A stretch of DNA of 64,000 nt, taken from positions 3,100,001 to 3,164,000 of the forward strand of contig NZ_LT629772.1 in NCBI RefSeq assembly GCF_900105385.1, in the 5' to 3' direction. How positions within the stretch are numbered: position 1 is the stretch's first letter; each line of letters begins with the position of its first letter. Made by a program: the position numbers and the translations under genes. This DNA is from Microlunatus soli. Lineage in GTDB: Bacteria; Actinomycetota; Actinomycetes; Propionibacteriales; Propionibacteriaceae. The notes beneath the pieces are model-generated. The model was not told the DNA's origin, made no database searches, and saw only the letters and a program-made list of their open reading frames with translations. This document shows positions 1 through 64,000 of this stretch, piece by piece.

Positions 1-1030
1 CCCGGCCGGACAGGCTGTTGTTGAAGCCGACACCGAGCGCCAGCAACGTGCTGGCCCGACCCCACACCTCGACGCTGCCGGTGGTCGGCGGCAGGATGCC
101 CGCCATCGCCCGCATCAGGGTCGACTTGCCGGCGCCGTTGGCGCCGATGATGCCCATCGCCGTACCGGTGCGAACCTCGAAGGTGACGCTCTTCAGGGCT
201 TCCACCTCACGTACCGCACGCTGTCCGCGACCGAACCGGGTGAGTGCCTGCCGCAGCGTCGGCTTCTTCTCGAAGCTGGTCCGGTAGGTGATCGACAGGT
301 CGCTGACCTTGATCGCCAGGTCGGTGCGCTGTTCGGCCGGCAGGTGGGACTGGTCGGGGATCTCCGGTCGGCGCTCCATCGGGCCCATGCCCTGGAGCAG
401 CCGAAACTTCTTGCGTCGGGTCGGCAGCGCGGCGCCTGCCTTGCGGGGGCCGCCCTTCCCCTTGGCTGCTTGGCCCTTGGCTGCTTGGCCCTTGGCGGTT
501 TGGCCCTTTGCCGCCGCGCCCTTCTTGGCTGCCTGGCCCTTACCCGTCTTGGCCGGAGCCTTGCCCTGCTTCGGCTTGCCCGCTGCCGGCTTGGTCTGCG
601 GGGCCTTCTTCGGGGCGGCCTTGTTGGGCGCCGCCTTGGGCTGGTCGGCCTCGCTCTTGGCAGCCTCGGGTGCCGCCGTCGTCGCCGAATCCTCACCGGC
701 GGCGGTGACCGATCCGGCATCCTGGCTGTCGGCCGGCGACTGCTCGCCGCGCACCCGCCGTCCCTCGGCCTGATCCGCCGTTCCAACCTGATCCGCCGTT
801 TCAGCGTCCTGGTCGGACGGGATCTGCCAGGTCCAGGTCCGAGTCGGGGCGTCTTCGTCGGCAGCAGCGCCGTCGTCGCCGTGGCCGTCGGCCCGGGACG
901 GGAATCGGACCGGAGTCGACGGCGAACCGGGAGTGCTGTCGTCGGCTTCGCGGGCGCGCCGGGGCCGCGCCTCGGTTGAGGCGTCGGAGGAGGACGTACG
1001 GTCCGGGTCGGCCGGCGTCTCAGAGGACAC
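1..1030 (-). CDS. ABC exporter ATP-binding protein (Wzt/TagH type), 3' end cut by window edge
   Basis: ATPase subunit of a surface-polysaccharide or teichoic-acid type ABC exporter, working with the permease encoded just upstream. About 343 codons are inside the window; the C-terminus lies beyond position 1. The Walker A motif GANGAGKST is read at about 150-125, followed by the LLALGVGFNNSLSGR stretch typical of this family. The chosen GTG start (1028-1030) overlaps the end of the permease gene and has GGAG about 16 nt upstream. This gives an unusual N-terminal extension of about 235 residues: first acidic/Ser/Thr-rich, then Ala/Lys-rich with repeated KGQAA units (about 470-550). The ATPase domain proper starts near KVSDLSITYR (about 310). 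A shorter protein from ATG 388 (MGPMERRPEI) is possible. The family call is firm; the start is less certain. Confidence 0.85.
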   Translation of the reverse strand, partial: MSSETPADPDRTSSSDASTEARPRRAREADDSTPGSPSTPVRFPSRADGHGDDGAAADEDAPTRTWTWQIPSDQDAETADQVGTADQAEGRRVRGEQSPADSQDAGSVTAAGEDSATTAAPEAAKSEADQPKAAPNKAAPKKAPQTKPAAGKPKQGKAPAKTGKGQAAKKGAAAKGQTAKGQAAKGQAAKGKGGPRKAGAALPTRRKKFRLLQGMGPMERRPEIPDQSHLPAEQRTDLAIKVSDLSITYRTSFEKKPTLRQALTRFGRGQRAVREVEALKSVTFEVRTGTAMGIIGANGAGKSTLMRAMAGILPPTTGSVEVWGRASTLLALGVGFNNSLSGR

Positions 1031-1898
1031 GGACAGCGAACTCACGCTCCCTGGAGATGAAGAACAAAAATCCTACGATGACCGCCGCGGCGGCCCAAGC
1101 AGCCGACGTCACCCACACGTACGGGTCCGGCCATTCCGACTTCTGCAGCAGATCGGAGTATCCGGTCAGCATGCTGAACGTCGGGTTCACCTGCACGATG
1201 GCCTGGACGACCCGCGGCAACTGGCTCATGTCGTCGGCCGACCACAGGATCGGCGAGCCGTAGAGCCACATCCGCATCAGGTAGGGCAGGAAGCTCGCAG
1301 TGTCGCGGAAGTAGACGGTCATGGTCGAGACCAGGGCCGCCATCCCCATCGAGAAGACGACCAGGCAGGCGGCGAAGAACACCGACAGCAGCATTCGCCA
1401 GGACCAGACGTCGCCGACGATGGCGTGGATCACCAGATACAGCGGGATGGTCGGCAGGAATCGGAAGAACGCCGTCCGGACCGCCGACAGCGGGATCAGC
1501 AGCCGGGGGAAATTGGTGTTCAACAGCACCTTGCCCGCGGTGGTGACCGACTTGGCGCCGCTGCTCATCGACACCTGGAAGATGCTGAACAGGAACAGTG
1601 ACCCGGTCAGGTGCCCGATCCGCTCCTTGGCGGCGGCCGGATGTTCGATCCCGCCACGGATCAGCATGATCATCAGGAAGTAGACGCCGGCCTGGAGCAG
1701 CGGGTTGAGCACCAGCCAGGCCTGGCCGAAGAAGGTGTTGGTGTTGGCCCCGCGCATCTTCGCCCGGCTCATCTCGGCGGCGAACTGCCGGCGCTGCCAC
1801 AGCGAGCGGAAATACTCCACCACGTTCGGCAGTCCGGCGCGATGCGGGCTGAAATGTTGGTAGACCGGGGCATCGGTCGGCGCGCCCTGAACTGGCAT
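1020..1898 (-). CDS. ABC-2 type polysaccharide exporter permease (Wzm/TagG-like)
   Basis: Integral membrane permease, 292 residues, expected to move a lipid-linked glycan or teichoic acid across the membrane with the ATPase downstream. The N-terminal cytoplasmic part (SLWQRRQF, then a segment around NTFFGQAWLVLNP) and about six hydrophobic segments follow the ABC-2 exporter pattern, and the length is usual for the family. I chose ATG 1896-1898 because GAGGAG lies about 10 nt upstream on the minus strand. ATG 1919 and longer in-frame starts exist but have poorer ribosome binding sites. The stop codon overlaps the GTG start of the ATPase gene, so the two are translationally coupled. The transported glycan cannot be read from this sequence. 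Confidence 0.88.
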   Translation of the reverse strand: MPVQGAPTDAPVYQHFSPHRAGLPNVVEYFRSLWQRRQFAAEMSRAKMRGANTNTFFGQAWLVLNPLLQAGVYFLMIMLIRGGIEHPAAAKERIGHLTGSLFLFSIFQVSMSSGAKSVTTAGKVLLNTNFPRLLIPLSAVRTAFFRFLPTIPLYLVIHAIVGDVWSWRMLLSVFFAACLVVFSMGMAALVSTMTVYFRDTASFLPYLMRMWLYGSPILWSADDMSQLPRVVQAIVQVNPTFSMLTGYSDLLQKSEWPDPYVWVTSAAWAAAAVIVGFLFFISREREFAVRVL

Positions 1899-2512
1899 CC
1901 CGGTTCCGCTCCTCGTCATCCCTGCAGGCCCACTCGATCGGGCGGCCGGGTCGGTCGACTCTGCTCGACCCGTCCGTCTGTGATCCTCAGCGTTGCGGCC
2001 GGCATCCCGGCCGGGCCTTGGTGAAGGCCTCGAACAGTCTGCCACGCGGTCGGCGTTCTCCAGGTATTCCGCGCTGTGGGAACCGACAGGTTTCCCTGGT
2101 GATGAGGTAGGAATTAGCTCGGCGTGCACGATCTCGGCCCCGAAAGGGATGCCTCACGCAGACGCCGATGTCGGACCGAGCTGGTGAGTCGGCCCCGGCG
2201 GTTGATCGTCGAGGCCGACCCACGTCATCGGCTGACCAGCTCCGCCCGAAGCGAAAACCCCCGAAGAGGATGGTCGGCGGGCGGGAGCCGGCTCGGGTCG
2301 ACCTGTCCCCCGACCGGTCGACCGCCTGGCGTGATTCCGGCCGCACTCTCCCAACTGCGGTCGGCGCCGATAACAGCGTGCTGATTCCCGGGCTGGTTGT
2401 CCAGTCAACTAGCTCTAGCATCCTGCAAGGGTTGTCCCAGTGCGTCCGCACCGCTCGGTACAGTTGACATCAGTCCGGTGGTTCCGGGCTTCGATCGGCG
2501 AGTGACCGGGAG
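1899..2512. other. 614-bp gap without a convincing gene
   Basis: Divergent spacer between the exporter genes (minus) and the small membrane protein (plus). Several open frames cross it on both strands, but they are rich in Arg/Ser/Pro, resemble no family I know and have no good ribosome binding site. Apart from the TTGACA listed separately at its right end I see no structured element. It presumably carries both promoters. Confidence 0.5.
2464..2469 (+). promoter_or_regulatory. possible -35 element (TTGACA)
   Basis: Exact TTGACA 44 nt upstream of the start codon at 2513. No clear -10 hexamer lies 16-18 nt downstream, so this is only a weak promoter call. Confidence 0.25.
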
Positions 2513-2968
2513 ATGAGCGCGCTGTCCGCACCCACAACGGCCCGCCGTGTCGGCAGGCAGCTGCTGACCGTCGTTCTGGCGGTGATCACGCTGGCGATCG
2601 CGGCGCTGCTGGCCTGGGCGACGTTGGCGACACCGTTGGCCGACGAACTGCCGGATCTGCCCGACGAACCGGACATGATCAACGATCTGCCCGCCAATCT
2701 GACCTGGTTGCTGCTGATCGGGATCGCGATCGTCTCCTGGCGCCAGCTCGGGATCGGTTTGGTGACCGCCGCCGGATCCGCGGCGGCGGTGCTGTTGGTC
2801 GCCTACGTCGAGGCGTCCCGCTTCGCGGCCGACGGGATCGGCGGCTCGGCCCTGGTGCTGATCTTCGTGATCGCCGTCATCGAGGCCGGCAGCTTCGTCG
2901 CCGTCGGGATCGCCACCGGTGTGTTCGGTTGGCATCAACGGGCCAAACTGCGGGCCGTCGGCGGCTGA
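2513..2968 (+). CDS. small integral membrane protein of unknown function
   Basis: A 151-residue hydrophobic protein with about four membrane segments: residues 14-38, a segment after the acidic loop DELPDLPDEPD, one around GSAAAVLLVAYVEA, and a final one near LVLIFVIAVIEAGSF. The C-terminus is short and basic (WHQRAKLR). GGGAG lies directly against the ATG, an unusually short spacing, so the true start may differ slightly. I recognise no family. It sits just upstream of the sigma-like regulator and the pilus operon in the same direction and could be a satellite of that locus, but nothing proves it. Confidence 0.7.
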   Translation: MSALSAPTTARRVGRQLLTVVLAVITLAIAALLAWATLATPLADELPDLPDEPDMINDLPANLTWLLLIGIAIVSWRQLGIGLVTAAGSAAAVLLVAYVEASRFAADGIGGSALVLIFVIAVIEAGSFVAVGIATGVFGWHQRAKLRAVGG

Positions 2969-3033
2969 CCCGCTCGCTCGATGGCGGCCGGTTGTGCGGT
3001 GACGGCGACCGGACCGTACGGAGGGACAACGTC

Positions 3034-3102
3034 GTGGACGCCTCGGACAACACCGGCGATGGCTCGGACAACACCTCGGCCAACACCGCTGCGACAGGCT
3101 GA
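3034..3102 (+). CDS. possible 22-residue leader ORF
   Basis: GTG with GGAGGG at 3020-3025 (8-nt spacing) opens a 22-codon frame ending in TGA. It is rich in Asp, Asn, Thr and Ser and repeats SDNT. It lies 47 bp before the sigma-like gene. It could be a small coupled leader peptide or chance; a direct repeat of CTCGGACAACACC underlies the peptide repeat. Confidence 0.25.
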   Translation: MDASDNTGDGSDNTSANTAATG

Positions 3103-3149
3103 CGGCATCGGTCGAGCTGACGACCGACTCTCCGACCGAAAGGTGCCTG

Positions 3150-3950
3150 GTGTCCGAAGGGCGACGATCGATCACGTACTCCCGCTTCGCGCTGGTCGAC
3201 GCGTTGAATGCCGAGTGGAGCGAGCTGGACGGCAATCACCGGCTGGCCGGTTACGGCCGCGCCGAGGTCGGTCGATGGGCCGCCGATCATCCCGCCCTGG
3301 TCGGCTGCGGCAGCGCCGGCGACGTGCTGCAGGCGATCCGGGATCGACCGGACGAGGTGCTCGCCGCACTGATCGCGGTGCATCAGGAAGGGACCCGGCA
3401 CAACCGGGTGGGTTCGTCCGGCCGACCGGCCGGCGAGTTGGCCGGCCGGATCGTGCTGCAGACCATGCTCGGCAAACTGGTGACGATGGCCCGCCGGGAT
3501 CACCGGCACGCCGTGGAGGACTACGTCGGGCAGCTGTGGGCACGGATCGGGTGCTACCCGCTGGCCAGGCGGCCCCGACGGATCGCGGCAAACCTGGCAC
3601 TGGACACCCTGAAGGCGGTGACCCGCGATCACACCCGTGGTTCGTCTCGGGTGGCCGTTGCGGTGCCGGTGTCGGAGGAGGATCTGGAGCGCGCCGGTCT
3701 GGTGGCGGATCCGCGGGTCGGCGACGGTGTCGACGACCTCAGTGCGCATCGGGTGCTGCGCACTGCCCAGGACCTGGATCTGATCGATGACGCGACCCGG
3801 CGGCTGCTGTTGTCGGTCTATCTCGAAGGGCTGTCCAGCGTCGACGCCGCCGCTCGGTTCGGGCTGGCACCGACGACCGTGCGCTATCGCTGCAGTCGGG
3901 CGATCAGGAATCTGGCCGCCCATGCGACGGTGATCAGAGATGCCGCCTGA
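3150..3950 (+). CDS. sigma-70 region-4-like DNA-binding protein, probable regulator of the pilus locus
   Basis: A 266-residue protein whose last 60 residues form a sigma region 4-type helix-turn-helix: LLLSVYLEGLSSVDAAARFG then LAPTTVRYRCSRAIRNL. The N-terminal 200 residues show no canonical sigma region 2, so this is an atypical sigma factor or a regulator that borrows the region 4 fold. The start is GTG 3150 with GAAAGG about 7 nt upstream. Genes of this kind commonly precede Tad/Flp loci in actinobacteria, and here the pilus operon starts 310 bp downstream on the same strand, so control of that operon is the likely role (inference). Confidence 0.75.
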   Translation: MSEGRRSITYSRFALVDALNAEWSELDGNHRLAGYGRAEVGRWAADHPALVGCGSAGDVLQAIRDRPDEVLAALIAVHQEGTRHNRVGSSGRPAGELAGRIVLQTMLGKLVTMARRDHRHAVEDYVGQLWARIGCYPLARRPRRIAANLALDTLKAVTRDHTRGSSRVAVAVPVSEEDLERAGLVADPRVGDGVDDLSAHRVLRTAQDLDLIDDATRRLLLSVYLEGLSSVDAAARFGLAPTTVRYRCSRAIRNLAAHATVIRDAA

Positions 3951-4260
3951 GCCCCGGGACGGTACGCCATCGGACCGTTCGACGTCGCCGACCACCGGGC
4001 TCTCCGGGCCCGGCAGATCGGGGACCGTTGAAAACTCGGTTGGCGGCAGCCGGAATGGCGAGGGTTCGGTAAAGCCATTGGCTATCAATGGGGCCGACGG
4101 GACAGGTGGGTCGGTTGATGCCCGGGTCTTGACATCCGGATTGCGTCCGCTGAATTCTTTGTCCCCAGATACGCCTGCATCACCGCAGTTGGCATCACCG
4201 CATTCGGCGTCTCTGTGCTCGGGGGAGCGGTCGAACTCTCAGGAAAGGCCTGCAATCGGA
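3951..4260 (+). promoter_or_regulatory. 310-bp leader of the pilus operon with a possible promoter at 4129-4157
   Basis: Non-coding gap between the sigma-like gene and the first pilus gene. It contains TTGACA at 4129-4134 followed after 17 nt by GAATTC (4152-4157), a plausible though imperfect promoter, leaving about 100 nt of 5' leader. No other structure was recognised. Confidence 0.35.
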
Positions 4261-4992
4261 ATGGCAGTGGACGAACAGGCCACTCGGTCGCGGACACCCC
4301 CGCGCGAGCCCGACATTCCCGCGACCCCACAAACGCGGACCCGGCGCAATCCACGCTGGATAGCGCTCGGCATCATTGCCATCTGTCTGGGCGCGATCGC
4401 CTCTTTCTTCCTCTATTCGCAGGTGGCGGAGTCCCACCGGGTGGTCGCGGTTCGGCATTCGATCAGCCGCGGCGAGACCATCAAGGCCGACGATCTCGGA
4501 CAGGTCAGTGTCGGTGACACCGGCGGGCTGGTCACCGTTCCCGCGACCCGGATCGGCAGCCTGGTCGGCAAGGTGGCCGCGGTCGACCTGGTCGAGGGAT
4601 CACTGTTGCCGCCCGATGCGATCACCGACGTGCTGCCGCCCGACAAGGGCAACGGCGTGATCGGGATCAAGGTGGCGACCGGCCGGGCGCCGAGTGGGTT
4701 CCTGGCCGCCGGCAGCCCGGTCCGACTGGTGATCCTGCCGGTCGATGCCGCCGGGGTCGACGCCACCTCGGGTCAGAGCACCTCCGCCTCGACGTCAGGC
4801 ACTGCGCCGCCGGGTGACGGGTCGGCCGCCGAGATCACCAACGTGGCCACCATCTCCGCTGCGGTGATCAACTCCGACCAGGCCGAGGACGGTGTCTTCC
4901 TCAATCTCGAGCTGGCCACCGACGAAGCCGTCGAGGCGGCGTCGTACGCAGCGCAGGGGCGGGTCGTCGTCGTCCGCGAGTCGGAGCGGTGA
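4261..4992 (+). CDS. SAF-domain pilus assembly protein (CpaB/RcpC-like)
   Basis: A 243-residue protein with one N-terminal membrane anchor (about residues 27-48) followed by a SAF domain: VVAVRHSISRGETIKADDL and later SLVGKVAAVDLVEGSLL. CpaB/RcpC proteins of Tad systems share this design and are thought to act at the envelope during pilus secretion. I chose ATG 4261, preceded by AGGAAAGG, over an in-frame upstream start at 3940 that would add about 107 residues of low-complexity sequence. The gene ends 1 nt before the ATG of the TadZ-like gene, so it opens a coupled operon. A Ser/Thr/Gly-rich linker near residue 170 is typical of a flexible loop. Confidence 0.85.
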   Translation: MAVDEQATRSRTPPREPDIPATPQTRTRRNPRWIALGIIAICLGAIASFFLYSQVAESHRVVAVRHSISRGETIKADDLGQVSVGDTGGLVTVPATRIGSLVGKVAAVDLVEGSLLPPDAITDVLPPDKGNGVIGIKVATGRAPSGFLAAGSPVRLVILPVDAAGVDATSGQSTSASTSGTAPPGDGSAAEITNVATISAAVINSDQAEDGVFLNLELATDEAVEAASYAAQGRVVVVRESER

Positions 4993-4993
4993 G

Positions 4994-6112
4994 ATGGCGC
5001 TGATCGTGATGGCTTCGGCCGCCGGTGCACCCGGTGTCACCAGTGCGGCGGTCGGGTTGGCGATGACCTGGACGCAGTCGGTGATCATGGTCGACGCCGA
5101 CCCGGGTGCTCACCAGGCAGTGCTGGCCGGCTACCTGCGAGGGCAGGTGCCGACCGGCAAGGGTCTGCAGCGGGTGGCCGAGGCGCACCGGGACCGCAGA
5201 CCGCTGGCCGAGGCCGTCAGCGACGAGACCATCCCGCTGGCCGACGAATCGGCCGCCGCTACGACGGGCTCCGCGACATCGTCGGCGCGATCGGACGGCA
5301 CCAGCAGGCGACTGCTGCCGGGCTTTGCCCGGCCCGCGAATGCCGCGCTGTTCGGCCCGGTCTGGCCGGACCTTGCCGACACCTTCGTCGGCTATGAACA
5401 GGCCGGAATCGACGTCTTGGTCGACGTCGGTCGGTTGGGCGGCGACGGTGTGCCGCAGGCATTGGTCGACCGGGCCGATCTGGTGCTCTTGGTGACCCGG
5501 AGCAATCTGCGGTCGATCGCCGCCGCACGCGGCTGTTGTCTCCGCCTTCGGGAGCAGAGTCGGTTGACCGGCAACGAGTCCAATCTGGGCCTGATCCTGA
5601 TCGGGGAGAACCAGCCGTACGGCCGTCGGGAGATCGCCAATCTCCTGTCGATTCCGGTGGTTTCGGTGATTGCCGATGACGTCGAATCCGCCGCCGTGTT
5701 CTCCGACGGGGCCCGGCGGAGCCGGAAATTCGGCCGGTCCCCGCTGGCCAGGTCGTTGCATCGCGCCACGGAGGAGATCGGCTCGCAGATCCGTCGCCGG
5801 CGGGCGCGACTGGGACTGGACGAACCGCAGCACGAACCGGCGCTCGAGCCGTTGTCACTCGAAATCCCCGGCGATCAGCCGGCCCCAGGGCAGTCAGCGG
5901 TTCCGCCGGCACCCACCGGCGCGGCCGCTTCTCAGACTGCGCCATCGCGGACGGTGACCTCACAGACCGGACCTTCTCAGGCCGGACCGTCTCAGAGTGG
6001 ATCCCCTCAGACTGGGCCCTCCCAGCCGGCCACGTCCGGTGCGCCGGCGGCATCGGCGATGAACGCCTGGATCCGGGCCGGCAACGGGAGCGACGGTGAA
6101 CGTCATGGCTGA
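4994..6112 (+). CDS. TadZ/CpaE-like MinD-family protein with a degenerate P-loop
   Basis: A 372-residue MinD/ParA-fold protein at the position of TadZ/CpaE, which localises the Tad machine at the membrane or pole. Family marks: IMVDADPGAHQAVLAGYL, a central DVLVDVGRLGGDGVPQALV with LVLLVTRSNLRSIAA, and the late NLLSIPVVSVIADD. The N-terminal P-loop that should contain a GGxGKT-like Lys reads ASAAGAPGVTSAAV, so the nucleotide-contacting lysines are missing; ATP hydrolysis is doubtful. The C-terminal 75 residues are disordered and contain repeats of S-Q-T-G-P. ATG 4994 follows GGAG and overlaps the preceding operon unit closely; the 3' end overlaps the start of the TadA gene. Confidence 0.85.
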   Translation: MALIVMASAAGAPGVTSAAVGLAMTWTQSVIMVDADPGAHQAVLAGYLRGQVPTGKGLQRVAEAHRDRRPLAEAVSDETIPLADESAAATTGSATSSARSDGTSRRLLPGFARPANAALFGPVWPDLADTFVGYEQAGIDVLVDVGRLGGDGVPQALVDRADLVLLVTRSNLRSIAAARGCCLRLREQSRLTGNESNLGLILIGENQPYGRREIANLLSIPVVSVIADDVESAAVFSDGARRSRKFGRSPLARSLHRATEEIGSQIRRRRARLGLDEPQHEPALEPLSLEIPGDQPAPGQSAVPPAPTGAAASQTAPSRTVTSQTGPSQAGPSQSGSPQTGPSQPATSGAPAASAMNAWIRAGNGSDGERHG

Positions 6113-7727
6113 TCGCCGTACCGACTTCGTCGCCAGCGCGGGCGCGGCGCCGTCGCCGCTGGAGGAGGTGCCGATGTTCCTGCCGTCGCCGGGGGACCAG
6201 CGGCGCGACGGAGAACTGGCTGCGCAGTCACCGCTGACTCCGGCCCGTTCCGATCCCCTGCCCTCCGATCTTCCGTCCGATCCCACCCGATCCGGGCACA
6301 CCGGCTCCGTGCCAGGCAGCACACCCCGTCCGACGATGTCGGTGCGTGAGCAACGTCGTCGGGTCGACTGGACCTCTGCGGTCGACTGGTCCCAGGTGGT
6401 CTCGCTGCGCAAGGCGGCGTCGGAGGTGATCACCGGAGAGAGCCAGGCGTACCTGACCGAGAACGGTCGGCCGATGCCGGCCGAGGACCGGCTGCTGATG
6501 GGACGCTCGGTGATCCGCCGGGTGGTCAACGATCACGTCCGGGCGCTGCACCGCGACGGTGCGGCGTTGTGGTCTCCGGAGACCGAACGCACCTACGCCC
6601 AGGCCGTGGAGGACAGCGTCTTCGGCTACGGCCGGATGCAACCCCTGTTCGAGATCGAGGATGCCGAGAACATCGAGATCCACGGCTGGGACAGCGTCAA
6701 GGTCCAGTACGGCGACGGTCGCCGGGAGACGATGCCACCGGTCGCCGACAGCGACGAGGAGCTGGTCGACGCGATCCGGTTCCTCGGGGAGAACGCCAGC
6801 CCGAGCCGGCCGTTCGACGACACCCACCCGACGATGACCCTGGCGCTCGGCGACCGGTTCCGGCTGCACGCGATCGGCTTCGGCCTGTCCTATCGGCCCA
6901 GTGTGGTGATCCGGCAGCACACGTTGACCGACACCTCGCTGCTGGACCTGTCCCGCGGTGGGCTGATGCCGATCGAGGTGGCCCGCTTCCTGGACGCGGC
7001 GATCCTGGCCCGCAAATCGATGGTGATCGCCGGTGATCAGGGCGCAGGGAAGACGACCCTGCTCCGCGGCTTGATCAATTCGATCCCGGCCGCCGAACGG
7101 TTCGGAACGCTGGAGACCGACTACGAGTTGATGTCGCACCTGCAGCCCGGTCGGGAGAACATCCTCGCCCTGCAGGCCCGGGTCGGCCACGGCGAGCGGG
7201 AGGGTGCCGAACAGTTGGGCACCTTCACCGTCGCCGATCTGTTCCCCGAGGCGCTGCGGCAGAACCTGTCCCGGCTGGTCGTCGGTGAGGTCCGCGGTGG
7301 CGAGGCGTTCGCGATGTTCGAAGCGATGCAGGCCGGCGCCGGCACCCTCAGCACCACCCACTCCCATTCGGCGGAGTCCACGATGGACCGACTCGCCGCC
7401 CGGGTGGCGCAGGGCGGGGTGCTGACCATCGACGAGGCCTACCGGCAGATCGCGCTGAATATGCACATCTTCATCTACGTGAAGCTGGTCGACGATGCCT
7501 GGAAGGGCGGTGCCCGGCACCGGTTCATCTCCGAGATCCGGACGTTGAACCGGGCGATGGAGAACCAGCGCCCGGTCAGCCATCTGGCCTACAGCTCGCA
7601 CGGCACCGCGAAGCAACCGGCCGGCTTCTATCCCGACGCCGACTTCGAGGCCGAGATCGCGCCGTTCTATCGCGCATTGCCCGGCAGCGGATGGCGGCTC
7701 GGCCGCGGGCCGGCGGAGGCACTCTGA
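6096..7727 (+). CDS. tadA: Tad pilus secretion ATPase (TadA/CpaF)
   Basis: A 543-residue type II/IV secretion ATPase that powers Flp pilus extrusion. A variable N-terminal about 110 residues leads into the conserved core; Walker A GDQGAGKTT lies near residue 313, and the later LSRLVVGEVRGGEAFAMFEA (Walker B region) and TTHSHSAESTMDRL (His box) follow in the usual order. Start GTG 6096 has GGGAG five nt upstream; ATG 6105 is a possible alternative, and both overlap the end of the TadZ-like gene. The stop overlaps the ATG of tadB (TGATG). Length and motifs are normal for the family. Confidence 0.95.
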   Translation: MNVMADRRTDFVASAGAAPSPLEEVPMFLPSPGDQRRDGELAAQSPLTPARSDPLPSDLPSDPTRSGHTGSVPGSTPRPTMSVREQRRRVDWTSAVDWSQVVSLRKAASEVITGESQAYLTENGRPMPAEDRLLMGRSVIRRVVNDHVRALHRDGAALWSPETERTYAQAVEDSVFGYGRMQPLFEIEDAENIEIHGWDSVKVQYGDGRRETMPPVADSDEELVDAIRFLGENASPSRPFDDTHPTMTLALGDRFRLHAIGFGLSYRPSVVIRQHTLTDTSLLDLSRGGLMPIEVARFLDAAILARKSMVIAGDQGAGKTTLLRGLINSIPAAERFGTLETDYELMSHLQPGRENILALQARVGHGEREGAEQLGTFTVADLFPEALRQNLSRLVVGEVRGGEAFAMFEAMQAGAGTLSTTHSHSAESTMDRLAARVAQGGVLTIDEAYRQIALNMHIFIYVKLVDDAWKGGARHRFISEIRTLNRAMENQRPVSHLAYSSHGTAKQPAGFYPDADFEAEIAPFYRALPGSGWRLGRGPAEAL

Positions 7728-8617
7728 TGGAACCCTTCCTCGCTGCCTGGTCGGGCCTCCTGGTCGTGGGCGGTGTGATCGCGCTGATCATCGGACTGCG
7801 CCGCCGCCCGGTGCGATCGGGCCGTCAGACCGGTCGGCGTCGCGAGCGGGAGTCGCTCGCGACCCTGTGGGCCCGGATCAGCCGTCGGCCACCCGGTGAG
7901 GCCGGGCGCCGCCGCGACCTGATCCTGCTGGTGGCGTTGGTGATCGGGTTCGTGATCGCCGCTGTCTCGGGGTGGCTGGTGATGATCGTCGTCGTCCCTG
8001 CCGTGGTCTGGGTGCTGCCGCTGATCCTGAGCCCGCCGAAGGACCGCGACGTGATCCTGCTGGAGGCGCTGGACCGCTGGGTCCGCAATCTCTCGGCGTC
8101 GCTGCCGACCGGGAAGTCGATCCCAGACGCGATCCGACTGTCCGGCCGGACGGCCCCCGATGCGATCGCCGAACCGCTCGGCGGACTGATCACCCGGCTC
8201 AACAACAGATGGGACGGTCGGGATGCGCTGATGCGGTTCGCCGATGACCTGGACAGCCCCGATGCCGACGGCGTGATCGCCGCACTCATCCTGGCGTCGA
8301 ACCGTGGAGCGAACGGGGCCGCGATCACGCTGACCGAGTTGGCCGATTCGATCCAGTCCCAGCTCAAGGGACGCCGCGAGATCGAGACCGAACGCACCAA
8401 GCCCTACACGGTGGTACGGCAGGTGACGGTGATCACCGCGCTCACCCTGACCGCGGCCTTCCTGTTCGCGCGAACCTTCTTCGAACCGTACGGGACACCG
8501 GTCGGCCAGTTGATCCTGGCGCTGCTGATCGCGCTCTACCTCGGATCGTTACTGCTGATGCGGCGTCGCGCCCAGCCGCAGAAGCGGCAGCGGATCCTGG
8601 TCGGGATGCACCGATGA
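7727..8617 (+). CDS. tadB: Tad inner-membrane platform protein TadB
   Basis: A 296-residue type II secretion F-domain membrane protein, one half of the TadB/TadC platform in the inner membrane. Hydrophobic segments lie at the N-terminus (residues 5-25), around 70-105 (two helices) and at the C-terminus (two helices near 235-290). The cytoplasmic loop carries the T2SF-type sequence RWVRNLSASLPTGKSIPDAI. The ATG is nested in the stop of tadA and its own stop overlaps tadC by 4 nt, so expression is coupled. Assignment rests on architecture and position, which agree. Confidence 0.92.
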   Translation: MEPFLAAWSGLLVVGGVIALIIGLRRRPVRSGRQTGRRRERESLATLWARISRRPPGEAGRRRDLILLVALVIGFVIAAVSGWLVMIVVVPAVVWVLPLILSPPKDRDVILLEALDRWVRNLSASLPTGKSIPDAIRLSGRTAPDAIAEPLGGLITRLNNRWDGRDALMRFADDLDSPDADGVIAALILASNRGANGAAITLTELADSIQSQLKGRREIETERTKPYTVVRQVTVITALTLTAAFLFARTFFEPYGTPVGQLILALLIALYLGSLLLMRRRAQPQKRQRILVGMHR

Positions 8618-9516
8618 CGACCGGACTGATCTTCGTCTCCGGGCTGCTGGTGGCCGGCGGCATCGTGCTGATCGTCGCCGGCCTGGTGCCGGCGACCCCG
8701 CACCTGGCCGACACCATCTCGCGGCTCTACCAACCGATCGGTGCCCGCCCGGACGACAGCGCCCGTGGCCGGCTGACGGCTGCCGCGACACCGACCGAGC
8801 GACTGGGCAGCTGGCTCTACCGACGGACTCCGGTCCCGTTGACCGCCGGCCAGCAGCGGGCGCTGCAGATCCGCGGCCGATCGATCATCGAGTTCTATGC
8901 CGACAAGGCGGTCTGGACGATCATCGGGCTGACGATGCCTCCGATCCTGGCCGGCTTCTGGGCGTTGATGACCGGCGGCGTCCCGCTCGCCGTGCCGGCG
9001 CTGGCAGGCGTCGTCGGAGCCGTGGTCGGCTACTTCGTCCCGGATCTGTTGCTCCGGGGGCAGGCCGAGGAGACCCGGAACGACGCATCGTCGGCGGTGC
9101 TGATGTACATCGACCTGGTCACCCTGGAACGGTTGGCGAACGCCTCCGGCACCCAGGCGTTGCAGAACGCCGCCGAACTGTCCGACGTGCCGTTGTTCCG
9201 GCAGTTGCGCGGCGCGCTGGAACGGGCCCGCCTGGAGCAGCAGGCGCCGTACACCGAGCTGCGTCGGCTCGCCGATGATCTTGATCTGCAGGAGCTGCGG
9301 GACCTGTCCGACGTGATGCAACTGGACGAGAGCGGCGCAGCCCTGTCCGGATCGCTGCGGGCCAGGGTCCGGGAGCTGCGGGATGCGCATCTGGCGACCA
9401 CCCTGCGGGAAGCGAATGCCGCCTCGGAGGGGATGACGGTCTACATGACGATCCCGGCGATGTTGCTGGGCGTGATGTTCATCATCCCGGCCCTGATGCG
9501 GATTGTGGGGACCTGA
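8614..9516 (+). CDS. tadC: Tad inner-membrane platform protein TadC
   Basis: A 300-residue F-domain membrane protein, partner of TadB. It has an N-terminal helix (residues 4-27), a helical pair near 105-150 and a C-terminal helix pair ending in MLLGVMFIIPALMRIVG. The intervening region has the TadC-type sequence LMYIDLVTLERLANASGTQAL. The start is the ATG of an ATGA overlap with tadB. The gene is followed by a 134-bp gap that carries a new promoter region for the pilin. Confidence 0.92.
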   Translation: MTTGLIFVSGLLVAGGIVLIVAGLVPATPHLADTISRLYQPIGARPDDSARGRLTAAATPTERLGSWLYRRTPVPLTAGQQRALQIRGRSIIEFYADKAVWTIIGLTMPPILAGFWALMTGGVPLAVPALAGVVGAVVGYFVPDLLLRGQAEETRNDASSAVLMYIDLVTLERLANASGTQALQNAAELSDVPLFRQLRGALERARLEQQAPYTELRRLADDLDLQELRDLSDVMQLDESGAALSGSLRARVRELRDAHLATTLREANAASEGMTVYMTIPAMLLGVMFIIPALMRIVGT

Positions 9517-9544
9517 CATGCGACGGCAACGACGACCGGACGAG

Positions 9545-9553
9545 TTATCCACA
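9545..9553 (+). promoter_or_regulatory. isolated perfect DnaA box (TTATCCACA) upstream of the pilin gene
   Basis: TTATCCACA matches the DnaA-box consensus exactly and stands 98 nt before the Flp pilin start codon, in the only real gap of the pilus operon. Such an AT-rich nonamer is rare in DNA of this composition. Function is unproven. Confidence 0.4.
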
Positions 9554-9650
9554 GCAAGATCTGGGTGCGGTCCCGCAATTGCTTAGGCTGAGCGGGCGCA
9601 GCCACCGATGATCATGAATCGACAGCTACCACGACAAAGAGGTAATGCAG

Positions 9651-9848
9651 ATGAGAGCACAGCTCGCCACCGCGCTCGGCTGGTGGATCAACGTCAAGCA
9701 TGCGCCACGGGACGAGCGGGGCCTGAGCCAGTCCACCGAGGTCGCGATCCTGCTCGGCGCAGCCGTGCTGGTGGCCCTGGCCATCCTCGGCTTCGTGACC
9801 GGCTACGTGCAGGACCGACTCGGGCAGATCAAGCAACCGAAATACTGA
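9651..9848 (+). CDS. flp: Flp-family major pilin precursor
   Basis: A 65-residue prepilin. After a basic leader comes the processing context RDERGLSQSTEVAILLGAAV: the G-L junction is the expected TadV-type prepilin peptidase site, Glu lies at position +5 or so of the mature protein, and one long hydrophobic helix follows, ending in a short polar tail. ATG 9651 is preferred over ATG 9645 because AGAGG lies 8 nt upstream of the former and only 2 nt from the latter. It is separated from tadC by a promoter-sized gap, as expected for a pilin that must be made in excess. No prepilin peptidase gene is present in this window. Confidence 0.92.
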   Translation: MRAQLATALGWWINVKHAPRDERGLSQSTEVAILLGAAVLVALAILGFVTGYVQDRLGQIKQPKY

Positions 9849-9925
9849 CCGCTTGACCTCGTGATCCGCCCTCGGAGGTGGGTCGCGTTGGACGCCTGAT
9901 GATCATGATCGTGGAGGGAGGGACG

Positions 9926-10342
9926 ATGAAGCGATCTCGGCGGAGCGATCGCCGACCGCGATCGGCAGTCTGCAACCGGCGTAGCCAGCGCGGGGTCACG
10001 GCGAGCACCCAGTTCGCCGTCATCTTCCCGGCCCTGATGTTGATCATCTTCGGAATGATCCAGGCCGGTATCTGGCTGCACGCCCGCAATGTCGCGGGGG
10101 AGGCCGCGAATGCGGCCGCCGACGTCGCCCGCAGCTATCGGGGCGACGCCGGTCGTGCCCGACAGGTCGCCTACAAGATCACCGCGGTCGGCGGCCTGCG
10201 CGACGTCACCGTCGCCGTGGTCCGGCAGCAGGGTCGGGTGGACGTGACCCTGACCGGACGCGCACCGATCGTCTTCGACATCGGGTTGGCAACCGTCTCG
10301 GAGTCGGCCAGCGCCCCGCTGGAGCGGGTGACCACTCCGTGA
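9926..10342 (+). CDS. TadE-like pseudopilin
   Basis: A 138-residue protein with a basic leader and the prepilin-like junction SQRGVTASTQFAVIFPALML followed by one membrane helix, then a soluble domain beginning HARNVAGEAANAAADVAR. This is the TadE pattern (minor pilin processed by the prepilin peptidase). The conserved Glu of the TadE motif is replaced by Gln (STQF). ATG 9926 is chosen over an upstream in-frame ATG at 9878 because GGAGGGAGG lies immediately 5' of it. The 3' end overlaps the next gene by 4 nt. Confidence 0.85.
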   Translation: MKRSRRSDRRPRSAVCNRRSQRGVTASTQFAVIFPALMLIIFGMIQAGIWLHARNVAGEAANAAADVARSYRGDAGRARQVAYKITAVGGLRDVTVAVVRQQGRVDVTLTGRAPIVFDIGLATVSESASAPLERVTTP

Positions 10343-10809
10343 CGCAGATCAGTCCGAGCAGGATCACCGGGACCCGGGTATCGCACACGCGGCGCGACGA
10401 ACGCGGGCTGTCGCCGGGCATCGAGTTGGTGGTGTTGCTGCCGGCGCTGCTGCTGCTGGTCGGCGTGACCGTTGCCGGCGGCCGGCTCTGGTTCACCCGG
10501 TCAGCGGTCACCGAGGCTGCCTATTCCGCCGCCCGAGCGGCCTCCTTGGAGCGCTCGGCAGCCCCGGCCCGGACGGCCGGCCGGGACGCTGCCACGGCAC
10601 AGCTGCGGACCGACGGCGTGCGATGCTCCGAGCGCGCGATCTCCCTCGACACGGGCGACTTCGCCGCCGAGGTCGGAGAGCCGGGAGCGGTCGTTGCCGA
10701 GGTGCGGTGCCGGATCGGATTTGGCGACATCGCTGTCCCCGGTCTGCCCGGCACCATGCTGATCACCGGGAGCGCCTCCGCTCCGATCGACACGTATCGA
10801 GAACGCTGA
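10339..10809 (+). CDS. TadE/TadF-like pseudopilin
   Basis: A 156-residue second minor pilin. The junction RDERGLSPGIELVVLLPALL repeats the RG-L-S signature of the Flp pilin and the TadE protein, followed by a membrane helix and a soluble domain with two Cys residues (VRCSERA and VRCRIGF) that could form a disulphide outside the membrane. The start is a GTG overlapping the previous stop; the stop overlaps the ATG of the following gene. Whether it is strictly TadE- or TadF-type cannot be settled from motifs. Confidence 0.8.
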   Translation: MTQISPSRITGTRVSHTRRDERGLSPGIELVVLLPALLLLVGVTVAGGRLWFTRSAVTEAAYSAARAASLERSAAPARTAGRDAATAQLRTDGVRCSERAISLDTGDFAAEVGEPGAVVAEVRCRIGFGDIAVPGLPGTMLITGSASAPIDTYRER

Positions 10810-11249
10810 TGATGATCATGACCGGAGCACCGGCAGCAGATGCCGAGCGGGGCCAAGCGATCAGCGTGCTGGCGATGGGGATCGTCGCTATGTTGATCAT
10901 GGTCGCCGGACTGGTGATCGACGGCGGTCAGAAGGCCGCGGCGATCAGCCGTGCCGAGTCCGCGGCTGCCGGTGCGGCCCGCGCGGCCGCCAACGCCGGA
11001 GCCGGCGGCACCCTCGGCACCGGCGGGGACCGGTCGGTCGCGATCAGCCGGGCCAGGACGGCGGCACTCAACTACCTGCGCGGCGTCGGGGGCGGCACCG
11101 GACCACGGGTGTCGGGCACGGTCACCGTGGACGGCGCCGAGGTGCACGTGCACACCAGCGTCACCGTGACGACGATCTTCCTGTCGCTGATCGGCATCGA
11201 CACCTTGTCGGCCGCCGGCGATGCGACTGCCAGGGTGGTGCCGACATGA
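10809..11249 (+). CDS. TadG-like pilus-assembly protein
   Basis: A 146-residue protein with the N-terminal TadG-like segment AERGQAISVLAMGIVAMLI, a membrane helix, and a small extracytoplasmic domain. The AGLVIDGGQKAAAISRAESAA stretch (quoted in part) is typical of short actinobacterial TadG-like proteins that lack the von Willebrand domain of proteobacterial TadG. Three closely spaced Met codons (10809, 10812, 10818) are possible starts; the first is used because of the TGATG overlap. It overlaps the next gene by 4 nt. Confidence 0.75.
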   Translation: MMIMTGAPAADAERGQAISVLAMGIVAMLIMVAGLVIDGGQKAAAISRAESAAAGAARAAANAGAGGTLGTGGDRSVAISRARTAALNYLRGVGGGTGPRVSGTVTVDGAEVHVHTSVTVTTIFLSLIGIDTLSAAGDATARVVPT

Positions 11250-14200
11250 GCCGCGGGTCCGTCGCGGCGGGGAGACTCGTCAAGGGGCTCGGCGCCCTGA
11301 TCGCGCTGCTGGCTGCCGTGGTCGGCATCCCGTGGCTGTTGATCAAGCTCGCCGGCAACCCGCTGCCGGTGCATCCCAGCATCGACGGACTGTGGCACGC
11401 ACTGACCACTCCGGACGACGGCAGCATCCTGATCGGCCTGGTCGCGCTCGTCGCCTGGATTGCTTGGCTGGTGTTCGCCGTCTCGGTGATCGCCGAGCTG
11501 ATCGCGGTGCTCAGCAGGCAACGGGTCCGGATCCGGCTTCCCGGGCTGGCCGGTCCGCAGAAGCTGGCCGGCGGGTTGATCCTGCTGGTCCTCGCAGTCT
11601 TCATCGCGCCGCACCAGATGGCCTCCGCGCAACCGCTGCCGACCGGCCCGGACAACTCGCCGACGACGACGGTCTCCGCGGGGCAGTCGTCCCGGACTCC
11701 CACCGCCGGTGCCGATCACGCCCGCACCGAGGGCGCGGAGGATGGGAAGTCCGGCGACGGCAGGCCCGGGGCGAGTCGGGGCGACAGCGACCGGGCTGCG
11801 GCCGAGCGAGCCGCGTCCGACGAGGCGGAGACCGGAACCGTACGGCATCGGGTCACCGAGGGTGACGATCTGTGGAGTCTGGCCGAGCACTACTACGGCA
11901 AGGGCGACCAGTGGCGTCGGATCGCGCACGTCAACCCGCGGGTGCTCACCGGCGGACCGGACCGGCTGGAGCCGGGCTGGATGCTGCGGATCCCCGATGT
12001 CGACCAGCAACCCGACCGGTATCGGGTGCGGCCCGGTGACTCACTGTCCTCGATCGCCGAACGCAGCTACGGCGACGCCGAGCAGTGGCATCGGATCCAC
12101 CGGGCCAACGCCGACCGGGTGATCGACCCGGACGAGTTGCCGGTCGGTCTGCAGCTGATCATCCCCAGTGCTGCCGGACCCGACGCGGGAACCGGCGCCG
12201 GGCCCACCCGGCACGCGTCGTCGGAGCACCGGTCGACAGAGGATCGCGGCGCCACCCAGCCCGAGCGAGGCCAGTCCGAGCGAGCCGAGGTGGAACGAGA
12301 CCAGGCGGAACGAGACCAGGCGGAACGAGACCAGGCGGAACGAGACCAGGCGGAACGAGATCGGGCAGAACGCGCACCGTCGCAGCAGGCGGACGCATCA
12401 GCGGACGACTCGCCCGCCGGCGGGTCGGCGCGTCCCGGGCCCGGTGCGGGGCAACGGTCCGGTGCGGGGCAACCGTCGGCTGCGGCGGAACCGACAGCCG
12501 GCGCGCCCGGACGATCGACGACCGGATCCGGTGAGCACCACAGCACCGGCACGGAGCCGGGGACCGCGGTTCCGCGACGGGCCGGATCGGCCGCGCCGAT
12601 GGATGTGGGCGAACCGGCGCCGGTCCCGGTCCAGGGGGCCGAGGTCGCGCCGCGCGCGATGCAGGTCACCGGGGTCGGGGCACTGCTGGCGGCGGCCCTG
12701 ATCGGCGGATTGCTGACCCGACGGCAGATCCAACTCCACGGTCGCGGTGTCGGCCGACGGATCACTCCACCGCAGCCCGAGGCTCAGCAGCTCCGTACGA
12801 CGCTCGGTCGACAGCAGGACCGGCTCGGCGTCGACCAGCTCAATCTGGCGCTGCGGGCGATCGGCCGGGACTGTCGACGTCACGACCGCCCGGTGCCCGA
12901 ACTCGTGGTGGCCCGAGTCGCCCCGGAGCAGATCACGCTGACGATGGCGGCACCGGATCTGGAACCGCCGGTGGGGTTCACCGTCGACGGCGCCGAATGG
13001 CGACTGACGGCAACGGACGCGAGCTATCTGATCCAGGATCGGGAACTGGCCGACTGCATCCAGCCCTACCCGGCACTGACGTCGCTGGGCACCGATGCGT
13101 CCGGCGCCCCGGTGCTGCTCAATCTCGAGGCCGCCGGCGTGCTGGCGTTGGAGGGGGCCGAGATCGGGTCCCGGGTCGGCGGAGCCTTGGCCGCGATGCT
13201 GACCGAGCTGTCGACTGCTCCGTGGGCCGAGGACCTGGTGGTCACCGTGGTTGGCGGCGACAGCCGGCTGGTGTCGGCGATCGACCGCTACAACGTCGGG
13301 ACGGCCGACGATCTCGATCAGCTGCTGGAGCATTGGGAGCAGCGCGCCGAACTGCAACGCGACCACCTGACCGAAGACGTGACGCCGCTGGACCTGCGGA
13401 TCGATCCCGACCTGGCCGATCCGTGGCTGCCCGAGGTCGCGTTGATCATGGACGAACCCGACCCGGCGCAGGCCGACAGGCTGCGCCGACTGCTGCTGGA
13501 CGGCCCACCGGTGACGATGTCCGCGGTCCTGCTCGGTGAGCACCCGATCCCGTGGCGGGTCCACTACGTCGACCTCGGTCAGGACGGAGCCGGCGGGGAG
13601 CTGGCGCCACTCGGCTGGCGGTTCGCCGCCCAACTGCTGGACGAGCCGGTGGCCGAGCTGATCGAGGAGCTCCTCGACAACAGCGCCACCGAACTGACCG
13701 AACCGGCACCCTGGTGGGCGGCCGACTTCCCGGCCGGCAGCCACGCCCCGCAGCGAGCGACGTCCGAGACCGTGGATGCCGAGCCGATGCAGTTGATCAG
13801 CACCGAGCTGCCGCCGACGGCCCTGCCCGCAGCGACGCCGCGGGTTCCGGCAGCGACACCGCGGGGGCCGACGGAAACGGCACCCGCTCCGGCCCCGGAC
13901 CCGGATCATCCGCTGATCCCTGATCAGCCGGGGGACTCGACGAGCCCCTGGCCGTCGGCCGCCGCGCGCTCAACCAGCGCTGCCGCCGCCGCTGACCCGG
14001 TTGCCGCGTCCGACGAGCACTGGGCCTGGTTGGGCCCGGTGGATCGGCCACGGACCCGACCGGATGTGGCGAGTGAGGAGAACGTCATCGTGCCCAGTCC
14101 GTTTGCCGACCCGACGCCGCGGACGCCTCGACATCCGACGATCATGCTGCTCGGACCGATCGAGATGCTCGGGGCCGCCGGCAACCCGCCGACTCGTGCG

Positions 14201-14854
14201 GTTCTGCAGTGCGTGGAGTACGCGACCTGGCTGCTGGAACATCCTGGCAGCACGGCCCAGGCGATGGCAGCGGCGCTGGTGGTTGCCGAAGGAACCCGGC
14301 GGTCCAACATGAGCAGACTGCGCAGCTGGCTGGGCAGCGACGACCAGGACCAGCCCTATCTGCCGGACGCCTATTCCGGCCGGATCACCCTCTCCCCGCT
14401 GGTCAGCTCGGACTGGCATCGGCTGCAGCTGCTGACCGCAACCGGTGTGAACCGTGCCGGTACGGAAGGACTGTGCAAGGCGCTGGATCTGGTCCGAGGA
14501 GCGCCGTTGGCCGATGCCGCTCCGGGGCAGTGGCACTGGGCCGAGGAAATGCGTACCGACATGGCGTCGGTGATCCGCGACATCGGCGTCGAACTGACCA
14601 ACCGGGCCCTCGACGATTCCGATCTCGACCTGGCGCGGTGGGCCGCTTCCCGCAGCCTGACCGCCGCGCCGCAGGACGAGTTCCTGATGGGAGCCAGGAT
14701 CCGTACCGAGCACCAGGCGGGGAATCCGGCCGAGGTGGAGCGGCTGGCGCTGCAACTGGCCGCCCACGGCCGAGCGCTCGGCGTCGACCTGCATCCGGAC
14801 ACCGTGGATCTGCTCCAGCAGGTGATGGAGGGCCGGCTCCGGGCGCGAGCCTGA
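11246..14854 (+). CDS. large membrane protein with two LysM domains and a C-terminal BTAD-type regulatory domain
   Basis: A 1202-residue multidomain protein ending the pilus operon. In order: three N-terminal membrane helices (about residues 13-33, 62-84, 104-122); a Thr/Ser-rich linker; LysM 1 (about 200-250, HRVTEGDDLWSLAEHYYG); LysM 2 (about 255-305, YRVRPGDSLSSIAERSYG); a charged repeat of AERDQ units; a fourth helix near 472-490; a long soluble region; and a C-terminal winged-helix plus BTAD-like module (about 960-1202) beginning HPTIMLLGPIEMLG. LysM domains bind peptidoglycan; BTAD modules are known from SARP regulators. By topology the two ends could lie on opposite membrane faces, suggesting a wall-sensing or wall-anchoring scaffold for the pilus (inference). 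The start overlaps the TadG-like gene. Confidence 0.85.
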   Translation: MSRGSVAAGRLVKGLGALIALLAAVVGIPWLLIKLAGNPLPVHPSIDGLWHALTTPDDGSILIGLVALVAWIAWLVFAVSVIAELIAVLSRQRVRIRLPGLAGPQKLAGGLILLVLAVFIAPHQMASAQPLPTGPDNSPTTTVSAGQSSRTPTAGADHARTEGAEDGKSGDGRPGASRGDSDRAAAERAASDEAETGTVRHRVTEGDDLWSLAEHYYGKGDQWRRIAHVNPRVLTGGPDRLEPGWMLRIPDVDQQPDRYRVRPGDSLSSIAERSYGDAEQWHRIHRANADRVIDPDELPVGLQLIIPSAAGPDAGTGAGPTRHASSEHRSTEDRGATQPERGQSERAEVERDQAERDQAERDQAERDQAERDRAERAPSQQADASADDSPAGGSARPGPGAGQRSGAGQPSAAAEPTAGAPGRSTTGSGEHHSTGTEPGTAVPRRAGSAAPMDVGEPAPVPVQGAEVAPRAMQVTGVGALLAAALIGGLLTRRQIQLHGRGVGRRITPPQPEAQQLRTTLGRQQDRLGVDQLNLALRAIGRDCRRHDRPVPELVVARVAPEQITLTMAAPDLEPPVGFTVDGAEWRLTATDASYLIQDRELADCIQPYPALTSLGTDASGAPVLLNLEAAGVLALEGAEIGSRVGGALAAMLTELSTAPWAEDLVVTVVGGDSRLVSAIDRYNVGTADDLDQLLEHWEQRAELQRDHLTEDVTPLDLRIDPDLADPWLPEVALIMDEPDPAQADRLRRLLLDGPPVTMSAVLLGEHPIPWRVHYVDLGQDGAGGELAPLGWRFAAQLLDEPVAELIEELLDNSATELTEPAPWWAADFPAGSHAPQRATSETVDAEPMQLISTELPPTALPAATPRVPAATPRGPTETAPAPAPDPDHPLIPDQPGDSTSPWPSAAARSTSAAAAADPVAASDEHWAWLGPVDRPRTRPDVASEENVIVPSPFADPTPRTPRHPTIMLLGPIEMLGAAGNPPTRAVLQCVEYATWLLEHPGSTAQAMAAALVVAEGTRRSNMSRLRSWLGSDDQDQPYLPDAYSGRITLSPLVSSDWHRLQLLTATGVNRAGTEGLCKALDLVRGAPLADAAPGQWHWAEEMRTDMASVIRDIGVELTNRALDDSDLDLARWAASRSLTAAPQDEFLMGARIRTEHQAGNPAEVERLALQLAAHGRALGVDLHPDTVDLLQQVMEGRLRARA
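12293..12367 (+). repeat. 15-bp tandem repeat, five copies, inside the LysM/BTAD gene
   Basis: Four exact units of GAACGAGACCAGGCG and a fifth diverged one. The unit length is a multiple of three, so copy-number change keeps the frame and alters the length of the charged ERDQA linker between the LysM and fourth-helix regions. Confidence 0.9.
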
Positions 14855-14869
14855 CCAGGTGGGCAACGA

Positions 14870-14950
14870 CTGTTCGGAAGAACTGCGCAGTTCGGAACAA
14901 GACCCGGGCAGTTCAGAAGAAGACGGGGGCAGTTCGGAAGAAGTGGACGC
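14870..14950 (+). repeat. 21-bp imperfect tandem repeat between genes
   Basis: Four adjacent copies built on CAGTTCGGAAGAAG plus a G/C-rich tail (first copy 18 bp, the next three 21 bp each). It fills most of the gap between the pilus operon and the reductase gene. No coding frame or obvious hairpin explains it. Confidence 0.8.
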
Positions 14951-14993
14951 AACCTGACAGCTTCTGACAGGTCTTCGGTGGCAGGCTGATCGG

Positions 14994-15557
14994 ATGGCAA
15001 CCCAGTACTACACCGCGACCAGTGTCGACGGGTTCATCGCCGACGCGGACAACTCCCTGGACTGGCTGTTCCAATTCGACGAGGGCGACGAGTCCCCGTA
15101 CCCGGATTTCATCGCCGAGGTCGGCGCGCTGGTGATGGGCGCGACCACCTATCGATGGATCCATGCCCATCATCTGGATGCCGGCGCCGACCGGCCGCAG
15201 CCGTGGCCGTATCGACAGCCGTGCTGGGTGTTCAGCCACCGGCCGCTACCGGCCGTCCCCGACGCCGAGCTGCACTTCGTCTCCGGCGACATCGCCGCCG
15301 CTCATGCCGAGATCGCCGAGGCTGCCGGCGGGAAGAACATCTGGCTGGTCGGCGGCGGCGATCTGGTCGGGCAGTTCCACGACCACGGCCTGCTGGACGA
15401 GATCATCCTCGGGGTCGCGCCGGTGACACTCGGCAGCGGTGCCCCGGTGCTTCCACGGGCCATCGTCGACCCACCGCTGGAGCTGATCGGCGTCGACTCG
15501 GTGGCCGGCACCTTCGCCTACCTGCGGTATCGGGTCGGTGGTCGACCGGCAACGTGA
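14994..15557 (+). CDS. RibD C-terminal/DHFR-like reductase
   Basis: A 187-residue protein of the dihydrofolate reductase/RibD C-terminal superfamily, NAD(P)H-dependent. Visible marks: the start YYTATSVDGFIADADNSLDW, the central GALVMGATTY, and KNIWLVGGGDLVGQFHDHG followed by DEIILGVAPVTLGSGAPV. These are typical of the stand-alone actinobacterial proteins annotated as DHFR family, whose substrates are mostly unknown; it is not a housekeeping FolA. No strong Shine-Dalgarno sequence precedes the ATG. It is a single gene between the pilus operon and a small membrane protein. Confidence 0.85.
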   Translation: MATQYYTATSVDGFIADADNSLDWLFQFDEGDESPYPDFIAEVGALVMGATTYRWIHAHHLDAGADRPQPWPYRQPCWVFSHRPLPAVPDAELHFVSGDIAAAHAEIAEAAGGKNIWLVGGGDLVGQFHDHGLLDEIILGVAPVTLGSGAPVLPRAIVDPPLELIGVDSVAGTFAYLRYRVGGRPAT

Positions 15558-15656
15558 GACGCCTCTCACCGCTGGGATCGCGGGCCGGGCAACGGGTACA
15601 GTCAATGACAGGGCTAGTGCCAGGAGCTACCCGGACACGACGCGCGGGAGGTGCGG

Positions 15657-15926
15657 ATGCGAAGGACCGACGGACGACTGGTCCGGTACGGCGCCGCGCT
15701 CGCATTCCTGCTGGCAGCCGCCGTCGCCAGCAGGCTCACCGGACTCGATCATGCCGCGATCCTGCTGATCGTCGGCGGCGTGGTCGTCGCCGGCCTGTTC
15801 CTCGGTCGGGGCCGAGACGATCGCGGTGACCGCGGCGGACCCGGCGGCGGTGGTGGCCGGGGCGAGCGGGCCGAAGGTCAGCCGATTCCGATCCGGGTCC
15901 GCGCCGATCGCATCAGGCGGCGTTGA
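15657..15926 (+). CDS. small membrane protein of unknown function
   Basis: An 89-residue protein with a basic N-terminus, two hydrophobic segments (about residues 11-25 and 32-48) and a Gly/Arg/Asp-rich cytoplasmic tail. ATG 15657 has GGGAGG five nt upstream, which decides against the in-frame GTG at 15651. Its 3' end overlaps the convergent copZ gene by 14 bp. No family recognised. Confidence 0.6.
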   Translation: MRRTDGRLVRYGAALAFLLAAAVASRLTGLDHAAILLIVGGVVVAGLFLGRGRDDRGDRGGPGGGGGRGERAEGQPIPIRVRADRIRRR

Positions 15927-16122
15927 CCCGATAGTCGCCGGCCTCGTCCACCGCGGCCTCGATCAGCGCGAAGTCGATCGGCTGCTGGCTGGTCACCGTC
16001 AGCGATCCCTGAGCAAGATCGACCACGGCCTGTTCGACACCGGGGACGGCGCTGACCTCCTCGGTCACCGCGTTGACGCAGTGCTCGCAGGTCATGCCCT
16101 GGACGGTGTAGTTGTTGATCAT
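15913..16122 (-). CDS. copZ: copper chaperone CopZ (HMA domain)
   Basis: A 69-residue heavy-metal-associated domain protein. The metal site GMTCEHCVN (Cys12 and Cys15) and the babbab pattern are complete. It would bind Cu(I) and hand it to an exporter, which is not in this window. AAAGG precedes the ATG. It lies 140 bp downstream of csoR on the same strand, so co-regulation by CsoR is likely. Confidence 0.92.
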   Translation of the reverse strand: MINNYTVQGMTCEHCVNAVTEEVSAVPGVEQAVVDLAQGSLTVTSQQPIDFALIEAAVDEAGDYRVNAA

Positions 16123-16262
16123 GGCATTCTACCTTTCTGGTAAGGGTTTTCGGGCGGCGACCATTGTCCGTGCCGCCGATGTTGATCATGGAATGCTCGG
16201 GTGCCGATCAGGAAGTTGATCATGGACCGGAGACGGTTGCGGACATGATCATCCGGGCTCGA

Positions 16263-16661
16263 TCAGGACCGGACCAGCCGGGCGATGGCCTGTGATGCTT
16301 CCTTCAGCTTGGCGTCGGCGTCGTCTCCGCCGGACCGCACCGCCTCGGCAACACAATGATCAAGATGGTCGTCCAACAGCCCGAGCGCGACCGACTGCAG
16401 TGCACTGGTCATCGCCGAGACCTGGGTGAGGACGTCGATGCAGTACTTCTCTTCCTCGATCATTCGTTGCAGGCCGCGGGCCTGCCCCTCGATCCGGCGC
16501 AGCCGTTTGAGATATTCGGCCTTGTGGTTGTGGGTCAGGTAGCCGTGCTGATGAGCGGTCGCCTCCTCGGCGCCGGCCTCGCCGGAAGCCCCCGTCGTCG
16601 CGCTGGCGGGCAACTCGGCAATGTCATCGCGGATCTCGGTGCTGTCGGTCGGTGGCGTCAT
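16263..16661 (-). CDS. csoR: copper-sensing transcriptional repressor CsoR
   Basis: A 132-residue CsoR-family repressor. The all-helical core begins at about residue 46 (HKAEYLKRLRRIEGQARGL). The Cu(I) ligand pattern is intact: Cys74 (KYCIDVLTQ), His99 and Cys103 (DDHLDHC), with the same 25- and 4-residue spacings as characterised CsoR proteins. An N-terminal extension of about 40 residues includes several His (HQHGYLTHNH) that might add a metal site. A palindromic operator lies directly upstream at 16690-16704, suggesting autoregulation. Confidence 0.93.
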   Translation of the reverse strand: MTPPTDSTEIRDDIAELPASATTGASGEAGAEEATAHQHGYLTHNHKAEYLKRLRRIEGQARGLQRMIEEEKYCIDVLTQVSAMTSALQSVALGLLDDHLDHCVAEAVRSGGDDADAKLKEASQAIARLVRS

Positions 16662-16689
16662 CGGTGCTCCTCCTGGTCATCGCACAGCA

Positions 16690-16704
16690 TACCCCTCCGG
16701 GGTA
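16690..16704. promoter_or_regulatory. CsoR operator
   Basis: TACCCCTCCGGGGTA: perfect 6-bp arms TACCCC/GGGGTA around TCC, matching the C/G-tract palindrome known for CsoR operators. It sits 29 nt upstream of the csoR start codon. Confidence 0.75.
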
Positions 16705-16815
16705 ATGAAGGAAGATGCCGCCCGGTCCGGACCCGGCCGGCGGTCGCCGACCTCGGCCAACCGATCAAATGTCGACAAACCGATCAGTTCCCCCAGTTGT
16801 TACGTTGTCCGATGG

Positions 16816-17064
16816 TTATCCCCAACCCCCGTGGATAAAGCACAGCGCGACCGGATCTGTCAACCTGGCGACGGCCGACCTCCGGTGGCCGGGAAATCTC
16901 TACGACTTCTTTTCGTCCACCGATCGTGGCCACTGTTACCCCTAGTCAGGGGATGTTTTCCGTTCGAGGTCAAGGGTTATCCCCAGGTCTGTACGCACCC
17001 GGTGCACAACCGAACAGCGTGTCTCCACAGTGCATCCGGCGTTGTCCACACCCCCTGTGGATAA
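16816..17064. promoter_or_regulatory. cluster of DnaA boxes upstream of dnaB
   Basis: Within 249 bp: TTATCCCCA (16816-16824), TTATCCACG on the minus strand (16830-16838), TTATCCCCA (16977-16985), TTGTCCACA (17042-17050, the actinobacterial consensus) and TTATCCACA on the minus strand (17056-17064, the general consensus). The last two face each other with a 5-bp spacer. A locally A+T-richer patch lies at 16894-16918. It could be an origin-like element, a DnaA titration site, or a DnaA-controlled dnaB promoter. Confidence 0.65.
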
Positions 17065-17215
17065 CGGGCTTTTCAGACCGCGACTCCGGGGCGTACGTTG
17101 ACGACACTTGCTGAACGTCGCCGCCGTGTTCCGGGGTGCTCGAGATCACGACACGCATCGGGGAATGCGTGCTGCTCGGGTGGGACTGTCGGGGCCGGGA
17201 CTTACAGTGCCAAGA

Positions 17216-17239
17216 GTGAATGACAGCCATGTCATTCAC
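17216..17239. promoter_or_regulatory. perfect 10-bp hyphenated palindrome before dnaB
   Basis: GTGAATGACA and its exact reverse complement separated by GCCA, 36 bp before the dnaB start. It could be an operator or an RNA hairpin in the dnaB leader. Confidence 0.6.
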
Positions 17240-17274
17240 GATGTGACCAGCGACTGTGTGGGGGAGGAAGTTCG

Positions 17275-19971
17275 GTGAGTCTGGCGGAGGTCAACACGCC
17301 GTTCGGCGACGAGGACGACCGCGGGCGCGGCAGCGGCTCGGCGCCCGACCGGACGCCACCGCAGGATCTGATGGCCGAGCAGTCGGTGCTCGGCGCGATG
17401 TTGATGAGCAAGGACGCCATCGCCGATGTCGTCGAGGTGCTCCGCGGCCCGGACTTCTATCGACCGTCCCACGAGCTCGTCTACGACGCGATCCTCGACC
17501 TCTACGGCCGTGGTGAGCCGGCCGACGCGATCACCGTGGCAGCCGAGCTCACCAAGCGGGGCGACATCGGCCGGGTCGGCGGGGCGCCCTACCTGCACGA
17601 TCTGCTGGCCAGTGTGTCGATCGCGGCCAACGCCGGCTACTACGCCGAGATCGTCCGGGAGAAGGGGATCCTGCGCCGGTTGGCAGACGCTTCGATCCGG
17701 ATCGGCCAGTCGGCCTATGCCGCCGAGGGCGACGTCAACGACATCGTCGACCGTGCCCAGGCCGAGGTGTATTCGGTCACCGATCAGCGCACCAGCGAGG
17801 ACTACAAGTCGCTGTCGGAGCTGATGCAGCCGACGATGGACGAGATCGAGGCCATCGGATCGCGGGGCGGCCAGTTGGCCGGCGTACCGACCGGATTCGC
17901 CGACCTGGACGACCTGACCAACGGCATGCACCCCGGGCAGATGATCATCGTCGCTGCGCGTCCCGGCATGGGCAAGGCGCTCGCGCTGGACACTCCGCTG
18001 CCGACCCCGGACGGCTGGACGACGATGGGGCAGGTCGCCGTCGGTGATCAGCTGATCGGGGCCGACGGACGACCGACGCGGGTGCTGGCCGCGACCGAGG
18101 TGATGACCGATCGGGAGTGCTTCGAGGTGGTCTTCTCCGACGGCACCCGGGTGGTGGCCGACGCCGGGCACGAGTGGCAGGTGACCGAGCCCGCCGCCCG
18201 CCGAGCGGCCGGATCCCGATCGGCGCCGGACGATGCCGCCGTGCGACGGGTCCTGCTGGCGGCCGCGCAGGCGCAGCACCGACCGGAGAACTATCTCCCC
18301 GGCCCGGACCTGGTGGCCGAGATCGGTGCGGAGTTCCACGGCACCGTGCAGTCGGTGCTGCGGCAGATCGGCCCGGCGGTCGCCGTCCGGTCCACCGCGA
18401 CCACCGACCAGACGGCGGCGGCGACGACCGAGTGTCGGGTGGTTTATCCGCGCAACCGGACGCTGTCCTGCGTTGCAGCTCGGCTGACGGCAGGCGATCG
18501 CCCCGAAATCAGATCCGCCGAGACGGTCACCACCGCCGAGTTGTCCCGTCGGCTCCGCGCGGCCGGTGGCCGACGCTGGTCAGTGCGGACCACCGACCCG
18601 GTGGCCGGCCGGCAGCGGGACCTGCCGCTGCCGCCGTACGCGTTGGGTGCTTGGCTCGGAGACGGGCACCCCGAGGCCGCGCGGCTCAGCTCGGCCGATC
18701 CTGAAGTGCCGGCCCTGATCGCCGAGACCGGGGTGCCGGTGGACCGGCTCTCCGGTCTCAGCTGGGCCCTGCTCGAACCCCGATCCGACGGCCGCCCGCC
18801 GGCCGCCGGCAGGACCGGCTCGTTGCGCCCGATGCTGCGCAGGCTCGGTGTGCTGGGCGCCAAGCACATTCCCGCCGACTACCTGCGAGCCTCGATCGGC
18901 CAGCGCCGCGACCTGCTCGCCGGTCTGTTGGACACCGCGGGCTGGGTCGCCGACAGCGGCAATGTCCGGCTGGCCGTTGCCGACCGACGGCTCGCCGACG
19001 ACGCCTACGAGCTGATCACGTCGCTCGGCTACCGCTGCCGCCGACGGACCTCGGCCGCCGACGGCGGCACGATCGAGGTGCTCAGCCTGCAGGCAGCCGA
19101 CGACGTGTTCCGGCTGCCCCGTAAACGTGATCATCACCGATCCCGACGGATCAGCGATCCGGCGCGGGCCGGTCGACGGCAGATCGTCGCGGTTCGGCCG
19201 CATGCCGGTGTCCCGGTGCGTTGTGTGCAGGTCGACAATCAAGATCATCTTTACCTCGCGACCCGATCGATGATCCCGACCCACAACAGCACGATCGGGT
19301 TGGACCTGGCCCGTTCGGCGTCGATCAAGAGCGGCTTGGCGTCGGCGATCTTCTCCCTGGAGATGAGCCAGATCGAGATCGTGATGCGACTGCTCTCGGC
19401 CGAGGCGAGCATCCCGCTGAATCACATCCGCAACGGCAAGATGAACGACGACGACTGGCAGCGGATGGCCAAGAAGATGGGCGAGGTCGCCGAGGCGCCG
19501 CTGTTCATCGACGACTCACCGAACCTGACCATGATGGAGATCAGGGCCAAGGCACGTCGGCTGCGGCAGCGGCACGATCTGAAGTTGATCATCATCGACT
19601 ACCTGCAATTGCTCACGTCGGGCAAGAAGGTCGAGTCCCGCCAGGTCGAGGTCTCCGAATTCTCCCGTCAGCTCAAGCTGCTGGCCAAGGAACTCGAGCT
19701 ACCGGTGATCGCGCTGGCCCAGCTGAACCGTGGACCGGAGACCCGTGGCGGCGACAAGAAGCCGATGCTGTCCGACCTGCGTGAGTCCGGCTCCCTGGAG
19801 CAGGACGCCGACATGGTGATCCTGCTGAATCGTCCCGACATCTACGACAAGGAGTCCGAACGGGCCGGCGAAGCCGACTTCGACGTCGCCAAGCACCGAA
19901 ACGGGCCCACCAAGACGATCACCGTCGCCTTCCAGGGCCATTACTCCCGATTCATCGACATGCACCACTGA
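17275..19971 (+). CDS. dnaB: replicative DNA helicase DnaB, interrupted by an intein
   Basis: An 898-codon gene whose extein sum is 461 residues, the normal length for the hexameric helicase that unwinds the replication fork. N-terminal domain: PPQDLMAEQSVLGAML; RecA-like domain: GMHPGQMIIVAARPGMGK, then after the intein STIGLDLARSA, IFSLEMS, KLIIIDYLQLL, LAQLNRG, SDLRESGSLEQDADMVI. The intein sits inside Walker A between Lys and Ser, so no active helicase can form without splicing. GTG 17275 has GGAGG about 7 nt upstream. Unlike many actinobacteria, dnaB here is not next to rplI/ssb/rpsF. Confidence 0.97.
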   Translation: MSLAEVNTPFGDEDDRGRGSGSAPDRTPPQDLMAEQSVLGAMLMSKDAIADVVEVLRGPDFYRPSHELVYDAILDLYGRGEPADAITVAAELTKRGDIGRVGGAPYLHDLLASVSIAANAGYYAEIVREKGILRRLADASIRIGQSAYAAEGDVNDIVDRAQAEVYSVTDQRTSEDYKSLSELMQPTMDEIEAIGSRGGQLAGVPTGFADLDDLTNGMHPGQMIIVAARPGMGKALALDTPLPTPDGWTTMGQVAVGDQLIGADGRPTRVLAATEVMTDRECFEVVFSDGTRVVADAGHEWQVTEPAARRAAGSRSAPDDAAVRRVLLAAAQAQHRPENYLPGPDLVAEIGAEFHGTVQSVLRQIGPAVAVRSTATTDQTAAATTECRVVYPRNRTLSCVAARLTAGDRPEIRSAETVTTAELSRRLRAAGGRRWSVRTTDPVAGRQRDLPLPPYALGAWLGDGHPEAARLSSADPEVPALIAETGVPVDRLSGLSWALLEPRSDGRPPAAGRTGSLRPMLRRLGVLGAKHIPADYLRASIGQRRDLLAGLLDTAGWVADSGNVRLAVADRRLADDAYELITSLGYRCRRRTSAADGGTIEVLSLQAADDVFRLPRKRDHHRSRRISDPARAGRRQIVAVRPHAGVPVRCVQVDNQDHLYLATRSMIPTHNSTIGLDLARSASIKSGLASAIFSLEMSQIEIVMRLLSAEASIPLNHIRNGKMNDDDWQRMAKKMGEVAEAPLFIDDSPNLTMMEIRAKARRLRQRHDLKLIIIDYLQLLTSGKKVESRQVEVSEFSRQLKLLAKELELPVIALAQLNRGPETRGGDKKPMLSDLRESGSLEQDADMVILLNRPDIYDKESERAGEADFDVAKHRNGPTKTITVAFQGHYSRFIDMHH
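17977..19287 (+). other. class 3 intein with degenerate LAGLIDADG endonuclease in dnaB
   Basis: 437 residues (DnaB codons 235-671) between GMGK and STIG of the P-loop. It begins with Ala rather than Cys/Ser and ends in THN before Ser+1. The class 3 signature W-C-T is complete: Trp67 of the intein in block B (HEWQV), Cys416 in block F (RCVQVDN) and Thr435 in block G (PTHN). The central region is a LAGLIDADG endonuclease: motif 1 ALGAWLGDG keeps its Asp, but motif 2 LLAGLLDTAG has Ala where the second catalytic Asp should be. Splicing should work; homing probably does not. Confidence 0.9.
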
Positions 19972-20016
19972 CATCAGCAGCCGGTATCGGCAAGAACGAC
20001 CGACGACGTCGATAGC

Positions 20017-20055
20017 GGGTGGATTTTGGTCTCGAGTTCGAACCGAAATCCACCC
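20017..20055 (+). terminator. strong hairpin after dnaB, possible terminator
   Basis: 14-bp arms (GGGTGGATTTTGGT and ACCGAAATCCACCC, one G-U pair) around an 11-nt loop, 45 nt after the dnaB stop. It has no U-tract, as is common in actinobacterial terminators. It could alternatively be an end of a decayed mobile element, since a transposase-like fragment follows. Confidence 0.5.
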
Positions 20056-20084
20056 ACTTCCGGCTACCGCGACTCATTCGCCGA

Positions 20085-20214
20085 ATCCGTCATTACCCGC
20101 GCGACCAGATCCACATCATCCGCTGCCTCAAACGCGCCCTGGCCAGACGCCTCTACCCACTCATCATCAACGCCATCACCCAGCAAACCGAACCAACCGC
20201 ATTCGCCGCTTGAC
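20085..20214 (+). pseudogene. possible 3' remnant of an IS110-type transposase
   Basis: A short reading frame ending in TGA encodes PRDQIHIIRCLKRALARRLY followed by PLIINAI. An I-R-C-L-K-R-x-x-A-R-x-x-Y block near the C-terminus resembles the tail of transposases of the IS110 group. No N-terminal catalytic part is nearby, so at most a fragment remains. The family match is from memory of the motif and is tentative; a plain non-coding stretch is the alternative. Confidence 0.3.
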
Positions 20215-20325
20215 ATCTATAGGAGCGTCTGGAACGTCCCGCGGCGCCGATTTCGCAGCACCAGTGACCGCGACCCAGGGGCGATCGGGCGGTATTGACC
20301 AGTGCTGCTGCGTTCTTGGCGCTCG

Positions 20326-20640
20326 TCACAGGTCGAGCGACGCCTCCACCGAACTGATGACCTTGCGTTGCTCCCGTGCGTACTCGATCTCGCGCCGTGT
20401 CGCCGATCCGAGATAGCCGCCTTTGCTCACCACCCGGACCTCATCTGCCAGGTCGATGCGCCGCAGGTGTAACTCGCCCAAGGCTGCGCGCCCGATTGGC
20501 GTCAGTTCCTCGCCGGTCGACTCCGGAGCGAGCACGATCACACCGAGCGAGGTCAGCCGGCGACGCTCGGACTGGAACAGGGACTCGAAACGCATCGAGC
20601 CGCACAGGCACACCACTCTGGGGCGTTCGATGGGATCCAC
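20326..20640 (-). CDS. nucleoside 2-deoxyribosyltransferase-like small protein
   Basis: A 104-residue protein beginning RPRVVCLCGSMRFESLFQSE, a Rossmann-like LCGSxRF start, with later LGELHLRRIDLADEVRVV and the end YLGSATRREIEYAREQRKV. This pattern (CGS motif, D-x-A-D-E, S-x-G-T-x-x-E-I-E-Y) is that of the nucleoside 2-deoxyribosyltransferase-like superfamily, which cleaves or senses nucleosides and nucleotides. GTG 20640 is chosen because GAGGAG lies 6 nt upstream; a longer frame to 20844 has no such site and adds low-complexity sequence. It is divergent from the nucleotidyltransferase gene. Substrate unknown. Confidence 0.7.
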   Translation of the reverse strand: MDPIERPRVVCLCGSMRFESLFQSERRRLTSLGVIVLAPESTGEELTPIGRAALGELHLRRIDLADEVRVVSKGGYLGSATRREIEYAREQRKVISSVEASLDL

Positions 20641-20855
20641 CCGGAACTCCTCACCGCAGCAGGACACGTCGGAGGATAGCGACGCTCGCGTCGTGGGCGC
20701 CATCACGACGACCCGATCCTCGACCGCGAGGTGTCCCGACACCTGGCGGTGCAACTCCGCGCTCGATTCCGGCCGCACCGCGGAGTTCACGGGTCGTGGC
20801 TGCCCCACGGTAAATCTCTGGTCGGCGCGGGCAGTCACTGCCAAGGTGGGTGCTC

Positions 20856-21437
20856 GTGACCATGCTCGAAGAGCCGCTGCCGCAGGTCGTCGGCGATCTT
20901 GATCAACTCGCCTCGCCCTGGGCGCTGGTCGGCGGGCTTGCCGTCTGTGCGCGGGCGGAGCCGCGACCGACCGCGGACATCGACATCGCCGTCGCCGTAC
21001 CCGACGACAGGGCAGCGACGGCTTGCGTCGACAGCATGATCACGGCCGGCTACCGATCGAGGGAGTCGATCGTGCACGACCAGACCGGCCGACTCGCCAC
21101 CGTACGGCTGCTCGCACCCGTCGGTGAGGACGTGGCCGTCGACCTGTTCTTCGCCAGTTCCGGTGTCGAAGCCGAGGTGGTGGCGGGGGCCGAGACGTTG
21201 CAGATCCCGCCCGGTGTGCCGGTCCCGGTCGCCCGCATCGGGCATCTGATCGCGGTCAAACTGCTCTGGCGGTCGAGCGCGAAACGCGACCGCGATCTGC
21301 GCGCATTGATCGAACGGGCCGGCGCTGAGGATGTCGGCGACGCCCGTTGTCTGCTCGTGGCGATCACCGAACGCGGCTACCACCGCGGACGGGATCTCGA
21401 GGCGGCATTGGACGGCTGGCTCGGCACCGATCAGTGA
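20856..21437 (+). CDS. nucleotidyltransferase of the AbiEii/MNT-like fold
   Basis: A 193-residue protein with the nucleotidyltransferase signature: SPWALVGGLAVCARAEPRPT then ADIDIAV (GG helix followed by D-x-D) and a third acidic residue in VAVDLFFAS. This group includes AbiEii/AbiGii toxin-like and MNT antitoxin-type enzymes as well as housekeeping proteins. No cognate AbiEi antitoxin or HEPN gene is adjacent, so a toxin-antitoxin role is unsupported. GTG 20856 has AAGGTGG about 7 nt upstream; GTG 20850 and ATG 20862 are alternatives. Confidence 0.7.
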   Translation: MTMLEEPLPQVVGDLDQLASPWALVGGLAVCARAEPRPTADIDIAVAVPDDRAATACVDSMITAGYRSRESIVHDQTGRLATVRLLAPVGEDVAVDLFFASSGVEAEVVAGAETLQIPPGVPVPVARIGHLIAVKLLWRSSAKRDRDLRALIERAGAEDVGDARCLLVAITERGYHRGRDLEAALDGWLGTDQ

Positions 21438-21546
21438 CACCGGACGGCTGAGCCGGCATCCCGCGCGATACCGGCTCAGCCATCCAACCGCCCCCGGGGG
21501 GGAGCACAATGACAGCCGACACGAGTCTCGACGGGAGGAGGCTTGG

Positions 21547-22497
21547 ATGCTGCGGATCCAGTTCACGGTGGAGGACCTCGCCTCGACCAGGTTGGTGCCC
21601 GAGCCCGCCCCCATTCTGGAGACGAAGCTGGCGGCGATCGGACTGCACCGGGGGATCGGCGCACCGTGGGGTGAGCGGTGGCGGCACCGTGCGCTGACGG
21701 CGTTCCCCCGCTCGGCGGAGCCGCTGCGAGAGTTGGTGCCCGGCTTCGCCTTGACGGTGTCACCCTCCTCATTGGTGGATGACTTCGACGCCTGGCGAGA
21801 AGCGTCGGCCAGCCTCGGACCGCACCATCGGCAGGCCGAGATGCGGCTCTGGTACGGCTCCGGTGGAGTTCCACCGTTGATCCGGTCCGGATCGCAGGGT
21901 GATCTCGACGCCGAACGGGTGTTCCTGCGTGCGATGAGGTCGGCGTTCACGGCGGTGGTGAAGCCGTACTGGGACGACGTGCGGGCCAACCATCATGCCG
22001 AACTGATCCGGCAGGGGCGACTGATCGCCAGCCAGGGCATTGGCTCGATGTTGACCACGGCGATCGCCGGTTCCCGGTGGTGCGGGGACTGGTTGTTGAT
22101 CGACACCCCGTACGAGCGCACGGTGCGGTTGGGTGGGCGCGGTCTCGCGCTGACACCGGTTGCGTTCTGGTCGGGACCGCCGCTGATCGGAGGGTTCCCC
22201 GACCGCCCGGTCGTGTTGGCCTATGCCGCACCGGCCACGCTGTCGATCCGGGTAGGCAGCCAGTCCGATCCGCTGGCCGCGATCCTGGGCAGCACCCGTG
22301 CCGCCGTGCTGCGGCTGTTGGCCACCGACCACACCACCGGTGACGTCGCACGTGATCTGGGCGTCAGTGCCGCTACGGCGTCGGAGCACACCTCGGCGCT
22401 GCGCGCGGCGCGACTGATCACCAGCCGCCGCGACGGCAAGACGGTTGTGCATCGGGTCGCGGAGTTGGGCCGGGAGTTGATCGAGGTGAACCGCTGA
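21547..22497 (+). CDS. ArsR-type winged-helix regulator with a long N-terminal domain
   Basis: A 316-residue regulator. The C-terminal 70 residues are an ArsR-like winged helix: TRAAVLRLLATDHTTGDVAR then LGVSAATASEHTSALRAARL and KTVVHRVAELG. The N-terminal 240 residues (VEDLASTRLVPEPAPILETK) match the actinobacterial group in which this extra domain is conserved but uncharacterised. ATG 21547 is preceded by GGGAGGAGG. It has the same direction as the flanking nucleotidyltransferase and oxidoreductase genes but is probably transcribed alone. Ligand unknown. Confidence 0.85.
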   Translation: MLRIQFTVEDLASTRLVPEPAPILETKLAAIGLHRGIGAPWGERWRHRALTAFPRSAEPLRELVPGFALTVSPSSLVDDFDAWREASASLGPHHRQAEMRLWYGSGGVPPLIRSGSQGDLDAERVFLRAMRSAFTAVVKPYWDDVRANHHAELIRQGRLIASQGIGSMLTTAIAGSRWCGDWLLIDTPYERTVRLGGRGLALTPVAFWSGPPLIGGFPDRPVVLAYAAPATLSIRVGSQSDPLAAILGSTRAAVLRLLATDHTTGDVARDLGVSAATASEHTSALRAARLITSRRDGKTVVHRVAELGRELIEVNR

Positions 22498-22701
22498 CCG
22501 GGCGCCACCGGATGCCCGGTTCGGCCGAAGCCGAAACGATTGCCGACCTCGCGCCGAGCTGCCGAGACTGAGCACTGCGGTCGACCTCGACGGTCGATGA
22601 TTATCGAGTTGCTGCGCTGCCGTGGAATTCGCCGTCGACGAGTCCGCAGGGTCTGGCAGCAGATGGCGTCAAGGGACGGAACCGGTGAGCCGCAGTTGAT
22701 C

Positions 22702-24378
22702 ATGAACACTGACGGGGATTTCGACCTCGACTGGATCGTGGTCGGATCCGGTTTCGGCGGTAGCGTCTCCGCCCTGCGGCTGGCCGAGAAGGGCTATCGG
22801 GTCGCCGTCCTCGAATGCGGCCGGCGGTTCGCCGACGAGGACTTCGCGGCGTCGACCCGCGACGCGCGCAACTACTATTGGGTGCCCGCGCTCGGACTCC
22901 GTGGCGTGCTGCGGGTGAGCCTGTTCAAGGACGTCCTCATCGTCAGCGGCTGTGGCGTCGGTGGCGGCAGCCTGGGCTATGCGAACACTCTCTACCGGGC
23001 ACGGCCGGCCTTCTTCCGCGACCCCCAATGGGCGGGCCTGGCCGACTGGGCCACGGAGTTGGAACCACACTTTCGCCGGGCCGAACGGATGCTCGGGGTG
23101 ACCCAGCTCCGCGACGACGGTCCGGCCGACCTGCTGCTGCGCGAGTATGCCGAGTCCGTCGGCTGTGCCGACAGTTATCGCAAGCCGCCGGTCGGTGTGT
23201 TCCTCGGTGAACCCGGCAGGACCGTGCCCGACCCGTACTTCGGCGGTGCGGGCCCGGAGCGGACCGGCTGCGTCAGCTGCGGCTCGTGCATGCTCGGCTG
23301 CCGGTACGGCGCCAAGAACACGTTGATGAAGAACTATCTCTGGTTTGCCGAACAGCGCGGCGTGCAGATCCTGCCCGAACGTACGGTGATCGGCGTCCGC
23401 CCGCTCGACGGCCGGACCGGCGCCACCGGCTACGCCGTGACCCACGAACGGTCCGGCGCCTGGACGCGTCGGGACCGTTCAACGCTGACCGCACGCGGGG
23501 TGGTGATCGCTGCCGGCGCACTCGGCACGAACCGGCTGCTGCAGCGCTGCAAGGCCGACGGCGTATTGCCGCGGCTGTCGGACCGGCTCGGACGCCTGGT
23601 ACGGACGAACGGCGAGTCCTCGGTTGCGGTCACGGCACCGGACGACGAACGGGATTTCACCCGTGGGGTGAGCATCACCTCCAGCATCTATCCCGATCCG
23701 CAGACGCACATCGAGGCCGTCACCTACGGGCGGGCGGCGGACTCGCAGTCGTTCCTGTTCGCCCCGATGAACGATCGCGGCGGTCGCCGGACCCGGCCGT
23801 TCCACTTCCTGGCCGATCAGCTGCGGCATCCGGTGGTCGCGGCCCGCGCGGCGCGGACGACCGCATGGTCGCGCCGGACAATCATCCTGCTGGTGATGCA
23901 GACCGCCGATCAATCGATCCGGCTGGAACCCCGACGGTGGCGACTTCCCGGCGGCGGTCTGCTGCTGACGACGCGACAGGATCGTTCCCGACCGATCCCG
24001 CACACGCTGCCGCAGGCCTACCAGGCCGGCCGGTGGCTGGCGAACCGGATCGGCGGCATCGGCCAGGCCGCGACGTCGGAGGCGATCGCCGCGATCGCCG
24101 GCACCGCACACGTTCTCGGCGGTGCCGTCATCGGACGCGGACCCGACGACGGTGTCATCGACCACCGGCACCGGGTCTTCGGCTACGACAACCTGCTGGT
24201 CTGCGACGGCGCAGCGATACCTGCCAACATCGGCGCCAACCCGAGCCTGACGATCACCGCGCTGGCCGAACGCGCCATCAGCCTCGTCCCACCCAAAGCC
24301 CAGAGTTGTCACGACGTCGTTGGGCTATCACCCAACGACGTCCTGACGACTTGGTCTGATGGCGACGCCGATCTGTGA
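22702..24378 (+). CDS. FAD-dependent GMC-family oxidoreductase (cholesterol-oxidase-like)
   Basis: A 558-residue flavoprotein. FAD-binding motif DWIVVGSGFGGSVSALRLAE at the N-terminus, the GMC substrate-loop region VSGCGVGGGSLGYANTLY, a Cys-rich stretch CVSCGSCMLGCRYGAKNTLM, and the C-terminal GMC segment NLLVCDGAAIPANIGANPSL. It is closest in pattern to the cholesterol-oxidase branch of GMC enzymes; the natural substrate cannot be inferred. ATG 22702 starts just before the FAD domain, but ATG 22663 is also possible and neither has a strong ribosome binding site. The 3' end overlaps the convergent methyltransferase gene by 51 bp. Confidence 0.88.
   Translation: MNTDGDFDLDWIVVGSGFGGSVSALRLAEKGYRVAVLECGRRFADEDFAASTRDARNYYWVPALGLRGVLRVSLFKDVLIVSGCGVGGGSLGYANTLYRARPAFFRDPQWAGLADWATELEPHFRRAERMLGVTQLRDDGPADLLLREYAESVGCADSYRKPPVGVFLGEPGRTVPDPYFGGAGPERTGCVSCGSCMLGCRYGAKNTLMKNYLWFAEQRGVQILPERTVIGVRPLDGRTGATGYAVTHERSGAWTRRDRSTLTARGVVIAAGALGTNRLLQRCKADGVLPRLSDRLGRLVRTNGESSVAVTAPDDERDFTRGVSITSSIYPDPQTHIEAVTYGRAADSQSFLFAPMNDRGGRRTRPFHFLADQLRHPVVAARAARTTAWSRRTIILLVMQTADQSIRLEPRRWRLPGGGLLLTTRQDRSRPIPHTLPQAYQAGRWLANRIGGIGQAATSEAIAAIAGTAHVLGGAVIGRGPDDGVIDHRHRVFGYDNLLVCDGAAIPANIGANPSLTITALAERAISLVPPKAQSCHDVVGLSPNDVLTTWSDGDADL
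24313..24342. terminator. bidirectional hairpin in the overlap of two convergent genes
   Basis: Perfect 12-bp arms GACGTCGTTGGG/CCCAACGACGTC with the 6-nt loop CTATCA. The loop contains the TGA stop of the minus-strand methyltransferase, and the whole hairpin lies within the final codons of the GMC gene. It could terminate both transcripts. Confidence 0.65.
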
Positions 24379-25041
24379 GTCGTCTGCTGCGTCGACGACC
24401 TCGATCGGCGGGCCGAGCGTCGACAACTCGTCGAGAAGTTGATCATGGGTGAACCAGTGCACGTAACCTTCGCCCGCACTGAAGGTGTCCATCGGTTCCA
24501 ATTGATCGAATCCGGCGGCGGTACGTTGGTGATCAACATCCTGCTGCAGCGCAGCCAGTGCCTCGACCTCGGACGGAACGATGTAGCCGGTGATCAACAA
24601 CACCCCACCGGGCCGCAGCACCCGGGCCAGCCCGGCGAGATAATCCAAGCGGAGTTGAGATCCGGGCAGATAACAGTACTGCTTGATCGACAACACCGCG
24701 TCGAAGCTGCCGGCGTCGTACGGCAGTCGAGTCGGCTCGACCCGCTCGAATCCTGCACACGCGCCGACGGCTTCCGCGAACTGCCGCGCGCGAACCAGCA
24801 GACCGTCACTGATGTCGATCCCCGTCACCCGGTGCCCCTGCAGGGCCAGGGGCACGGCGATCCGGCCGGCGCCGCAGCCGACGTCGAGAACCCGCGCCGG
24901 TGTTTCCGACAGGTGCCGCAGCAGTCGTGATTCCAGCTCGCTCGGACCGTCGGCGGCGTGGTCGGCGTAGTGCTCGATCTGATCCGGTCGGCTGAACCAG
25001 TCCCGCGCGCTGGCAACCAGCCTCGAGGTGTCCGAGTCCAT
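24328..25041 (-). CDS. SAM-dependent class I methyltransferase
   Basis: A 237-residue methyltransferase. Motif I RVLDVGCGAGRIAVPLA, motif II around GIDISDGLL, motif IV FDAVLSIKQYCYLPGS and motif VI RVLRPGGVLLITGY are in order. Substrate unknown. ATG 25041 begins MDSDTSRLV and has no clear Shine-Dalgarno sequence (possibly leaderless); a longer frame to 25161 would run into the CGNR gene. It follows the CGNR regulator by 59 bp on the same strand and may share its transcript. Confidence 0.85.
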   Translation of the reverse strand: MDSDTSRLVASARDWFSRPDQIEHYADHAADGPSELESRLLRHLSETPARVLDVGCGAGRIAVPLALQGHRVTGIDISDGLLVRARQFAEAVGACAGFERVEPTRLPYDAGSFDAVLSIKQYCYLPGSQLRLDYLAGLARVLRPGGVLLITGYIVPSEVEALAALQQDVDHQRTAAGFDQLEPMDTFSAGEGYVHWFTHDQLLDELSTLGPPIEVVDAADDSQIGVAIRPSRQDVVG

Positions 25042-25100
25042 GGACCGAACGTTACGCGGCTCGGACGCTGCTCGGGGCGGGGGCACGTGGTGCTCGGCGA

Positions 25101-25667
25101 TCAACTGTCCGCGACGTTGCGGTTGGCCAGGAAGCGCGCCTTCTTGTGCCGGTTTCCGCAAGTGCCCATGTCACACCATCGGCGACTGCGACTGCGGCTG
25201 GTGTCGAAGAACGCGGCCTGGCAGGTCGGCGATGCGCAGAGGGCGAGGCGGCCATCGCGTTGCCCGGCGATGATGCTGATCGCGTCGGCGGCGATCACGC
25301 CGAGGGCGTCCTCGACGCCGGACGCCGAACCGAGTTGCCATCGCCGCTCCCCGTCGGGCGTCAGCACGGCGGCCGCCGCACCCCGAGCGCTGTGGTCATT
25401 GATGATCCGGACGGCAGCAGCAGGAAGAGGTGCCTGGACCGCGGCCGCCGTTGCCGCGGCGTGGATCGATTCCCTCAGCTCCCGAGCCCGGTCGAGTTGG
25501 GCGGTCGAGCAGGACTCGACGGTTAGGTCGTTGGCCGCCAACCAGTCGATCAGGCGTTGCGGGGTGGGAAGGCGTTCCAGGGTGTCACCGCGGCGCTCGG
25601 TCAAGGTCCCGGTGAAGCTCGTCGCCAGCACGCTGCCGAGCCGGAAGTCGGGGAAACGGGCACTCAT
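25101..25667 (-). CDS. CGNR zinc-finger regulator (ABATE domain)
   Basis: A 188-residue protein with an N-terminal ABATE-type domain (FRLGSVLATSFTGTL) and a C-terminal CGNR zinc finger: CASPTCQAAFFDTSRSRSRR then WCDMGTCGNRHKKARF, with all four Cys present. CGNR proteins are predicted stress-responsive regulators. ATG 25667 is adjacent to a 17-bp repeated motif (25671-25687) that overlaps its ribosome-binding region and recurs 42 bp away, so autoregulation with control of the divergent epoxide hydrolase is likely. Confidence 0.88.
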   Translation of the reverse strand: MSARFPDFRLGSVLATSFTGTLTERRGDTLERLPTPQRLIDWLAANDLTVESCSTAQLDRARELRESIHAAATAAAVQAPLPAAAVRIINDHSARGAAAAVLTPDGERRWQLGSASGVEDALGVIAADAISIIAGQRDGRLALCASPTCQAAFFDTSRSRSRRWCDMGTCGNRHKKARFLANRNVADS

Positions 25668-25670
25668 GTG

Positions 25671-25687
25671 AACCACCATAGCTGGTT
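25671..25687. promoter_or_regulatory. putative operator copy 1 (AACCACCATAGCTGGTT)
   Basis: Imperfect palindrome with AACC/GGTT ends, 4 nt upstream of the CGNR start codon on the minus strand. 15 of 17 positions are identical to copy 2. Confidence 0.6.
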
Positions 25688-25712
25688 GCCAGGCACGCCG
25701 TGATCGTGCTAG

Positions 25713-25729
25713 AACCGTCATAGCTGGTT
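25713..25729. promoter_or_regulatory. putative operator copy 2 (AACCGTCATAGCTGGTT)
   Basis: Starts exactly 42 bp from copy 1 (four helical turns), in the same orientation, 42 bp before the epoxide hydrolase start. Likely bound by one regulator, presumably the CGNR protein. Confidence 0.6.
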
Positions 25730-25770
25730 CCTGAGCCAGCATGTGTAACCGACGATGACCAGGAGGTCTC

Positions 25771-26937
25771 GTGTCCACTCGTGATGTGCAAGCGTTCGAA
25801 GCCCATGTGCCCGACATCGAACTCGACGATCTGCGGGCCCGACTGGCCGCGGCACGGTTGCCCGAGCCGGAGACGGTCCGCCGTACGGCGCCCGACCCCG
25901 GGCGATGGGATCAAGGAGTGCCGCTGGCGGACCTGATCGAGCTGGCCCACTACTGGCGGACCGGCTATGACTGGCGAGCGTTCGAGCAGCGACTGAATCG
26001 GATCGGCCAGTTCCGGACCGAGATCGACGGTCTGGGGATCCACTTCCTGCACCGTCGATCCGAACGCGCCGACGCCAGGCCGCTGCTGCTGACCCACGGC
26101 TGGCCGGGCAGCGTCGCCGAGTTCGTCGATGTGGTCGACGAACTCGCCGACCCACAGGACACCGCGGCCCCGGCGTTCCACGTCGTCGTCCCGTCGCTGC
26201 CGGGCTTCGGGTACAGCGACAAACCGACCAGCACCGGCTGGGGGATCGAGCGGATCGCAGCGGCCTGGGTGGAGCTGATGGACCGGCTCGGCTATGACCG
26301 GTTCCTGGCTCACGGCGGCGACTGGGGAGGCGTGATCACCACCGTCCTCGCCGGCAGGTTCGCCGAACGACTGCTCGGCATCCACACCACGACAGCCCAG
26401 TCACCGCTTGGCCTGAGTACGGATGGATTGACCACCCAGGAACGCAGCTGGACCGAGGAGACCGGCGACTTCTGGCGGCACCGGGCGGCGTACGCGAAGC
26501 AGCAAGCGACCAGGCCGCAGACCATCGGCTACTCACTCGTCGACTCGCCGGTGGGTCTGCTGGCCTGGATCCTGGACAAGTTCGCCGAGTGGTCCGACAC
26601 AACGGACAGCCCGTTCGAGAGGATCTCCCGCGATCGGATCCTGGACGACGTCACGCTCTACTGGCTGACCCGAAGCGGTGCATCGGCGGCCCGGATCTAC
26701 TTCGAGAGTCACAACTCGCTGGATCCCGATCTCCGGGTCGATGTCCCGTCGGCGATCACGATGTATCCCCGCGACATCGAGAAATACCCGCGGCCCTGGG
26801 TCGAGCAGCGGTTTCGCCAAATCGTCCGCTGGAGAGCGCCGGAGGCGGGTGGGCATTTCCCGTCGCTGGAGGTGCCCGCCTTCTTCGTCACCGACCTCCG
26901 GGAGGGCCTGGCCGCGGTGTTGGCCGCAAGCCGCTGA
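25771..26937 (+). CDS. epoxide hydrolase with N-terminal EHN domain
   Basis: A 388-residue alpha/beta hydrolase of the microsomal-type epoxide hydrolase group. The EHN region at residues 8-110 is followed by the oxyanion motif HGWPGS (109-114) and the nucleophile elbow GGDWGG with Asp184. The late EKYPRPW and AGGHFPSLE contain the expected Tyr and catalytic His. It would open an epoxide to a diol. GTG 25771 has AGGAGG 6 nt upstream. It is divergent from the CGNR regulator across a doubled operator and convergent with the MocR-like gene, overlapping its end by 50 bp. Confidence 0.93.
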   Translation: MSTRDVQAFEAHVPDIELDDLRARLAAARLPEPETVRRTAPDPGRWDQGVPLADLIELAHYWRTGYDWRAFEQRLNRIGQFRTEIDGLGIHFLHRRSERADARPLLLTHGWPGSVAEFVDVVDELADPQDTAAPAFHVVVPSLPGFGYSDKPTSTGWGIERIAAAWVELMDRLGYDRFLAHGGDWGGVITTVLAGRFAERLLGIHTTTAQSPLGLSTDGLTTQERSWTEETGDFWRHRAAYAKQQATRPQTIGYSLVDSPVGLLAWILDKFAEWSDTTDSPFERISRDRILDDVTLYWLTRSGASAARIYFESHNSLDPDLRVDVPSAITMYPRDIEKYPRPWVEQRFRQIVRWRAPEAGGHFPSLEVPAFFVTDLREGLAAVLAASR

Positions 26938-28385
26938 CCCGGGCCGGCAAGTGAGCCGGACCATCGGCGATGACCTCGGCGAGTTCCCGTACGGCGTCGG
27001 TGATCGCGTCTGCGCCGATGTTGCCGTAGCCCAGCACGAGCTCGGCCGCGGCGTCGGGCTCGGGGTTGCCGAGTCGGTGGCGCCCGAATCGGTAGCGCTC
27101 GAGGGATGCGATCGCCAGCCCTCGGGACTCCGCGGCCGGGACGATCCGGGCGCTGTCCTGGCTGCCGGCGAGACGCACGACGAGGTGGAGGCCGGCGGCC
27201 ATGCCGTCGACCTGCGCATCGGGCAGGTGCCGTTGCAGGGCGGTGATCAGCCGGTCGCGGCGCTCTCGGTAGCGGCGTCGTGCGCGACGCAGGTGACGTT
27301 CGTACGCGCCGCTGTCGATCAGGTCGGCGAGGGCCAGTTGATCAAGGGTCGGTCCGCCCGCATCGCTGTGTCGGCGGAGTTCGGTCAGCCGTGCGACCAG
27401 CGGGATCGGAGCAACGATCCAGCCGAGTCGCAGGGCCGGCGCAAGGGTCTTGCTGGTGGTGCCGACGTAGGCGACCCGTTCGGGGGCAAGCCCCTGCAGC
27501 GCGCCGACCGGGCTGCGGTCGTAGCGGAACTCGGCGTCGTAATCGTCCTCGATGATCAACCGCCCGTCGCGTGCCCAGTCCAGCAGGCCGGCCCGCCCGT
27601 CGGAGGCCAGTGCGACGCCGAGCGGGAACTGGTGCGTCGGCGTGACGACGACCGCCGACGGGTCGAGGTCGGCGAGCCGGTCGAGGTGGATCCCGCACCG
27701 GTCGACACCGATCGGCACCGGCGATCCACCGGCAGCGGCGACCACCCGATCACGCCCGATCAGGCCCGGATCCTCCAGCGCAACCACCGGATGATCAAGG
27801 ACACCGACGAGCAGGGACAACGCCTGGGTGAAGCCGGCGCAGATCACCACCCGTTCCGGCTCGACATCGACCGCCCGCACCCGGCGCAGGTAGTCGGCGA
27901 CGCTGCTGCGCAGTTCCGCCGCTCCCTGTGGATCGGGATAGCCGAGCACGCGATCGGCCGCACCGCGCACCGTCGTGGTCACCGCCCGCAACCAATCGGT
28001 GCGGGGAAAGTCGCCCAGAGCGGGCACACCCGGGGCGCAGGTCGTGCCGAATCGTCGGCTGCCGGACGGTAGGCCGACGGCCGGGAGGGCGGCCGGCGGC
28101 GATGTCGGTGACGCGGGTGGTGGACCGCTGCTCGGTGGTCAGGTAGCCCTCGGCCGCCAGTTGCGCATACGCCTGGACGACGAGCCGCCGGGAGACGCCG
28201 AGATCGGCGGCGAGGACGCGGCTGGACGGCAGGACGGCGCCACCGCGGAGCACCCCGGAACGGATCTGCCGACGCAACGCCCGCTCGAGCTGGCCGCGCA
28301 GCGACACCCGAGACGTGCGGTCGAGCGCGACCAGGATCTCCGCAGCCGAGGATCTGGTACCCGAATCTGCCACAGCTCTGGACAC
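26888..28385 (-). pseudogene. MocR/PdxR-type GntR-aminotransferase regulator with a frameshift
   Basis: Complete MocR architecture split over two frames. Upstream part: GntR winged helix, SRVSLRGQLERALRRQIRSG then LAADLGVSRRLVVQAYAQLA, starting at GTG 28385 (or 28373). Downstream part: class I aminotransferase fold with VVTPTHQFPLGV, IIEDDYDAEFRYDR and YVGTTSKTLAPALRLGW (the PLP lysine is present). The join falls at about 28032-28035, where a run of four G (plus strand) would restore the frame if it were three. It is either a true pseudogene or a homopolymer sequencing error. It is divergent from the reductase gene, its likely target; MocR proteins usually act on adjacent genes. Confidence 0.8.
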
Positions 28386-28394
28386 TACTCGGGG

Positions 28395-28415
28395 TCCACG
28401 ACCGCCTAGCGTGGA
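28395..28415. promoter_or_regulatory. inverted repeat in the divergent MocR/reductase promoter
   Basis: TCCACG and CGTGGA separated by 9 bp, lying between the regulator start and the Shine-Dalgarno sequence of the reductase. Candidate MocR operator. Confidence 0.4.
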
Positions 28416-28439
28416 ACTACCAGACGACGGAGGTGCCCG

Positions 28440-29357
28440 ATGAAGGCGGTTGTGGTGACCGAGCAGGCCGCAGGAACGGCCGGAATGACGTTGCAGGAAC
28501 GGCCCAAGCCGCAGCCGGCGATCAACGACGTCATCGTGGAGGTCCGCGGCGCCGGGTTCGTCCCCACCGAGCTGGACTGGCCGTCGACCTGGATCGACCG
28601 CCGAGGGGTGGAACGCGCGCCGTCCATTCCCGGCCACGAGATGGCCGGCGTGGTCACCGAGCTGGGCTACGGCACCACCGGGCTGTCGATCGGGCAGCGC
28701 GTCGTGGGCCTGACCGACTGGCACCGCGACGGCGGCCTCGCCGAACGGATCGCGGTCGAGGCACGCAACCTCACGCCGTTGCCCGGCGACGTCGACTTCG
28801 CGGTGGCCGCCAGCCTGCCGATCTCCGGGCTGACCGCCTGGCAGGGACTGTTCGATCATGGTCGACTGCAGCCGGGCCAGGTCGTCCTCGCCCACGGTGC
28901 CGCCGGCGCGGTCGGGACGATGGTGACCCAACTCGCCCGTGAGTTCGGCGGCTACGTGATCGGCACCGGACGTGCCGCCGACCGGCCGAAGGCGCTGGAC
29001 TTCGGGGCACACGAGTTCATCGATCTGGACAACGAGCCCCTGGAGGACGTCGGCGGTGTCGATCTGGTCTTCGACGTGATCGGTGGTGAGATCCAGAAGC
29101 GCTCCGCAGCACTGGTCCGGGCCGGAGGAACGTTGGTGTCCGTCGTCGGACCGGTCGAGGCACGACCGTCCGAGGGGCGCGCCGTCGATTTCGTCGTCGA
29201 GTCCGATCGCACCCAACTGCACCAGATCGTTCAACGGGTACGGGAGGAACGGCTGCGGACCAACATCGGAACCGTCGCCGCGCTCGACGACGCGATCACC
29301 GCGCTCAACCCGACCGAACGTACGACCGGCAAGCCGATCATCGAGGTCCGGCGGTAG
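28440..29357 (+). CDS. NADP-dependent zinc-free alcohol dehydrogenase/quinone oxidoreductase-like protein
   Basis: A 305-residue medium-chain dehydrogenase/reductase. It has the MDR start MKAVVVTE, the structural IPGHEMAGVV (zinc-site residues otherwise lacking), and the nucleotide motif VVLAHGAAGAVGTMVTQLAR. The length fits the quinone oxidoreductase-like branch that lacks catalytic zinc. GGAGG lies 6 nt before ATG. Divergent from the MocR-type gene, convergent with the ArsR-like gene. Substrate unknown; probably an NADPH-dependent reductase of alkenals or quinones. Confidence 0.88.
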   Translation: MKAVVVTEQAAGTAGMTLQERPKPQPAINDVIVEVRGAGFVPTELDWPSTWIDRRGVERAPSIPGHEMAGVVTELGYGTTGLSIGQRVVGLTDWHRDGGLAERIAVEARNLTPLPGDVDFAVAASLPISGLTAWQGLFDHGRLQPGQVVLAHGAAGAVGTMVTQLAREFGGYVIGTGRAADRPKALDFGAHEFIDLDNEPLEDVGGVDLVFDVIGGEIQKRSAALVRAGGTLVSVVGPVEARPSEGRAVDFVVESDRTQLHQIVQRVREERLRTNIGTVAALDDAITALNPTERTTGKPIIEVRR

Positions 29358-29837
29358 CGGTTGGGGGAGACTGCGGATCAGGGCATCCCGGGCTCGGATT
29401 CCGGAGCGTAGGCCGCGCTGGTGCTGGCTGCCGCCTCTCGTGCGATCGCGCGGTTGACCCCCGACCCGGCGCGCGCCTCGATGACGCATCATGGTCTCCT
29501 CGTTGTTGATCATGGACGGCCGTGCGTCGGCCGCGTGCCAGCTCGGTCTCCACGCGTCGAGTCGTCGGCTCCGTTGCCCGAGCAGATCGCTGAGCCAGCT
29601 CTCGATCTCGGTGAAGCCGGAGCGTTCGAGGCTGTACAGCCGACGGGTCCCCTCCGGGCGGACGCTGGCGAAGCCGTTCTCGCGCAGCACCCGCAGTTGC
29701 TGTGAGACGGCGGGCTGGCTCAGGCCGAACTCCGCACGCAGCACGTCGACGATCTCGCCCGCCCGCCGGTCGTCGATCGCCAGCAGCTCGAGAATCCGGC
29801 GCCGGACCGGATCACCGAGGATGTCGAAGGCCCCCAC
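29338..29837 (-). pseudogene. ArsR-family regulator, frameshifted near the C-terminus
   Basis: The N-terminal 75 residues form an intact ArsR winged helix: GAFDILGDPVRRRILELLA, then FGLSQPAVSQQLRVLRENGF and GTRRLYSLERSGFTEIESWL. The family usually ends with a sequence like RLDALETELARGRR. Here RRLDA and ETELARGRR are present but in different frames, implying a one-base loss near 29553. Unshifted, the frame has no stop until 27795, running antisense through the reductase gene. The tail after ETELARGRR is also untypical, so the end shown is uncertain. It may still make a functional DNA-binding domain. Confidence 0.6.
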
Positions 29838-29933
29838 CCACGCTTGTATCCATCCCAACTCAGATACGCGAGCACAGGTACTGAGAGGAAAACCGGGCGA
29901 CAGCGGCGAGCGGCATCAGTACCGTCCGAAGAC

Positions 29934-30548
29934 ATGGTCGACGCCGACATCCTCACGATCGCCGACGCCCGCCGTGACCAAGCGCTCGACATCATGCACC
30001 GACTCGACCTGCTGCGCCGATGGAGTGAGGTCGGGAGCGTCGAGCTCGTCGGATCGGTCGCGCTGGACGTCGTCGTCAAACCCGACATCGATCTGGCGAT
30101 CTATGTCGACGTACTGGATCCAGCGCGTGCCTTCGCCGCTCTGACCCCGTTGTCCGAGGTTCCCGGGATGGTGCAGACGATCAACTACGTCGACGGCCGG
30201 CAGTGGCCGATCCACGGTCTGTACTGGCAGATCTCGACGATCGACGACGGCGAGGAGTGGACGATCGACTGCTGGGTACTCAACAGCGACCGTGATCAGG
30301 ACAGCCAACACGACGTCGCGCGTTCCACCCGACGCGCGGCCGAGGACATCCGGCGTCGACCGGACGCTCGCGCGACCATCCTCGGCATCAAACATGAGGC
30401 CATCGAACGTGGCCGACCGGTCCACGGCCGGTGGCTGTACGAGGCGGTGCTGGACGACGGCATCAGGACCCTCGATGAGTACGCCGGCTGGATGGGCAAC
30501 CAGGACCCGAACGAGCGGAGCACCTGGATGCCGCGAGGTACCCGGTGA
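29934..30548 (+). CDS. nucleotidyltransferase-domain protein
   Basis: A 204-residue protein with the polymerase-beta-like nucleotidyltransferase signature VELVGSVALDVVVKPDIDLA (G-S-x-D-x-D). Similar proteins of about 200 residues are common in actinobacteria and have no fixed function; aminoglycoside adenylyltransferases share the fold, but resistance is not implied. The start ATG 29934 (MVDADILTIADARRDQAL) has only a weak GAAGA upstream. It stands divergent from the damaged ArsR-like gene. Confidence 0.75.
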   Translation: MVDADILTIADARRDQALDIMHRLDLLRRWSEVGSVELVGSVALDVVVKPDIDLAIYVDVLDPARAFAALTPLSEVPGMVQTINYVDGRQWPIHGLYWQISTIDDGEEWTIDCWVLNSDRDQDSQHDVARSTRRAAEDIRRRPDARATILGIKHEAIERGRPVHGRWLYEAVLDDGIRTLDEYAGWMGNQDPNERSTWMPRGTR

Positions 30549-30640
30549 GCGGTGCGACCCCAGGTGTCGATGATCGTTCGATCGTGGTCAGCAGCTGCCC
30601 GTCGATCCGTCTGATCCTGGCCTGGATCTGATATCCAGGG

Positions 30641-31078
30641 GTGGTGCTGCACACCGTCAGAGGTCACGAGATCACTGCCGCCCAGCTCTACCCGCTGCTG
30701 CGGCTGCGGGTCGACGTGTTCGTCGTGGAGCAGGACTGCCCGTATCCCGAACTGGACGGTCGCGACCTGTCGGCCGAGACGATGCATCTGTGGTGTCAGG
30801 GCGACGACGGCCCGATCGGCTATCTGCGGGTGCTGCGCGACGGCGACGGGTTCCGGATCGGGCGGGTCTGCACGGCCAAGGCCGCCCGCGGCACAGGCGT
30901 CGGCGCCCGGCTGATGACCTCGGCGCTGGCCACCTGTTCCGACGCCGAACTCGTCCTCGACGCCCAGACCTATGCCCGGGATTTCTATGCCCGCTTCGGT
31001 TTCGTCGCCGAGGGTGAGCCGTTCCTTGAGGACGGCATCGAGCACATCACGATGCGGCGGCCGCGCCGAACCGGGTGA
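30641..31078 (+). CDS. ElaA-like GNAT acetyltransferase
   Basis: A 145-residue GNAT protein of the ElaA type. Typical marks: LYPLLRLRVDVFVVEQDCPY at the start, DGFRIGRVCTAKAARGTGVG (acetyl-CoA binding R-G-x-G-x-G), and DFYARFGFVAEGEPFLEDGI near the end. It should transfer an acetyl group to an unknown amine. The GTG start at 30641 is followed by another GTG three nt later; no clear Shine-Dalgarno sequence. Confidence 0.9.
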   Translation: MVLHTVRGHEITAAQLYPLLRLRVDVFVVEQDCPYPELDGRDLSAETMHLWCQGDDGPIGYLRVLRDGDGFRIGRVCTAKAARGTGVGARLMTSALATCSDAELVLDAQTYARDFYARFGFVAEGEPFLEDGIEHITMRRPRRTG

Positions 31079-31189
31079 TCGTCGCGCCGCGGCAGTCGAC
31101 GCCGGCCGGTATCCGATTGCCGATCGCGCCGCCGGGTCGGTAGCGTCCGGGACCATGATCAACACCGCCATCACCGGGCACGTGCGGCC

Positions 31190-32065
31190 GTGACCCGCTG
31201 GAAGACCAGCCTGACGGCCGAGGCGCTGGACGAGCTGGTCGACCGTGCCCGACAGCAGTTGCCGCAGCTGGACCGCTCGCGGCCGGTGTTGATCGGCGAA
31301 GGCATCAGCACGATGACGTACGGGCTGTCCGCGCCCGACGGACGGTGGGCGCTGCGGATCTCTCGTCGCTATCCCGAGCCCTGGACCTGGCGGGGCGGAC
31401 GCGCCCACGAGCTGGACCTGATTGCCGAGCTGCGACGGCGCGGCGTCCCGGTCCCGGCGGGAGCGACGGTGATCGCCGAACTGCGCGGCCTACCGGCGGC
31501 GATCCTCGAGCGTCGGATCGAAGGTGAGCCGCTGGCGCCGGACCTGGCGCGCGGCGATGCCGGTCTGAGGTCGCAGATCGCCGACCTCCTCGACCGGCTG
31601 CACTCCGTCGACACCTCCGCGCGGGTGATCCGTGACCTGCCGCGCGACGATCCGACGGCCGAGTTCCGTGCCGCGGCATCGACGGTGCAACTGAAGGATC
31701 GCAGTCTGCGACGCCGGGTCGAGGCGGCGATCGATCAGCTGGCAGAACGAGGGTCGATCCGTACCCTGTGCCACCGGGACTTCCGCGTCGAACACCTGAT
31801 CGCGGCCGACGCCACGGTTGTCGGTCTCCTGGACCTGGGTGAGGTCGGCATCGACGACCCGGCCATCGACCTGGCGTTCCTGCACGGCGAGCTCGGCGCC
31901 GACGCCGTGGCCCGGATCTGCGGCGCGATGGAAACCGCGGACCCCGAACTGCACCTCGCCGCACGAACCTTCCACCAGCTGTGGCCGCTGCTCGAGCTGG
32001 TCCCGGGTGGCGAGAGCTGGGGAGATCCCGCCACCGCACGAGCGCGGCTGGACGCCCTGCTCTGA
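31190..32065 (+). CDS. APH-fold phosphotransferase family protein
   Basis: A 291-residue kinase-like protein of the aminoglycoside phosphotransferase superfamily. It shows the N-lobe LIGEGISTMTYGLSAP, the invariant catalytic-loop region LCHRDFRVEHLI and the metal-binding Asp in GLLDLGEVGIDDPAIDLAFL. The usual H-x-D-x5-N loop has His in place of Asn, a variant found in some actinobacterial homologues. It could phosphorylate a small alcohol such as a sugar or antibiotic; the substrate is unknown and antibiotic resistance is not implied. GTG start at 31190. Confidence 0.82.
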   Translation: MTRWKTSLTAEALDELVDRARQQLPQLDRSRPVLIGEGISTMTYGLSAPDGRWALRISRRYPEPWTWRGGRAHELDLIAELRRRGVPVPAGATVIAELRGLPAAILERRIEGEPLAPDLARGDAGLRSQIADLLDRLHSVDTSARVIRDLPRDDPTAEFRAAASTVQLKDRSLRRRVEAAIDQLAERGSIRTLCHRDFRVEHLIAADATVVGLLDLGEVGIDDPAIDLAFLHGELGADAVARICGAMETADPELHLAARTFHQLWPLLELVPGGESWGDPATARARLDALL

Positions 32066-32098
32066 GTCCGTCGACCGGCGCGCCCTTATGATCATGGA

Positions 32099-32512
32099 AT
32101 GGGATGGCTATTCGGTCGACGGAAGAAGTCGGAGGCTCAACAGACGCTGGAGCAGTTGCAGGCACAGTCGCCCGGACTCCGCAGCCCGTTCGACGTCGCG
32201 CCGACGGCTGACGCGCCGGCCGAGGTTCCTGCGTACGGCTCAACGGACTTCTCGCTGCTGGTCGAGGACGTGTTCGTGATCACCGGACGTGGCTGTGTGG
32301 TCACCGGCACGGTGACCGCCGGTGTGATCGGCGTCGGAGCGCAGGTGACGATCGCCGCGCAGAGCGGAGGGCAGTCCGATCCCTATCAGGTCGCAGCCAT
32401 CGAGGCGTTCCGAGAACTGCGGGAGACCGCACAGACCGGCGACAACGTCGGCCTGCTGCTGCCCGGACTGACCCGCGAGCAGGTCGGCCGCGGCGATCGG
32501 GTCATCGCGTGA
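32099..32512 (+). CDS. stand-alone EF-Tu domain-2-like beta-barrel protein
   Basis: A 137-residue protein. After a basic N-terminus (MGWLFGRRKKSEAQQ) and a flexible linker, residues about 55-137 match domain 2 of translational GTPases: DVFVITGRGCVVTGTVTAGV, then DNVGLLLPGLTREQVGRGDR. No GTPase domain is present. Such isolated domain-2 proteins occur in actinobacteria with no established role; binding of a nucleotide-free partner or RNA is conceivable. ATG 32099 follows a TATGATCATGGA sequence without a classical Shine-Dalgarno site. It lies 22 bp upstream of the SDR gene in the same direction. Confidence 0.75.
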   Translation: MGWLFGRRKKSEAQQTLEQLQAQSPGLRSPFDVAPTADAPAEVPAYGSTDFSLLVEDVFVITGRGCVVTGTVTAGVIGVGAQVTIAAQSGGQSDPYQVAAIEAFRELRETAQTGDNVGLLLPGLTREQVGRGDRVIA

Positions 32513-32534
32513 ACCGCCGGACAAGGAGATGATC

Positions 32535-33386
32535 ATGGGGCGTGACTCCGCCGCGGCTTCGGTGGTCACCGGCGCGACGGTATTGGTGACCGGCGCCGCC
32601 GGCGGGATGGGTGCCCTCTATGCGCGCCGCGCGGCCCGCGAAGGTGCTGCCCGGATCGCGCTCTGGGACGTCGACGACGCCGGCATCCGCGAGTTGGCCG
32701 ACGAGCTCGAGACGCCGTCGACCACCGTCCGCGGCTTCGCCGTCGACCTGTCCGACCGGGACAATATTGCCGATGCCGCCGCTCGGACCCGAGAGCTGGT
32801 CGGTGACGCGGATGTGTTGATCAACAACGCCGGAATCGTACGAGGCAAGACCTTCTGGGAGCACGACCCGACGACCGACATCGAGCTGACGATGCGGATC
32901 AACAGTCTGGCACCGATGTGGCTGACCCGTGAACTCCTCCCGTCGATGATCACCGACACCGCGCGGCCGAAACGGATCCTGAACATTGCGTCGGCGGCCG
33001 GCACCCTGGCCAACCCGAACATGAGCGTCTACTCCGCATCGAAGTGGGCCATGATCGGCTGGAGCGAATCGCTCCGCCTCGAGCTGCACCGAGCAGGACA
33101 TCGGCACATCGCCGTCACGACGTTCTGCCCGAGCTACGTGTCCACCGGCATGTTCGCCGGTGCCCGCGGTCCGCTGTGGACGCCGATCATGACGCCCGAA
33201 CAGGCGGTGACCGCAGCCTGGCAAGGGATGCAGGACGGCCGTCCGATCGTGGCGAGGCCGTGGACGGTCAAGCTCGGCATGGCCGCCAGAGGTCTGCTCC
33301 CGACCCGCGTCTGGGACGTCGTGGCCGATCGCATCTTCGGTGTCTACTCCTCGATGGATCACTTCACCGGCAGGGCAGAACGCTGA
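32535..33386 (+). CDS. short-chain dehydrogenase/reductase
   Basis: A 283-residue SDR. Cofactor motif LVTGAAGGMGALYARRAARE, the NNAG motif in VLINNAGIV, the catalytic Ser in ILNIASAAG and Tyr-x-x-x-Lys in VYSASKWAM. The VDLSDRDN segment suggests a nucleotide-discriminating Asp. ATG 32535 has AAGGAG six nt upstream, better than ATG 32529. Probably NAD(P)-dependent oxidation of an alcohol; substrate unknown. Confidence 0.92.
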   Translation: MGRDSAAASVVTGATVLVTGAAGGMGALYARRAAREGAARIALWDVDDAGIRELADELETPSTTVRGFAVDLSDRDNIADAAARTRELVGDADVLINNAGIVRGKTFWEHDPTTDIELTMRINSLAPMWLTRELLPSMITDTARPKRILNIASAAGTLANPNMSVYSASKWAMIGWSESLRLELHRAGHRHIAVTTFCPSYVSTGMFAGARGPLWTPIMTPEQAVTAAWQGMQDGRPIVARPWTVKLGMAARGLLPTRVWDVVADRIFGVYSSMDHFTGRAER

Positions 33387-33387
33387 C

Positions 33388-33796
33388 CGGGAACTCGACC
33401 GGCGGGGCTGGTCGGACAGGTTCGGGCGCTTCAGGGCGGCGTACCAGGAGCTAGCTGCCAGCCGGTTCACGATCATCGAGCAGGACCTCACCACCGGTGA
33501 CTACGGCACCGCGGTGCCCGCCCGGCTGGCGGCTCGACTCTCTCACCGAGAAGCCCGCGCAGGCCGCCGGCAGCTACGCCAACATCAGCCGCTATTTCCT
33601 TCCTCCACAGGCGTTTCGGGCGGTCGTCAACCAGCGGGCGAATCCGGAGACCGGCGAGTCGATGATCACCGACACGGTGACCAGACTTGCCGAGAACGGC
33701 CCGATCGGTGTTTCGATCGCCACCGGTCAGTACTTCGACTGTGGGTCGCTCGACGGCTGGCATCAGGCCAATGTCGCGGTGATGGCGACCCGGTAG
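33388..33796 (+). pseudogene. decayed UTP-glucose-1-phosphate uridylyltransferase (galU) remnant
   Basis: Two pieces of a GalU-like enzyme in different frames. The first (about 33388-33540) reads ELDRRGWSDRFGRF and FTIIEQDLTTGDYGTAVPAR, resembling the GalU region before the G-x-G-x-A-V substrate loop. The second (about 33540-33796) reads LTEKPAQAAGSYANISRYFL, GESMITDTVTRLAENGPIGV and GQYFDCGSLDGWHQANVAVM, the typical GalU C-terminal half. The N-terminus, the nucleotide-binding motif and part of the middle are missing, so it cannot be active. It starts right after the SDR stop, as if a deletion or insertion joined them. Confidence 0.7.
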
Positions 33797-33797
33797 G

Positions 33798-34508
33798 TCA
33801 GTCGATCCAGACGACGATGCCGGTGTGGTTGCTGAGGACGGCAGCGACGCCGGCGCGGACGGCGCGTGCGGTTCGTTCCGGGGTGAAGGACGTCGGATCG
33901 TGCCCGGCGGCTCGGCCGAGCCCCTCGCCGCGGAACGACGCACCGGTCCAATCGGCCGCGGTCACGTTCTCGGTCGGCTCGGCCAACTCGGCGCCGACGA
34001 CCAGGAACTGCTGTCCGAGGTGCGCTGCGGTGATCATCGCCATCGGATCGATCAGGTCGTTGCCGACCGAGATCACCAGATCGGGCTGCAGTTCGATCGC
34101 CCGCGTGACCTTGCCGACGATCTGATCGTGATCATCGACGACGATGTGCTGCAACTCGACCTGTTCGGACGCCGCCCACGCCTCGACGGCGTCCCTCAGC
34201 GTACGGGTCGGCTTGTCGGTGCCCATCGACACCAGCACGACCCGGTACCCGTGCGGCGGGTGGACACCGTCCCAGGAACCCGGGGCCGGGGTGATCGTTC
34301 CCTCCGGCGGCGGTGGATTGCGGGTGTCGTAGAACTGCGGACCGACGGTTGCGTGCGCGGTCGGTGACGGCTGGGTCGCAACTGCATCATGGTCGGTCCC
34401 GCAGCCGGCCAGCAGGCAGCACACGATGGCGGGTGCCGCGAGGGCGGCGACTCGGGAACGCAGGCGCAACGGGCTTCCTTCATCGGGACGGTCGTGCTCG
34501 TCCTTCAT
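33798..34508 (-). CDS. lipoprotein with a BMP-like periplasmic binding fold
   Basis: A 236-residue secreted lipoprotein. A basic N-terminus and hydrophobic core end in the lipobox LLAGC (about residues 32-36). The mature part has a Rossmann-like HGYRVVLVSMGTDKPTRTLR and the repeated PDLVISVGNDLIDPMAM / GQQFLVVGAEL blocks that recall BMP/type I periplasmic binding proteins, but it is shorter than transporter binding proteins and no ABC genes adjoin. It is divergent from the HupE/UreJ-like gene. The remnant galU gene ends 2 bp away on the other strand. Confidence 0.75.
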   Translation of the reverse strand: MKDEHDRPDEGSPLRLRSRVAALAAPAIVCCLLAGCGTDHDAVATQPSPTAHATVGPQFYDTRNPPPPEGTITPAPGSWDGVHPPHGYRVVLVSMGTDKPTRTLRDAVEAWAASEQVELQHIVVDDHDQIVGKVTRAIELQPDLVISVGNDLIDPMAMITAAHLGQQFLVVGAELAEPTENVTAADWTGASFRGEGLGRAAGHDPTSFTPERTARAVRAGVAAVLSNHTGIVVWID

Positions 34509-34636
34509 ACCCGAGGATCTCGGTCCGGCGGTCAGCAGGAACCGTGCCGGGCCGGTATTTCGCCACCTGTTCGTCGCGTCGACGCTGGTCGTTCACCGGC
34601 GTAGGAAATCTTGTCGTCGACAACAGGAGGAGTGCG

Positions 34637-35887
34637 ATGGGTGCCTGCCGACGCAGGTCGATCACGATCGTGGCGTCGAGCCGGCGGTTCGGCCTGCTGC
34701 TGTTCACGATCCTGATCGCGTCGGTCCTGTTGTCGATGGCATCGGCCCCTCCGGCGTCGGCGCACGGCTTCTCCACCACGGTGTACGGTGACATCTCTGC
34801 GGGGCACCGTGCCCATCAGGTGCGGACCGTGCTCGACGTCGAGTACGACCTCTTCATCACCTCTGTCGCAGACTTCGAGGACGACGACCCGCTCTTCCGT
34901 GCCGGGATGAAGGCCTGGGACGCGCGTGACCTGCCGAGTCAGCAACGCGTTGTCAATGATCATCGGGACAGCGCGGTCGGCTACCTCACCGAGCGGTTCG
35001 CGGTCTTCGGCGGCAGCAGGGCCTGCACGCCGGCGTCGGTCGGCGACATCGTCGTGCATCTGCGCGACGTCCCGTACGCCACCGTGCAACTCGACTGGAC
35101 CTGTCCCGAACAGCGCCACGACGTCCGGCACGTGGTGAGCAGTTCGCTGTTCGGCGACGCCGAGGGATATGTCAGGAACGCCGAGACGATCATCACCTAC
35201 GATCTCGACGATCGAAGGGGCAGCGCGGTCCTGGACGCGAAGAGTCCGGAGCTGGTGATCCAGCAGAGCATCGGCAAACGGTTCTGGGAGTTCTTCCGGC
35301 TCGGCGCCGAACATCTCTACACCGGGATCGATCACATCCTGTTCCTGCTGGCACTGATCGCGGGCTCCCGCCGGCTCCGCGAGGTCGTGCTGGCCGCAAC
35401 CACCTTCACGCTCGCCCACTCGGTGACCTTCGTTCTCGCCGCGCTCGGCGTGGTGAGGGCGCCGGCGGTGATCATCGAGCCGATCATTGCGTTCTCGATC
35501 GCCGTCGTCGCCGGGTGGCACCTGTGGCGGTTGATCACCCGCCGTGAGCACGCCAACGACATCGACACCGTGCGCACCGGCCACCTCGCGCTGGACCGAC
35601 CGGGTTGGGCGCGGCTGGGCGTCGTGTTCGCCTTCGGCCTGATCCACGGGTTGGGCTTCGCCAGCGCGCTGGGCATCGCCGAGCCGTTCTCCTGGTCGTT
35701 GTTGTCGTCGTTGGTGGTGTTCAACCTGGGCATCGAGTTCGTCCAGCTGGTGATCATCGCTGCGACCTTTCCCGCCCTCGCCGTCCTGCGACGTCGCCGG
35801 CCGAGGATCGGTCTGCTGCTGACCGGACTGATCGCGGGTGGTGTCGCCAGCACCGGCCTGGTGTGGTTCGTCCAACGGCTGCTCTGA
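34637..35887 (+). CDS. HupE/UreJ_2-type membrane protein with extracellular N-terminal domain
   Basis: A 416-residue protein. A signal peptide at about residues 15-43 (ending PPASAHGFS) precedes a soluble domain of about 190 residues, followed by about six membrane segments carrying the HupE/UreJ_2 signatures GAEHLYTGIDHILFLLALI, LAHSVTFVLAAL and GLIHGLGFASALG. Members are proposed metal (nickel/cobalt) permease-like proteins; no hydrogenase or urease genes are in this window. ATG 34637 has AGGAGG 7 nt upstream. Confidence 0.88.
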   Translation: MGACRRRSITIVASSRRFGLLLFTILIASVLLSMASAPPASAHGFSTTVYGDISAGHRAHQVRTVLDVEYDLFITSVADFEDDDPLFRAGMKAWDARDLPSQQRVVNDHRDSAVGYLTERFAVFGGSRACTPASVGDIVVHLRDVPYATVQLDWTCPEQRHDVRHVVSSSLFGDAEGYVRNAETIITYDLDDRRGSAVLDAKSPELVIQQSIGKRFWEFFRLGAEHLYTGIDHILFLLALIAGSRRLREVVLAATTFTLAHSVTFVLAALGVVRAPAVIIEPIIAFSIAVVAGWHLWRLITRREHANDIDTVRTGHLALDRPGWARLGVVFAFGLIHGLGFASALGIAEPFSWSLLSSLVVFNLGIEFVQLVIIAATFPALAVLRRRRPRIGLLLTGLIAGGVASTGLVWFVQRLL

Positions 35888-36007
35888 TCGGTGGAGAAAT
35901 GATCACCGACGCAGCGGCGGTGGTTCATCACCCGTTCATGGTGTCCGGCTGAGATTCCACCCAGGAAGGATGGCGTACCAGCCACCTGGCGATTAGGGGT
36001 CTGAAGA

Positions 36008-37561
36008 ATGGCATTCAGCATGATCAACTCGAGTCGGCCGCGGCGTCGCCGCGTCGCAGCAGCGGTCGGTGTCGCGACACTCGTCGGTTGTGGCGCGTTC
36101 GCCGCCAACGCCTACGCCGACAGCCCCGCAGCGCCGTACGACATCCTGCTCGGCGTCGGTTCGGACGAGACCTCACGCAATCTCGCCTGGTACGTCCCCG
36201 ACGATGCTGATCAGGAGGTCGTCCTCCAGGAGACCAAGCGACTCAGGGGTGGCGAATTCACCGACCGGGCGAGAGTCGTCGACGCCGTCGAGAAGCAGAA
36301 CTGGGTCGGTGCCACCACCGCGTACAACGCCCGCGTCACGCTGGACGGACTCAAGCCCAACACCGGCTACAGCTACAAGGTCGGATCGTCCGACGCGTGG
36401 TCGCCGACCTACACCTTCACAACCGGCAACTCGGGGAACGGTCGGCCCTTCTCGTTCCTCTTCTTCGGCGATCCCCAGATCGGCTCGTCCGGTGACGCCG
36501 TCGCCGACGGCAAGGGATGGGCGGCGACGCTGGAGCATGCCCAGCGCAACGACACCGACGCCGAACTGCTGGTCTCCGGCGGTGATCAGGTCGAGAGCGC
36601 GAACAACGAGGACCACTGGAACAACTTCGCCGACAGCAGCGATGTGCTCAAGCAGGTCGCCTGGGCCTCGACCATCGGAAACCACGAATCCGGCGGCCAG
36701 GCGATCCTGCAGCACAACTTCACCCCGAACACTGATCACGATCCGTCCTTCTACCCGGGTGGCAACACCGCGACCGCGGCCGGTGGTGATTACTGGTTCA
36801 CCCATAACGGTGTCTTGTTCATCGACATCAACTCCAACGCCTACCGCGACGACTCCGATCCTGCGCACCTGGCCTACGTCAAGGATGTCATCGCCGAACA
36901 CGGCGCGGGCAGCAAGTGGACGGTGCTGGTCTACCACCACTCGATCTACTCTCCGGCGGCTCACGCCAATGACAGCGACAACAAGGTCCGCCGGCAGGAC
37001 TTCACCACCGAGTTCTCCGAGCTCGGCGTCGATCTCGTGCTCCAGGGCCATGATCACTCCTACAGTCGCAGCTACCAGATCAAGAACGGTGCCAAGGCCG
37101 ACGCGCGGGAGACTCCGGATCAGAACAAGGTCGATCTCGGTCTCGGTGGAGTCGTCTACGTGACGGCGAACTCGGCCTCCGGCTCCAAGTACTACGACCT
37201 GACGGCACCGTCCGATCCGAGCTATGGGCCGGACCCGCTGGACACCAGCGACGGCCGGAAGCGGCACTGGGCCAACGCCGCGGAGAACCAGGAACACGTT
37301 CGCTCCTACATCCGGGTCGATGTCAGGAGTGACCGGCTCCAGTTGCGTGGCATCCGGGCCGGAGACTGCGATGACCTGGCTACCAATCCGGCGGTTGCTC
37401 GCAACAACGTGAAGTGGTGCGGAAGCGAGCAGAACAACACCATCCTCGACCCGGCCACCAACAAGGTGATCGGTGTGCAGAAGAACGTGCCGGTCGCCGA
37501 GACCGGCTCACTGATCGACGGCCAGACCTACACCCGACATGCCAAGAACGGCGCCGAGTAG
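36008..37561 (+). CDS. secreted purple acid phosphatase-like metallophosphoesterase
   Basis: A 517-residue exported enzyme. Tat/Sec-like signal peptide (SSRPRRRRVAAAVGVATLVG, cleaved near AYA-DS), an N-terminal fibronectin-like domain (NARVTLDGLKPNTGYSYKVG) and a metallophosphoesterase domain with all metal motifs: FFGDPQ, SGGDQV, IGNHES, VYHHS and GHDHSYSR. It would release phosphate from organic esters outside the cell. The ATG lies 7 nt after a weak GGGTCTGAAG. It is a monocistronic gene by its surroundings, followed by a 124-bp gap. Confidence 0.92.
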   Translation: MAFSMINSSRPRRRRVAAAVGVATLVGCGAFAANAYADSPAAPYDILLGVGSDETSRNLAWYVPDDADQEVVLQETKRLRGGEFTDRARVVDAVEKQNWVGATTAYNARVTLDGLKPNTGYSYKVGSSDAWSPTYTFTTGNSGNGRPFSFLFFGDPQIGSSGDAVADGKGWAATLEHAQRNDTDAELLVSGGDQVESANNEDHWNNFADSSDVLKQVAWASTIGNHESGGQAILQHNFTPNTDHDPSFYPGGNTATAAGGDYWFTHNGVLFIDINSNAYRDDSDPAHLAYVKDVIAEHGAGSKWTVLVYHHSIYSPAAHANDSDNKVRRQDFTTEFSELGVDLVLQGHDHSYSRSYQIKNGAKADARETPDQNKVDLGLGGVVYVTANSASGSKYYDLTAPSDPSYGPDPLDTSDGRKRHWANAAENQEHVRSYIRVDVRSDRLQLRGIRAGDCDDLATNPAVARNNVKWCGSEQNNTILDPATNKVIGVQKNVPVAETGSLIDGQTYTRHAKNGAE

Positions 37562-37655
37562 CGGCGCAAACGGCTGCCCGGCCTGATCGCCCGCGAGCGA
37601 CCGAGCCGGAAGCTCCGCAGCTGTATGGGCGCCCGTTCGAGCGGTGCATCAGTCG

Positions 37656-37677
37656 AAGTAGTACAACTGTGCTACTT
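37656..37677. promoter_or_regulatory. operator-like palindrome before a TetR gene
   Basis: AAGTAG and CTACTT arms with a partly symmetric centre (22 bp in all), ending 8 nt before the TetR start codon. Its position fits autorepression. Confidence 0.6.
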
Positions 37678-37685
37678 TGGATCTC

Positions 37686-38318
37686 ATGGTCAACACGATC
37701 GACGGCGCACAGCGTCGCCACCTGCTTGCCGAGGCGGTCTGGCGGCTGATCCTGCGCGGTGGCCTGGCCGCGGCCACCGTCCGCGGGGTCGCCGACGAGG
37801 CCGGTCTGTCGGCAGGATCGGTCCGGCACTTCTTCACCAGCCAGGCGGATCTGCACATTTTTGCGATGACCGAACTGATCGACACGGTCTCGGCCCGGGT
37901 GGCGACCGCGGCCGAGGAACCGGATCTGGAACGCCGGGTCCGCGCGATGCTCGAGGAACTGCTGCCGCTCACCGACCGCAGCCGCAGCGAGTTCTCCGCC
38001 TATCTCGAGTTCGTCATCCGATCCCGCACCGATGAGCGGTTGCGACCCGTCACCGAGCGATCGGTGCTGGCGGTGCGCGAGTTGTTGTCGACGGTGCTGG
38101 ACGGCATGCAGCAGCTCGGACTGATCGCCCCGGAGCTGGCGATCACCGCCGAGACCGTCCGGCTGCAGGGCCTGCTGGACGGTCTGACGCTCCGACTGGT
38201 GATCGCGCCCGACACCCTGACCGTGGCACAGGCGCGCCGGTCGGTCGATGATCATCTCCAGGCCCTGCGACCTGCGCAGTCGAGGAAGCAGCAGCCGACG
38301 ACAAAGGCGTCGTCGTGA
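37686..38318 (+). CDS. TetR-family transcriptional regulator
   Basis: A 210-residue TetR regulator. The N-terminal helix-turn-helix is clear: LAAATVRGVADEAGLSAGSV then RHFFTSQADL. The rest is an all-helical ligand domain. ATG 37686 is chosen over a start nine bases upstream because the operator-like palindrome ends at 37677. The 3' end overlaps the next membrane gene by 4 nt (GTGA), so that gene is the probable co-regulated partner. Confidence 0.9.
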   Translation: MVNTIDGAQRRHLLAEAVWRLILRGGLAAATVRGVADEAGLSAGSVRHFFTSQADLHIFAMTELIDTVSARVATAAEEPDLERRVRAMLEELLPLTDRSRSEFSAYLEFVIRSRTDERLRPVTERSVLAVRELLSTVLDGMQQLGLIAPELAITAETVRLQGLLDGLTLRLVIAPDTLTVAQARRSVDDHLQALRPAQSRKQQPTTKASS

Positions 38319-38881
38319 TCGGGGCGGCGATCATCGGCGCCGAGCTGGCGTTCTGGATCGTGCTGGTGCTGGCGCTGGTCTGTCGCTACCTGCTCCGCCG
38401 CCGGCGGCTGAGCACGATCGGCCTGCTCTGTCTGCCGGTGATCGACCTGTGCCTGTTGAGCTTCGTCGTTGTTGATCTTGTCCACGGAGCGGCTCCGCAG
38501 CCCAGCCACGCCTTCGCCGCGTCGTACCTCGGATTCACCGTGGCGTTCGGACATTCGATCACCCGATGGGCCGACGAACGGTTCGCCCACCGTTTTGCCG
38601 GCGGGCCGAAACCGGTCCGCCCGGCCAAAGGCAGCGCGGCCTACGTCCGGCAGCTGTGGATCGAGTGGCTGCGGGTGGTGCTGGCCGTCGGCCTGTCGGC
38701 GTTGATCTTGTTCGGTCTGGCGACGGTGGTCTGTCGGCAGCCCGTCCCGCACTCGCTGGAACAGGCCGCGAGCAGTCCGCTGTGGGGGCAGATGGTGTTG
38801 CTCGGGATGGTCACGGTGATCTGGTTCCTGGCCGGTCCGGCGTTCGCCCGCGTCACGACCAGCACGACCGCATCCCGCTGA
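38315..38881 (+). CDS. four-helix membrane protein of unknown function in a TetR operon
   Basis: A 188-residue membrane protein with about five hydrophobic segments (residues 5-25, 36-58, 65-80, 115-140 and 160-178). Its start GTG overlaps the TetR stop, indicating translational coupling. No family is recognised. As the only other gene in the operon it may be the effector controlled by the regulator, for instance a small transporter or membrane stress protein (inference). Confidence 0.75.
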   Translation: MIGAAIIGAELAFWIVLVLALVCRYLLRRRRLSTIGLLCLPVIDLCLLSFVVVDLVHGAAPQPSHAFAASYLGFTVAFGHSITRWADERFAHRFAGGPKPVRPAKGSAAYVRQLWIEWLRVVLAVGLSALILFGLATVVCRQPVPHSLEQAASSPLWGQMVLLGMVTVIWFLAGPAFARVTTSTTASR

Positions 38882-38901
38882 CGGGTCCGAGGCGGCAGCG
38901 G

Positions 38902-39474
38902 TCAGGCCGGTTGTCGCCCGCCGTTGCGGAAACGCAGTAACCCGTCGATCCCGCGCTGCAGCGTTTCGCCGATCGGTTTCGGATCGGACAAGCATCCGGC
39001 CGCCATCGCGCCGTCGCGCAGCATGACGAAGTGCCGGGCCGCAGGGCCGGGGTCCCGCTCGCCGGCGTCGGCGAACAGTTCGGTGACGGTGTCCAGGAAC
39101 CACTGCCGTTGCCGCTGCACCGCCTGGTGCACCGGGTGGGCCGGATCGGGATATTCCGCGGCAGCGTTCAGGAAGGCGCAGCCGCGGAAGCCCGGTCGCT
39201 GGATGTCCTCGGCGATCGTCCGGCCGACGGCGCGAATGACCTCTTCGGGATCGCCGCCGGAGGACCGGGCGGCCTCGACCTGGCTGCGGACGGCCTGATC
39301 GGCCTGCGTCAGATAGGCGACGACCAGGTCGTCCTTGCTCGGAAAATGCCGATACATCGTGGCACGCGTCACCCGAGCCGTGGCGATCACCTTGTCCACC
39401 CCGACCGAATGCAGTCCCTCGGAGTAGAACAGCTCGGTCGCCGAGCGGAGCAGGCGTGATCGTGCTTCCGACAT
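38902..39474 (-). CDS. TetR-family regulator of the divergent peroxide/reductase operon
   Basis: A 190-residue TetR regulator. Helix-turn-helix: GLHSVGVDKVIATARVTRAT then MYRHFPSKDDLVVAYL. The C-terminal region has GFRGCAFLNAAAEYPDP and the TetR_C-like HPVHQAVQRQRQWFLD typical of a stress-responsive subgroup. Between it and the divergent operon lies a 16-bp perfect inverted repeat (39514-39529 and 39569-39584), which is its probable pair of operators. It likely represses both directions. Confidence 0.9.
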   Translation of the reverse strand: MSEARSRLLRSATELFYSEGLHSVGVDKVIATARVTRATMYRHFPSKDDLVVAYLTQADQAVRSQVEAARSSGGDPEEVIRAVGRTIAEDIQRPGFRGCAFLNAAAEYPDPAHPVHQAVQRQRQWFLDTVTELFADAGERDPGPAARHFVMLRDGAMAAGCLSDPKPIGETLQRGIDGLLRFRNGGRQPA

Positions 39475-39513
39475 GGCAGTTCCCCCTTCCTCGTGTCGTC
39501 GATGCTAGCAGAG

Positions 39514-39584
39514 AGATAGAACGATCGGTCTTGACAATGGTGCCGGGCACGATGCAGACTTCAGGTGTACCGATCGTTCTATCT
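39514..39584. promoter_or_regulatory. 16-bp perfect inverted repeat and TTGACA in a divergent promoter
   Basis: AGATAGAACGATCGGT at 39514-39529 and its exact reverse complement at 39569-39584; each copy contains a smaller palindrome around CGATCG. TTGACA (39531-39536) directly follows the first copy, so a bound repressor would cover the -35 of the rightward promoter. Confidence 0.75.
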
Positions 39585-39642
39585 ACTTGGCACCGTTGCC
39601 GCGATCGTTCCACTCCCACCGCATCCTCGAAAGAAGGATCTG

Positions 39643-40230
39643 ATGTCCAGTTCCGTTCAAGCCGGCGACACCGGCACCGCGGCCGACGCCGTGACCAGCG
39701 CATCGACCACCGGCCTGCGCAAGCTCTACTACGTACGCTTCGGGTTCGCCATCGTGTGGGCCGGGCTGATCATGCTCACCGCCAGCACCATCAATCCGGC
39801 CAGCATCGCGCTGCTGGTGATCTACCCGTTGTTCGACGTGACCGCCGCCGTGATCGACTTCCGCTCATCGGGTTCGACCCGGCCGCGCGGGCCGCTGTAC
39901 CTCAACATGGCGCTCAGCCTGCTCGCGGCGATCGGCCTGGCTGTCGCCGTCGCGTCCGGCATTCCCAGCGTGCTGCGGGTGTGGGGTGTCTGGGCGATCA
40001 CCGCCGGCATCGTGCAGTTGATCGTCGCGGTGCTGCGCTACCGGCTCGGTGGCCAGTGGGCGATGATCCTCAGTGGCGGGATCTCGGTCCTCGCCGGATC
40101 GAGCTTCATCGTGATGGCCGGCGGACCGAAGGCGTCCCTGTCGAGCATCGGCGGCTACGCCGTCCTGGGCGGCATCTTCTTCCTGATCTCCGCGATCCGT
40201 CTGCATCGTCTCGCCGCGAAGGCGAAGTGA
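39643..40230 (+). CDS. HdeD/DUF308-like membrane protein
   Basis: A 195-residue membrane protein with about six helices arranged as three hairpins, the HdeD/DUF308 pattern (FGFAIVWAGLIMLTASTINP, GVWAITAGIVQLIVAVLRYR). ATG 39643 is preceded by AAGGAT 5 nt upstream. It is the first gene of a three-gene operon with an FAD reductase and an Ohr protein, 2 bp before the second gene, under the divergent TetR. Role in stress tolerance of the membrane is an inference. Confidence 0.8.
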   Translation: MSSSVQAGDTGTAADAVTSASTTGLRKLYYVRFGFAIVWAGLIMLTASTINPASIALLVIYPLFDVTAAVIDFRSSGSTRPRGPLYLNMALSLLAAIGLAVAVASGIPSVLRVWGVWAITAGIVQLIVAVLRYRLGGQWAMILSGGISVLAGSSFIVMAGGPKASLSSIGGYAVLGGIFFLISAIRLHRLAAKAK

Positions 40231-40232
40231 TC

Positions 40233-41705
40233 ATGACCACGGCAGAGCAGAACACCACCTTCGACGTGCTGGTCATCGGTGCCGGACCGGTGGGGGAGAA
40301 CGTCGCCGATCGGGTGGTCCAGGGCGGGCTGACCGCGGCGATCGTGGAGCGGGAACTGGTCGGTGGTGAGTGCTCCTACTGGGCCTGCATGCCGACCAAG
40401 GCGTTGTTGCGGGATGCCGCGGCACTGCGCGCCGCACGGGCCCTGCCGGCAGCCCGACGGGCCGTCACCGGAGACCTCGACGCCGCGGCCGTGCTGGCTC
40501 GACGCGACCGATTCGCCTCGGACTGGAACGACTCCGGTCAGGTCGATTGGCTCGACAACGCGGGGATCAGCCTGATCCGCGGACACGGTCGGATCACCGA
40601 CACCCTGACCGTCACCGTCACCCGCGACGACGACACGACGACCGTGCTGCGTGCCCGGCAGGCGGTGGTGATAGCCACCGGTAGCAGCGCCCAGTTGCCG
40701 CCGATCCGCGGTCTGGACGACGCGGCACCGTGGACCAGTCGGGAGGCCGCGGCGACACAGACGATTCCGGACCGGTTGGCGGTCATCGGCGGCGGGGTGG
40801 TCGGATCGGAGATGGCGACCGCGTTCAGCGCTCTCGGCTCGCAGGTGACGCTGATCTCCCAGGCCCGGTTGCTGCCGGCGGTCGAGGCGTTCGCCGGTGA
40901 TCTGGTGGCCGAGGGACTCCGCAACGCGGGTGTCGACCTGCATCTCGGCGTCGATGCGACCGAGGTCCGCCGCGACGGCGACAGAACCGTGCGGTTGTCG
41001 CTCTCCGACGGACAGGAGATCGATGCCGACGAGGTCCTGGTGGCGACCGGACGCACGCCGAACACCGAGGACCTCGGTCTTGATCAACTCGGTCTCGCCG
41101 CCGGTAGTTGGCTGTCGGTGGACGACGCTTTGGCGGTGCTCGGCGACGATGATCAACCCGTCGCTCCAGGGGCGGTCGGCAGGGCCTGGCTGTACGCGGC
41201 CGGCGACGTGAACCGGAGAGCCATGCTCACCCATCACGGCAAGTACCAGGCCCGCGCCCTCGGCGATGCGATCGCCGCCCGAGCTCATGGGAAGGAACCG
41301 GATCTCGACACCTGGGGTCGGCATGCGGTGACCGCTGATGATCGTGCGGTCACCCAGGTGATCTTCACCGACCCGGAGGTTGCCGTCGTCGGGCTGTCGG
41401 CCGAAGGCGCCGCCGTGGCCGGCTTTGCGACCAGGATTGTTGATCATGATCTCGGCGCGGTTGCCGGTGCCGCGCTGCACGCCGACGGCTACCGCGGCCG
41501 AGCACGGATGATCATCGATCAGGACCGCAACGTGCTGATCGGCTTCACGGCGGTCGGCCCCGATGTCGCCGAACTGCTGCACGCGGCGACGATCGCGATC
41601 ACCGGCGAAGTGCCGCTGGACCGGCTCTGGCACGCGGTGCCCGCCTACCCGACGATCAATGAGATCTGGCTCCGGCTGCTCGAGACCGACGGACGCGATC
41701 ACTGA
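40233..41705 (+). CDS. pyridine nucleotide-disulphide oxidoreductase
   Basis: A 490-residue flavoprotein related to dihydrolipoamide dehydrogenase and mycothione reductase. FAD motif DVLVIGAGPVGENVADRVV, redox-active disulphide GGECSYWACMPTKALL (Cys47, Cys52), NAD(P) motif LAVIGGGVVGSEMATAFS, and the dimer-interface end HAVPAYPTINEIWLRLLE. The CSYWAC variant is typical of an actinobacterial subgroup with unknown electron acceptor. It starts 2 bp after the HdeD-like gene. Next to an Ohr gene it may recycle a thiol used in peroxide detoxification (inference). Confidence 0.92.
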   Translation: MTTAEQNTTFDVLVIGAGPVGENVADRVVQGGLTAAIVERELVGGECSYWACMPTKALLRDAAALRAARALPAARRAVTGDLDAAAVLARRDRFASDWNDSGQVDWLDNAGISLIRGHGRITDTLTVTVTRDDDTTTVLRARQAVVIATGSSAQLPPIRGLDDAAPWTSREAAATQTIPDRLAVIGGGVVGSEMATAFSALGSQVTLISQARLLPAVEAFAGDLVAEGLRNAGVDLHLGVDATEVRRDGDRTVRLSLSDGQEIDADEVLVATGRTPNTEDLGLDQLGLAAGSWLSVDDALAVLGDDDQPVAPGAVGRAWLYAAGDVNRRAMLTHHGKYQARALGDAIAARAHGKEPDLDTWGRHAVTADDRAVTQVIFTDPEVAVVGLSAEGAAVAGFATRIVDHDLGAVAGAALHADGYRGRARMIIDQDRNVLIGFTAVGPDVAELLHAATIAITGEVPLDRLWHAVPAYPTINEIWLRLLETDGRDH

Positions 41706-41767
41706 TCCGTACCGCCTCAGAAGTCCCACCCGAGAAGCAGAAGTTCCATCACACAAGGAGAATCATC

Positions 41768-42196
41768 ATGACCGAAGCCGTCTACACCGCGATCGCCACC
41801 TCGACCGGAGACGGGCGAGCCGGAGGCCGGGCGACCAGCGACGACGGGTTGATCGACCTCAGTCTCGCCATCCCCCAGGAGATGGGTGGTCCGGGCGGGG
41901 CGACCAATCCCGAGCAGCTCTTCGCCGCGGGCTGGGCGGCCTGCTTCCACTCGGCGCTGAAGGCGGTCGCCGCGGCCCGCAAGATCACCATCAATGATTC
42001 CGCCGTCGTCGCGGAGGTCGGGCTGCTTCCGACTGCGGAGGGCGGCTTCGGACTGTCGGCCGATCTGCATGTCGAGGTCGGCGGAGTCGAGCAGGCGACA
42101 GCCGATGCGCTGGTCGCGGCGGCACACCAGGTCTGCCCCTACTCCAATGCCACCAACGGCAACATCCCGGTTACGATCGACGCCACGGTTGCGTGA
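41768..42196 (+). CDS. ohr: organic hydroperoxide resistance protein (Ohr/OsmC family)
   Basis: A 142-residue Ohr-type peroxidase. The two active-site Cys regions are intact: FAAGWAACFHSALKAVA and HQVCPYSNATNGNIPV, along with the Arg/Glu region near TATSTGDGRAGGRA (partly). It reduces organic hydroperoxides using a dithiol donor. Canonical Ohr repressors are MarR-type, whereas here control is probably by the divergent TetR. AAGGAG lies 7 nt before the ATG. The end of the operon is 5 bp from the convergent methyltransferase gene. Confidence 0.95.
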   Translation: MTEAVYTAIATSTGDGRAGGRATSDDGLIDLSLAIPQEMGGPGGATNPEQLFAAGWAACFHSALKAVAAARKITINDSAVVAEVGLLPTAEGGFGLSADLHVEVGGVEQATADALVAAAHQVCPYSNATNGNIPVTIDATVA

Positions 42197-42201
42197 ACCG
42201 A

Positions 42202-43020
42202 TCAGCGGTGTGGTCGGCGGGCAGCGGTGACCGCCAAGGTCGTGTACTCCATGGTGAAGCTGCCGCCGACCTCGTCCACCGCCCGGCCCACCGCCGTGAG
42301 AATGGCGTCCAGTTGGTCAGGACCGAGCTGGGTCAACCCGCCGGTGGTGGGCAGCAATTCCAGCCACTGCTCGCGGGTGTAGCTGCACTGCCAGTCGTGC
42401 CGCCATTGCTCGGGCTCGGCGAATCGCCCTGACTCGCGGATCCGGTCCGCTATGGCGGCGTACATCGACTGATAGAGCTGCACCGGCCGGCGGCCCGATT
42501 GTCGGTCGAAGGGCGAGTCGGGCACGGCCTGGGTGTAGGCGTCGGTGAACGCCTCGGCGATCGGGTCCGGCGGCTCGAAGACGTGGCCGAAGATCGCCAA
42601 CACACCGTCCGGTCGCAGCACCTCGGCGGCCTTGGCCGGTCCGGCGACCGGGTCGATCCAGTGCCAGGACTGTGCCGCGGTCACGGCGTCGAAGCGGCGC
42701 CCGGCGGGATCCCAGTCCTCGAAGGTCGCCACCTCGACCGGCAGTCGGCCGGCCCCTGCGAAGGCGGCCATCCGGGCGTCGGGCTCGACGCCGAGCACCG
42801 TGCAGCCGGCGTCGACGAACTGGCGGCCGGCGATGCCGGTGCCGCATCCGACATCGAGCAGGTCCGGTCCCGGTGCGGTGTCGACGATCCGCCGGATCAG
42901 GGCCGCGGGATAGCTCGGCCGAGCGCGGTCGTAGCGCGCGGCGTCGGTGCCGAACGACTCGGCCATCTGCCGCGCTCGATGCGGATCGTGGGAGGCGGGC
43001 GGCGACGGTAAAGTGGGCAT
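42202..43020 (-). CDS. SAM-dependent methyltransferase
   Basis: A 272-residue class I methyltransferase. Motif I DLLDVGCGTGIAGRQFV, motif II VLGVEPDARMAAFA, motif IV FDAVTAAQSWHWIDP and VLRPDGVLAIFGHVF are present. The Q-S-W-H-W-I-D pattern is shared with the related enzyme at 50847-51632. Substrate unknown. It is divergent from a TetR gene and an operator-like palindrome (43031-43050) begins 10 bp from its start codon, so it may be that regulator's target. Confidence 0.88.
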   Translation of the reverse strand: MPTLPSPPASHDPHRARQMAESFGTDAARYDRARPSYPAALIRRIVDTAPGPDLLDVGCGTGIAGRQFVDAGCTVLGVEPDARMAAFAGAGRLPVEVATFEDWDPAGRRFDAVTAAQSWHWIDPVAGPAKAAEVLRPDGVLAIFGHVFEPPDPIAEAFTDAYTQAVPDSPFDRQSGRRPVQLYQSMYAAIADRIRESGRFAEPEQWRHDWQCSYTREQWLELLPTTGGLTQLGPDQLDAILTAVGRAVDEVGGSFTMEYTTLAVTAARRPHR

Positions 43021-43030
43021 GCGGTCACCT

Positions 43031-43050
43031 TAGTGGGCGGGTGCCCATTA
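43031..43050. promoter_or_regulatory. operator-like palindrome in a divergent promoter
   Basis: TAGTGGGC and GCCCATTA (one mismatch) separated by GGGT, between the methyltransferase and TetR start codons. Likely TetR binding site. Confidence 0.5.
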
Positions 43051-43092
43051 GCCAACGATCGACGGCCCGACGAGCACGGAAGGAGGCACCGG

Positions 43093-43743
43093 ATGCCGAC
43101 CGGAGTGCATCTGCGCGATGCCCGGCAGCGCCTGTTCGATGCCGCGGAGGTGCTGCTACTCAGGGACGGGCCGAACGCGCTGACGAGTCGCGCGGTCACC
43201 GAACAGGCGGGGGTGGCCAAGGGCGTCCTGCATCGCCACTTCAGCGACTTCGACGACTTCCTGGTCGCACTCGTGCTGGATCGCGCCACCGGACTGGAAG
43301 CCCAATCGGCCGAGCTCACCGCTGCGGTCGGCGACGGCTCCGTCGCCGACAATCTGACGACCGCGCTGACGTCGCTGTTCGGGCCGGTGCCGGTGGCGAT
43401 CATTCCCTTGATCACGTTCCGCGACGAGCTCCGCCGACGACTCCGGGCCGCGTTGCCCGGCGGCGGCATCGCGATCCTCTCCCAGGCCACCACGGCGATC
43501 TCGGAATACCTCTCCGCCGAACGCGCCCGCGGACGGATCGCCGCCGAAGCCGACATCGGCTCGCTCACCCTCTCGCTGGTCGGCGGCGGGCACCTGCTGC
43601 ATGCCGACCGCGAACCCGGACCACCATCGCGGGCGACGGTGCAGAAGTTCGTGGACGGCGTCGTCGCCGACGTCGTACGGCGCGCCGATCGAGGAGGCCC
43701 GACGCAGAACGCGATCTCATCGCCGTCGCGAGCGACCGACTGA
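43093..43743 (+). CDS. TetR-family transcriptional regulator
   Basis: A 216-residue TetR regulator with helix-turn-helix LTSRAVTEQAGVAKGVLHRH followed by FSDFDDFLVALVLDRATG and an all-helical ligand domain. ATG 43093 has GGAAGGAGG 6 nt upstream; an in-frame start at 43033 would lie inside the operator-like palindrome. It is divergent from the methyltransferase gene. Confidence 0.9.
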   Translation: MPTGVHLRDARQRLFDAAEVLLLRDGPNALTSRAVTEQAGVAKGVLHRHFSDFDDFLVALVLDRATGLEAQSAELTAAVGDGSVADNLTTALTSLFGPVPVAIIPLITFRDELRRRLRAALPGGGIAILSQATTAISEYLSAERARGRIAAEADIGSLTLSLVGGGHLLHADREPGPPSRATVQKFVDGVVADVVRRADRGGPTQNAISSPSRATD

Positions 43744-43846
43744 GCCTGCCTCGGTCAGGTCGGAACCGGTGAGATCGCGTTCCGCCTGGTCGTGGAGAAC
43801 TGATTCGGCCGTGCGGACATATACCGGGTGACGATTGGAGCGCTTG

Positions 43847-44473
43847 ATGCCGAATGATCAAACCCGGCGCAGTCCACCGCCCGGCTCACAGCGATCGACG
43901 GTGGAACGGTTGCGGGGAGGATCCTCGCAGGCGATGGCCGACGTGTTCGCCGAGCACGTCGACACCATCTACAACTACTGCTACCGCCGGGCCGGATCCT
44001 GGGAGACCGCAGAGGATCTGACCTCGCAGGTGTTCCTGACCGCCTGGCACCAGCATCACCGGGTGATCGCCAACGATGCCGGGTCCGTGCTGCCCTGGCT
44101 GTATGGCGTTGCGACCAACGTCTGCCGCAACCATCAGCGTTCCCGACGTCGGCACCTCGCGGCCTTGCCCCGCCTCGCCGCTGTCGAGCGTGTCACCTCC
44201 GGAGATCCGCCGGCACTCGATGATCAAGTGATCGACCGGCTCAGCCGACAGGGACGGCTGCGCCGAGCCCTGGACCGGTTGGCTTCCTTGTCGACGGCAG
44301 ACCAGGAAGCTTTCGTCTTGGTCTGCTGGGAAGAACTCAGCTACGCCGACGCCGCCGCGGCGCTCGGGATCCGGATCGGGACGGTGAAGTCCCGCGTCGC
44401 CCGGGTCCGACGCGCACTGCGGTCGGCAGACCATTCAGCAGCCCCCCGCGCCGGTCTCGCCGGCGCCGAGTAG
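43847..44473 (+). CDS. ECF-type RNA polymerase sigma factor
   Basis: A 208-residue sigma-70 factor of the ECF type. Region 2: DTIYNYCYRRAGSWETAEDL then TSQVFLTAWHQH. Region 4: EELSYADAAAALGIRIGTVK then SRVARVRRALR. ATG 43847 has GGAG six nt upstream; an in-frame ATG four codons earlier is less well placed. It is followed after 12 bp by a single-pass membrane protein that is its likely partner. Target promoters are not evident. Confidence 0.92.
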   Translation: MPNDQTRRSPPPGSQRSTVERLRGGSSQAMADVFAEHVDTIYNYCYRRAGSWETAEDLTSQVFLTAWHQHHRVIANDAGSVLPWLYGVATNVCRNHQRSRRRHLAALPRLAAVERVTSGDPPALDDQVIDRLSRQGRLRRALDRLASLSTADQEAFVLVCWEELSYADAAAALGIRIGTVKSRVARVRRALRSADHSAAPRAGLAGAE

Positions 44474-44485
44474 GAGCACCGAACG

Positions 44486-45391
44486 ATGTCAGACCAGCTC
44501 GCCCCTCCGCCCCGCCGTGCGGCGCCCGACGCTCTGCGCCGACGGATCGAACAGGAACTCCGTCAGGCGCCGCAGCCCGGCCGCCGGCGGCAGACGCTGC
44601 GAATGATCGTGCCGATCGCCGCCGCGACCGTCCTGGTCGCCGGGATCGGCGGCACCACCGCGATCCGCAACCTGCACCACCAGCACGACATCGTCGTCAC
44701 GCCGGCAGCATCGCCGCGCGCGACCACGACAACGTCGCCTCCGGACCGGTCCACCGAACCCGGAGCCACCCGACCGATGTCCGAAGCCGAGATCGCCCAC
44801 GACACCAAGACCTGCACCGCACCCGACCCGTCAGCGGCAATGCCGATCCCGCGCAAGGGCACGGCGAAGGCCATCTATGCGACCGTCCAGCCACCCATCG
44901 GCAACCGGACCGAGCCGACGTCGCACCGGATCCTGTTCGTCGCCGATGAGCAGGGGACGTTCAGTTGTATCGACGGACGCCAGAGGTTCTGGTCCGATCA
45001 CGGTCAGGACGACGACAACCGCGCCAGCCCCGACGCCGCCGCCGTTGTCGATCCGGCCGGCGACAGCGGGTCCTCGCAGACCTGCGGCCCGGACCACCCG
45101 GCGCGCGTCGACACCCAGGCCCTGCTGCAGATCAAGAAGAGCCGCGCCGAACAAGCCCGGGTCAAGATCAACTCCGGCGGACGGCCGGTGATCGAGCCGA
45201 CGGCCGTCCCGATCCGGGACGGCTGGATCTTCGTCCCGATCGAGATGACCGGTGCCGCGGCACGGAAGCAGTTGATGATCACCGTCGAGGTCCTCGACGC
45301 CGCCGGTGACCGGCTGCCGATCCAGCCCTACGCCCCCGGCGACACCCAGACCGTGAAGAAGCTGACGCTCTCGGTCGAACGCTGCCAATAG
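44486..45391 (+). CDS. single-pass membrane protein, possible anti-sigma partner
   Basis: A 301-residue protein with a short cytoplasmic N-terminus rich in basic and acidic residues (PDALRRRIEQELRQA), one membrane helix (about residues 38-60) and a Thr/Pro-rich extracytoplasmic domain with three Cys (KTCTAPD, FSCIDG, QTCGPD) plus a fourth at the end. In position it matches the anti-sigma gene of an ECF operon, but no zinc-binding anti-sigma HxxxCxxC motif is seen, so anti-sigma activity is an inference from context. Confidence 0.7.
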   Translation: MSDQLAPPPRRAAPDALRRRIEQELRQAPQPGRRRQTLRMIVPIAAATVLVAGIGGTTAIRNLHHQHDIVVTPAASPRATTTTSPPDRSTEPGATRPMSEAEIAHDTKTCTAPDPSAAMPIPRKGTAKAIYATVQPPIGNRTEPTSHRILFVADEQGTFSCIDGRQRFWSDHGQDDDNRASPDAAAVVDPAGDSGSSQTCGPDHPARVDTQALLQIKKSRAEQARVKINSGGRPVIEPTAVPIRDGWIFVPIEMTGAAARKQLMITVEVLDAAGDRLPIQPYAPGDTQTVKKLTLSVERCQ

Positions 45392-45699
45392 GGCAGCTTG
45401 GACCGCGAGATCGAGGGGCGCTGGCGGGCGGAGTGCCCCAAAACCGTGGGACCGCCGACCCCGCCCGGGCACAGAGCCGGGTGGGGTGGGCGACGGTTCG
45501 CGGTGGGTCGGGCGTTTGCGCTCTTCCTGCGCCCACTGGTGACTGATCAACTGTGCTTGTTGATCAATCACCGTCCGAGGCGCAGGAAGAGTGCGAGGGC
45601 GAGAACCGTCGCCCACCCCACCCGGCGGACGTCACCACCGCCTCTCTTCGCAACCCGGCAGCCACGTCCTTCGACAGAGCTCGGAACCCTTCGACAAGC
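45392..45699. other. 308-bp convergent gap dominated by a long inverted repeat
   Basis: Between the sigma operon (plus) and ileS (minus). It holds the 149-bp inverted repeat at 45477-45625 and a REP-like element at the right end. No gene. Confidence 0.7.
45477..45625. repeat. 149-bp imperfect palindrome with 23-bp perfect ends
   Basis: Perfect arms of 23 bp (45477-45499 and 45603-45625), a second perfect pair of 13 bp (CTCTTCCTGCGCC 45521-45533, GGCGCAGGAAGAG 45579-45591) and an apical pair TGATCAAC/GTTGATCA with a 7-nt loop. It can fold into one long cruciform or RNA hairpin between convergent genes. Either a bidirectional terminator or a MITE-like element. Confidence 0.8.
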
Positions 45700-45704
45700 T
45701 CAAG
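45669..45704. repeat. REP-like element, two tandem copies
   Basis: CTTCGACAGAGCTCGGA followed by CCTTCGACAAGCTCAAG. The second copy contains the ileS stop codon (TCA on the plus strand). It belongs to the same family as copies at 46817-46837, 51633-51647, 51686-51706 and 62607-62629. Confidence 0.6.
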
Positions 45705-48700
45705 ACGCGACGCGGGAAATGGTGAAGGACAGCCCGAGGTCGGAGTCGCGGTGCCAGGAGTCCTCCGGAGTGGCTTCGGAGATTGAGGTCGCGAGGACCT
45801 CCTCGGCGACCGAACCGGCGTGCTCGCGGAGGGCGTCGGCAAGATCACCGGAGGCCGACCAGGCGACGGTGATCCGGTCCGAGACGGCGAAGCCGGATCC
45901 CTTGCGGGTCTCCTGGATGAGCCGGACCACCTCACGGGCCAGCCCGGCGCGTACCAGCTCGGGGGTGAGGTTGAGGTCCAGCGCGACGGTCTCGCCCTGC
46001 TCGTTGATCACCGACCAGCCTTCGCGGGGGCGTTCGCTGATCAACACGTCGTCGGCGAACACCTCGACCGGTTCGTCGAAACCGGGAACCGTCAACGCGA
46101 AGCTGCCACCGTCGGCAACGGCGGCGGCCAACGCACCGCCATCGGCGGCGGCGACGGCCTGGGCCACGACCGGGGTCTGTTTGCCGAATCGCTTGCCCAG
46201 CGCACGGAAGTTGCCCTTCGCGTTGTGATCGACGAGCTCGCCGGCCTCGGAGAACGGTTCGACCGCGACCACGTTCAACTCGGCGGCGATCTGGCCCCGG
46301 AGCTCATCGGTCAGTCGGGCCTGCAGGGCGGTCGGGACCAGGATCCGAGCCAGCGGCTGCCGGACCCGCATCTTGGCCTCCGAACGGGCGGCGCGCCCCA
46401 GCTCCACCAGCCGCTGGGTGATCGCCATCTGCTCGGCAAGCTCGTTGTCGATCATGGATTCGTCGGCCGTCGGCCAGCTCGTCTGGTGCACCGAGTCGTA
46501 TTGGGTGCTGCCGGAGGCGACGAACAGGTCGGACCAGACGCGTTCGGTGATGAACGGCGCCAGTGGCGCCATCAGCCGGGTCAGTACGTTCAGGGTGTCG
46601 TGCAGGGTCTGCAGGGCTCCGGGCTCGCCGTCCCAGAACCGGCGGCGGGACCGCCGGACGTACCAATTGGACAGGGCGTCGACGAAGTCGGTGATCGCGG
46701 TACCGGCCCGCAGCGTGTCGAAGGCCTCGAGTGCTGCGGTGACCTCCTTGATCAGGAGTTGGGTCTGCGAGCTGAGCCAGCGATCCAGGACGTGTCGCTG
46801 GTGATCAGATACCGGCCCGTCGACAGGCTCAGGGCCCTTGTGGAGTTGGGGAGTCCAGCTGTTGGCGCCGGCGTAGAGCGCCTGGAAGGAGACGGCGTTC
46901 CAGTAGGTCAGCAGCACTTTGCGGACGGTCTCGCCGATGGTCTGGTGCCCGACCCGACGGGACGCCCAGGGCGATCCACCGGCGGCCATGAACCAGCGGA
47001 CGGCGTCGGCGCCGTGGGTGTCCATCAATGCGATGGGTTCGAGGATGTTGCCCAGATGCTTGCTCATCTTGCGGCCGTCCTCGGCCAGGATGTGTCCCAG
47101 GCAGACCACGTTGCGGTAGGAGTTCTGGTCGAACACCAGGGTGCTGACCGCCATCAGCGAGTAGAACCAGCCGCGGGTCTGGTCGATCGCCTCGCAGATG
47201 AAGTCGGCCGGGAAGGCGGCCTCGAAGCGTTCCTTGGATCCCTCGACATGCGGGAATCCCCACTGGGCAAAGGGCATCGAGCCCGAATCGAACCAGGCAT
47301 CGATCACCTCGGGCACCCGACGGTAGGTGCCGTCCTCGCCGTCGATGGTGAAGGTGACGTCGTCGATGAACGGTCGATGCGGATCAAGATCAGCAAGATC
47401 CTGTCCGGCCAGCGTCGACAGCTCGGCCAGCGACTCGACGCAGATGATCTTGGTCGGGTCGGCATCGTTGCGCCAGATCGGCAGCGGTGTACCCCAATAG
47501 CGGCTGCGGGACAGTGCCCAGTCGATGTTGTTGTTCAACCAGTCGCCGTAGCGGCCGTGCTTGATCGTCTCCGGATGCCAACTGGTGGCCTCGTTCTCCC
47601 GGATCAGGGCGTCCTTGGCGCTGGTGGTCCGGATGTACCAGGAGGGCAGCGCGTAGTAGATCAACGGCGTGTGGCAGCGCCAACAATGCGGGTAGGAGTG
47701 GGCGTAGTCCTGGCGCCGGAACAGCAGGCCACGATGATCAAGATCGGCCACCAGAGCTTCGTCGGCGGTCTTGAAGAAGACGCCGCCGACCAGCGGCACC
47801 TCGTCGGAGAACTCGCCGTCGGTCTTGACCGGGTTGACGATCGGCAGACCGTTGGCCCGGCAGATCGCGAAGTCGTCGGCACCGAAGGCCGGTGCCTCGT
47901 GCACCACACCGGTGCCGTCCTCGGTGGTGACGAAGTCGGCGGCCAGCACGGTGTGCACCGGCGCATCGGTCTGCGGGAAGTCCACCAGCGTGAACGGCCG
48001 CCGGTACGGCGTACCCACCAGCTCCGATCCCGGCAGCTCGGCCAGCACCTCGCTGTCCTCGCCCAGCACCTGCTCCCGCAACGCGGCGGCCACGACGAGG
48101 TGCTCGCCGTCGGCGGTCCGGGCGACGACGTAGTCGACGGCGGGGTTGACCGCGGTCGCGGTGTTGGAGACCAGCGTCCACGGGGTGGTGGTCCAGATCA
48201 GCAGCGCCACGTCGCCGAATTGATCATGAAGGGGCCCGGCGGTGATCGGGAAGCGGACGTAGACCGACGGGTCGGTGATCGTCTCGTAGCCCTGGGCCAG
48301 TTCATGATCACTGAGGCCGGTGCCGCAGCGCGGGCAGTACGGCGTGACCCGGTAGTCCTCGACCAGCAGACCGCGGGAGAAGATCTGCTTGAGCGCCCAC
48401 CATTCCGACTCGATGTAGGAGGTGTCCATCGTCCGGTAGGGGTGGTCGGTGTCCACCCAGTAGCCCATCCGGGTGGTCAGCTCGGTGAAGGCGTCGACAT
48501 GCCGGGTCACCGACTCCCGGCACTTGGCGTTGAATGCCTCGACGCCGTACGCCTCGATCTCAGGCTTGCCGTTGATGCCGAGCTCCTTCTCCACGGCGAT
48601 CTCGACCGGCAGCCCGTGGCAGTCCCAGCCACCCTTGCGGTCGACGTGGTAGCCCTGCATGGTGCGGAACCGTGGGAACACGTCCTTGAAGACCCGGGCT

Positions 48701-48957
48701 TCGATGTGGTGCGTGCCGGGCATCCCGTTGGCGGTCGGCGGGCCCTCGTAGAAGGTCCAACGCGGCTTGCCCTCCGAGGCCGTCAGGGTGCGTTCGAAGG
48801 TGTCCTCGGCCCGCCAGCGATCGATGATCTGGTGCTCCATCGCGACCAGGTCGACCTGGGCCGGCACCTGTCGGTAGCCGGTCCGGGTCGGTTCGGCGGT
48901 TGCCCTGTGCGGGTTCGGATCCGTGGTCCGGGCAGGGCTGTGATCGGGATGGGTCAC
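45700..48957 (-). CDS. ileS: isoleucyl-tRNA synthetase
   Basis: A 1085-residue class I synthetase that charges tRNA-Ile. Signature 1 is GPPTANGMPGTHHIE (residues 72-86, HIGH-like GTHH); signature 2 is DGRKMSKHLGNILEP. The editing (CP1) domain, with WTTTPWTLVSNTA, and the C-terminal anticodon-binding region are complete. Its length and motif style match the class II/eukaryote-like IleS form common in actinobacteria. GTG 48957 is chosen because GAGGA lies 10 nt upstream and everything 5' of it folds as a T-box leader; the open frame continuing to 49227 is leader RNA. A copy of the REP-like sequence lies inside the gene (46817-46837). Confidence 0.97.
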   Translation of the reverse strand: MTHPDHSPARTTDPNPHRATAEPTRTGYRQVPAQVDLVAMEHQIIDRWRAEDTFERTLTASEGKPRWTFYEGPPTANGMPGTHHIEARVFKDVFPRFRTMQGYHVDRKGGWDCHGLPVEIAVEKELGINGKPEIEAYGVEAFNAKCRESVTRHVDAFTELTTRMGYWVDTDHPYRTMDTSYIESEWWALKQIFSRGLLVEDYRVTPYCPRCGTGLSDHELAQGYETITDPSVYVRFPITAGPLHDQFGDVALLIWTTTPWTLVSNTATAVNPAVDYVVARTADGEHLVVAAALREQVLGEDSEVLAELPGSELVGTPYRRPFTLVDFPQTDAPVHTVLAADFVTTEDGTGVVHEAPAFGADDFAICRANGLPIVNPVKTDGEFSDEVPLVGGVFFKTADEALVADLDHRGLLFRRQDYAHSYPHCWRCHTPLIYYALPSWYIRTTSAKDALIRENEATSWHPETIKHGRYGDWLNNNIDWALSRSRYWGTPLPIWRNDADPTKIICVESLAELSTLAGQDLADLDPHRPFIDDVTFTIDGEDGTYRRVPEVIDAWFDSGSMPFAQWGFPHVEGSKERFEAAFPADFICEAIDQTRGWFYSLMAVSTLVFDQNSYRNVVCLGHILAEDGRKMSKHLGNILEPIALMDTHGADAVRWFMAAGGSPWASRRVGHQTIGETVRKVLLTYWNAVSFQALYAGANSWTPQLHKGPEPVDGPVSDHQRHVLDRWLSSQTQLLIKEVTAALEAFDTLRAGTAITDFVDALSNWYVRRSRRRFWDGEPGALQTLHDTLNVLTRLMAPLAPFITERVWSDLFVASGSTQYDSVHQTSWPTADESMIDNELAEQMAITQRLVELGRAARSEAKMRVRQPLARILVPTALQARLTDELRGQIAAELNVVAVEPFSEAGELVDHNAKGNFRALGKRFGKQTPVVAQAVAAADGGALAAAVADGGSFALTVPGFDEPVEVFADDVLISERPREGWSVINEQGETVALDLNLTPELVRAGLAREVVRLIQETRKGSGFAVSDRITVAWSASGDLADALREHAGSVAEEVLATSISEATPEDSWHRDSDLGLSFTISRVAS

Positions 48958-49160
48958 GGTGGTGGTTCCTCGCGTGCGTCTACCTGGCGAAGGGACGAAC
49001 TCCGGTCGCTCGACCGGGCCGCGGTACCACCCTCCTTGATGCCCACACCGGGACATCCACTCAACTGTTGCCGCTGGTGGTTCTACTGGGCTGACGCCGT
49101 TCTTCCACCGACTCCGAGGTGATAGCCCCATCACTGCCGTGCGACCGCACGGAATTCTAC
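48958..49160 (-). promoter_or_regulatory. isoleucine T-box riboswitch of ileS
   Basis: The T-box motif AGGGTGGTACCGCGG is read at 49033-49019. Upstream in the RNA, GGCTATCACCTCGG holds an ATC codon (49123-49121) as the specifier for tRNA-Ile. The bulge TGGT can pair with the ACCA end of the tRNA. The GGTGGT of the T-box can also pair with ACCACC just before the start codon, next to the Shine-Dalgarno GAGGA, which suggests translational rather than transcriptional control. No intrinsic terminator is seen. Confidence 0.9.
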
Positions 49161-49204
49161 GCCCTACAGCCGAATCGGCGATTGTGGGGAAGATCGGGCC
49201 TCGA

Positions 49205-50491
49205 CTACCCGGTTCGCTCTTCCCCAAGAACGAACAGGTCCGCCGGCCCGGTGACCGTCCAGCCGGCTTGGGGGTAGCCGCGGGTGGTGAACGGGGTCCC
49301 GGAGACCGGGTAGGCCTCGACGACCGAACCGTCGACCCACACCTCGGCCGGCCCGTCGAGCTCGAGCACCGGCTCGCCGTCGACGGCCAGCGATCCCGGC
49401 CCGGCGAACCGGATCAGGAAGGCATGGTCGGTGATCAGCCGATCCGCGACGCCGAGCGCCGGCCCGATCAGTGCCGACAACTCGGCAGCCGGACGGCTGA
49501 CGAGCTGTCCGTCGCGGAGCGCGAGTTCGCGGGGCAGGGTGAGGCTGCCGGCCCAACCGGCAGCGTCGGCCGCGGCCTGCTCACGCAGCTCCCAGGACCA
49601 GCCCCACAGCATCGTCCGGTCGCCGGCGACCACCGCCTGGGGTGCATAGAACGCAGGACCGGAGTCGAGCAGGCCACCGCGCTGCGGCCGGAAGCGCAAC
49701 TGCAGATCGTCGGTGACCTCCAGGTCTCCGACCAGATAGCGCACCCGGTTCTCGTGGGCGTTGATCCCGGTCGACGCGCCGACCCCGTTCGATACCGTCT
49801 CGTTGGATCCCATCAGGGACAGGATCAGCACCCAGCGACCGTCCACCGGCACCAGGTTGGGGCACTCCCAGATGTTGCAGCCGGCGACCGAGGCCGCGAT
49901 CGGGTCGGAGGTGTCGACCAGGGTGCCGGCCGGCTGCCAGTCGGTCAGATCGTCGACCCGGTAGACCAGCACGGCGGGGTCGCCGTCGCGGTGGCCGCCA
50001 CCCAGGACCGCCCACCGGTGACCGCCGTGGTGCAGCACGAACGGGTCCCGGGAGTCACTGAACCGATCGGGGTCCGGCATCGGCAGCACTGAGCGGTCCT
50101 GCTGCTGCCAGTCCACCAACTGTCGGTCGCTGCGGGCCAGCAGCACCTCCGAATGCCCGGAGCCGTCGACGACACCGGAGTAGACCGCGGTCGGGGTGCC
50201 GCCGTCGTCGACGACGCAACCGGTCCAGCAGCCGAAGCTGTCCGGCCGGCCGTCCCTCGGCTGCAGTGCCGCCGGATGGTTCGTCCAGGTCAGCAGATCG
50301 GGCGAGGACAGGTGCCCCCAATGGATCCGTTCGGAATGCGCCGCCCGCGGATTCCACTGGAAGAACACGTGCCACCGGCCGTCGATGTGGGCCAGTCCGT
50401 TCGGGTCGTTGACCCAGCCCCGGCCCGGACGTGGGTGCAGCGCCGGGAAGAGGCGGTCCGCTGCGGAGGTGCTGACGTCGCTGTCGGTCAC
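49205..50491 (-). CDS. GH32 beta-fructofuranosidase (sucrose/levan-type hydrolase)
   Basis: A 428-residue GH32 enzyme. Nucleophile motif GWVNDPNGL (Asp29), the RDP motif SDSRDP (Arg148-Asp149-Pro150) and the acid/base WECPNL (Glu209) are all present; a C-terminal beta-sandwich follows. No signal peptide is seen, so it should act on intracellular sucrose, sucrose-6-phosphate or short fructans. GTG 50491 follows GGAGAA. It precedes the ileS leader on the same strand; no transporter or regulator adjoins. Confidence 0.95.
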   Translation of the reverse strand: MTDSDVSTSAADRLFPALHPRPGRGWVNDPNGLAHIDGRWHVFFQWNPRAAHSERIHWGHLSSPDLLTWTNHPAALQPRDGRPDSFGCWTGCVVDDGGTPTAVYSGVVDGSGHSEVLLARSDRQLVDWQQQDRSVLPMPDPDRFSDSRDPFVLHHGGHRWAVLGGGHRDGDPAVLVYRVDDLTDWQPAGTLVDTSDPIAASVAGCNIWECPNLVPVDGRWVLILSLMGSNETVSNGVGASTGINAHENRVRYLVGDLEVTDDLQLRFRPQRGGLLDSGPAFYAPQAVVAGDRTMLWGWSWELREQAAADAAGWAGSLTLPRELALRDGQLVSRPAAELSALIGPALGVADRLITDHAFLIRFAGPGSLAVDGEPVLELDGPAEVWVDGSVVEAYPVSGTPFTTRGYPQAGWTVTGPADLFVLGEERTG

Positions 50492-50846
50492 GTGCTGTTC
50501 TCCCTGGGTCGAGATCTCGGTCGCGGCTGCCGGACGGTGCAGCGATCAGACGATTGAACGGGAGCTAGGGCGTGTCCCGCAACCTCGCGGCGTAGCGAGC
50601 GGTGTCCAGTGCGTGCGCGCTGACGGCGGCGGAGGAGGGAGTAAGGGCTGGGTGCCCTTTTGACTGACGACAACGCCGTCAGCGTACGTGCTGGGCGCCG
50701 CGCAGTAGCCGCGAGGTTGCGGGACACGCCCCAGGCTCCCGGCGCCACCCCCGGCACCGTTCCTGCTCAGGGAACGAGAAATCGGCTGCGACCACGGCCG
50801 CGGTCGACCGTAGGATCTCCGCCGGAAGCACCGGACGGAGATGATC
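50492..50846. other. 355-bp gap containing a MITE-like palindrome
   Basis: Divergent gap between the invertase gene (minus) and a methyltransferase (plus). About half is the element at 50568-50731. Small frames inside it are products of the palindrome rather than genes. Confidence 0.7.
50568..50731. mobile_element. 164-bp MITE-like element with 24-bp perfect terminal inverted repeats
   Basis: Terminal repeats at 50568-50591 and 50708-50731 are exact reverse complements over 24 bp, beginning GGGCGTGTCCCGCAACCTCG. The interior is itself partly palindromic (CTGACGGCG near 50618 pairs with CGCCGTCAG near 50691). No transposase is encoded. No certain target duplication is seen, though the flanks GGAGCT and GGCTCC resemble each other inverted. 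Confidence 0.7.
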
Positions 50847-51632
50847 ATGAAACGATCGCTGAGCTTCGGCAGCGTCGCCGAGGCCTATGAACGGTATCGG
50901 CCCGGCTACCCCGACCGGCTGGCGGAGTTGATCATCGAGCAGGCCGCGTCGTCCGGGGCGGCGGAGATCGCGACCGCGATCGAGATCGGTGCCGGGACCG
51001 GTAAGGCCACCCGGGTGATCGCGGCGGCGGGGATCGCGGTGACCGCCACCGAACCCGATCCGGCGATGCTCGCCGTCCTGGAACGCGCATGCGACGGGCT
51101 CGGAGTCGGTACGGTTTGTGCCGCCTTCGAAGACCCCGCGGTCGATGATCTTGGTCCGGTCGATCTGCTCTACGCCGCTGCGGCTCTGCACTGGACCGAC
51201 CCGCAGGGCCGCTGGGACCGGATCGCTCGCCTGGTCCGGCCCGGCGGGCTGGTCGCCTCCTTCGGCGGGCCGACCGACGGTGACGCGGAGGTGGCGGCGA
51301 TCGAGCAGCAGGTGCTGGCCGAGCACGGGGTGCAGGTGACGGCACCCGGTCCGATCGCCGACGGTACGACGATGGAGTGGCCCGGCAACGAACTGCTCGC
51401 GGACGACCGGTTCACCGACGTACGGGAAACGGTCCTGCCGCGGCGGTTGAGGTATACCCGGGACGACTTCCTCGGTCTGCTGAACACGATCTCGGCCTAC
51501 CGGACCCTGGACGACCCGACCCGCGCGGCGGTCTTCGCCGAGCTGGACAGCCGACTGCCCGCCGAGATCGATCTTGCTGCCGACCTGACGATGCACACCG
51601 CTCGCCGCGTCGGGGTGTCACCCGGATCCTGA
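50847..51632 (+). CDS. SAM-dependent methyltransferase
   Basis: A 261-residue class I methyltransferase. Motif I TAIEIGAGTGKATRVIAAAG, motif II VTATEPDPAMLAVLE, then DLLYAAAALHWTDPQGRWD and VRPGGLVASFGG. It shares the A-L-H-W-T-D-P type substrate-side motif with the enzyme at 42202-43020, so both belong to the same broad family. ATG 50847 has GGAG 6 nt upstream, better spaced than ATG 50841. Substrate unknown. Confidence 0.88.
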   Translation: MKRSLSFGSVAEAYERYRPGYPDRLAELIIEQAASSGAAEIATAIEIGAGTGKATRVIAAAGIAVTATEPDPAMLAVLERACDGLGVGTVCAAFEDPAVDDLGPVDLLYAAAALHWTDPQGRWDRIARLVRPGGLVASFGGPTDGDAEVAAIEQQVLAEHGVQVTAPGPIADGTTMEWPGNELLADDRFTDVRETVLPRRLRYTRDDFLGLLNTISAYRTLDDPTRAAVFAELDSRLPAEIDLAADLTMHTARRVGVSPGS

Positions 51633-51706
51633 CTTGTCGAAGGGCAGCCGGATCGGGCCGTGCATCGGCCCGTTCTTTGCGGCGTCTTCGACAGGCTCAG
51701 GAGCCT
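51633..51706. repeat. pair of REP-like elements in a convergent gap
   Basis: CTTGTCGAAGGGCAG (51633-51647, inverted copy) and GTCTTCGACAGGCTCAGGAG (51684-51703) facing each other between the methyltransferase and GtrA stops. They can pair as a hairpin. Confidence 0.5.
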
Positions 51707-52275
51707 TGGCTGGAGGAGGAATCCTCGTGCTGGGAGGAGCGCAGGGCGCGAGGCGCGGCGGTGAGCTGCGGGGGTTCGCGGACCTCGTGGCGCGGGAAGA
51801 CCCAGAGCCGCATCATCAGGTACTGGTACAGGCCCTCGACGCAGGCGGACAGCACCCGGGCGACCAGATATTGCACGCCCAGCACCTCCAGCACGGTGGA
51901 GAAACCGAGGATCCAGATCAGGTAGTTGCTGACGATGACGACCAGCTGCTTGCCGGACTGCTTGGCGATGTTGCCGTGCGCCTGGAAGTTCAGCCACCGG
52001 TTGAGGAAGAAGTTGACGACGCTGGCGACCGCGTAGCCCAGCGTGACCGAGATCGGGTAGGGCACACCGAGCCCGCCATGCAGCACGGCGAGCACCAGCA
52101 GATCGATCAGGAAGCCGGTCAGTCCGAGGATCGCGAAGCCGATCCAGGTGACCGGGATCCAGGACAGGAAGGACGGCAGCAGTGCATGCAGCTGGGTCGT
52201 CACCCGGCGGAACGTCTCGGCAGGACTCCGTCGGGCGGACGTCTGCTGTGACGACTCGTCGGATTGCGGCAGCAC
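51697..52275 (-). CDS. GtrA-family membrane protein
   Basis: A 192-residue GtrA-like flippase with four membrane helices (about residues 41-63, 72-92, 110-132 and 140-158): FAILGLTGFLIDLLVLAVLH, GYAVASVVNFFLNRWLNFQA and YQYLMMRLWVFPRH. GtrA proteins are thought to flip or bind polyprenyl-linked sugars for cell-envelope glycosylation. The N-terminal 40 residues are polar, the C-terminus is Ser-rich. GTG 52275 is the best-supported start. It is divergent from the LLM gene. Confidence 0.9.
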   Translation of the reverse strand: MLPQSDESSQQTSARRSPAETFRRVTTQLHALLPSFLSWIPVTWIGFAILGLTGFLIDLLVLAVLHGGLGVPYPISVTLGYAVASVVNFFLNRWLNFQAHGNIAKQSGKQLVVIVSNYLIWILGFSTVLEVLGVQYLVARVLSACVEGLYQYLMMRLWVFPRHEVREPPQLTAAPRALRSSQHEDSSSSQGS

Positions 52276-52375
52276 TCTGCCATGATTCCACGCAACGCAA
52301 CCGGCGCAGAATCCGGGAACGCCCTGATCAGCTCGTTGGCGGGAATGCCAGCGGTCCTTGATTGTTGAAGCATCC

Positions 52376-53395
52376 GTGAAGAAGATCGGATTCCTGTCCT
52401 TCGGCCACTGGTCCGACGCGCCCGGCTCACAGGCGACCACCGGCGCCGACGTGCTGCAGCAGTCGATCGAGCTGGCGGTGGCGGCCGAGGAGTTGGGTGC
52501 CGATGGCGCCTACTTCCGGGTGCACCACTTCGCCCGCCAGCTCGGCAGCCCGTTCCCGTTGTTGGCCGCGGTCGGCGCCCGCACCAGCAGGATCGAGATC
52601 GGTACCGGCGTGATCGACATGCGGTACGAGAATCCGCTGGCGATGGTGGAGAACGCGGGTGCCGCCGACCTGATCGCCGGTTCCCGACTGCAGCTCGGCA
52701 TCTCCCGAGGGTCGCCGGAGCAGGTGATCGACGGCTGGCGGCATTTCGGGTACGCACCCGCCGAGGGTGAGACCGATGCGGAGCTGGCCCGCCGACACAC
52801 CGCGATCCTGCTCGAACTGCTGAAGGGTGAGGGCTTCGCCGAGCCCAACCCTCGGCCGATGTTCCCCAACCCGCCCGGGCTGCTGCGGCTGGAGCCGTAC
52901 TCGCCGGGCCTGCGGGACCGGATCTGGTGGGGTGCGGCGTCCGACGCCACCGCCGTCTGGACCGCCGAGCAGGGCATGAACCTGATGAGTTCGACGCTCA
53001 AGCAGGACGAGAGCGGCAAACCGTTCCACGTGCAACAGGCCGAGCAGATCGAGGCGTTCCGGCAGGCCTGGCGGCAGGCCGGTCACGACCGCGAACCGCG
53101 GGTCTCGATCAGCCGGTCGATCTTTGCGATCACCGATGATCTCGATCGGGCGTACTTCGGTGGCGGCGGTGAGGAACGCGACCAGATCGGCAACATCGAC
53201 AACATGCGCGCGGTCTTCGGCCGCAGCTACGCCGACGAGCCGGACAAGCTGATCGAACAACTCCGCCAGGACGAGGCGATCGCGGCGGCGGACACGCTGC
53301 TGCTCACCGTCCCCAACCAGCTCGGCGTGGACTACAACGCGCACGTGCTGGAAGCCATCCTGGAGCACGTGGCGCCCGCCCTCGGCTGGCGCTGA
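52376..53395 (+). CDS. LLM-class flavin-dependent oxidoreductase
   Basis: A 339-residue luciferase-like monooxygenase-family protein (FMN or F420 cofactor). Marks: KKIGFLSFGHWSDAPGSQ, YFRVHHFARQLGSPFPLLAA, IEIGTGVIDMRYENPLAMVE and RLQLGISRGSPEQVIDGW. The substrate cannot be inferred. GTG 52376 is taken as the start; a TTG at 52358 is possible. It is followed 62 bp later by an NAD(P)-binding protein in the same direction and may form an operon with it. Confidence 0.92.
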   Translation: MKKIGFLSFGHWSDAPGSQATTGADVLQQSIELAVAAEELGADGAYFRVHHFARQLGSPFPLLAAVGARTSRIEIGTGVIDMRYENPLAMVENAGAADLIAGSRLQLGISRGSPEQVIDGWRHFGYAPAEGETDAELARRHTAILLELLKGEGFAEPNPRPMFPNPPGLLRLEPYSPGLRDRIWWGAASDATAVWTAEQGMNLMSSTLKQDESGKPFHVQQAEQIEAFRQAWRQAGHDREPRVSISRSIFAITDDLDRAYFGGGGEERDQIGNIDNMRAVFGRSYADEPDKLIEQLRQDEAIAAADTLLLTVPNQLGVDYNAHVLEAILEHVAPALGWR

Positions 53396-53457
53396 ACCCC
53401 GTACCCGATCCCTGGCGACCTCGCCCGAACATCAACTCCTGAAGGGAATCTGCATCC

Positions 53458-54093
53458 ATGAGCACGATTGCGATCATCGGCGGTACCGGCTACACCGGCA
53501 CCAACCTGGCCACCGAGGCCGTCGCCCGGGGACATCGGGTGACCTCGTTCAGCCGGAACCCACCGGCGGAGGCGGTCGGCGGCGTCGACTATCAGCACGG
53601 CACCTCGAGCGAAGCGGTCCGAGTGGTCGGCGGAACAGATGCGGTGATCGCCACGCTGTCACCTCGGGGAGACAGTCTGGGCACCCTGCAGGACACCTAC
53701 CGGGCACTGGCCGCGGCGGCGATCGATGCCGGCTCGCGGCTGCTGGTCGTCGGTGGCTACAGCTCGCTGCGGCCGGCCGAAGGTCAGCCCCGTTTCGTCG
53801 AGGGAGAGTTGGACGAGCGGTTCGCAGCAGAGGCGCAGGAGATGGACGCGATCCGCGGCTGGCTGGTGGACAACGCACCCGAGGGGCTGAACTGGACCTT
53901 CGTCAGCCCGGCCGGCGCGTACGGTGCCTGGGCAGCCGGTGAGCGGACCGGCAGCTATCGACTCGGCGGCGAGGTGGCGCTCTACGACGCCGACGGCAAG
54001 TCCGAGATCTCCGGCCCCGACTTCGCGGTCGCGCTCATCGACGAGATCGAACAGCCGGCCCACGAACGCGAGCACATCAGCGTCGCCTACTGA
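53458..54093 (+). CDS. NAD(P)-binding SDR-like protein (NmrA/YwnB type)
   Basis: A 211-residue atypical SDR with the N-terminal nucleotide motif IAIIGGTGYTGTNLATEAVA and the pattern DAVIATLSPRGDS, LLVVGGYSSLRP, LNWTFVSPAGAYG. It lacks a complete Ser-Tyr-Lys catalytic set, as is usual for the NmrA/YwnB-like branch. GAAGGGAA precedes the ATG by about 7 nt. Function probably redox sensing or reduction of a small quinone-like compound. Confidence 0.85.
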   Translation: MSTIAIIGGTGYTGTNLATEAVARGHRVTSFSRNPPAEAVGGVDYQHGTSSEAVRVVGGTDAVIATLSPRGDSLGTLQDTYRALAAAAIDAGSRLLVVGGYSSLRPAEGQPRFVEGELDERFAAEAQEMDAIRGWLVDNAPEGLNWTFVSPAGAYGAWAAGERTGSYRLGGEVALYDADGKSEISGPDFAVALIDEIEQPAHEREHISVAY

Positions 54094-54118
54094 CCCCACC
54101 GCCCCACCCCCACCCCAC

Positions 54119-54193
54119 CCCGTTCCCGCGCAGTTCGCGGTTCCGGCGAAGCCTGTAGCGCGCGCTGAAACCGCAAAACCGCGCGGGAACGGG
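54119..54193. repeat. 75-bp hairpin-forming inverted repeat
   Basis: Perfect 13-bp ends CCCGTTCCCGCGC/GCGCGGGAACGGG with an inner pair GCGGTT/AACCGC. It lies between the NmrA-like gene and the adenosine kinase gene, both plus strand, preceded by a run of CCCCACC. It may be a terminator for the upstream operon. Confidence 0.6.
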
Positions 54194-54239
54194 TTGTCGG
54201 ATGCGGTGAGCGGCGGGAGTTTCAGTAGGGTGCCGTGTC

Positions 54240-55220
54240 ATGGCTCCTGGCACGCTGTTGATCGCCGGCTCGATCGCGACCGACCATCTGATGACCTTCA
54301 ACGGGAAGTTTGCCGACTCACTGGTGGTGGACCAACTCGACAAACTCTCGGTCTCCTTCCTGGTCGACGACCTGGAGATCCGTCGCGGTGGCGTGGCCGC
54401 CAACGTCTGCTTCGGGCTCGGCAAACTCGGGCTGCGGCCGGTGCTGGTCGGCGCGGTCGGTGAGGACTTCGACGACTACCGGTCCTGGCTGGAACGGCAC
54501 AATGTCGACTGCGGTTCGGTGCACGTCTCCGAGGACCACCACACCGCCCGCTTCGTCTGCACCACCGACGAGAACATGGCGCAGTTCGCGTCCTTCTACC
54601 CCGGTGCGATGTCGGAGGCCCGGCTGATCGAGCTGGCCCCGATCGTGCAGCGGGTCGGGCAGCCGGCGTACGTGTTGATCGGCGCCGACGACCCGGACGG
54701 GATGCGGCGGCACACCGAGGAATGCAGGCAGCGCGGCTACCCGTTCATCGCCGACTGCTCCCAGCAGTTGGCCTTCGGCGACGGCGACCTGATCCGCGAT
54801 CTGGTCGACGGCGCGGCGATCCTGGTCTCCAACGAATACGAGTCACACATCATCGAGAAGAAGACCGGCTGGAGCGCCGATGAGGTGCTGGACCGGGTCG
54901 GGATGCGGGTGACGACCCTGGGCAAGGACGGCGTCCGGGTGGAGAAGTCCGACGGCACCAAGTTCGAGGTGCAGGCGGCGCAGGAGTTGCGGCGTGCCGA
55001 CCCGACCGGCGTCGGCGACGCGTTCCGGGCCGGCTTCCTGGCCGCGCTGGGTTGGGAGCTGTCTTTGGAACGGGCCGCCCAGGTCGGCTGCACCCTGGCC
55101 GCGTACGTGGTGGAGACCGTCGGCACCCAGGAATACGCCTTCACCGCCGCCGAGTTCGTCAAGCGGGTCGGTGGCTCCTACGGTGACGAGGCCGCGGCCG
55201 ACGTCGCCGCTCACCTCTGA
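54240..55220 (+). CDS. adoK: adenosine kinase (PfkB family, actinobacterial type)
   Basis: A 326-residue PfkB kinase that closely follows the pattern of mycobacterial adenosine kinase: SIATDHLMTFNGKFADSL, FLVDDLEIRRGGVAANVCFG, HTARFVCTTDENMAQFASFY, PGAMSEARLIELAPIV and the catalytic DPTGVGDAFRAGFLAALGWE. It phosphorylates adenosine to AMP in purine salvage. The ATG is preceded by a weak GGG-rich region (TAGGGTGCCGTGTC). Monocistronic by its surroundings. Confidence 0.95.
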   Translation: MAPGTLLIAGSIATDHLMTFNGKFADSLVVDQLDKLSVSFLVDDLEIRRGGVAANVCFGLGKLGLRPVLVGAVGEDFDDYRSWLERHNVDCGSVHVSEDHHTARFVCTTDENMAQFASFYPGAMSEARLIELAPIVQRVGQPAYVLIGADDPDGMRRHTEECRQRGYPFIADCSQQLAFGDGDLIRDLVDGAAILVSNEYESHIIEKKTGWSADEVLDRVGMRVTTLGKDGVRVEKSDGTKFEVQAAQELRRADPTGVGDAFRAGFLAALGWELSLERAAQVGCTLAAYVVETVGTQEYAFTAAEFVKRVGGSYGDEAAADVAAHL

Positions 55221-55262
55221 TTCCCGAACGCTGACCGCTGCCGGGACCCGGCAGCTGATCGA

Positions 55263-55727
55263 TCATCGGGCGGCGTACAGATCCCGGATCAGGGCAGTTT
55301 CCGCTGCATGGTGGATGAGTTCGTCGAGGGTATGCAGAACGAGACCTCTGCGTGCGGCATCACCGTACTGGCCGGCGATCGGCCCGATCGGTTGATCGAG
55401 ATCGATGTCCGGCCGACGGATCAGCCGCACAAACTCGTCCACGACCCGCTCTGCGGTCGCCACGGCAGCCGCAGCCGAGTCGGCCGGCGACAGCTCGAGC
55501 GCGTCGGACGGCTCCGCGCCGAGCCACTCCCAGTTGCGTCGCCCACCGACTGCCTCGGCAATGTGGTCCAGACGCCACCGGATGGTCAGCTTCTCATCGT
55601 CGGAGATCGGCTGCCATCTCCACTCGTCGTCAGTGAGGCCGGTCATCCGGTCGACCAAGCGCCGACTCGTCTGCTCGAACAACTCCGCAACGTCTTCGTT
55701 CGGATATCCCACGATCGGCATCCTCAC
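55263..55727 (-). CDS. DinB-family protein
   Basis: A 154-residue four-helix DinB/YfiT-like protein: GLTDDEWRWQPISDDEKLTI, WRLDHIAEAVGGRRNWEWLG and HTLDELIHHAAETALIRDLY. The potential metal-binding His residues (LDHIAE and ELIHHAAE) are present. Many actinobacterial members are mycothiol- or bacillithiol-dependent transferases. The start is GTG 55727 or ATG 55721, neither with a good Shine-Dalgarno site. Confidence 0.85.
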   Translation of the reverse strand: MRMPIVGYPNEDVAELFEQTSRRLVDRMTGLTDDEWRWQPISDDEKLTIRWRLDHIAEAVGGRRNWEWLGAEPSDALELSPADSAAAAVATAERVVDEFVRLIRRPDIDLDQPIGPIAGQYGDAARRGLVLHTLDELIHHAAETALIRDLYAAR

Positions 55728-55799
55728 ATAGCTGGGTGACCGTCCACGTGCCCCCGATGGCCGGTTCGCTGCGGCATCCGCACCTCGGTCCGGGTGGGT

Positions 55800-56936
55800 T
55801 CAGCCCAGCCAGCGGTCGAGGTGCTCGGCGATGAAGGCGTCGTCGCGGAGCTCGGGGTAGGCCCGCCAGATCCGGTCGATCTCCTCGGCCTGTCCGGGTG
55901 AGAGTCGTTCGGCGTCGGTGAGAAAGACCATGTTGCTCAACAGACCCTGCCGACGGAGCACCTCGTGCACGCCGGCGATGCTGCCGGCGAAGGAGTTCGG
56001 CGCATCGAACAACACGCCGTTGGCATCGGTCAACGCCGGATTGAGCTGCAGCAACTCGTGCAACGGCTGCACCTCGCCGGCCTTGGCGCGTCGGGCCAGT
56101 CCGAGCGTCCGGACCGCCTCCTGGGTCCAGACCGCCCACTGGCCGAGCAGCCCGCCGACCATCTCCAGCCGTTCCAGCCGACCGGTCGACGTGGTGCCGG
56201 TGAACGAGGTCAGCAGGTCCATCACGATGTGGTCGTCGTTGCCGGTGTAGAGCGCGATCTCGGACCGGCGGGCGGACTCGGCGACCCCGTGCACGACCTC
56301 CAGGGTCGCGTACCGGTCGAACGGTGCGACCTTGATCCCGACCGTGGTCGGCAACTCGGCCAGGCTGCGCCAGAAGGTCCGGGACAGTCGCCGGCCGCCG
56401 ACCGCGGGTTGCAGGTAGAAGCCGATCACCGGCAGCACCTCGCCGACCGCGCGGGCCCGGTCCAGCAGATAGCTCTCGTCGACATCGCCGACACCGTGCG
56501 GTGCCAACAGACACAGGTGATAGCCCAGGTCGGCGGCCAGCCGGGCCTCGGCGACGGCCTGCTCGGTCGGTCCACTGAGCCCGGCCACCAACACCGGAAG
56601 TTCACCGTCGCTGTGGTATTCCCGTGCAGTCTCGGCGGCCAGGGTGAGCAGTGGGTCCAACAGCCCGCGACCCGGCTCGTGCACCGCGAACTGGGTGGTG
56701 TGGACGGCGACCGCGACGCCGATCGAACCGGCCTCCAGGTAGTAGCGGGTGAGCGCCCGCTGCCGTCGTTCGTCGAGCCGGCCGTCGTCGGTCAGGGCCA
56801 GCGGATGGGCAGGGATGACGCCGCCGGCCCGGAACCGTTCGAGCGGTGCCGTCGGCTCCGTGGCAGCCGAGCGCGCCGTGTCGGCCGGATCGATCGGCTC
56901 CGGTCGCGATCGGCTGAGCGCGGTCTCCGCGGTCAT
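55800..56936 (-). CDS. dihydrodipicolinate synthase/N-acetylneuraminate lyase family protein
   Basis: A 378-residue class I aldolase-fold protein. The Schiff-base Lys (VGIKVAPFDRYATLEVVHGV), the catalytic Tyr region IGFYLQPAVGG, and the substrate loop GVIPAHPLALTDDGRLDERR are all present. It is longer than housekeeping DapA (about 300 residues) because of N- and C-terminal extensions, so a catabolic aldolase or dehydratase acting on a keto-acid sugar is more likely than lysine synthesis. ATG 56936 overlaps the stop of the upstream epimerase-like gene by 1 nt: same operon. Confidence 0.85.
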   Translation of the reverse strand: MTAETALSRSRPEPIDPADTARSAATEPTAPLERFRAGGVIPAHPLALTDDGRLDERRQRALTRYYLEAGSIGVAVAVHTTQFAVHEPGRGLLDPLLTLAAETAREYHSDGELPVLVAGLSGPTEQAVAEARLAADLGYHLCLLAPHGVGDVDESYLLDRARAVGEVLPVIGFYLQPAVGGRRLSRTFWRSLAELPTTVGIKVAPFDRYATLEVVHGVAESARRSEIALYTGNDDHIVMDLLTSFTGTTSTGRLERLEMVGGLLGQWAVWTQEAVRTLGLARRAKAGEVQPLHELLQLNPALTDANGVLFDAPNSFAGSIAGVHEVLRRQGLLSNMVFLTDAERLSPGQAEEIDRIWRAYPELRDDAFIAEHLDRWLG

Positions 56937-57952
56937 CAGAACTTGCCGTCCCGTCGTTGGAATTTGGTGGGCTTGCCGTGCACCGGGCCGCCGGCCTGCA
57001 GCCAGCCCGCGGTCAGCCCGATCAGTTCGTCGACCTCGATCGCCGGACCGCCGAACAGTTGCCGGCAGCGTCGGGCATCGGACAGCAGTGCGGTCGGCTG
57101 CTCGGTGCCGGTGAAGGTCACCGGCCGACCCAGCCGGTCGGCCATCGTCTGAGCAAGATCACGGACCTGCAGGGTTTCGACCCCGGTCAGGTTGAGGGTC
57201 AGCGGCGGTACGTCGGCTCGCAGCAGCGACCGCAGGGTGACCTCGTTGGCGAAGCCCTGCCAGATGACGTTCACCGCGCCGGTGCTCAGGTCGACCGGTT
57301 CGCCGGCCATGATCTGCTGGCCGAGGTCGACCAGCACCCCGTAGCGCAGTTCGACGGCGTAGTTCAGTCGGATCAGGGCCAGCGGGGTCTGGTGCCGGGC
57401 CGCGACCGCGGTCATCACCCGTTCCCTGCCCAGACAGGACATCGCGTACTCGCCGACCGGGTCCGGCGGTGTCGATTCGTCGGCACCGCCGGAGGCGACA
57501 TCGACCAGCGGGTAGACGTTTCCGGTGGACAGGGCGGTGATCCGGGAGCCGGCGAACCGTTCGGCGACCCGGCCCGGCAGATAGCAGTTGGTGTGCCAGG
57601 TGTCGGCCTCGTTGCCGTACGAACCGAACTTCGCGCCGACCAGGAAGATCACGTTCGCCGCGTCCGGCAGACCGGCCAGCGCCCGCTCGTCGGTCAGGTC
57701 GGCGACGACCGTCTCCGCACCCGCGTCGCGGAGGGCCTGCTCACTGCCGGGGCTGCCGAACCGGGAGGCGGCGTACACGGTGGCTCCGGTGCCGGCCTTG
57801 GCGATCCCGGCCAGCGCCAGCCGGACCAGGCTCGGGCCGAGCTTGCCGGCCGCACCCAGCACCAGCAGGTCGCCGTCCAGCGCGGCCAGATCGGTGATCA
57901 GGCCGGGGCTCGGCTCGGCGAGCCTGCGCTCGAGGTCCTCGACGGTCTGCAT
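56936..57952 (-). CDS. NAD-dependent epimerase/dehydratase-like protein
   Basis: A 338-residue extended SDR. The cofactor motif DGDLLVLGAAGKLGPSLVRL deviates from classical GxxGxxG in an acceptable way; ALSTGNVYPL and YAMSCLGRERVMTAVA show the S...Y-x-x-x-K-like site, but Lys is replaced (Y-A-M-S-C), so catalysis by the canonical triad is questionable. Coupled to the DapA-like gene by a 1-nt overlap. Together they suggest sugar-acid metabolism. Confidence 0.8.
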   Translation of the reverse strand: MQTVEDLERRLAEPSPGLITDLAALDGDLLVLGAAGKLGPSLVRLALAGIAKAGTGATVYAASRFGSPGSEQALRDAGAETVVADLTDERALAGLPDAANVIFLVGAKFGSYGNEADTWHTNCYLPGRVAERFAGSRITALSTGNVYPLVDVASGGADESTPPDPVGEYAMSCLGRERVMTAVAARHQTPLALIRLNYAVELRYGVLVDLGQQIMAGEPVDLSTGAVNVIWQGFANEVTLRSLLRADVPPLTLNLTGVETLQVRDLAQTMADRLGRPVTFTGTEQPTALLSDARRCRQLFGGPAIEVDELIGLTAGWLQAGGPVHGKPTKFQRRDGKF

Positions 57953-58043
57953 CGGTGTCTCCTGGGTTTGTCGGGCTGGGGGTGTCGGGCCGGGTGCGTC
58001 GGTATCGGGTTGGCCGGTGTCGGGTTGGCCGGTGTCGGCATGC

Positions 58044-59273
58044 TCAGCCGAGTTGGTCGGCGGCGTGCGCGATCTTGGCGATCGCCCGACCGACGGCGGC
58101 GATCTGTTCCGGACTGCCGAGCAGCGTCTCGTGCGGTAGCCACAGCGTGTCGGTACTGATCAGATCGGTGGCCGGGCAGTTCGCGGTGACCTCCGGTCGG
58201 CCCAGTCGTCGGGCCAGGTCGGCCGTGGCCCGCTGCAACGCCGGATTGCGGTGCAGCGGCAGGTAGCCGGTGGACACGCCGGGCAGCCCTTCGGCGCGCA
58301 GCGCCGCGGCGGCGGCTTCCCGCAACCCGCGGGCGCCGAGCTCGGGCAACCGGAAGATGAAGAGGTGGTGGCCGTGGCTGCTGACCCGGTCGTCGATCGC
58401 GTCGACGAGCACGCCGTCGACGTCGGCGAGGTCGGCGCGCAGCTGGGCGGCGCGCTCGTCCCGTACGGCCTGCTGGTCCTCGAAGCGATCGAGCTGGGCC
58501 CGCAACACCGCGGCCTGGAACTCGGTCAGCCGCAGGTTGTAGCCGATCGTCTCGTGCTGGTACCAGCCGCCGCCGCGGACCCGGCCGAGATTGACCTGGG
58601 AGTAGATCGCGGCCGCCCGGGCGTCGTCGTCGGTGGTGACGATGCCGCCCTCGCCGGCGGTCATGTTCTTGGAGGACTGGAAGCTGAAGACGCCGAAGGC
58701 ACCGAAGCCGCCGACCGGACGGTCCCGCCAGCTCGCCCCGATCGCCTGCGCGGCGTCTTCGATGATCAACAGATCGTGCCGGCGGCCGAGCTCGACGAAG
58801 GCGTCCAGGTCGGCGACGTTGCCGGCCAGATGGACCGGGATGATCGCCCGGGTGCGGTCGGTGATCGCGGCCTCGACGGGGGCCGGGTCGAGCAGGTGGT
58901 TGGTCGGGTCGATGTCGGCGAATATCGGGGTGGCTCCCACCATCAGCGCCGCCGAAGCCGTGGCGATGAAGGTGTACGGCGGCACGATCACCTCGTCGCC
59001 GACGCCGATGTCGGCCGCCCGCAGGCAGGCGGCGATGCCGGCGGTGCAGTTGTTCAACGCTGTCGCGTGCCGGGTCCGGTGGAAGGCGGCGAACTCGGTC
59101 TCGAAGGTGGCCACCAGCTGACCGCTGGTGCTGCCCCAGGCTCCGGAGCGCAGCACGTCGATCAGTCCGGTCTCCTCCTCGGGGCCGAACTGCGGCCAGG
59201 ACGGGAACGGTCCCAGCCCGTCCAACTCGGGTCGTCCTCCGTTGACGGCAAGGCTTGCGACGCCGATCGACAT
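58044..59273 (-). CDS. DegT/DnrJ/EryC1 PLP aminotransferase
   Basis: A 409-residue sugar aminotransferase family enzyme. The start NGGRPELDGLGPFPSWPQFG is like glutamine:scyllo-inosose and related aminocyclitol transaminases. PLP ligands: NNCTAGIAACLRA, LLIIEDAAQAIGA (Asp) and FSFQSSKNMTAGEGGIVTT (Schiff-base Lys). It could transaminate a keto sugar in the same pathway as the neighbouring epimerase and aldolase. It lies 91 bp upstream of that pair on the same strand. Confidence 0.9.
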   Translation of the reverse strand: MSIGVASLAVNGGRPELDGLGPFPSWPQFGPEEETGLIDVLRSGAWGSTSGQLVATFETEFAAFHRTRHATALNNCTAGIAACLRAADIGVGDEVIVPPYTFIATASAALMVGATPIFADIDPTNHLLDPAPVEAAITDRTRAIIPVHLAGNVADLDAFVELGRRHDLLIIEDAAQAIGASWRDRPVGGFGAFGVFSFQSSKNMTAGEGGIVTTDDDARAAAIYSQVNLGRVRGGGWYQHETIGYNLRLTEFQAAVLRAQLDRFEDQQAVRDERAAQLRADLADVDGVLVDAIDDRVSSHGHHLFIFRLPELGARGLREAAAAALRAEGLPGVSTGYLPLHRNPALQRATADLARRLGRPEVTANCPATDLISTDTLWLPHETLLGSPEQIAAVGRAIAKIAHAADQLG

Positions 59274-59275
59274 CC

Positions 59276-59315
59276 TGACTCCATTTCGGCTGGCCGGATT
59301 ACCAATTAGGAGTCA
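59276..59315. promoter_or_regulatory. inverted repeat before the minus-strand aminotransferase gene
   Basis: TGACTCC and GGAGTCA arms (59276-59282, 59309-59315), with CCTAATTGG (minus strand 59310-59302) between them. A CCTAAT-type motif recurs near the regulator and the second aminotransferase. Confidence 0.4.
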
Positions 59316-59367
59316 GACAATAATCCAGATACGGCCGCAGCGAAACCCACCACCCCAGAGCAGCGGG

Positions 59368-60705
59368 TCAGGAGGAGGGGGTGGAGAGGCGTTCGTCGAG
59401 GAGTTGGTAGCGAACCGGCGGTCGGCCGACCTTCTGCAGCTTGGCCGGCGGCATCGGCCAGGCCAGGCCGGCGTCGACCAGGGCTCGCAGCGTACGGCGC
59501 GCGGTGCGCAAGGTGACGCCCTGCAGTTGGGCGATCCGGTCGGCGTCGACGATCCGGCTGTCGTCGTCCTCGGCCGCCAACAACCCGACGATGTCGGCCA
59601 GCAACTCGCTCTGTCGGTCGGCGACCGGTTCGACCCGGGGTGTCGCGCCGCCGGTAGCGGCAGGCAGGGCGATCGGTGAGCCCGCCGGTCCGACCAGATA
59701 GGCAAGATCGTCGTCGGAATCGGCGGCCAGCCCGACCGCGCGCTGGGCGTTCTCGTCGGCCTCCAGCGTGCTGCGGCCGTAGCCGATGCCGATCTCGGGG
59801 GTGATCCCGAGCCCGGATTGGGTCGCGGCCAGGAACGGTGCCCGGGTCAGGTCGTCGGTCCCGGCCCGCAGCGAACCCATCGTGGTGATCACCAGATAGC
59901 TGTGCGCGTCCCGCTCCAACACCGCGGCGTTCATCCGTCGCGCGTCGGCCAGCAGTGAGCGGTGCAGCGTGAGCTTCAGTTCCTGGTACCAGTAGTTGCT
60001 CGGGCTGGTCTGCATCGGCAATGCCGAGGCCGGCAGCCGGACGATCACCACCGCGATCCGGGAGTCCTCCAGGCGGGCGCCGCTGCCCAGCAGCCGGGCG
60101 GTCCGCAGCGCGTTGCGCAGCGTGATCGGGGCGTGCGTCATCCGTTGGTGGGGCACCCCGGCGGCGGTCAGCGCGTCGGCGACCGAGGGCACGGTGGTGA
60201 TCGCGCCGGTGCTGCGGCCGGTGGCGTACAGCTCGGTGTGGAAGTCCAGGAACGCACCCGACCTGACCGACTCCTGGTACGGCATCACGTGCACCTCGGA
60301 GCGATCGATCCCGAGGTCGGCGTAGGTTTCGGCGACATCGCGTTCGCTGGCCGAGTCGATGCTCACCCGGCCGACGTCGAAGGTGCCGGCCAGCGACCCC
60401 TTCAGCAATGCGGTCGGCAGCGCGCTGCCGCCGGTCGGCAGATAGGTGGCCGGCACCGGCAACGACCCCTCGGCGACGGCGACGTCGTAGGGCAGCGGGC
60501 CTGCGAACAGCAGTACGTCCACCTCGCCGACGATCCGACGGGCCCGTTCGCCGGCATCGGTCTCCCGTTCGTAGACGGCGGTGACCAGGCGATGCGGGAT
60601 GCTGGTGTCCTCCCGGGCGATCTCGGCGATCCGGGTGACCACCTGGGCGGCGCCGACGACGCCGATGGTGACGTCCTCCGACCCCGGCTGCTGTTCGTGT
60701 TCCAC
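59368..60705 (-). CDS. winged-helix regulator with a cyclase-like (GGDEF/GTP cyclohydrolase III-like) domain
   Basis: A 445-residue protein. N-terminal Rossmann-like part TIGVVGAAQVVTRIAEIARE; central domain with the cyclase-fold signature GITPEIGIGYGRSTLEADEN then AQRAVGLAADS; C-terminal winged helix RIAQLQGVTLRTARRTLRAL then GLAWPMPPAKLQKVGRPPVR. No GGDEF catalytic motif is seen, so ligand sensing rather than synthesis is likely. It sits between two divergently arranged DegT genes and is the obvious pathway regulator. Family assignment is by pattern only. Confidence 0.7.
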   Translation of the reverse strand: MEHEQQPGSEDVTIGVVGAAQVVTRIAEIAREDTSIPHRLVTAVYERETDAGERARRIVGEVDVLLFAGPLPYDVAVAEGSLPVPATYLPTGGSALPTALLKGSLAGTFDVGRVSIDSASERDVAETYADLGIDRSEVHVMPYQESVRSGAFLDFHTELYATGRSTGAITTVPSVADALTAAGVPHQRMTHAPITLRNALRTARLLGSGARLEDSRIAVVIVRLPASALPMQTSPSNYWYQELKLTLHRSLLADARRMNAAVLERDAHSYLVITTMGSLRAGTDDLTRAPFLAATQSGLGITPEIGIGYGRSTLEADENAQRAVGLAADSDDDLAYLVGPAGSPIALPAATGGATPRVEPVADRQSELLADIVGLLAAEDDDSRIVDADRIAQLQGVTLRTARRTLRALVDAGLAWPMPPAKLQKVGRPPVRYQLLDERLSTPSS

Positions 60706-60749
60706 AGTGCTCCCGTCCGACCCCCGTTGCTGGTTGCTTTCGGTCAGAC

Positions 60750-60818
60750 CCTAATCGGCGACCGCGGAGAAACAGTTTCGGTGAGATGGTTTCTGTATTA
60801 GCGTACGTCCTTAATAGG
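60750..60818. promoter_or_regulatory. candidate operators between regulator and second aminotransferase
   Basis: CCTAATCGG (60750-60758) and CCTTAATAGG (60809-60818) flank an inverted repeat AGAAAC (60768-60773) / GTTTCT (60789-60794). The divergent promoters of the regulator and the plus-strand DegT gene must lie here. Confidence 0.4.
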
Positions 60819-60855
60819 TGATCGAAGCCGTACTCGACCGCGCGTCAGGAGCACG

Positions 60856-62097
60856 ATGACGAACCCCGCCGGCTCGGCGACCGACCTGCACCCGATCCGT
60901 ACCAAGCCGCTGCCCGGTGTCGGCGACGCGGCCGGACGGCGGCTGGGGGCGGAGGAGATCGCTGCCCTCACCCGGGTGATCAGCAGCGGGCAGCTGAACA
61001 GCACCGTCGGCAACGAGACCAGGACCTTCGAAGCCGCCTTCGCCGATTACTACGACATCCCGTACGCCGTCACCGCCACGTCCGGGACGGCAGCGATCCA
61101 TCTGGCCGTCGCCGCCGTCGACCCGGAACCCGGTGACGAGATCATCACCACCGGGTTGTCCGATGCCGGCACCGTGCTGCCGATCCTGGCTCAGAACGCG
61201 ATCCCGGTCTTCGCCGATGTCGATCCGCGGACCGGCAATCTCGATCCGGACGCGGTGCAGGCCAAGATCACCGACCGGACCCGGGCGATCATCGCGGTCC
61301 ATCTGTTCGGCATCCCGGCGCCGGTCGCCGAGCTGCGGGCGATCGCCGACCGGCACGGCATCGTGCTGATCGAGGACTGTGCGCAGGCCTACCTGACCAG
61401 AACGGCCGAGGGCGCACTGGCCGGCACCGTCGGACAGCTCGGCTGCTTCAGCCTGCAACAGTCCAAGCACATCACGGCCGGTGACGGCGGCATCGTGATC
61501 AGTGCCGACGAAGCGTTGGCCCGCCGGGCCCGGCTCTTCGCCGACAAGGGCTGGCCGCGAGACACCGGCGAACGGACCCACCTCTTCCTCGGCCTGAACT
61601 ACCGGATGACCGAACTGCAGGCCGCGGTCGCCGGCGCCCAGCTCGGCAAGCTGGCCGGGGTGGTGGCGGACCGGCGACGGCAGGCGATTCGACTGACCGA
61701 GACCGTCGACGCACTGCCCGGACTCTCGGCCGCGCCGGTCGACGGCAACAGCTACTGGCAGTTCCCGATCTACCTCGACCCGGAGCAGGCCGGCGGCGAT
61801 GCCGCCGAATACGCCGCGGTGCTCCGGCAGCTGGGCATCGGTACCAACCCGGGCTACCTGGACCGGCCGCTGTATCGGACGCCCGCGCTCGCCGACGCCA
61901 TCACCTACGGCAGCTCCGGCTACCCGCTGACCGCTGTTGATCATCGGCCGGACTACAGCGTCGGCAGCTGCCCGCAGACCGAGGAGTTGATCAATCACCG
62001 ACTGCTGGTGGTGATGTGGAACGAGAACTACACCGACGCCGATGTCGATGATCTTGCTCTGGCCCTGCGAACCGCTTCGGATCTGCTCGCCCGATGA
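60856..62097 (+). CDS. DegT/DnrJ/EryC1 PLP aminotransferase, second copy type
   Basis: A 413-residue PLP aminotransferase, distinct from the neighbour at 58044-59273. Marks: PGVGDAAGRRLGAEEIAALT, TATSGTAAIHLAVAAVDPEP, IVLIEDCAQAYLT (Asp) and FSLQQSKHITAGDGGIVIS (Schiff-base Lys). A sugar or cyclitol ketone is the probable substrate. The ATG lies 8 nt after AGGAGCA. It is divergent from the regulator; the gene ends 534 bp before the convergent hydrolase-like gene. Confidence 0.9.
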   Translation: MTNPAGSATDLHPIRTKPLPGVGDAAGRRLGAEEIAALTRVISSGQLNSTVGNETRTFEAAFADYYDIPYAVTATSGTAAIHLAVAAVDPEPGDEIITTGLSDAGTVLPILAQNAIPVFADVDPRTGNLDPDAVQAKITDRTRAIIAVHLFGIPAPVAELRAIADRHGIVLIEDCAQAYLTRTAEGALAGTVGQLGCFSLQQSKHITAGDGGIVISADEALARRARLFADKGWPRDTGERTHLFLGLNYRMTELQAAVAGAQLGKLAGVVADRRRQAIRLTETVDALPGLSAAPVDGNSYWQFPIYLDPEQAGGDAAEYAAVLRQLGIGTNPGYLDRPLYRTPALADAITYGSSGYPLTAVDHRPDYSVGSCPQTEELINHRLLVVMWNENYTDADVDDLALALRTASDLLAR

Positions 62098-62520
62098 CAA
62101 CGCCGCCCAGGTCGTGAGCCTGTGGCAGGACCGCTGGCGAGACCGTAGAAACGACCCGCGGCGCAATCGCAACCTCCTCCAACTGGGCCGTCAGACCGCC
62201 GCCCGCAGCAAGCGCGAAGAACGCACCAGCACTGGCCACGAACCTGCACGATTTCGCGAGGCTCGACGTCAGTCGTGCTGCGAAATCAGCGCCACGCGTT
62301 CACGACGAGCCAGCCGGAGACCGTCCGCCCAGGCTCCAGGGATGATGCGAACGCCGGACACGAAAGCCCTGATCAACCCGCCCGTAACCCGTTCCACCTC
62401 CGGACAGGAGCCGCCGCTCTGGGCTGCGGCATAGCGGCGTAGCGGCACGCCCGTATCGCCCGCTGCCCGGCTCACCTGCCCGGTCAACGGGCATCATGCG
62501 CAACACGGATTCGAGCTCAC

Positions 62521-62566
62521 CCTTGTCTCGTGGATCATGACCACCTTGTCTCCTGGATCATGACCA
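62521..62566. repeat. 23-bp tandem duplication
   Basis: Two adjacent copies of CCTTGTCTCxTGGATCATGA(CCA), differing at one base (G or C at position 10). Minus-strand reading gives GGTCATGATCCAGGAGACAA. It could be a pair of protein-binding sites or ends of a lost element. Confidence 0.7.
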
Positions 62567-62606
62567 TTCGAGGTAGCGTCGACCAACCCACACAGCTGCA
62601 TATCGA

Positions 62607-62629
62607 CCCTTTCGAAAGGCTCAGCGTCC
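62607..62629. repeat. REP-like element
   Basis: CCCTTTCGAAAGGCTCAGCG, a diverged copy of the CTTCGACAGGCTCAG family, directly after the stop codon of the hydrolase-like gene. Confidence 0.45.
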
Positions 62630-62630
62630 G

Positions 62631-64000
62631 TCAGCTGCGGACCAACCTCCAGGTGCTGGTCCCGGCCGGCAGGTCGGCGGCCAGCTCGACGAAGTCGTGA
62701 CCGTGCCGGACGACCGGGGTGAGGGTGGCGCCGGAGTCCTCGACGGTGACCTCGGTTCCGGTCGGAAGCTGCAGCAACACTCCGGCCTGCTCGATCGGCT
62801 GCCGCGCGGTGACCGTCAGCTGCCAGCCATCGGCGATCTCGACCAGTTCAAGATCAACTCCGCGGCGGCCCCGTTCCCAGTTGTTGATCTTGCCTGCTGT
62901 CCACCACGGCATCTCACGCTGACGGGCCAGCTCGGCCAGCTCCAGGCACGCGGCCCTGGTGGCGGGCTTGCCGTGCAGGTGCGGACCGTGGAACAGGAAG
63001 TGGGCGATGCCGTGCACCGCGGCAGCGCCGTCCAGGATCGGGTCGCGGACCGACAGATGCCCGGCCCAGGCGAGGTCCTGGGTGTGCAGCGGCAGGTTGA
63101 GCACATTCATCGGCCGATTCGCGACGTCGACATCGCCCATCGGGAAGGAGACGTGGGCGGTCCCGAAGGTGAAGCCGACGCTGCCTTGTTTGCTCGGTCC
63201 GCGGGACTCGTCGATCTCGATCCCGACCCGCTCGCACCAGTGGTAGAACTCGGTCCGGCCTTCCCAGCGGGTGTAGTGGTTCTTGTTGGCGATGATCTTC
63301 TCCGAGCCGGTGACCGCCTGCGCCCAGGCATACTGTGCGCGGAACTGCGGCCAGCCCCAGCTGGCCAGGTCGGCATCGCCCATCGCGTTGTAATGCAGGG
63401 CGTGCTCGTGACCGGCCTCGGTGATCTTGGTGTAGATCTCCGGGCCGTAGCCGCCGGGGAAGCATTGACACCAGGTGACGGTGACGCCGGCCTCGGCGAA
63501 GGCGTCCAACGCTCCCTGGCCCTCGTCGGGATTGTTGAGGTCGGAGTCGTGCGACATGTGGGCGATCGCCGCGACGCCGGCAGGCCAGTAGTTCAACCAC
63601 GCCGATGCCGTACGTCGCCGGTCGCGCTCGGTCCAGATCAGCTGGGCCAGGGTGATCCACCACTGGTCGGCCTGCGGCTGGTCGAAGATCGGCACCGCTG
63701 CCGGTGGCGGATAGCTGTGCGTGTAGTCCGACGGCAGCGGCGGGTAGCCGGGCGGCAGGGCCCGGTCGGCTTCGAAGTCCAGCACCAGCCCGTCCTCGCA
63801 TTTGAGGATGTCGTCGTCGATCGGCGCGGTGCCGTCGGCCGCCGGTTTGCCGTCGGCGGCGACGAACCTACCCTGCTGGATCGACACCACGGTCTGCCAG
63901 AGGTCGACGCCGAAGATGATCACTGCGCCGGCGCCGGTGGCTCGACGGGTGATCACCGCCGCACCGTCGACCAGTCGGGCGATCGTCTCGATCTCCGGCT
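62631..64000 (-). CDS. large hydrolase-like protein, 5' end beyond the window
   Basis: At least 456 codons; the frame is open to the right edge, so the N-terminus is missing. The first visible part (ARLVDGAAVITRRATGAGAV then IFGVDLWQTVVSIQQGRF) resembles the end of a GATase/ThuA-like or trimerisation domain of glycoside hydrolases. The following part has AGVAAIAHMSHDSDLNNPDE and HALHYNAMGDADLASWGWPQ, whose paired H/D motifs resemble a polysaccharide-deacetylase-type TIM barrel (H-D-S-D metal site). A C-terminal beta domain (DGWQLTVTARQPIEQAG) ends it. Likely a carbohydrate-active enzyme of the 56-64 kb cluster; the exact activity is unknown. Confidence 0.7.
   Translation of the reverse strand, partial: PEIETIARLVDGAAVITRRATGAGAVIIFGVDLWQTVVSIQQGRFVAADGKPAADGTAPIDDDILKCEDGLVLDFEADRALPPGYPPLPSDYTHSYPPPAAVPIFDQPQADQWWITLAQLIWTERDRRRTASAWLNYWPAGVAAIAHMSHDSDLNNPDEGQGALDAFAEAGVTVTWCQCFPGGYGPEIYTKITEAGHEHALHYNAMGDADLASWGWPQFRAQYAWAQAVTGSEKIIANKNHYTRWEGRTEFYHWCERVGIEIDESRGPSKQGSVGFTFGTAHVSFPMGDVDVANRPMNVLNLPLHTQDLAWAGHLSVRDPILDGAAAVHGIAHFLFHGPHLHGKPATRAACLELAELARQREMPWWTAGKINNWERGRRGVDLELVEIADGWQLTVTARQPIEQAGVLLQLPTGTEVTVEDSGATLTPVVRHGHDFVELAADLPAGTSTWRLVRS

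What the first reader, a model, noticed from the sequence alone, without database searches (positions are those of the whole stretch)
16816..17064. Cluster of DnaA boxes about 200-460 bp upstream of dnaB
Five DnaA-box-like nonamers lie in 249 bp, including the exact actinobacterial TTGTCCACA and the exact general TTATCCACA facing each other 5 bp apart. Such nonamers are rare in DNA of this composition. No dnaA, dnaN, parA or ribosomal protein genes are nearby, so this is not the textbook oriC context. It may be a relocated or second origin, a DnaA titration locus, or a DnaA-controlled promoter tying helicase supply to initiation.
Basis: partly seen in the sequence, partly recalled or inferred. 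Interest (0 to 1): 0.72.

Follow-up and report, generated by a model that had tools for sequence, protein, structure and literature searches.

The report
DnaA-controlled promoter of dnaB helicase
The cluster of binding sites for the replication starter protein DnaA is real, but it is most likely the control region of the neighbouring helicase gene rather than a replication origin, and a similar layout recurs in many members of one class of bacteria.

Summary
In detail: six DnaA-box-like nonamers (two exact) lie in the 613-bp gap between ricR/csoR and dnaB. In the 29.8% of the genome sampled, only this site and the dnaA-dnaN region exceed 3 boxes per 300 bp.

It is unlikely to be the origin. 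dnaA and dnaN lie 59-67 kb away, and the GC-skew minimum of the scanned 2.70-3.42 Mb falls 2 kb from a second box cluster between them.

The cluster goes with dnaB: 97 of 114 non-redundant loci of the class have at least 3 boxes upstream of dnaB. A -10 hexamer (TANNNT) sits at a fixed distance downstream of a box in 73 of 114, against a mean of 2.7 in shifted controls; upstream of dnaN in 0 of 24. A PafBC (DNA-damage) promoter motif is found in 65 of 114.

Best reading: DnaA binds beside RNA polymerase at promoter P1 and activates dnaB; a damage-inducible promoter P2 lies downstream. DnaA binding upstream of dnaB is published for mycobacteria (PMC7738170). I did not find the shared, phased architecture in the papers searched. 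A side role in DnaA titration is not excluded.

The parts
16770..16778 (-). DnaA-box-like nonamer TTGTCGACA (1 mismatch)
   Evidence: also seen in L049, L051, L058
16816..16824 (+). DnaA box TTATCCCCA (1 mismatch), first member of the distal inverted pair
16830..16838 (-). DnaA box TTATCCACG (1 mismatch), starts 14 bp after its partner
16913..16921 (+). weak box TCGTCCACC (2 mismatches); its TCCACc core is largely conserved in the 14-locus alignment
16977..16985 (+). DnaA box TTATCCCCA (1 mismatch), 65 bp upstream of the proximal pair; ++ spacing of 64, 65, 66 bp in 29, 26, 23 of 110 loci
17001..17009 (-). weak box (2 mismatches); TGCACA core largely conserved in the 14-locus alignment
17021..17029 (+). 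weak box GTCTCCACA (2 mismatches) inside the conserved block GCGTGTCtcCACA
17042..17050 (+). exact DnaA box TTGTCCACA, promoter-proximal inverted pair
17056..17064 (-). exact DnaA box TTATCCACA, promoter-proximal inverted pair; +/- starts 14 bp apart in 44 of 110 loci
17094..17099 (+). predicted -10 hexamer TACGTT of promoter P1, 29 bp after the box pair
17187..17208 (+). predicted promoter P2: PafBC (RecA-NDp) motif TGTCGG-N10-TACAGT
   Evidence: motif as given in PMC8151990
17275..19971 (+). dnaB, replicative helicase, interrupted by an intein-like insert (898 aa)

Best explanation
The cluster is the DnaA-responsive control region of dnaB. DnaA binds the array, and the promoter-proximal inverted pair (predicted about -64 to -42) places DnaA next to RNA polymerase at promoter P1 (-10 TACGTT at 17094-17099), where it most likely activates transcription, so helicase supply follows initiator activity. 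About 110 bp further down lies a second promoter, P2, with the PafBC/RecA-NDp motif, so dnaB can also be raised after DNA damage. Shown here by sequence: boxes, conservation, fixed spacing, the PafBC motif, and a PafC-type gene with a WYL partner in the genome. Inferred: DnaA binding in this organism, the transcription starts, and the sign of regulation (activation).
For: Conservation: at least 3 boxes (at most 1 mismatch) in the 800 bp upstream of the DnaB match in 91 of 106 relatives' loci (27 of 29 unnamed, 64 of 77 named; some genomes occur in both sets), 4.9-5.2 per kb against 0.14-0.15 per kb in the rest of the same loci; 14 of 16 further class members; 97 of 114 after removing near-identical upstream regions, this locus included.

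Geometry: TANNNT at 28/29 bp after a (-) box or 42/43 bp after a (+) box in 73 of 114 loci, against a mean of 2.7 and a maximum of 9 in 500 shifted controls. In the 50 loci with an inverted pair it is at 28 or 29 bp in 39 and at 38/39 bp, about one helical turn more, in 8. Upstream of dnaN the same test gives 0 of 24 (20 of these have at least 2 boxes).

P2: motif in 65 of 114 loci, 0 in the reversed and 0 in the antisense control. HTH_PafC-WYL-WCX protein with an adjacent WYL-WCX partner in the genome.

Published (passages only): DnaA binds upstream of dnaB in vitro (M. tuberculosis) and at the homologous region in vivo (M. smegmatis), and a DnaA variant that binds the dnaB promoter less also under-expresses dnaB (PMC7738170). 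M. tuberculosis dnaB is described as partially dependent on PafBC after mitomycin C (PMC8151990). DnaA can activate E. coli nrdAB by stabilising RNA polymerase at the promoter (PMC8203912).
Against: No binding, transcript or expression data exist for this organism in what I could search. The -10 is predicted from spacing alone. In 27 of 123 loci no TANNNT sits at the tested distances and in 17 of 114 there are fewer than 3 boxes, so the exact geometry is not universal; loci are related by descent, and removing near-identical ones only took 123 to 114. The peaks at 53 and 63 bp after (+) boxes partly reflect neighbouring tandem boxes 10-11 bp apart. Repression would give a similar footprint.

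For P2: the motif was found in only 3 of the 16 further class members and in none of three Streptomyces records, L133, L144, L145 (a fourth record labelled Streptomyces, L094, has it). NCBIfam named neither of the two WYL proteins. In PMC8151990 dnaB stayed overexpressed with RecA removed and PafBC knocked down, and a putative SOS box is named there, so damage control may not be PafBC alone.
Confidence: 0.78

Rival explanations
1. A DnaA titration (or nucleotide-exchange) locus, like datA/DARS or the Streptomyces box clusters: it soaks up DnaA after the origin-proximal region has been copied and thereby limits re-initiation; its place next to dnaB is incidental. (As an accompanying effect it does not exclude the best explanation.)
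For: High box density near the origin. dnaB lies 38-122 kb from dnaN in all 14 relatives in which both matches fall on one contig without wrapping (of 23 relatives with a dnaN match; 3 have them at opposite contig ends, 6 on different contigs), so the boxes double early in each round. Clusters of this kind near Streptomyces oriC are recalled from a 2006 J Bacteriol paper that the library does not hold.
Against: A pure sink needs no fixed distance to a -10 hexamer, yet the distance is fixed in 73 of 114 loci. The cluster stays with dnaB although the upstream gene differs: ricR/csoR here, P-type ATPase, MatE, EspG family or LysM protein elsewhere.
Confidence: 0.35
2. DnaA represses rather than activates P1 (or switches sign with its nucleotide), as described for E. 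coli dnaA and nrdAB.
For: The array is large and ends only 29 bp from the predicted -10. PMC8203912 reports both signs for DnaA (passages).
Against: The proximal pair ends upstream of the core promoter, at about -42, rather than over it. In M. tuberculosis reduced binding went with lower dnaB expression (PMC7738170, passages).
Confidence: 0.2
3. A relocated or second chromosomal origin.
For: Box density equals or exceeds that of the dnaA-dnaN cluster (6 against 5 per 300 bp).
Against: Cumulative GC-skew minimum of 2.70-3.42 Mb is at 3,052,758, about 2 kb from the dnaA-dnaN cluster and 64 kb from this one; skew is negative in 44 of 50 sampled segments left of it and positive in 43 of 51 right. 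AT-richest 30 bp is 63% inside the dnaA-dnaN cluster against 57% here, outside the cluster. 20 of 24 loci have at least 2 boxes within 1.5 kb upstream of dnaN (this genome has 1 there, its cluster lying 4.4 kb off).
Confidence: 0.03
4. Chance accumulation of box-like nonamers.
For: Boxes are not over-represented genome-wide: 899 against 1082 for the reversed pattern.
Against: About 35-fold enrichment at the same place in 106 relatives' loci and recurrent spacings.
Confidence: 0.01

Closest known systems
DnaA-bound region upstream of dnaB (Rv0057) in Mycobacterium tuberculosis and M. smegmatis (PMC7738170, passages)
   Same: Same gene and same class of bacteria; DnaA sites upstream of dnaB; binding shown there by IDAP-seq and ChIP-seq.
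   Different: Here only sequence evidence. The fixed box-pair to -10 geometry and the spread over the class are not in the passages read.
DnaA-regulated dnaB of Caulobacter crescentus (Hottes 2005, as cited in PMC8203912, passages)
   Same: Predicted DnaA boxes upstream of dnaB; dnaB counted in the DnaA regulon.
   Different: Other phylum; architecture not compared here.
E. coli nrdAB promoter (activation by DnaA, PMC8203912, passages)
   Same: Works like it in the proposed model: DnaA at upstream boxes stabilises RNA polymerase.
   Different: Different gene; geometry not compared here.
PafBC / RecA-NDp promoters of actinobacteria (PMC8151990, PMC8223512, PMC6789036; passages)
   Same: P2 fits TGTCGG-N10-TA-N3-T exactly.
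   Different: Damage induction not tested in this organism.
Streptomyces coelicolor DnaA-box clusters near oriC (2006 paper, recalled, not held)
   Same: Box clusters outside oriC, near the origin.
   Different: Whether one of them lies at dnaB could not be checked.

Membership tests
DnaA-controlled dnaB promoter (mycobacterial type) | Cluster of DnaA boxes directly upstream of dnaB | tested here: met
DnaA-controlled dnaB promoter (mycobacterial type) | A promoter next to the boxes | tested here: inconclusive
   By sequence only: -10 hexamer at conserved offset; no transcript data
DnaA-controlled dnaB promoter (mycobacterial type) | DnaA binds there in vitro or in vivo | not testable with these tools
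   Shown in mycobacteria only (PMC7738170, passages)
DnaA-controlled dnaB promoter (mycobacterial type) | dnaB expression depends on DnaA | not testable with these tools
   Needs reporter or depletion data
Chromosomal origin oriC | DnaA-box cluster | tested here: met
Chromosomal origin oriC | Lies at the GC-skew minimum | tested here: not met
   Minimum of the contiguous 2.70-3.42 Mb is 64 kb away
Chromosomal origin oriC | AT-rich unwinding element in the cluster | tested here: not met
   No 30-bp stretch of 16661-17275 above 57% AT; 63% at dnaA-dnaN. A modest difference
Chromosomal origin oriC | dnaA-dnaN context | tested here: not met
   59-67 kb away; another box cluster lies there
DnaA titration / datA / DARS locus | Dense DnaA boxes outside oriC | tested here: met
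DnaA titration / datA / DARS locus | Loss changes initiation frequency | not testable with these tools
   Needs a box-mutant strain
PafBC (RecA-NDp) promoter | TGTC(G/A)G-N10-TA-N3-T upstream of the gene | tested here: met
   17187-17208; 65 of 114 loci, controls 0
PafBC (RecA-NDp) promoter | pafBC present in the genome | tested here: met
   HTH_PafC+WYL+WCX protein beside a WYL+WCX protein (Pfam); NCBIfam gave no name to either
PafBC (RecA-NDp) promoter | Induced by DNA damage through PafBC | not testable with these tools
   Needs transcripts

The most novel reading that the evidence does not exclude
Through much of the class Actinomycetes dnaB is driven by a dedicated promoter in which DnaA acts as a positioned activator: an inverted DnaA-box pair sits at a fixed, helically phased distance from the -10, stands in for a -35 element, and makes helicase supply a direct output of initiator activity, often with a PafBC promoter beside it as a damage override. 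The same boxes also sequester DnaA as soon as the origin region is copied, so one site would couple helicase supply to control of re-initiation.
Probability: 0.4. Interest if true: 0.68.

Novelty: new member of a known kind. Interest (0 to 1): 0.52.

Why it matters
DnaA as a transcription factor is known from a limited set of genes and species. Here sequence comparison gives a predicted DnaA-dependent promoter with base-pair geometry, repeated in many members of a class, at the gene for the helicase that works with DnaA at initiation. That makes an open question, whether and how DnaA contacts RNA polymerase to activate, directly testable by moving the boxes half or whole helical turns. It also offers a reason for the DnaA peak upstream of dnaB in mycobacterial binding maps, and suggests that helicase supply is wired both to initiation and to DNA damage.

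Tried and rejected
Origin reading: rejected on skew, AT content and the dnaA-dnaN cluster.

Chance: rejected by conservation. The first count was wrong for the minus-strand loci; it was redone with orientation fixed.

Link to the upstream gene ricR/csoR: rejected as the cause, since the neighbour varies. Upstream ORFs of 10 of the 80 named loci were scanned: 5 had a Pfam match and 5 none; ORFs were picked by length in 11 loci, so some without a match may be spurious.

Reach outside the class: 13 loci of other classes were fetched, out of 193 genomes with a match of which 16 besides this one are of the same class. One (L199) has only 32 bp upstream; of the other 12, 1 has at least 3 boxes and 4 at least 2. 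The cluster is not a phylum-wide rule in this small set.

Other places with two exact boxes close together (379.4, 712.7 and 4996.3 kb): no third box within 300 bp; not followed beyond a look at the sequence and ORFs.

Limits of the sets: one search gave loci for 29 relatives of the 37 with a match (G014 and G021 had none); one search kept the best 80 of at least 573 relatives. L100, L141 and L151 (less than 300 bp upstream) were left out of the counts (summary lines). A shuffle control begun did not run; it was done. The alignment print was cut in the middle.

Literature: searches listed no paper whose title, abstract start or passages seen describe a conserved DnaA-box/-10 architecture upstream of dnaB; the library lacks most subscription journals.

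Full report
What was checked. They occupy the gap between a RicR/CsoR-type repressor gene (16263-16661, minus) and dnaB (17275-19971, plus). In 2.005 Mb of the same chromosome (29.8%, not a random sample) sites with at most one mismatch occur at 0.146 per kb, and only this site and one other exceed three per 300 bp. Genome-wide the nonamer is not over-represented (899 sites against 1082 for the reversed pattern), so the concentration here is local.

Where the origin is. The genome is one contig of 6.73 Mb and the window is 3,100,001-3,164,000. dnaA is at 3,056,299-3,058,110 and the dnaN domain matches at 3,049,549-3,050,196, both on the minus strand. Between them lie genes of an ABC transporter, which look like an osmoprotectant uptake system by eye and were not scanned, and a second box cluster at 3,054,558-3,054,807. 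The cumulative GC-skew minimum of the contiguous stretch 2.70-3.42 Mb is at 3,052,758. Sampled segments are negative left of it (44 of 50) and positive right of it (43 of 51); three of the four segments beyond 6.4 Mb, about opposite, are negative again. Per-segment skew is weak and noisy near the minimum, so the position alone could be off by tens of kb. The keto measure had its minimum elsewhere, at 2,929,225, also not at dnaB; I take it as noise but report it. The AT-richest 30 bp is 63% inside the dnaA-dnaN cluster and 57% in the dnaB region, outside its cluster. Taken together the finding is 62 kb from the likely origin and is most probably not an origin.

Conservation. DnaB-encoding loci came from 40 genomes including this one (unnamed; 30 loci), from named genomes (the best 80 of at least 573; the nearest is Microlunatus endophyticus) and from 198 genomes of the phylum (29 further loci). 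With orientation corrected, at least three boxes lie in the 800 bp upstream of the DnaB match in 91 of 106 relatives' loci and at least two in 103 of 106; density 4.9-5.2 per kb against 0.14-0.15 in the rest of the same loci. In 16 further members of the class 14 have at least three; of 12 usable loci of other classes 1 has. After removing near-identical upstream regions, 97 of 114 loci (this one included) have at least three and 111 at least two. The upstream gene differs: MatE transporter in a Streptomyces and a Nanopelagicales bin, a heavy-metal P-type ATPase in Enemella, an EspG-family gene in Amycolatopsis, a LysM protein in Microlunatus kandeliicorticis. The cluster thus goes with dnaB.

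Spacing. Recurrent distances are +/- starts 14 bp apart (44 of 110 loci) and ++ starts 64, 65 or 66 bp apart (29, 26, 23 of 110). In the window both occur: 17042/17056, and 16977 to 17042. In a 14-locus alignment further blocks are conserved around these boxes, and two TA-N3-T elements follow them (print cut in the middle).

Promoter P1. In the 50 loci with an inverted pair 14 or 15 bp apart (this one and some near-duplicates included), TANNNT begins 28 or 29 bp after the pair in 39, 38 or 39 bp after it in 8, and at neither in 3; the reversed hexamer occurs 4 times in all. For all loci, using either box of the pair as anchor, 81 of 123 have it at the basic distance, 15 more only about one helical turn further, and 27 at neither. 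On the non-redundant set the basic distance holds in 73 of 114 against a mean of 2.7 and a maximum of 9 in 500 circular shifts; with one more turn allowed 88 of 114 against 5.0 (maximum 11). Upstream of dnaN, where DnaA boxes also occur (at least 2 in 20 of 24 loci, none in 2), 0 of 24 loci show it. In the window the hexamer is TACGTT at 17094-17099, 29 bp after the pair. If it is the -10, the pair spans about -64 to -42, where activators that contact RNA polymerase commonly sit (general knowledge). The change of distance by a whole turn in some lineages is what a contact on one face of the helix predicts. Part of the ladder of distances after (+) boxes comes from tandem boxes 10-11 bp apart in the same loci, so the 15 loci with only the longer distance are the cleaner evidence. 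The loci are related by descent, which the shifts do not correct for.

Promoter P2. TGTC(A/G)G-N10/11-TA-N3-T occurs within 400 bp upstream of the DnaB match in 68 of 107 loci, antisense 0, and with N10 in 65 of 114 non-redundant loci, both controls 0. It is the PafBC motif as printed in PMC8151990 (passages). In the window it is 17187-17208. In the 2.0-Mb sample the motif occurs 21 times against 6 for its reversed form. The genome has a protein with the HTH_PafC domain next to a second WYL-WCX protein, the expected pafBC pair, though NCBIfam named neither. Only 3 of 16 further class members have the motif, and three Streptomyces records lack it (L133, L144, L145).

Published support, from passages only. 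PMC7738170 reports that DnaA of M. tuberculosis enriches five regions, one upstream of dnaB, that ChIP-seq in M. smegmatis finds homologs of the same five, and that one DnaA variant binds the dnaB promoter less and under-expresses dnaB. PMC8151990 reports that dnaB was overexpressed even with RecA removed and PafBC knocked down, yet partially dependent on PafBC, and names a putative SOS box there. PMC8203912 reviews DnaA as activator and repressor, including predicted boxes upstream of Caulobacter dnaB. None of the passages describes a class-wide architecture; the searches were made, in an open-licence library only.

Mechanism proposed. DnaA occupies the exact pair first and the flanking weaker sites as its level or ATP form rises; from the pair it contacts RNA polymerase at P1 and raises dnaB transcription. 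Binding and sign are inferred from mycobacteria; the geometry is shown here by sequence. Because the site is copied soon after initiation (dnaB lies 38-122 kb from dnaN in 14 of 14 relatives with both on one contig and no wrap), its boxes may also dampen re-initiation by holding DnaA; nothing here tests that. After damage P2 would supply helicase independently of DnaA.

Verdict. A real and very probably functional element, most likely the DnaA- and damage-controlled promoter region of dnaB. The kind is known; this member, its recurrence in the class and its fixed geometry add to it.

Noticed in passing
genome 3,050,200-3,056,300 (L005 10200-16300): The usual dnaA-dnaN neighbourhood is split by several genes (ABC transporter, a methyltransferase-like and a VOC-like ORF, by eye), with the oriC-like box cluster about 4.4 kb from dnaN; the three closest relatives (L208-L210) also have 0-1 box within 1.5 kb of dnaN, so the split may be shared.
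   Followed up: partly
16690-16704: TACCCCTCCGGGGTA, a palindrome just upstream of the ricR/csoR gene, with TACCCCCCTAGGGTA in the upstream region of several relatives: a likely operator of that repressor.
   Followed up: partly
17275-19971: DnaB carries an insert between its helicase halves that weakly matches an intein-containing family (22 bits, below that family's cut-off).
   Followed up: no
genome 379,418-379,457 and 712,699-712,737 (L177, L237): Two apparently intergenic places share the arrangement box-(about 10-12 bp)-CTCGAAGCG-box with exact DnaA boxes 30-31 bp apart, one of them upstream of an rpsB-like gene (by eye); perhaps a small repeated element.
   Followed up: partly
genome 4,996,324-4,996,373 (L238): Another pair of exact boxes, 41 bp apart in the same orientation, apparently near the start of divergent genes.
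   Followed up: no
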